From positions 1-18,671 of the forward strand of contig JALRBF010000026.1 of NCBI GenBank assembly GCA_023262365.1: a stretch of 18,671 nt of DNA, read 5' to 3'. The stretch comes from Burkholderiaceae bacterium (GTDB lineage Bacteria > Pseudomonadota > Gammaproteobacteria > Burkholderiales > Burkholderiaceae_C). A model generated the notes under the pieces. That model was given only the letters and a program-made list of their open reading frames with translations. It ran no database searches and was not told the DNA's origin. The position numbers and the translations under genes were made by a program. Numbering within the stretch: position 1 is the stretch's first letter; the number at the start of each line of letters is the position of its first letter. This document shows, piece after piece, positions 1 through 18,671 of the stretch.

Positions 1-576
1 GGCGCCGCTCACCGGCATGCGTTGCAGCAGCATGCCTGCGGCCACCTGCGCGTTGGCGGCCAACACCAATTGCGTGTCAAGCTGCTCGCTTTGCGCCATG
101 TAGTGCTTAAGCGCCTGCGCCACGCTGGGCACTGGGGTGCCCGCCTCGTCGGCCAATGGCACCACGCCTTGGTAGGCTTGCTGGCCCGGCGCGCGGGGCT
201 CGGGCTCAAGTGTCAGCGCGCAGCGGCCTTGGCCGCCAAGGTTAATCAATGCGTTGAGCCCGGCATCAGCGGGCACCTCACCGCGCACCGTGGCCGTGGC
301 GCGCAGGCGGTTGTCTTGGCGCACCTCGGCCACCAGCAACGACACCGGCCCATCGCCGGCGATTTGCAAAATCAACTTACCCTCAAACCGAATGCTGGAC
401 TGCAGCAAAACCGATGCGGCCAACGCCTCACCCAACAGGCGTTGCACCGGCTCGGCATAAGGCTGCGTTTGCGCGCGGCGCTGCAACAGCTCGCCCCAGG
501 CGTGTTCCAGCCGCACCAGGGCGCCGCGCACGGGCAGCCCGTCAAACAAAAACCGGGTCAGTTGGTCAGTGGCCAC
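1..576 (-). CDS. hslO: Hsp33 redox chaperone HslO (3' end beyond window)
   Basis: Reading the minus strand from a GTG at 576 down to base 1 gives 192 uninterrupted codons that match the N-terminal Hsp33 core: it begins VATDQLTRFLFDGLPVRGAL, then the family-typical LLGEALAASVLLQSSIRFEG, LILQIAGDGPVSLLVAE and INLGGQGRCALTL segments. Hsp33 is a cytosolic holdase chaperone switched on by oxidation. The C-terminal zinc redox switch (CxC...CxxC) lies outside the window, so its cysteines cannot be checked. The GTG was chosen because homology begins at the next residues and it sits two bases after the stop of the gamma carbonic anhydrase gene, which suggests translational coupling. A weak GGA lies just upstream. 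The long plus-strand open frame over the same bases is a shadow of this gene. Confidence 0.93.
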   Translation of the reverse strand, partial: MATDQLTRFLFDGLPVRGALVRLEHAWGELLQRRAQTQPYAEPVQRLLGEALAASVLLQSSIRFEGKLILQIAGDGPVSLLVAEVRQDNRLRATATVRGEVPADAGLNALINLGGQGRCALTLEPEPRAPGQQAYQGVVPLADEAGTPVPSVAQALKHYMAQSEQLDTQLVLAANAQVAAGMLLQRMPVSGA

Positions 577-578
577 GC

Positions 579-1103
579 CTAGTCCAAGCGCTTGAGGCCA
601 CGGCGGTAACGCGCCGCGTTGTCTTGGTAGTGCTGGGCGCTCACGGCCAGGTGGTCAAGCTCGGCCTGCGTTAGCGGCCGCACCGCCTTGGCCGGCGCCC
701 CCAAAATCAGCTGCCCCGGCTCAAAGCGCTTGCCTTCGGTTACCACCGCACCCGCACCCACCACGCACCGTGCACCAATGTGCGCATGGTTAAGCACCAC
801 CGCGCCAATGCCAATCAGGGCCAGGTCGTCCACGGTACAGCCGTGCAGCATCACCAAATGCCCCACGGTTACGTTTTGCCCAACCGTCACGGGGGCGCCA
901 TCGTCGGCGTGCACCACGCAACCGTCTTGAATGTTGCTGCCGCGGCCGATGGTCAGCGGGCCGCTGTCACCGCGCAGCACGGCACCAAACCACACGCTGG
1001 TGTGCGCGGCCAAGCGCACGTCGCCCATCACCTGGGCAGACTCGGCCACCCAGGCACTGGGGTCAACTTGAGGTACCCAATCGTCGAGTTGATAAATGGC
1101 CAT
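579..1103 (-). CDS. gamma carbonic anhydrase family protein
   Basis: A 174-residue left-handed beta-helix (hexapeptide repeat) protein of the YrdA/PaaY/Cam type. The three expected zinc-binding histidines are visible at about His65 (VVHADD), His82 (TVGH) and His87 (MLHGC). Arg44 and Asp46 (LRGD) and Asn57/Gln59 (SNIQDG) match conserved active-site positions of the family. It may hydrate CO2, but many close family members have weak or unproven activity. The ATG at 1103 (MAIYQLDDW) was chosen because it gives the usual length; the open frame continues to 1307 with no family similarity. A GGAG about 8 nt upstream could act as ribosome binding site. It is followed by hslO two bases after its stop. 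Confidence 0.93.
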   Translation of the reverse strand: MAIYQLDDWVPQVDPSAWVAESAQVMGDVRLAAHTSVWFGAVLRGDSGPLTIGRGSNIQDGCVVHADDGAPVTVGQNVTVGHLVMLHGCTVDDLALIGIGAVVLNHAHIGARCVVGAGAVVTEGKRFEPGQLILGAPAKAVRPLTQAELDHLAVSAQHYQDNAARYRRGLKRLD

Positions 1104-1149
1104 GCCTCGCACTCCATGGTTGCAACCCTGCGATGTTGCCACACTGCGG

Positions 1150-1155
1150 CACAAT
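1150..1155 (+). promoter_or_regulatory. putative -10 box of the DUF455 gene
   Basis: CACAAT ends six bases before the ATG at 1162, which would place the transcription start on or next to the start codon. No convincing -35 hexamer was found at 16-18 bp. The case rests mainly on the same spacing recurring before other unit-leading genes in the window. Confidence 0.35.
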
Positions 1156-1161
1156 GCCGCC

Positions 1162-1977
1162 ATGCGGTGTCTTCGCTCTTTGGCTCTGCGCGCCCTGCTC
1201 AGCCCCGACCCCACCGCCAAGGTGGACGCGGTTGCGCAACTGTGGCAAACCCGGGCAACGTGCACGCTTGATTCGCACGCGCCGCTGCAGCCGCCAGCCA
1301 ACGCCACGTTACCCGGACGCCCGGCGCAACCGGTGCTGGTGGCCCCGGCTCAGGTGCCCTCGCGCCAGCTCAACAGCCCGAGCGGCCTAGCCGCCTTGCT
1401 GCATGCCTTGGCGCATATTGAATTCAACGCCATCAATTTGGCCTTAGACGCGGTGTGGCGCTTTGCCCATATGCCCACGGCCTACTACCACGACTGGTTG
1501 CAAGTGGCCGCCGAAGAGGCCCAGCACTTTACGCTGCTGCGCACGCACCTGCAAAGCCTGCCCGGGCAACCCGACTACGGCAGCTTCGCCGCGCACGATG
1601 GCCTGTGGCAAATGGCCCAGCGCACCGCGCACGACGTGGTGGCGCGCATGGCCTTGGTGCCACGCACGCTGGAGGCGCGCGGCCTGGACGCCACACCCCC
1701 CATGCAAGCCAAGCTGCGCGCCTTAGGCGGGCCCGCGGCGCAGCGCACCGTGGAGATTTTGGACATCATCGTGCGCGACGAGGTGGGCCACGTGGCCATT
1801 GGCAACCACTGGTACGGCTGGCTGTGCCAGCAACGCCAGTTGCACCCGCTGCGCCATTACCGCGAGCTGGTTAAACACCACCGGGCGCCTCGACTGCAGC
1901 CACCGTTTAACCTAGCAGCGCGGCAACGCGCCGGCTTCAGCGCCGAAGAGCTGGCCGACTTGCCCGGCCAAACCTAG
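1162..1977 (+). CDS. DUF455 ferritin-like domain protein
   Basis: A 271-residue protein of the DUF455 (PF04305) ferritin-like family, function unknown. Likely metal ligands for a di-iron-type centre can be seen at Glu87 (AHIEFNAINLAL), Glu118/Glu119 and His122 (AEEAQHF), and Glu207/His210 (DEVGH). The ATG at 1162 (MRCLRSLALRAL) fits the family length better than the upstream ATG at 1096, which would overlap the divergent gamma carbonic anhydrase start. No signal peptide is seen, so it is probably cytosolic. Its stop codon shares a CTAG with the stop of xerD on the other strand, so the two genes converge with a 4 bp overlap. The family is common in Burkholderiales. It shares the ferritin-like fold with the tRNA hydroxylase MiaE but is a separate family, so I assign no reaction. 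Confidence 0.9.
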   Translation: MRCLRSLALRALLSPDPTAKVDAVAQLWQTRATCTLDSHAPLQPPANATLPGRPAQPVLVAPAQVPSRQLNSPSGLAALLHALAHIEFNAINLALDAVWRFAHMPTAYYHDWLQVAAEEAQHFTLLRTHLQSLPGQPDYGSFAAHDGLWQMAQRTAHDVVARMALVPRTLEARGLDATPPMQAKLRALGGPAAQRTVEILDIIVRDEVGHVAIGNHWYGWLCQQRQLHPLRHYRELVKHHRAPRLQPPFNLAARQRAGFSAEELADLPGQT

Positions 1978-2888
1978 CCGCGCGGATGATGCTGGGCGTG
2001 TAGCTGGCGCAAGCGCTCGCGCGCGACGTGGGTGTAAATGGTAGTGGTAGAAATATCGCTGTGCCCAAGCAGCAATTGCACGGCGCGCAAATCGGCGCCA
2101 TGGTTGAGCAAATGCGTGGCAAACGCATGGCGCAGCGTATGCGGCGACAGCGGCACGGCCACCCCAGCGGCGCGGGCGTGGCGCTTAACCAAGGTCCAAA
2201 ACATCACCCGCGTCATACCCGCGCCGCGCGCGGTCACAAACACGTCATCGCTGTGCTGACCGCGCAAAATGGCCGCACGGGCCTGGCCAAGGTAGCGCTG
2301 CAACCACTGCTCGGCGTGTTCGCCGTAGGGTACCAGTCGCTCTTTGTTGCCTTTACCGGTGATGCGCAGCACCTGCTCTTGCCGACCCACGTGCCACAGC
2401 TTAAGCTGCACCAATTCGCTCACGCGCAGGCCACTGGCGTACATCAGCTCAAGCATGGCGCGGTCTCGCAGCCCCAACGGCTTGGTCAAATCGGGGGCTT
2501 GCAGCAGGGCCTCCACCTGCGCCTCGCTTAAGGTTTTGGGCACGCGCAGCGGCTGCTTGGCGGCGTCTAGGCGCAACGTGGGGTCAGCGGCAACGCGCCC
2601 CTCGCGCAGCGCCCAACGGTAAAACCGCTTAAACACGGTCAGCCGCCGATTGGCCGAGGTGGCCCGCGAGCCAGCGTGCCGGGCCGCGGCGTACGCCAGC
2701 AAGTCGGCCTCTTGCAAGCCAAGCAAGGCCGCGTCGCGCGCCTGGGCAAAGCGGGCCAGGCCCAGCAAATCGCTGCGGTAACTTTGCAAGGTGCGCGGCG
2801 CCAAACCGTCTTCTAGCCACAACGCGTCCAAAAACGCTTGAAGCGCATCGTCTTGCACGGCTTGAGCACTGGCTTGTGGCCCTATCAT
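1974..2888 (-). CDS. xerD: site-specific tyrosine recombinase XerD
   Basis: A 304-residue tyrosine recombinase, normal for XerD. The N-terminal SAM-like core-binding domain spans about residues 12-100 and the catalytic domain about 115-300. The full catalytic set is visible: Arg155 (ASGLRVSEL), Lys179 (TGKGNKER), His250 and Arg253 (SPHTLRHAFATHLL), His276 (LLGHSDI) and nucleophile Tyr285 (TTIYTHV). It would act with XerC and FtsK to resolve chromosome dimers at dif. The ATG at 2888 (MIGPQ) gives the family length; an in-frame start 16 codons upstream has no homology. A lone chromosomal recombinase next to a housekeeping gene fits XerD better than a phage or integron integrase. No dif-like site was found nearby. 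Confidence 0.93.
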   Translation of the reverse strand: MIGPQASAQAVQDDALQAFLDALWLEDGLAPRTLQSYRSDLLGLARFAQARDAALLGLQEADLLAYAAARHAGSRATSANRRLTVFKRFYRWALREGRVAADPTLRLDAAKQPLRVPKTLSEAQVEALLQAPDLTKPLGLRDRAMLELMYASGLRVSELVQLKLWHVGRQEQVLRITGKGNKERLVPYGEHAEQWLQRYLGQARAAILRGQHSDDVFVTARGAGMTRVMFWTLVKRHARAAGVAVPLSPHTLRHAFATHLLNHGADLRAVQLLLGHSDISTTTIYTHVARERLRQLHAQHHPRG

Positions 2889-2897
2889 GTACGGCAC

Positions 2898-2926
2898 TTT
2901 ATCGCAAACCCAGACCGCGCCGGTCA
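2898..2926 (-). promoter_or_regulatory. putative xerD promoter
   Basis: On the minus strand a CTGACC (4/6 to the -35 consensus, at about 2927-2922) is followed after about 18 bp by GATAAA (2903-2898), which ends nine bases before the xerD ATG. This would give a 5' untranslated region of only about 0-3 nt. It lies in the 55 bp divergent gap shared with the AEC transporter gene. Confidence 0.4.
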
Positions 2927-2943
2927 GCATAAACACAGGGAGT

Positions 2944-3864
2944 ATGGGGTTGGAACACGTATGGCTGCTGCTGCCCGACTTTGCCTTGATTTTGATCGGC
3001 TACTTGGTGTGTCATCTCACCCCGCTCAACCGCTCGGTGTGGCAACAGGTGGACGCGCTGGTGTATTTTTTCTTGTTCCCCACGCTGCTGTTTCACAGCA
3101 TCGTGCGCCACCCGCTTGACGTCTCGCAAGCCTCCACGCTGATGCTCGGCGGCGCCTTGCTGGGGCTGGGCTCGATCGCGCTGGCCTTGAGCCTGCCCTA
3201 CTGGCCGGGCCTGCGCGGCAGGCTTGAGCCACGCTTGCACGCGGCCAGCGCGCAGGTGGCGTTTCGCTTCAATTCGTTTATTGCCCTGGCGGTGGCGCAA
3301 AAGCTACTTGGCGGCGAGGGCTTGCTGCTGATTGCGGTGATTATTGGGGTGTGCGTGCCGCTGTTTAACGTGGCCGCGGTGTACCCCATGGCCAAACATG
3401 TGGGCCGCGGCTTGGGCCGCGAACTGGCGCGCAACCCGCTCATTTGGGGCACGGGCTTGGGTTTGGCCACCAACTTGCTGCAGCTGGCCCCGCCCAGTTG
3501 GCTGGAACCCACGCTGGGCCGCATCGGCCAAACGGGTTTGGTGTTGGGGCTGATGGCCGCTGGCGCCGGCATGCGGCTTGACGCGCTGACGCAGGCGCCA
3601 CGGCTGTCGGTTGCGGTGCTGGGCATACGCCACCTGGTCACGCCGCTGCTGGCCGCTGCGCTGGTGTGGTTGCTTGGGCTGCAAGGTGCGCAAGCCACGG
3701 CGTTGCTGGTGTTTTCATCGATTCCCACCGCCTCAAGCTGCTACGTGCTGGCCGCGCGCATGGGCTACGACGGGCCTTACGTGGCTGGCTTGGTGACGTT
3801 GTCTACCCTGCTGGGTATGGCCAGTTTGCCTTTGGCGCTTACGTGGTTGGCCCCGGCGGTTTAG
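2944..3864 (+). CDS. AEC family transporter
   Basis: A hydrophobic protein of about 306 residues with roughly ten membrane segments, matching the auxin efflux carrier (AEC) family: an N-terminal LLLPDFALILIGYLV helix, VDALVYFFLFPTLLFHSI, ARNPLIWGTGLGLATNLL at the start of the second half, and the conserved late segment VFSSIPTASSCYVLAARMG. Bacterial AEC proteins export or import small organic acids; the substrate cannot be told from sequence. The start is uncertain. GGGAG at 2938-2942 lies only one base before the ATG at 2944 but seven bases before an in-frame TTG at 2950, while an ATG at 2887 would overlap the divergent xerD start. I chose 2944. The stop overlaps the queG stop on the other strand by three bases. 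Confidence 0.88.
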   Translation: MGLEHVWLLLPDFALILIGYLVCHLTPLNRSVWQQVDALVYFFLFPTLLFHSIVRHPLDVSQASTLMLGGALLGLGSIALALSLPYWPGLRGRLEPRLHAASAQVAFRFNSFIALAVAQKLLGGEGLLLIAVIIGVCVPLFNVAAVYPMAKHVGRGLGRELARNPLIWGTGLGLATNLLQLAPPSWLEPTLGRIGQTGLVLGLMAAGAGMRLDALTQAPRLSVAVLGIRHLVTPLLAAALVWLLGLQGAQATALLVFSSIPTASSCYVLAARMGYDGPYVAGLVTLSTLLGMASLPLALTWLAPAV

Positions 3865-4955
3865 GCCCCGGGCTGCTGCGCCAAGGCCCAGGCCACGTGT
3901 TCGCGCACCATGGGGCTGGGGTGATGCGCCCGGTGCAACAGCTCGGCGCGCGCTTGCTGCGCCCAGGCGTGCTCGGTGTGCGGGTTGGCCAGTGCGTTGC
4001 CTATGGCGGTGGCCACGTTGCGTAACCACCGTGCGTGGCCAATGCGGCGCACCGCGCTGCCCTGGGTGGCTTGCAAAAACTCGTCTTCCGTCCAGCGCCA
4101 CCAATGCAGCAAGCCTTGTGGACTAAGCGCTTGGCGCGGCGCAAAGTCGGGCACCGCGCTGGCCGTGGCGTAGCGGTTCCACGGGCACACCGCCTGGCAG
4201 TCGTCGCAACCGTACACCCGATTGCCGATGGCGCGGCGCCATTGCGGGTCAATTGCCCCCGAGTGCTCGATGGTGAGGTAGGCAATGCAGCGGCGGGCGT
4301 CCAACCGGTACGGGGCCACAATGGCGCCGGTGGGGCACACATCCATGCAGGCTTGGCAGGTGCCGCAATGGGCACTGACGGGGGCGCTGGGCGGCAAGGC
4401 CATGTTGACAAAAATTTCGCCCAAAAACGCCATGGAGCCGCCCTCGCGGCTAAGCATTAAGGTGTGCTTACCACGCCAGCCCAAGCCGCTGCGGCTGGCC
4501 AACTCCACCTCCAGTACCGGGGCTGAGTCGGTGAACACCCGATACCCCAACGGGCCCACCGCCGCTTGCCACTGCTGCGCCAGTTGTTGCAATCGGGTGC
4601 GCACCACCTTGTGGTAGTCGCGCCCCCGCGCGTACCACGACACCACGCCCCGCTGTGGTTGACCGAGGTCGTCAAACACGCCTTGCTGCCACCCTTTGGC
4701 CTGCGCCGGCAGGTAGGGCATGCGCAAGGTCAACACACTAAGCGTGCCCGGCACCAGTTCAGCCGGGCGCGCACGCGTCATGCCGTGGCGACTCATGTAG
4801 TCCATGGCGCCATGAAAGCCCTGCGCCAACCAGCGCTGCAGCCCGGGCTCGGCGTCGCGCAGGTCCACCCCAGCCACGCCCATGGCGTCAAAGCCCAGCG
4901 CCTGCGCGCGGGGTTGCAGCCAAGCCAGCCAGTCGGTGTGTGCCGCGTCGGTCAT
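3861..4955 (-). CDS. queG: epoxyqueuosine reductase QueG
   Basis: A 364-residue protein matching QueG, the cobalamin- and iron-sulfur-dependent enzyme that reduces epoxyqueuosine to queuosine at tRNA position 34. The DUF1730 region contains FTDSAPVLE (Asp143, the likely catalytic acid). A double 4Fe-4S module follows, with cysteines 197, 200, 203 and 207 (HCGTCQACMDVCPTG) and 223, 250, 253 and 257 (YGCDDCQAVCPWNR). A HEAT-like C-terminal segment contains RRIGHARWLRNVATAIGNA. All key residues look intact. The ATG at 4955 gives the standard length. It is divergent from tsaE across 60 bp. In enterobacteria queG precedes tsaE on the same strand, so its orientation here differs. Confidence 0.95.
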   Translation of the reverse strand: MTDAAHTDWLAWLQPRAQALGFDAMGVAGVDLRDAEPGLQRWLAQGFHGAMDYMSRHGMTRARPAELVPGTLSVLTLRMPYLPAQAKGWQQGVFDDLGQPQRGVVSWYARGRDYHKVVRTRLQQLAQQWQAAVGPLGYRVFTDSAPVLEVELASRSGLGWRGKHTLMLSREGGSMAFLGEIFVNMALPPSAPVSAHCGTCQACMDVCPTGAIVAPYRLDARRCIAYLTIEHSGAIDPQWRRAIGNRVYGCDDCQAVCPWNRYATASAVPDFAPRQALSPQGLLHWWRWTEDEFLQATQGSAVRRIGHARWLRNVATAIGNALANPHTEHAWAQQARAELLHRAHHPSPMVREHVAWALAQQPGA

Positions 4956-4961
4956 TGATGC

Positions 4962-4967
4962 ATTGTA
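4962..4967 (-). promoter_or_regulatory. putative -10 box of queG
   Basis: Minus-strand TACAAT (5/6 to consensus) ends six bases before the queG ATG at 4955, predicting a transcript that starts at the start codon. A T-rich stretch lies directly upstream. No good -35 match was seen. Confidence 0.42.
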
Positions 4968-5002
4968 AAAATCCCGTGCCCAACGGGTGCGGTTAAGTTT
5001 GG

Positions 5003-5008
5003 GACAAT
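5003..5008 (+). promoter_or_regulatory. putative -10 box of tsaE
   Basis: GACAAT ends seven bases before the tsaE ATG at 5016. It faces away from the queG -10 box with about 35 bp between the two hexamers, so the two promoters would share upstream sequence. The -35 region is not recognisable. Confidence 0.38.
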
Positions 5009-5015
5009 AGGCGCC

Positions 5016-5525
5016 ATGGTCGGTTTATCTGCGTGTTCGCCCCACCTCCCCACGTCGCTGCGCTGGCATTGGGCCAGTGAGCAAGACACCGAGGCCTGCG
5101 CCCAGCAACTGGCCGCGTGTGCGGCGCTGGGACAGGCGTTGGTGTCGCTGCGCGGCGACTTGGGGGCGGGCAAAACCACCTGGGTTCGGTATTTGCTGCG
5201 TGCCTTGGGGGTGAGCGGCGTCATCAAAAGCCCCACCTACGGGCTGCTTGAACCCTACGAGGTCGCCACCGCGCACGGCGCCTTCTCGGTCGCGCACCTT
5301 GACTTATACCGCTTACACACACCGCAAGACCTCACCGATGCTGGCCTGGACGAGGTGTTGGCTGGCCCCGGGCTGCGTTTGGTTGAGTGGCTGCAACAAG
5401 CCGGGGCGCTGGCGCCCACGCCCGACCTGGAGCTTGCCATTAGCCTAACCGAGGAGGGCACGCGCGAGGTGGTGGTCACCAGCCACACCGCCTTGGGCGG
5501 CGCGCTGCAGCAGCCATGGCGCTGA
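5016..5525 (+). CDS. tsaE: tRNA t6A37 biosynthesis ATPase TsaE
   Basis: A 169-residue P-loop ATPase. The Walker A motif GDLGAGKT is at residues 47-54, followed by the family markers SPTYGLLEPY (about 72-81), HLDLYRL (94-100) and LVEW (122-125). TsaE works with TsaB and TsaD to make N6-threonylcarbamoyladenosine at position 37 of ANN-decoding tRNAs, an essential function in most bacteria. The ATG at 5016 was chosen because it follows the -10-like hexamer and leaves a short N-terminal extension before the conserved region. The last ten bases overlap the start of amiC, the same tsaE-amidase pairing seen in enterobacteria. Confidence 0.94.
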   Translation: MVGLSACSPHLPTSLRWHWASEQDTEACAQQLAACAALGQALVSLRGDLGAGKTTWVRYLLRALGVSGVIKSPTYGLLEPYEVATAHGAFSVAHLDLYRLHTPQDLTDAGLDEVLAGPGLRLVEWLQQAGALAPTPDLELAISLTEEGTREVVVTSHTALGGALQQPWR

Positions 5526-6790
5526 AGCGACGGCACCTGTTGCAAGGCGCGGCGGCCACGCTCACGTTTGGCGTGTGGCGTGCGCAGGCGGCCGAGGTGG
5601 TGGACGTGCGGCTGTGGCCTGCGGCCGATTACTCGCGCTTGACGATTGAATCGGTTCACCCGCTGCGCTTTGCCCAGCAGTTTGTGGCTGACCCACCGCG
5701 GCTGGCGGTTGACTTGCTTGGCCTGCAGCTGCAGCCGGCGCTGCGCGAGGTGGTAGGTAAGCTCAAGCCTGAAGACCCCAACATTGCCGCCATACGGGTG
5801 GGGCAGTTCACCCCCGACACGGTGCGCTTGGTGCTTGACCTTAAGGTGCCCATGGCGCCGCAAATTTTTACGCTGCAGCCGATCGCACCCTACCAGAACC
5901 GGCTGGTGTTTGACTTGTACCCGCTGCAACCGCCCGACCCGCTCGAGCAGCTGATTGCGCAGCGCTTGCGCGAACTCGAGTCGGCCGTGGCCGGTGCCCC
6001 GGCGGCTGACCCGCTGGGCGACTTCATTGCCCAGCGCCAGCCCACGGCGCCGACCACGCCACGCACCGACCGGCTGATTGTGGTGGCGCTTGACCCCGGC
6101 CACGGCGGCGAAGACCCCGGCGCCATTGGCCCGGGCGGTACGCGAGAGAAAACCATTGTGCTGCGCATTGCCCAAAAGCTGCGTGACCGCATCAACGCAA
6201 GCCGCGTTAATGGCAACCCCATGCGTGCCTTCATGACGCGTGACGCCGACTACTTTGTGCCGCTACACAAACGGGTACAAAAGGCCCAACGCGTCAAAGC
6301 CGACCTCATGATCAGCATCCACGCCGATGCCTTTTACACGCCGCGCCCAGCTGGGGCCAGCATTTATGCGCTAAGCACGGGCGGGGCCAGCAGCACCATG
6401 GCGCGCTGGATGGCCAAAAAAGAAAACGACGCCGACTTGGTTGGTGGCGTCAACGTCGCGTCGCTGGACTCGGCGGTGCAGCGCGCCGTGCTGGACATGA
6501 CGACCACTCGCCAAATTCACGACAGCTTGCGCTTGGGCCAAGCCATGCTGGGCGAGCTCGATGACGTGGGCAAACTGCACAAACCGCACGTGGAGCAAGC
6601 CGGCTTTGCCGTGCTCAAAGCCCCCGACATTCCCAGCGTGCTGGTGGAAACTGGCTTCATCAGCAACCCCACCGAAGAGCGCCAACTGCGCAACAACGCC
6701 TACCAAGACCAACTCGCCGATGCGCTGATGCGCGGCATCACGCGCTACTTTGCGCTCAATCCCCCGCTGGCACGCGAGCGCCAGCTGTAG
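5516..6790 (+). CDS. amiC: N-acetylmuramoyl-L-alanine amidase, AmiC type
   Basis: A 424-residue exported cell-wall hydrolase. The N-terminus has a twin-arginine pattern (KRRHLLQ, Arg5-Arg6), a hydrophobic stretch and a probable cleavage after AQA near residue 25, as in Tat-exported AmiC. An AMIN domain covers about residues 28-135, a Pro/Ala-rich linker about 136-185, and an Amidase_3 domain about 188-412. Zinc ligands and the catalytic glutamate are present: His196 (DPGHGGEDPGA), Glu211 (GTREKT), His269 (SIHADAF) and Glu378 (VLVETGFISN). It should cleave the amide bond between MurNAc and the stem peptide during septal splitting in the periplasm. It overlaps tsaE by 10 bp, and its 3' end overlaps the dedA-like gene on the opposite strand by 35 bp. 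Confidence 0.95.
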   Translation: MALKRRHLLQGAAATLTFGVWRAQAAEVVDVRLWPAADYSRLTIESVHPLRFAQQFVADPPRLAVDLLGLQLQPALREVVGKLKPEDPNIAAIRVGQFTPDTVRLVLDLKVPMAPQIFTLQPIAPYQNRLVFDLYPLQPPDPLEQLIAQRLRELESAVAGAPAADPLGDFIAQRQPTAPTTPRTDRLIVVALDPGHGGEDPGAIGPGGTREKTIVLRIAQKLRDRINASRVNGNPMRAFMTRDADYFVPLHKRVQKAQRVKADLMISIHADAFYTPRPAGASIYALSTGGASSTMARWMAKKENDADLVGGVNVASLDSAVQRAVLDMTTTRQIHDSLRLGQAMLGELDDVGKLHKPHVEQAGFAVLKAPDIPSVLVETGFISNPTEERQLRNNAYQDQLADALMRGITRYFALNPPLARERQL

Positions 6791-7421
6791 CCCGCCCCTT
6801 GCGCCACGCGCCCACCACGGCAATCAGCCCTGGCCCAATAATCAGCCCCCAAATCAGCCACTCCAGGTTGGCCTTAACCCAAGGCAAGTTACCAAAAGCG
6901 TAGCCCGCCACGCCCACACCCCACACCCACAGCGTGGCGCCCAGCACATTAAACGCGGTAAACCGCGCCCGGTTCATGTGCGCCACACCGGCCACAAACG
7001 GCGCAAACGTGCGCACAAAGGGTAAAAAACGCGCCAGCACAATGGTGATGGGGCCATAGCGCTCGTAAAACGCGTGGGCCTGGTCAAATGCCCGCCGGTT
7101 GAACCAGCGCGACTGCTCCCAGCCAAACACCCTGGGCCCAATCCAGCGCCCAATGTGGTAGTTGACCTGGTCCCCCACCACCGCGGCCACCCACATCAAG
7201 CCCAAAGCCAGTGGCAGACTTAACTCGCCCGTGCCGGCCAGTGCGCCCACCACAAACAGCAGCGAATCGCCAGGCAAAAACGGCATCACCACCAAGCCGG
7301 TTTCCACAAACACAATCAAAAACAACAGGGCGTAAACCCAAACGCCGTAGTCGCGCACCAATTGAATCAAATGCGCGTCCACATGCAAAATAAAATCCAC
7401 CAGCCACCAAATCACGTCCAT
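6756..7421 (-). CDS. DedA family inner-membrane protein
   Basis: A 221-residue membrane protein of the DedA/SNARE-associated family. Charged residues that are functionally important in E. coli YqjA/YghB are kept at nearly the same positions: Glu40 (VFVETGL), Asp52 (PGDSLLF), Arg131 and Arg137 (RFLPFVRTFAPFVAG). The family supports membrane homeostasis and is linked to undecaprenyl phosphate or phospholipid flipping and proton-dependent transport. The ATG at 7421 gives MDVIWWLVDFILH, matching the usual MDLIYFLIDFILH-type start; the ATG at 7430 would overlap the proposed -10 box. The gene is inserted on the opposite strand between amiC and mutL. Its last eleven codons overlap the end of amiC. 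Confidence 0.93.
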   Translation of the reverse strand: MDVIWWLVDFILHVDAHLIQLVRDYGVWVYALLFLIVFVETGLVVMPFLPGDSLLFVVGALAGTGELSLPLALGLMWVAAVVGDQVNYHIGRWIGPRVFGWEQSRWFNRRAFDQAHAFYERYGPITIVLARFLPFVRTFAPFVAGVAHMNRARFTAFNVLGATLWVWGVGVAGYAFGNLPWVKANLEWLIWGLIIGPGLIAVVGAWRKGRATAGARVPAGD

Positions 7422-7428
7422 GGGCTGC

Positions 7429-7434
7429 ATTATC
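7429..7434 (-). promoter_or_regulatory. putative -10 box of the dedA-like gene
   Basis: Minus-strand GATAAT (5/6 to consensus) ends seven bases before the ATG at 7421. It lies only 11 bp from the mutL -10 box, which points the other way, so the two promoters must overlap. Confidence 0.42.
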
Positions 7435-7445
7435 GCGGCGCTCCC

Positions 7446-7451
7446 TACAAT
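7446..7451 (+). promoter_or_regulatory. putative -10 box of mutL
   Basis: TACAAT (5/6 to consensus) ends seven bases before a GTG at 7459, predicting a transcript that begins at that GTG. Because dedA lies on the other strand upstream, mutL cannot be read through from amiC and needs its own promoter. The -35 region, which would fall in the first codons of dedA, is weak. Confidence 0.42.
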
Positions 7452-7458
7452 GGGCAGC

Positions 7459-9282
7459 GTGTCTGCTGCTCTTGCCCCCTCCCCGCGGCCCATTGCGCCG
7501 CTGCCCGATACCCTAATTAGCCAAATCGCGGCCGGGGAAGTCATTGAGCGCCCCGCCTCGGTGGTGCGCGAGCTGCTCGATAACGCCCGCGACGCCGGCG
7601 CCGACCGCATCGTGCTGCGCATGACCGGCGGCGGCGTGGGATTAATTGCGGCTGAAGACAACGGCCACGGCATGGCGCGCCGCGACCTGGCCTTGGCCCT
7701 GCAGCGCCACGCCACAAGCAAAATCGGCAGTTTGGCTGACCTTGAGTCGGTGCGCACCATGGGCTTTCGCGGCGAGGCCCTCGCGGCCATGGCCTCGGTG
7801 GCGCGGGTGGTCATTGACACCCATTGCCCCGGCGCAGACGACCACGGCTGGCAACTGAGCAACGAAACCGGCGAGCTCGCGCCCGTGGCCCGGTCGGTGG
7901 GCACCACGGTGGCGGTGCACGACTTGTTTGCCAACACCCCGGCTCGGCGCAAGTTTTTAAAGTCCGAAGGCACCGAGCTGGCGCACTGCGTGGAGGCGGT
8001 GCGCCGTCAGGCCCTGGCCAACCCCTCGGTGGCCTACGACGTGTGGCACAACGGCAAGCTGCTGCACCACTGGCGCGCGCAACCCGAACAGCCCGAGGCG
8101 CGCTGGCAAGATGTGCTGGGCCGCGCCTTCATGGAGCAGTCGCTACCGGTGCACGACGGCAACGGCCAAGGCTGGCAACTGCGCGGGCGACTGGGCCTGC
8201 CCGATGCCGCCCGCGCACGCACCGACGCCCAGTGGCTGTTTGTCAACGGCCGGCTGGTGCGCGACAAAACCATTGGCCACGCCCTGCGCGCGGCCTACGC
8301 CGACGTGCTGCACGGCCAGCGCCAACCCACCTATTTGCTGTACTTGGATGTGCCGCCCGAGTCGGTAGACGTCAACGTCCACCCGGCCAAGGCCGAGGTG
8401 CGGTTTCGTGACAGCCGTGGCCTGCACCACTGGATTCAGCACCTCGCCCAGACCGCGCTGGCAGCCCCGCGCGGCGGCCTGCCCACGCCAGCGGCCAGCC
8501 CCGCGCCGCCGGGTTCGGCCGCGCCCACCACGCGCGCGGCGCCGTGGCCGTCGGCTGCCCAAGCCGGGCTGGGCCTAAACCACCCCTTTGCCCACCCCTT
8601 TACCTACGCCGCGCCGCCGTTCAACCCGACGGCCACGGGACAAGCCCCGGCGGCGGTGGGCGAGCCAGCCGCCTCGCCCTTGGACACCAACGACGAATGG
8701 CCGCTGGGCCGCGCGCTGGCGCAGTTGCACGGCGTGTACCTGCTGGCCGAAAACCGCCACGGGCTGATACTGGTGGACATGCACGCCGCGCACGAGCGCA
8801 TCGTGTACGAGCAACTCAAAGCCGCGCACCATCTGCGCACCGGGCAACCCGCGCAACAACTGTTGGTGCCACAACCCTTTGTCGCCAGCGGCGTACAAGT
8901 GGCCACCGCGCAAAGCCACCAGGCCACTTTGCAACAACTGGGGCTGGAGCTGGACGCGTGGTCGCACGAACAACTGGTGGTGCGCAGCGTACCCGCGCCG
9001 CTGGTTCAAGCCGACGCCGTGGCCCTGGCCCGCAGCGTGCTTGACGAACTGGTGCAACACGACAGCGCCACGGTGCTGCAACGCGCCACCGACGATTTGC
9101 TGGCCACCATGGCTTGCCACGCCGCGGTGCGCGCCAACCGCTTGCTGACGCTGCAAGAAATGAACGCCCTGCTGCGCCAAATGGAGCAAACCGAGCGCGC
9201 CGACCAATGCAACCACGGGCGCCCCACGTGGCGCCAGCTCAGCATGGCCGAGCTAGACAAACTGTTTTTACGCGGCCGCTGA
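7459..9282 (+). CDS. mutL: DNA mismatch repair protein MutL
   Basis: About 607 residues. The GHKL ATPase domain shows the catalytic Glu38 and Asn42 (VVRELLDNARDAGA), EDNGHGM, QRHATSKI and MGFRGEALAAMASV, then GTTVAVHDLFANTPARRKFLK and VDVNVHPAKAEVRF. A Pro/Ala-rich linker covers about residues 335-410. The C-terminal dimerisation domain carries DMHAAHERIVYE (about 440-451), fitting the endonuclease motif DQHA(x)2E(x)4E, plus ACHAAVRAN (about 552-560) and QCNHGRPTW (about 583-591). A nicking MutL as in Neisseria is therefore expected, unlike E. coli MutL. The GTG at 7459 was chosen because the ATG at 7450 overlaps the -10 box and the frame's first ATG (7420) overlaps dedA. It leads the run mutL-MFS-miaA-ABC module. 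Confidence 0.95.
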   Translation: MSAALAPSPRPIAPLPDTLISQIAAGEVIERPASVVRELLDNARDAGADRIVLRMTGGGVGLIAAEDNGHGMARRDLALALQRHATSKIGSLADLESVRTMGFRGEALAAMASVARVVIDTHCPGADDHGWQLSNETGELAPVARSVGTTVAVHDLFANTPARRKFLKSEGTELAHCVEAVRRQALANPSVAYDVWHNGKLLHHWRAQPEQPEARWQDVLGRAFMEQSLPVHDGNGQGWQLRGRLGLPDAARARTDAQWLFVNGRLVRDKTIGHALRAAYADVLHGQRQPTYLLYLDVPPESVDVNVHPAKAEVRFRDSRGLHHWIQHLAQTALAAPRGGLPTPAASPAPPGSAAPTTRAAPWPSAAQAGLGLNHPFAHPFTYAAPPFNPTATGQAPAAVGEPAASPLDTNDEWPLGRALAQLHGVYLLAENRHGLILVDMHAAHERIVYEQLKAAHHLRTGQPAQQLLVPQPFVASGVQVATAQSHQATLQQLGLELDAWSHEQLVVRSVPAPLVQADAVALARSVLDELVQHDSATVLQRATDDLLATMACHAAVRANRLLTLQEMNALLRQMEQTERADQCNHGRPTWRQLSMAELDKLFLRGR

Positions 9283-9286
9283 CGCC

Positions 9287-10513
9287 ATGCCCCACGCCTT
9301 GGCCAGCCACGTCGCCCCACCCCGCATGTCAACGGCCCGGGTGGTGCTTTTGCTCTCGCTCATGATGGGGCTGCAGCCCGTGGCAACCGACCTGTACTTG
9401 CCGGCCCTGCCCGCCATCTCACGCACCTTGGGGGCCAGCGCCGGCACGGCGCAACTTACCCTCACCGCCATGCTGCTGGCGTTTGGCTTGTCGCAACTGC
9501 TCTGGGGGCCATTGTCCGACCGCCTGGGTCGCCGCCCCATGCTGTTGCTGGGCTTGGCTCTGTTCACGCTGGCGGGGGTCTACGGCGCGTGGGTTAACAC
9601 CATGCAGCAACTTATTGTGGCCCGCTGCCTGCAAGGCATTGGTATGGGTGCGGTGGTGGTGTGTGGCCGTGCCCTCATTCGCGACTTGTACGACCACGAA
9701 GAGGGCGCGCGCATCATGAGTCAGGGCCTCACCGGGTTGGGGCTGGTGGCTTGCCTCAGCCCGCCTTTGGGCGGCTTGATCGCGCAGTATTTGGGCTGGC
9801 ATGTCACGCTGCTGACGCTGGCCGTGTTTGCCGCCCTTACCCTGGTCTTGGTGGCCACGCGCTTTAACGAAACGCTCGCCGCGCCCAACCCCCACGCCCT
9901 TGCGCTGGGCCCCATGGCGCGCAGCTGTTGGCACATTCTGCGTCATCGGCATTTTCAGGTGTACGCCATGCTCAGCACCGCCACCTACGGCGGGTTGTTC
10001 ACGTTTTTGGTTGCCTCGCCCTTTGTCTTCATTCAAGTCTATGGCTTAAGCCCAGCCGAGTTTGGCCTGGCCATGTTGTTTCAATCGGTCAGCTACACCG
10101 GCGGCACGTTTTTGTGTCGCCGCTTGCTCAAGCGCCTCGGCGTGCACCGCACGCTCAAGGTGGGTGGCGTGCTTAGCCTTGCCTCGGGCGTGGCGCTGGT
10201 GGCTTTTTCGCTGTTGCGCTGGCATACCGTCACCACCGTATTGGCGTGCTACTTTGGCTTCATCGTTGCGCACGGCATTCATCAACCGTGCGCCCAGTCG
10301 GGCGCGGTGGCCCCGTTTGCACAAGCCGCAGGCACGGCCTCGGCGCTGGCTGGCTGCCTGATGATGGTGGTGGCCTTCATCAACGGCTGGTGGCTGGGTG
10401 CGCACCTCGACGGCAACGAGCGCGCGCTGACCTTTGGCATTGGCTTTTGGAGCGTGGTCTTGGCCGTACTGGCCTGGGGCCCGGTGCAGCGCCTGGGGCG
10501 CGCCACGCCATGA
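9287..10513 (+). CDS. Bcr/CflA-type MFS efflux transporter
   Basis: A 408-residue protein with about twelve membrane helices. The DHA1 Bcr/CflA signature [11 protein letters not shown] (Asp35) lies in the first helix and motif [12 protein letters not shown], at residues 74-84, followed by [21 protein letters not shown]. The family exports drugs or metabolites by proton antiport; the substrate here is unknown. The start at 9287 lies four bases after the mutL stop. An in-frame ATG at 9326 ([15 protein letters not shown]) would also leave a complete transporter and could be the real start. The stop overlaps the miaA ATG in an ATGA, so translation is probably coupled. Confidence 0.92.
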
Positions 10514-11460
10514 GCGTGTTGGTGTTGGCGGGCCCCACAGCCAGCGGTAAGAGCCACTGGGCACTGCAACTTGCCCAGCACTTTAACGCCGAAATCATCA
10601 GCATGGACTCGGCCTTGGTGTACCAAGGTATGGACATTGGCACCGCCAAACCCACCCTGTAAGAGCAGGTGCAGGTGCCGCACCATGGACTGGACATGGT
10701 GCCCCCCAGCCAAAGCTACAGCGCGGCGCGGTTTGCCGCGGACGCGCAACTGGCGTACGACGCCATCCGTGCCCGGGGCAAACGGGTGTTGGTGGTGGGC
10801 GGCACCATGCTGTACCACCGCGCTTGGTTGCAAGGTCTGCATCCCTTGCCTGCAGCCGACCCCGCGTGGCGCCAAGCCATGGCTGAGCGCGCCCAAGCCG
10901 TGGGCTGGCCCGCGCTGCACGCCGAACTGGCCCGAGTTGACCCTGCCACTGCCACGCGCCTGGCCCCGCACGACAGCCAGCGCATTCAACGCGCCCTTGA
11001 GGTGTGGCACGTCAGCGGCAAACCGCTGTCGCAGTGGCACGCCAGCCCACCGCCGGCAAGCCAAGCCCCGCGCGCCACGCTGGTCTCGCTCGAGCCCAGC
11101 GCCAAACCTTGGTTGCTGCAACGCATTGAGGCACGCCTGCACACCATGCTCGAGCAAGGCGTGGCACGCGAGATGGCGCGGCTGATGGAAACGCCGGGGC
11201 TGCACGCGCAGCTGCCAGCCATGCGCTGCGTGGGCTACCGCCAAGCCTGGCAACTGCTGGCCGAACACGGCCCATGGAGACCGAAGGTTCAAGCGCAGTG
11301 GCTTGCGCTAACTGCCGTGGCCACGCGCCAACTGGCCAAGCGCCAACTCACCTGGTTACGCAGCATGCCCACGCGCCACGTGGTGCACGCCGACGCCCCG
11401 GACGTGGCCGAACAATTGCTGGCGCTGGCCACAACGCACTGGCGTACCTGCCATGCTTGA
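10510..11460 (+). pseudogene. miaA: tRNA dimethylallyltransferase MiaA with internal TAA
   Basis: MiaA transfers dimethylallyl to A37 of UNN-decoding tRNAs. Codons 1-50 carry the P-loop GPTASGKS (residues 8-15), [19 protein letters not shown] and then an in-frame TAA (codon 51, 10660-10662). Translation of the same frame continues without shift: EQVQVPHH, SYSAARFAADA, VGGTMLYHRAWLQGL, SQRIQRALEV, LPAMRCVGYRQAW and TRQLAKRQLTWLR, to a TGA at 11458. Read through, it would be 316 residues, the family length. The TAA falls where E. coli MiaA has Glu (GTAKPNAEELL), so one GAA-to-TAA change would explain it. Some usually conserved residues differ (DP to PP before SQSYSA; MLYF to MLYH). It starts in an ATGA overlap with the MFS gene and ends overlapping the ABC ATPase by 8 bp. 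A sequencing or assembly error remains possible. Confidence 0.88.
10669..11460 (+). other. possible reinitiated MiaA C-terminal fragment
   Basis: Six bases after the miaA TAA there is an in-frame GTG (10669), and a second at 10675, preceded by AAGAG at 10661-10665. A ribosome stopping at the TAA could restart here and make a fragment of about 260 residues that has the tRNA-binding and prenyl-acceptor regions but lacks the P-loop. It would not be a MiaA enzyme alone, but restarting would keep translation running into the downstream ABC genes. This is inference from position and spacing. Confidence 0.25.
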
Positions 11461-12112
11461 GGTGCGCGACTTGGCCCACGGCTACCCCGGCCAGCCGGTG
11501 TTTCGCGACGTCTCGCTCACCTTGGAACCGGGACAGTCCGTGGCCATTGTGGGCGCCTCGGGGGTAGGCAAATCCACCCTGCTGCAGTGCCTAGCGGGCT
11601 TGGAGCGCTGGCAAAACGGTCAGATCAACGCCAACGGCGTCAACTTGGGGACGCTGGACGATGAGGCCCGCGCACGCTGGCGTCGCCAGTACGTAGGCTT
11701 TGTGTTTCAAGCGTTTCACCTGCTGCCCTACCTTTCGGTATTTGACAACGTGCACCTGCCCCTGATGCTGCTGCAGCGGCCCAACCGCGCCCACGCGCAG
11801 GCCATGCTTGAGGCCGTTGGCCTGCAGGCCTTGGGCCAGCGGTTACCCGAGCAGCTCTCGGGCGGTCAAATGCAACGCGCGGCCATTGCCCGCGCCCTGG
11901 TGCACCAACCGCCGCTGCTGCTGGCCGACGAGCCCACCGGCAACCTTGACCCCGCGCACGCCGCCGAGGTGCTTGAGTTGCTGCTCGAGCAAAGCGCACG
12001 CCACGGCGCCTCGCTGGTGCTGGTAACCCACAACCTGCAAGCCGCGCAACAAACCCATCGCGTGCTTGAACTCACGCCCACGGGGCTGCGGCCATGGTGC
12101 GTGTCGTCCTAG
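11453..12112 (+). CDS. ABC ATPase, LolD/MacB type (AttE-like)
   Basis: A 219-residue ATPase with Walker A GASGVGKS (34-41), Q-loop Gln86 (VFQAFHLLPYLSVFDNV), signature LSGGQMQR (135-142), Walker B LLLADE (155-160) with TGNLD, and H-loop His193 (VTHN). The FHLLPYLSVFDNV and TGNLD segments place it with ATPases that drive FtsX-fold permeases (LolD, MacB, FtsE). The next gene is a single two-domain FtsX permease and then a CrtC/AttH-like protein, the arrangement named AttEFGH in some annotations, so true LolD (which pairs with LolC/E) is less likely. It overlaps miaA by 8 bp and the permease by 19 bp. Confidence 0.92.
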   Translation: MLEVRDLAHGYPGQPVFRDVSLTLEPGQSVAIVGASGVGKSTLLQCLAGLERWQNGQINANGVNLGTLDDEARARWRRQYVGFVFQAFHLLPYLSVFDNVHLPLMLLQRPNRAHAQAMLEAVGLQALGQRLPEQLSGGQMQRAAIARALVHQPPLLLADEPTGNLDPAHAAEVLELLLEQSARHGASLVLVTHNLQAAQQTHRVLELTPTGLRPWCVSS

Positions 12113-14622
12113 CGCAGCTTACGCTGCTACACACGGTTTCTTGGCCGAGTTGGCGACACCGCCCCATTCGCCCGCTGCTGGCGCTGTGCGCCATTGCCTG
12201 CGGCGTGGCGTTGGGGCTGGCGGTGCACCTCATCAATCAGTCGGCACTGGGCGAATTTGACAAAAGCCTGCGCACCACCGACGGTGTGGCCGACCTGACT
12301 TTAAACAGCCACCGCGGTTTGCCCAGCGAACTGGTGGCCACCCTGCGTCAACACCCCGGGGTGGCGCGGGTCGCTCCGTTTGTGCGCCGCCACGCCTGGC
12401 TGGAGCAAGACGGCCGCAGCGAGCCGGTTCGGCTCCTGGGTGTGGACGCCTTGGCCCTGGCCCAAATCCAAGGGCAGGCCGTGCTGCAACCCACGCAAAG
12501 CCCACTGGACGCCTTTGCCGCGGACGCCGTGTTTGCCAACGCCGAGGCCCGCCAGCGCCTGGCCGGCCCCACGGCTGCCGTGTCACTGCGCATCGGCCCG
12601 CGCACAACCACGTGGCGTTTGGCCGGCCAGTGGCAAGGCGCGCCCGGGCCGCAAGTGGCGGTGGACATTGCCGCGCTGCAACAGGTACTGGGCACCACCC
12701 AAGTTGACACCATTGAGGTGCGACTGGCCCCCGGGGCCACGCGCGAATCGGTTTTGCAAGACCTCAAGCTGCCCTCCGGTGCCCGGGTGGACGCCCCCAC
12801 CCTGCAACGCGAGCGCCAACAGTCGGCGTCGCGGGCGTATCGGGTGAACCTCACGGCGCTGGCGCTGGTGGCGCTGTTCACCGGCAGCTTTTTGGTGTTC
12901 TCGGTGCTGTGGCTGGGCGTGGCACAACGTCTGCAAACCTTTGCCCTGCTTGGGGTGCTGGGCCTGAGCGCCAAACAGCGCATGCAGTGGGTACTGGCCG
13001 AGGCCACCGTGTTGGGTATATTGGGCAGCGCGCTGGGTGTGGCGCTGGGCACATGGCTGGCGGCGTTGGCGCTGCAGCTGGTGGGCGCCGACCTGGGTGG
13101 TGGGTATTTTTCATCGCGCCCGATGCAGCTGGTATGGCAGCCCACGGCGGCCCTGGCGTATGCCACCCTGGGCCTGGCGGCCACGCTGCTTGGCGCGTGG
13201 TGGCCGGCGCAGCGCGTGCAGCAACTGGCGCCGTCGCAAACGCTTAAAGGGCTGCACACCCATGTGGGCCAAGCGCCCACGCCGTGGGGGTTGGCCTGGT
13301 TAAGCCTAGGGGCCGTGCTGTGCCTGCTGCCTGCCTGGCAGGGGGTGCCGTGGGGCGCGTACCTGGGCATTGCCTTGATTTTGTTGGGTGGCATTTTTGC
13401 CATTCCTTGGCTGCTGCACCACAGTCTGCGTGTCCTGGGACGCCACCGGCCCCGCACCGCCATGACCCTATGCTTGTGGCAACGCGCCAAACACCTGCCG
13501 CACGAGGGTGCCCTAGCCACCAGCGGCGTGGTCGCCAGCTTGGCCTTGGCCACGGCGCTCAGCGTCATGGTGGGCAGTTTTCGCCAATCGGTCAGCGACT
13601 GGCTGGACGTGGTGCTACCGGCCGACATGTACGTGCGCAGCGCCGCGCTGGCCGACGGCTCCACCCCGCCCCTGTCACCCGAGGTGTGGCAAGCCCTCAC
13701 CGCGCTGCCCGGGGTGCAACGCATTCACCCCTCAACCAGTTTTAAGCTCACCCTGGACCAACGGCGTGTGCCCATCACGGTGTTGGCCCGACCGCTCAGC
13801 GGGCAAGGTCAATACCCTGACGACCTGCCGCTGCTGCAATCGCGCCCGGTGCCGCCGCAATCGGTGGCCGTGTGGGTAAGCGAATCGGCGCGCGACGCCT
13901 ACGACCTTACCTTGGGCCAGCAATGGCGTGCGCTGCAAAACGTGTGGCCCAGCGCCCCACCGCTGGTGGTGGCCGGGGTATGGCGCGATTACGCGCGCCA
14001 ACACGGCAGCGTGCTCATTGACTGGCATGACCTGCCGCGTTTGGGCGAACCCGCGCAAGCCACCGAGGCCGCGCTGTGGCTCGGGCCCCAAGCCCGCGTG
14101 TCTGGGGCGCTGCAAGCCTGGCGCAACACCGCCGCCCAACGCGGCTGGCAAGACACGCTGGAGGTGGTGGGCACCCAAGACCTTAGGGCGCGCTCCATGC
14201 AAATTTTTGACCGCAGCTTTGCCATCACGCGCTGGCTGCAGGTGGTGGCCGTGGCCATTGGGCTATTTGGCGTGGCCGCCACCTACAGCGCGCACCTGCT
14301 GGCGCGCGGCATCGAAATGGGGTTACTCACCCATTTGGGCGTTACCCGCGCCCAACAGTGGCGCTTGCTCATGGCCGAGAGCGCGTTGTGGAGTGCCCTG
14401 GGCGTATGCGGCGGGCTGGTGCTTGGCCTGGCCATCAGCCTCGTTTTGGTGTACGGCGTTAACCCCCAAAGCTTTCACTGGAGCATGGACCTGCACGTGC
14501 CCTGGCTCACCCTAACGGGGCTAGCCGCCGGCGTGCTGGGCTCGTGCATGCTCACCTGCGCCTGGTGCGCCAAGCAGCTGCGCCAACAACACGCCACCCA
14601 TTTGGTCAAACAGGCCTGGTAA
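12094..14622 (+). CDS. two-domain FtsX-type ABC permease (AttFG-like)
   Basis: An 842-residue permease with about ten membrane helices: near residues 26-47, 252-275, 303-327, 350-372, 400-415, 421-440, 476-496, 711-736, 759-790 and 804-825. Two large periplasmic domains (about 48-250 and 497-705) each precede an FtsX-like helix group, so the protein looks like two FtsX/MacB_PCD modules joined in one chain. The second half ends with the typical GIEMGLLTHLGVTRAQQWRLLMAESA stretch, an FtsX coupling-helix region. Such permeases use ATP hydrolysed by the neighbour to move lipids, lipoproteins or other envelope substrates; no substrate can be assigned. The start overlaps the ATPase gene by 19 bp, which implies coupled translation. 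The long minus-strand frame opposite it is a shadow. Confidence 0.92.
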   Translation: MVRVVLAQLTLLHTVSWPSWRHRPIRPLLALCAIACGVALGLAVHLINQSALGEFDKSLRTTDGVADLTLNSHRGLPSELVATLRQHPGVARVAPFVRRHAWLEQDGRSEPVRLLGVDALALAQIQGQAVLQPTQSPLDAFAADAVFANAEARQRLAGPTAAVSLRIGPRTTTWRLAGQWQGAPGPQVAVDIAALQQVLGTTQVDTIEVRLAPGATRESVLQDLKLPSGARVDAPTLQRERQQSASRAYRVNLTALALVALFTGSFLVFSVLWLGVAQRLQTFALLGVLGLSAKQRMQWVLAEATVLGILGSALGVALGTWLAALALQLVGADLGGGYFSSRPMQLVWQPTAALAYATLGLAATLLGAWWPAQRVQQLAPSQTLKGLHTHVGQAPTPWGLAWLSLGAVLCLLPAWQGVPWGAYLGIALILLGGIFAIPWLLHHSLRVLGRHRPRTAMTLCLWQRAKHLPHEGALATSGVVASLALATALSVMVGSFRQSVSDWLDVVLPADMYVRSAALADGSTPPLSPEVWQALTALPGVQRIHPSTSFKLTLDQRRVPITVLARPLSGQGQYPDDLPLLQSRPVPPQSVAVWVSESARDAYDLTLGQQWRALQNVWPSAPPLVVAGVWRDYARQHGSVLIDWHDLPRLGEPAQATEAALWLGPQARVSGALQAWRNTAAQRGWQDTLEVVGTQDLRARSMQIFDRSFAITRWLQVVAVAIGLFGVAATYSAHLLARGIEMGLLTHLGVTRAQQWRLLMAESALWSALGVCGGLVLGLAISLVLVYGVNPQSFHWSMDLHVPWLTLTGLAAGVLGSCMLTCAWCAKQLRQQHATHLVKQAW

Positions 14623-14633
14623 CCTCAGCCCCC

Positions 14634-15785
14634 ATGATGCGCCCCCCGCCCTTGCTCGCGCCAAGCCCCGCCATTGCCCGCCGCCAGTGGCTGGCGCTGG
14701 CCGCGTGTGGCGTGCTAACGCAACCGTTGCCGGCACAAACGTTACGGCAGCCACCCAAGCTTGCGTGGCCTGCCGACCACGGCGCGCACCCACAAACCAC
14801 CATCGAGTGGTGGTACCTTACCGGCTGGCTGCAATGGGCCGATGCCCCCGAGGCCACCCCCATGGGCTTTCAGCTCACGTTTTTTCGGCGCTTGGTACCC
14901 GGCACCCAGCACCTAAGCAGTCCACTGGCGGCCAAGCACCTCATTGCCGCCCACGCCGCCGTGAGCCTACCCCAACAAGCACGCCAATGGCACGCCCAGC
15001 GCAGCGCGCGCTGGGACGGCACGGCCAACGCGGGCGCGGTGCGCATGGCCACACAAGGGCTGGACGTTCGCCTCGATCACCCTGCACCCAGCTGGTACCT
15101 GCGCTTGGACCATTCCGCGCACGCGCCAAGGCTGCAGCTGGGCTTTAGCGATCAGCGGTTTGCCCTGGTGCTGGCGGCACGACCCACCCAAGCGCTGCTG
15201 TTACAAGGCGAACAAGGCGTGTCGCAAAAAGGTCCCACCCCCGCGCACCAAAGCGTTTACGTTACCTGGCCGCACCTGGCCATACAAGGCCAACTGCGCA
15301 CACCCAACAGCGGCCCGCGCAATGTGGTGGGGCGCGCTTGGCTCGACCACGAGTGGAGCAACGGCCTGATGCCGCCCAAAGCGGTTGGATGGGATTGGGT
15401 GGGCCTGATGTGGGACGACGGCCACAGCCTGATGGCGTTTCAAATGCGCGACCCACAAGGCAAGGCCGTGTGGCGCGCGGGCTCGTGGCGCAGCAGCCAA
15501 GCCACGCAGACCACCCACTGGCCCCACCACGCGTTACGCTTTGAACCGCTGCGTACCTGGCAAAGCCCACAAACCGGCGCGCGCTACCCGGTGGCCTGGC
15601 GTGTGCACACCCCGCAAGGCGTGTGGCGCGTTGAGGCGGTGTTTGACCAGCAAGAACTCGACGGGCGCGCCAGCACCGGCATTATTTATTGGGAGGGGCT
15701 GGTAAGCGTGCACCACGCCAACGGCCAGCGGGTGGGCTGGGGCTACCTTGAGATGACCGGTTACCAGCAAAAACTGCGGCTCTAA
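14634..15785 (+). CDS. CrtC/AttH-like exported lipocalin-fold protein
   Basis: About 383 residues of the carotenoid 1,2-hydratase-like / AttH family (PF07143-type). Family markers are EWWYLTGWL (58-66), FQLTFFRR, AWLDHEWS (236-242) and GWDWVGLMWDDGHSLMAFQMR (252-272), and GIIYWEGLVSV near the end. The N-terminus has a twin arginine (Arg16-Arg17, ARRQWLAL) and a possible lipobox LAAC (22-25); cleavage after PAQ near residue 35 is an alternative. It is probably exported, perhaps as a lipoprotein. There are no carotenoid genes nearby, so hydration of carotenoids is unlikely; as the last gene of the ABC module it may bind or process the transported lipid. ATGs at 14634 and 14637 are equivalent candidates. 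The gene starts 11 bp after the permease and ends 4 bp from the convergent nnrU-like gene. Confidence 0.88.
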   Translation: MMRPPPLLAPSPAIARRQWLALAACGVLTQPLPAQTLRQPPKLAWPADHGAHPQTTIEWWYLTGWLQWADAPEATPMGFQLTFFRRLVPGTQHLSSPLAAKHLIAAHAAVSLPQQARQWHAQRSARWDGTANAGAVRMATQGLDVRLDHPAPSWYLRLDHSAHAPRLQLGFSDQRFALVLAARPTQALLLQGEQGVSQKGPTPAHQSVYVTWPHLAIQGQLRTPNSGPRNVVGRAWLDHEWSNGLMPPKAVGWDWVGLMWDDGHSLMAFQMRDPQGKAVWRAGSWRSSQATQTTHWPHHALRFEPLRTWQSPQTGARYPVAWRVHTPQGVWRVEAVFDQQELDGRASTGIIYWEGLVSVHHANGQRVGWGYLEMTGYQQKLRL

Positions 15786-15789
15786 GCCC

Positions 15790-16359
15790 TTACATGCCCA
15801 GCGGGCTCACGCCAAACAGCCACGCGTGCCAACGCCACACCAAACCCGCCCATAGCGCCACGCCCACCACCACGGTCACCGTGGTTGCCAAGCCCGACGA
15901 GGGGCCAAACTCGATATCGCGCCGCCTAGCGGCACGAAAATTCAACACCGCCCACACCAGCAGCGTGCCAAACAACAGCCAGTCGGCCAACGTGCCGTTG
16001 GCCAGCAAATGGGCCACGGCCCACACCTTAACCGCCAACACCATGGGGTGCTTGAGCTTGGCACGAATCGCGTTGGCTGGCGCGTAGGCCGCCACCAGCA
16101 GCACCATGGACACCAGCATCAACAGCGCGGCAATGTGCCGTGTGGCCAGCGCCGGCTGCCACATCACCACCGGGTCCAGGCGTGCGGCGCCGTAGCCCTG
16201 CACAATGAACCACAGCGACACCAAAGACAGCAACGACACCGCCACCTTAAAGCCCAGGGGCCCAAAATTCAGCAACTGCCGCTCACGCCATTGCGGCGCC
16301 GTGACCCGCAGCGAATGCGTAACCACAAAAATCAACAAGCCCAAAACCAATTCAATCAT
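15790..16359 (-). CDS. NnrU family membrane protein
   Basis: A 189-residue protein with about six membrane helices matching the NnrU family. His15 (VVTHSLRV), ATRHIAALLML and the conserved KHPMVLAVKVWAVAHLLANGTLADWLLFG segment are visible; histidines in these segments are heme-ligand candidates in related proteins. NnrU was named from nitric oxide reduction regions and is related to the plant zeta-carotene isomerase Z-ISO, but its bacterial reaction is unsettled. No denitrification genes are present here. It lies 21 bp after the DUF1178 stop with a near-perfect ribosome binding site, so it probably belongs to that transcript. Confidence 0.9.
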   Translation of the reverse strand: MIELVLGLLIFVVTHSLRVTAPQWRERQLLNFGPLGFKVAVSLLSLVSLWFIVQGYGAARLDPVVMWQPALATRHIAALLMLVSMVLLVAAYAPANAIRAKLKHPMVLAVKVWAVAHLLANGTLADWLLFGTLLVWAVLNFRAARRRDIEFGPSSGLATTVTVVVGVALWAGLVWRWHAWLFGVSPLGM

Positions 16360-16366
16360 GGTGGCG

Positions 16367-16373
16367 CCTCCTT
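16367..16373 (-). promoter_or_regulatory. strong Shine-Dalgarno site for the nnrU-like gene
   Basis: Minus-strand AAGGAGG lies seven bases before the ATG at 16359, the ideal sequence and spacing. It fixes the start codon. It stands out because most other starts in the window have a weak Shine-Dalgarno sequence or none. Confidence 0.8.
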
Positions 16374-16380
16374 AGCGGCA

Positions 16381-16824
16381 TCATTGCAAGGTCTCTTTCA
16401 TGTCAGCCGGCAGCGGCAAAGGCATCACTTGCACCCCGTCCTCTAAGAGGCTCTTGACCTCTTGCGCGCTGGCCTGGCCGCGTATGCCACGCTCGGGCGC
16501 TTGCCCTTCATGAATGCGCCGCGCCTCCTCGGCAAAGCCGGCGCCCACGTCTTCGGTGTGCGCCAACACTTCGCGCACCGCTCGCCACAGCCGCGCTTGG
16601 CGTGCGTGTTCGGCGTCTGCGTCGGCCGCGGGAACCACCTCACAGCCCGGTGCGGTGGCACCCAAATTCAACCGAGGCGCACTGAGCTTTTTCTCAACGG
16701 CGGCGCTGCCACACGCCGGGCACGTCAGCAGCCCCTGCTGCCGTTGCTGCAGGTAGTCGTCCTCGGAGCCAAACCAGCCCTCAAACGAATGCCCCACGTC
16801 ACACGCCAAATCCAAAACTTTCAT
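16381..16824 (-). CDS. DUF1178 family protein
   Basis: A 147-residue soluble protein of the DUF1178 family, function unknown. It starts MKVLDLACDVGHSFEGWF, followed by a CPACGS pair (Cys35, Cys38) which with Cys8 and His12 could form a zinc-ribbon-like site. The middle is Ala/Glu-rich and probably helical, ending in the family-typical EVKSLLEDGVQVMPLP. It lies 37 bp behind DUF2818 on the same strand, in the nuoN-DUF2818-DUF1178 order common in Burkholderiales. A -10-like hexamer directly upstream suggests that it can also be transcribed on its own. Confidence 0.92.
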   Translation of the reverse strand: MKVLDLACDVGHSFEGWFGSEDDYLQQRQQGLLTCPACGSAAVEKKLSAPRLNLGATAPGCEVVPAADADAEHARQARLWRAVREVLAHTEDVGAGFAEEARRIHEGQAPERGIRGQASAQEVKSLLEDGVQVMPLPLPADMKETLQ

Positions 16825-16830
16825 GCCGGT

Positions 16831-16836
16831 ATTATG
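16831..16836 (-). promoter_or_regulatory. putative -10 box of the DUF1178 gene
   Basis: Minus-strand CATAAT (5/6 to consensus) ends six bases before the ATG at 16824, the same leaderless layout as upstream of queG and mutL. It would allow DUF1178 and the nnrU-like gene to be transcribed separately from nuoN. No clear -35 element was seen. Confidence 0.4.
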
Positions 16837-16861
16837 AGCCCTCGCCCCAAAGCCCCTTCGC

Positions 16862-17194
16862 TTAACCCTTGCTTTGCGCCGTGCGCGCCACGGGCACGCG
16901 GTGCCGCATCAGGTAACGCCACACAAACCCCGGAAACGCCAGGGTGGCAAACAGGCTGAGCGTGACCGCATAAAACTCCCAGCCCTGCGGGGCGTTTTGG
17001 CCAATACGCGCCTCCATGGCCATGGCCACCACGCCCACCGCCACGTACAACACCAACCACTCAACCAAGCGCCAAACCAGCGACTTGTGCGCGCGTTGCG
17101 GCCCAACGCCCAACCACCGATGATTGACAAACGGCAGATTGGCCGCCACCAAGGCCAACCACAAGGTGCTCCACACTTCAAACGATTGGTTCAT
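16862..17194 (-). CDS. DUF2818 family membrane protein
   Basis: A 110-residue protein with about three membrane helices, beginning MNQSFEVWSTLWLALVAANLPFVNHR and containing WRLVEWLVLYVAVGVVAMAMEARIGQ and FYAVTLSLFATLAFPGFVWRYL. It matches DUF2818, a small protein regularly found directly after nuoN in Burkholderiales; its function is unknown, and a link to respiratory complex I is only suggested by position. The ATG at 17194 is four bases after the nuoN stop and gives the family start; the open frame upstream to 17248 lies inside nuoN and is cysteine-rich without similarity. AGG just before the ATG is a weak ribosome binding site. Confidence 0.88.
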   Translation of the reverse strand: MNQSFEVWSTLWLALVAANLPFVNHRWLGVGPQRAHKSLVWRLVEWLVLYVAVGVVAMAMEARIGQNAPQGWEFYAVTLSLFATLAFPGFVWRYLMRHRVPVARTAQSKG

Positions 17195-17198
17195 GGCC

Positions 17199-18671
17199 TC
17201 ACACCAACAGCGACACCATGGCCTGCGTGCACAGCGCAAACAAGCCACTGGGCAACAACCCCAGCACCAGCATGGCGGCCACGTTCAGCGTCAGCGTCAC
17301 GCGTGCCCCAACCCCAGGGTTGGGGGCTTGGGTTTGGCTGGGTGCATCAAAGTACATGATTTTGATGAGCCTGAGGTAATAAAACGCGCCCACCAACGAC
17401 ATGGCCAACGCAAACAACACCAAAGCTAGCGCAAACGGCGTGTGACTGCCCAGTACCGCTTGCAACACCGCAAACTTGGCATAAAACCCCACCAACGGGG
17501 GCACCCCCGCCAACGAAAACATGCACGCGGCCATGGCACCGGCCAGCCATGGGCTGCGCTGGTTCAGCCCCGCAAAATCCTCTAACTGGTCGCTCTCAAA
17601 GCCCTCACGCGAGAGCAGCAACATCACACCAAACGTGGCCAGCGTGGTAAGCACATACGTGAGCGCGTAAAACATGCTGGCGCTGTAAGCCTGCACGGCT
17701 TGCTCGGCCCCCCCCTGCACACTCACCCCCGCCACCAAGCCCAGCAGCAAAAAGCCCACATGCGAAATGGTAGAAAAAGCCAGCATGCGTTTGAGGCTGC
17801 GCTGCGCGATGGCCGCCAAGTTACCCACCAGCAGCGACATCCCCGCCAGCAACGCCAGCATGGGCTGCCAATCCATTGCCAAAGGCAAAAACCCCGCCAC
17901 CAACAACCGCATGGCCAGCGCAAACGCCGCCAGCTTGGGCGCTGCCGCCAGCATCAAGGTCACGGCGGTGGGCGCGCCTTCGTACACGTCGGGCACCCAC
18001 ATATGAAACGGCACCGCACCGAGCTTAAACGCCAAACCGGCCACCACAAACACCACCCCCAGGGCCAGCACACGGCTGTCGGCTTGGCCCAGGCTTAGCT
18101 GGGCCGCCAAGGCGGGTAGCTCCAGGGTGCCGGTGGCACCGTACATCATGGACATGCCGTACAGCATGAAGCCGCTGGCCATGGCACCCAGCACAAAGTA
18201 CTTCATGGCGGCCTCGGAGGCCGAGAGGTCATCGCGGCGCAAAGCCACCAGGGCGTAGCTGCAAAGCGTAAGCAGCTCCAGCCCCATGTAAAGCAGCAGC
18301 AAGTGGTTGCCGCTCATCATGACAAACATGCCCAGCAGTGCCAGCAGCGACAACGAAAACATTTCGCTGCCGCGCAGCATGTCGCGGCTTTGCGCGTAGG
18401 GCTTGGCGTACACCAGCGTCACCAGCAGCGCCAACGAGGCAGCCGACTTCAGCCAACTGCCCATGGTGTCAAGCACCACCATGCCGCCAAACGCCGTCCC
18501 TTGCATGTCATTGACCGCCACAACGGCGTGCCACAGCGCCAGCGCCGCCAGCGTCATCAGCGTGGTTAGGTAAGCGCGCTGGCGCAGCGGGTCTTGGCTC
18601 CACAAATCAAGCAGCGCCACCAGGCACGCCATGATGAGCAGAAAAATCTCGGGGTAAATCACAAACCAATT
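17199..18671 (-). CDS. nuoN: NADH-quinone oxidoreductase subunit N (5' end beyond window)
   Basis: The last 490 residues of NuoN, a proton-pumping antiporter-like subunit in the membrane arm of respiratory complex I with about fourteen helices. Diagnostic segments are YMGLELLTLCSYAL (conserved Glu), FKLGAVPFHMWVPDVYEGAPTAVT (the key Lys in the broken helix), LKRMLAFSTISHVGFLLLG and LAGVPPLVGFYAKF. The frame stays open through the window end (Asn-Trp-Phe-Val-Ile-Tyr-Pro-Glu), and homologs carry a few residues before this, so the GTG at 18662 is probably internal rather than the start. The stop lies four bases before DUF2818. An eight-G run on the coding strand sits mid-gene. The other nuo genes would be expected just beyond the right edge. 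Confidence 0.95.
   Translation of the reverse strand, partial: NWFVIYPEIFLLIMACLVALLDLWSQDPLRQRAYLTTLMTLAALALWHAVVAVNDMQGTAFGGMVVLDTMGSWLKSAASLALLVTLVYAKPYAQSRDMLRGSEMFSLSLLALLGMFVMMSGNHLLLLYMGLELLTLCSYALVALRRDDLSASEAAMKYFVLGAMASGFMLYGMSMMYGATGTLELPALAAQLSLGQADSRVLALGVVFVVAGLAFKLGAVPFHMWVPDVYEGAPTAVTLMLAAAPKLAAFALAMRLLVAGFLPLAMDWQPMLALLAGMSLLVGNLAAIAQRSLKRMLAFSTISHVGFLLLGLVAGVSVQGGAEQAVQAYSASMFYALTYVLTTLATFGVMLLLSREGFESDQLEDFAGLNQRSPWLAGAMAACMFSLAGVPPLVGFYAKFAVLQAVLGSHTPFALALVLFALAMSLVGAFYYLRLIKIMYFDAPSQTQAPNPGVGARVTLTLNVAAMLVLGLLPSGLFALCTQAMVSLLV

Follow-up and report, generated by a model that had tools for sequence, protein, structure and literature searches.

An in-frame stop at codon 51 of an otherwise complete miaA gene in a Burkholderiaceae assembly: recent private null allele or sequence error

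The DNA analyzed here (18,671 bases from an uncultured bacterium, hereafter the window) carries a gene for the tRNA (adenosine(37)-N6)-dimethylallyltransferase MiaA (TIGR00174, PF01715; E. coli structures 2zm5, 2zxu, and 3foz) which differs from the known family by an in-frame stop at codon 51. This raises the question of whether the organism has lost MiaA, bypasses the stop, or has an intact gene that was misrepresented in the assembly. The window is contig C369 of genome G000, which comprises 1.90 Mb in 376 contigs and is 90.67% complete and 2.84% contaminated. An earlier note on this DNA had named a recent nonsense mutation, a sequence error, and low-level readthrough as the options, and we judge this to be the right set.

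The interrupted miaA frame

Translation of positions 10510 to 11460 of the forward strand yielded 50 sense codons, TAA, 265 sense codons, and a terminal TGA (Table 1). The 50-residue piece matched the NCBIfam model TIGR00174 (miaA) at positions 1-47 with an E value of 1.8e-18, and the 265-residue piece matched it at positions 52-286 (E value 1.4e-55, 188.6 bits), the latter alone exceeding the cut-off of 148.65. Together the two pieces, lying in a single frame, cover almost all of the family model, and a six-frame search likewise gave a miaA match above the TIGR00174 cut-off. A single uninterrupted frame joining the P-loop to the rest of MiaA is absent in the window because of the TAA at 10660-10662, and no second lesion was found when the whole frame was translated. 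Judged from these matches, an open, family-matching frame on either side of one stop is not a product of chance. The description in the earlier note of a TAA at codon 51 of an otherwise complete miaA is thus confirmed in its frame, its stop, and the family matches on both sides. The gene is also single-copy in this assembly: the search for a second miaA recommended in that note found none in the whole G000 genome, and the sole match is the one reported with "1 TAA" inside. The gene order is mutL, Bcr/CflA-type transporter gene, miaA, and ABC ATPase gene.

Table 1. Features of the miaA region of the window
Feature	Position	Strand	Basis and remarks
mutL, intact	7420..9282	+	NF000949, 765.6 bits against a cut-off of 750
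Bcr/CflA-type MFS transporter gene	9287..10513	+	TIGR00710 above cut-off; 3′ end overlaps miaA start (coordinates)
miaA frame	10510..11460	+	316 codons before terminal TGA, one of them TAA; translation, TIGR00174 and PF01715 matches
N-terminal 50 residues including P-loop (GPTASGKS)	10510..10659	+	TIGR00174 positions 1-47; protein-database entry P0121
In-frame TAA, codon 51	10660..10662	+	Read from the sequence; not in P0001, P0002, P0003
Remaining 265 MiaA codons	10663..11457	+	TIGR00174 positions 52-286, PF01715
ORF from a conjectural GTG restart 6 bases 3′ of the stop	10669..11460	+	ORF list; product would be without P-loop
ABC transporter ATPase gene	11453..12112	+	PF00005; 5′ end overlaps miaA end (coordinates)

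Codon 51 aligns with a Glu of E. coli MiaA (structure 2zm5), and the 165 fetched proteins that share the GTAKP motif had A (84), Q (25), E (25), or another residue (the rest) at this position; both results agree with the earlier placement of the stop at a variable position. At position 50, where the window encodes Leu, the same residue was present in 24 of the 165 proteins and in 2 of the 80 loci having the motif, and by these counts it is an ordinary MiaA residue. As written, the stop would leave most of the enzyme untranslated, and ribosomes obeying the TAA without restarting would make only a 50-residue P-loop peptide.

Distribution of the lesion among relatives

The nearest protein, P0001, found among the best 120 of 7,999 scored proteins, has 316 residues, is unbroken, and shares 98% identity with the downstream piece. 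P0002 (90% identical) and P0003 (78% identical) also have 316 residues and are unbroken, so that the comparison with close relatives proposed in the earlier note returned an intact miaA in all three. They represent clusters of 20 (P0001), 8 (P0002), and 40 (P0003) members, of which the representatives alone were compared; one of the 20 may be the fragment from the window itself. P0001 departs from the window at codons 50, 51, 204, 212, 227, and 257 of 316, and at codons 50, 51, 227, and 257 it is the same as P0002. The adjacent differences at codons 50 and 51 were considered as a mark of error and dismissed, since Leu is commonly found at position 50 of MiaA proteins.

With the 50-residue piece as query, a search that takes in short proteins only returned 81 entries. 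The sole identical one (P0121) derives from the window's own 18,671-base contig, and the next entry by score was 71% identical. The entry with the highest identity among the non-identical ones, P0198 (87% over 60% of the query), was rejected as a second truncated case; it extends beyond codon 51 and belongs to a different lineage. The best 80 of 576 confirmed miaA loci of named genomes, a set that may omit records very near the window, were from Comamonadaceae and allied Burkholderiales, with 48-57% identity. The in-frame stop was not present in any relative examined (P0001 to P0003, the genus genomes, and the named-genome loci), and as far as these searches reach it is private. A disabling change lacking in close relatives, with the truncated product in one record, is the pattern of a private null allele; an in-frame stop kept in relatives, as in recoded or readthrough genes, was not found among them.

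Within the genus, miaA was matched in 7 of 10 genomes, five of them unbroken, G000 with the stop, and G003 with a frameshifting 20-bp deletion (L143 near 8808, G003:C163). G003 is closest to the window in this set (MutL 81%, FtsX-type permease 74%), and two lesions among seven genomes would fit recurrent loss of miaA across the clade by separate lesions in sister species. However, rplP of G003 is likewise disrupted, by a 22-bp deletion that breaks its frame (L182:2614-3005, G003:C218), and the unbroken P0003 is nearly identical to the miaA product of G003 (identical at 164 of the 166 N-terminal and 143 of the 144 C-terminal residues). A cell lacking normal L16 would be expected to fare poorly, and we therefore read both G003 deletions as assembly faults and set recurrent loss aside as extremely unlikely. 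A broader proposal takes the stop as genuine and as one instance of miaA being lost repeatedly, perhaps under selection, in an environmental clade, much as within one patient's E. coli; natural populations would then be mixed for i6A37. This too is very unlikely. The three genus genomes without a miaA match are uninformative and were not used as evidence of loss: in G002 the mutL match reaches base 1 of the contig, in G005 1,277 bases are left beyond mutL whereas the miaA match of the closed genome G001 starts about 1,290 bases beyond it, and in G009 neither miaA nor mutL was matched. The like size of the two G003 deletions also suggests an assembly artefact.

In the wider family, 288 of 299 genomes gave a miaA match, and the 11 others have 190-640 contigs. 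No stop was present inside these matches, among the matches listed. The search was repeated for twelve genomes in which it had given either a weak match or two matches. One miaA frame had been reported as two matches in five (G104, G146, G175, G187, and G320), a full match was accompanied by a weak second in G142 and G221, the pieces lay on two contigs in G172 and G161, and G129 had a contig-edge piece. In the one-contig genome G240 the miaA frame changes partway (L268:1950-2430), and in G155 an N gap surrounded by repeated gene sequence interrupts the gene (L273:1250-1600, G155:C188), a scaffold fault. When 132 loci were scanned with P0001, 131 matched, 118 of them in a single frame without a stop. 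The 13 others were L054, L063, and L098 from named genomes, with the natural end only (position 312), L024 from G003, L268 and L280 from G240, L273 and L277 from G155, and the partial matches L274, L275, L276, L282, and L285.

Selection, assembly quality, and tRNA features

Compared with the sister species G003, miaA had a dN/dS of 0.02 before the stop and 0.07 between the stop and the place of the G003 deletion. The C-terminal part gave 0.22, and this value alone is slightly higher than those of mutL, transporter, ABC ATPase, FtsX, and amidase nearby (0.08-0.18); with strongly diverged synonymous sites between the two genomes, all these values are rough. They indicate that purifying selection is present on both sides of the stop. 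No measurable decay of the window's miaA beyond the stop was found by reading through the frame or by dN/dS, and such decay is expected only if the loss is old. The earlier note had seen in the altered DP and MLYF positions a hint, though not a decisive one, that constraint was relaxed. This was not supported: P0001, P0002, and P0003, all intact, have the identical MLYHRAW stretch, and P0001 and P0003 also have the identical LDMVPPSQSYSA stretch. Since they are unchanged in intact relatives, these motifs are features of the lineage and not decay.

As a baseline for the soundness of the assembly, ORFs taken from a 1.2-Mb portion of the closed genome G001 were matched to 41 G000 contigs (211 kb, including the window) and 21 G003 contigs (196 kb). 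In G000, 9 of 78 loci were flagged, and on hand check four proved to be antisense to uvrA, two to lie before a gene start, one to be an intact hisE, and one (L157) to be antisense to a long frame, leaving miaA alone as broken. In G003, 4 of 66 loci were flagged, of which clpX and L175 have natural ends, so that miaA and rplP remained as broken. G000 ORFs against G003 gave 8 flags among 34 loci and G003 ORFs against G000 gave 6 among 30; apart from miaA, every flag was explained by an ORF in the antisense strand or another frame, a natural end, or an extended start. The remaining matched gene loci on the 18.7-kb window contig were unbroken. As the window was picked for its lesion, its miaA was excluded from any error rate, and because the sample is small, a low consensus-error rate is still compatible with this baseline. 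The clpX frame of the closed G001 (L191:14649-16199) continues past the usual end with an unrelated-looking tail, and that of G003 stops there.

A MiaB-family match was present in all 10 genus genomes, in nine of them above the cut-off. In G000, the miaB search called for by the earlier note located the gene as two contig-end pieces, on C1 (L287) and C2 (L163), which overlap with 85 identical bp followed by a stretch in which 64 of 82 positions agree. The simplest reading of this overlap is that two related organisms are present in the G000 bin, which on this evidence appears to be mixed.

The motif A36-A37-A38 is a recognition feature of MiaA. It is kept in all five of the UNN-reading tRNAs found in G000 (Phe, Ser-CGA, Tyr, Leu-CAA, and Cys), and three other G000 tRNAs that were inspected lack A36. 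The retained motif counts against a loss of MiaA, yet a recent loss would leave it in place too. No TTA anticodon was found among the 25 tRNA genes detected in G000, an incomplete tRNA set.

Weighing the explanations

A bypass of the stop, by readthrough or by a restart at the GTG at 10669 with the two pieces cooperating, would leave some MiaA activity. An in-frame GTG six bases after the stop and purifying selection on both halves speak for it, but the stop is absent from the relatives examined and so is no kept signal, no TTA-anticodon tRNA was among the 25 of the incomplete set, a restarted product would be without the P-loop, and the selection signal is accounted for by the recency of the stop. 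We regard bypass as very unlikely. There remain a real, very recent private nonsense (null) allele in one strain, to which we give a little less than an even chance, and a consensus or assembly error in a fragmented metagenome-type assembly, from an organism that has an intact MiaA and makes i6A37, which we hold nearly as probable; the null allele is only marginally ahead. For an error speak the occurrence of the truncated product in one record next to a full-length, 98% identical protein that stands for 20 members, the 376 contigs of G000 with miaB ends suggesting that related sequences were assembled together, the faults of the sister assembly G003 itself, and the lack of decay beyond the stop. 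Against it stand the finding of no other broken gene in the G000 sample after hand check and the neighbouring difference at codon 50, an ordinary residue and no mark of error. The real allele is favoured because its neighbours are sound, the gene is dispensable in E. coli, and private miaA mutations occur in nature; it is disfavoured because it is known from one contig only, the bin is apparently mixed, and the gene has not decayed beyond the stop.

Both main readings, a one-off recent knockout and a sequence error, are of ordinary, known kinds. Gene-breaking errors in draft assemblies resemble the present case as isolated breaks with intact relatives, whereas the break in the window is a stop of the substitution type and not an indel. 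One paper on such errors (PMC12007338) reportedly concerns long-read assemblies. As for knockouts, one study describes growth of an E. coli miaA deletion strain, so that miaA is dispensable there (PMC9303304). In the E. coli of one patient, three independent miaA events, an SNP, an insertion, and a large deletion, are described in three isolates in another (PMC7845604). These are likewise isolated mutations among bacteria that otherwise retain miaA; they were seen in sequenced isolates, whereas the stop in the window is known from an assembly alone. A literature search returned no report of the window's miaA lesion.

Returning to the null allele, this reading infers that the base is real and the pieces are non-functional. 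Translation would end after 50 residues, and neither the P-loop peptide nor any restarted remainder would be expected to work. With MiaA absent, i6A37 and ms2i6A37 would be missing from the tRNAs reading UNN codons. Mild harm, or a benefit that does not last, would keep the allele rare, and the lineage retains the gene.

Two cautions follow: when a fragmented assembly shows a single stop in a conserved gene, the loss of a tRNA modification should not be concluded from it, and unrelated faults in two sister assemblies can mimic convergent gene loss. If the stop were confirmed, a wild strain without i6A37 would be expected to live alongside kin in which miaA is intact.
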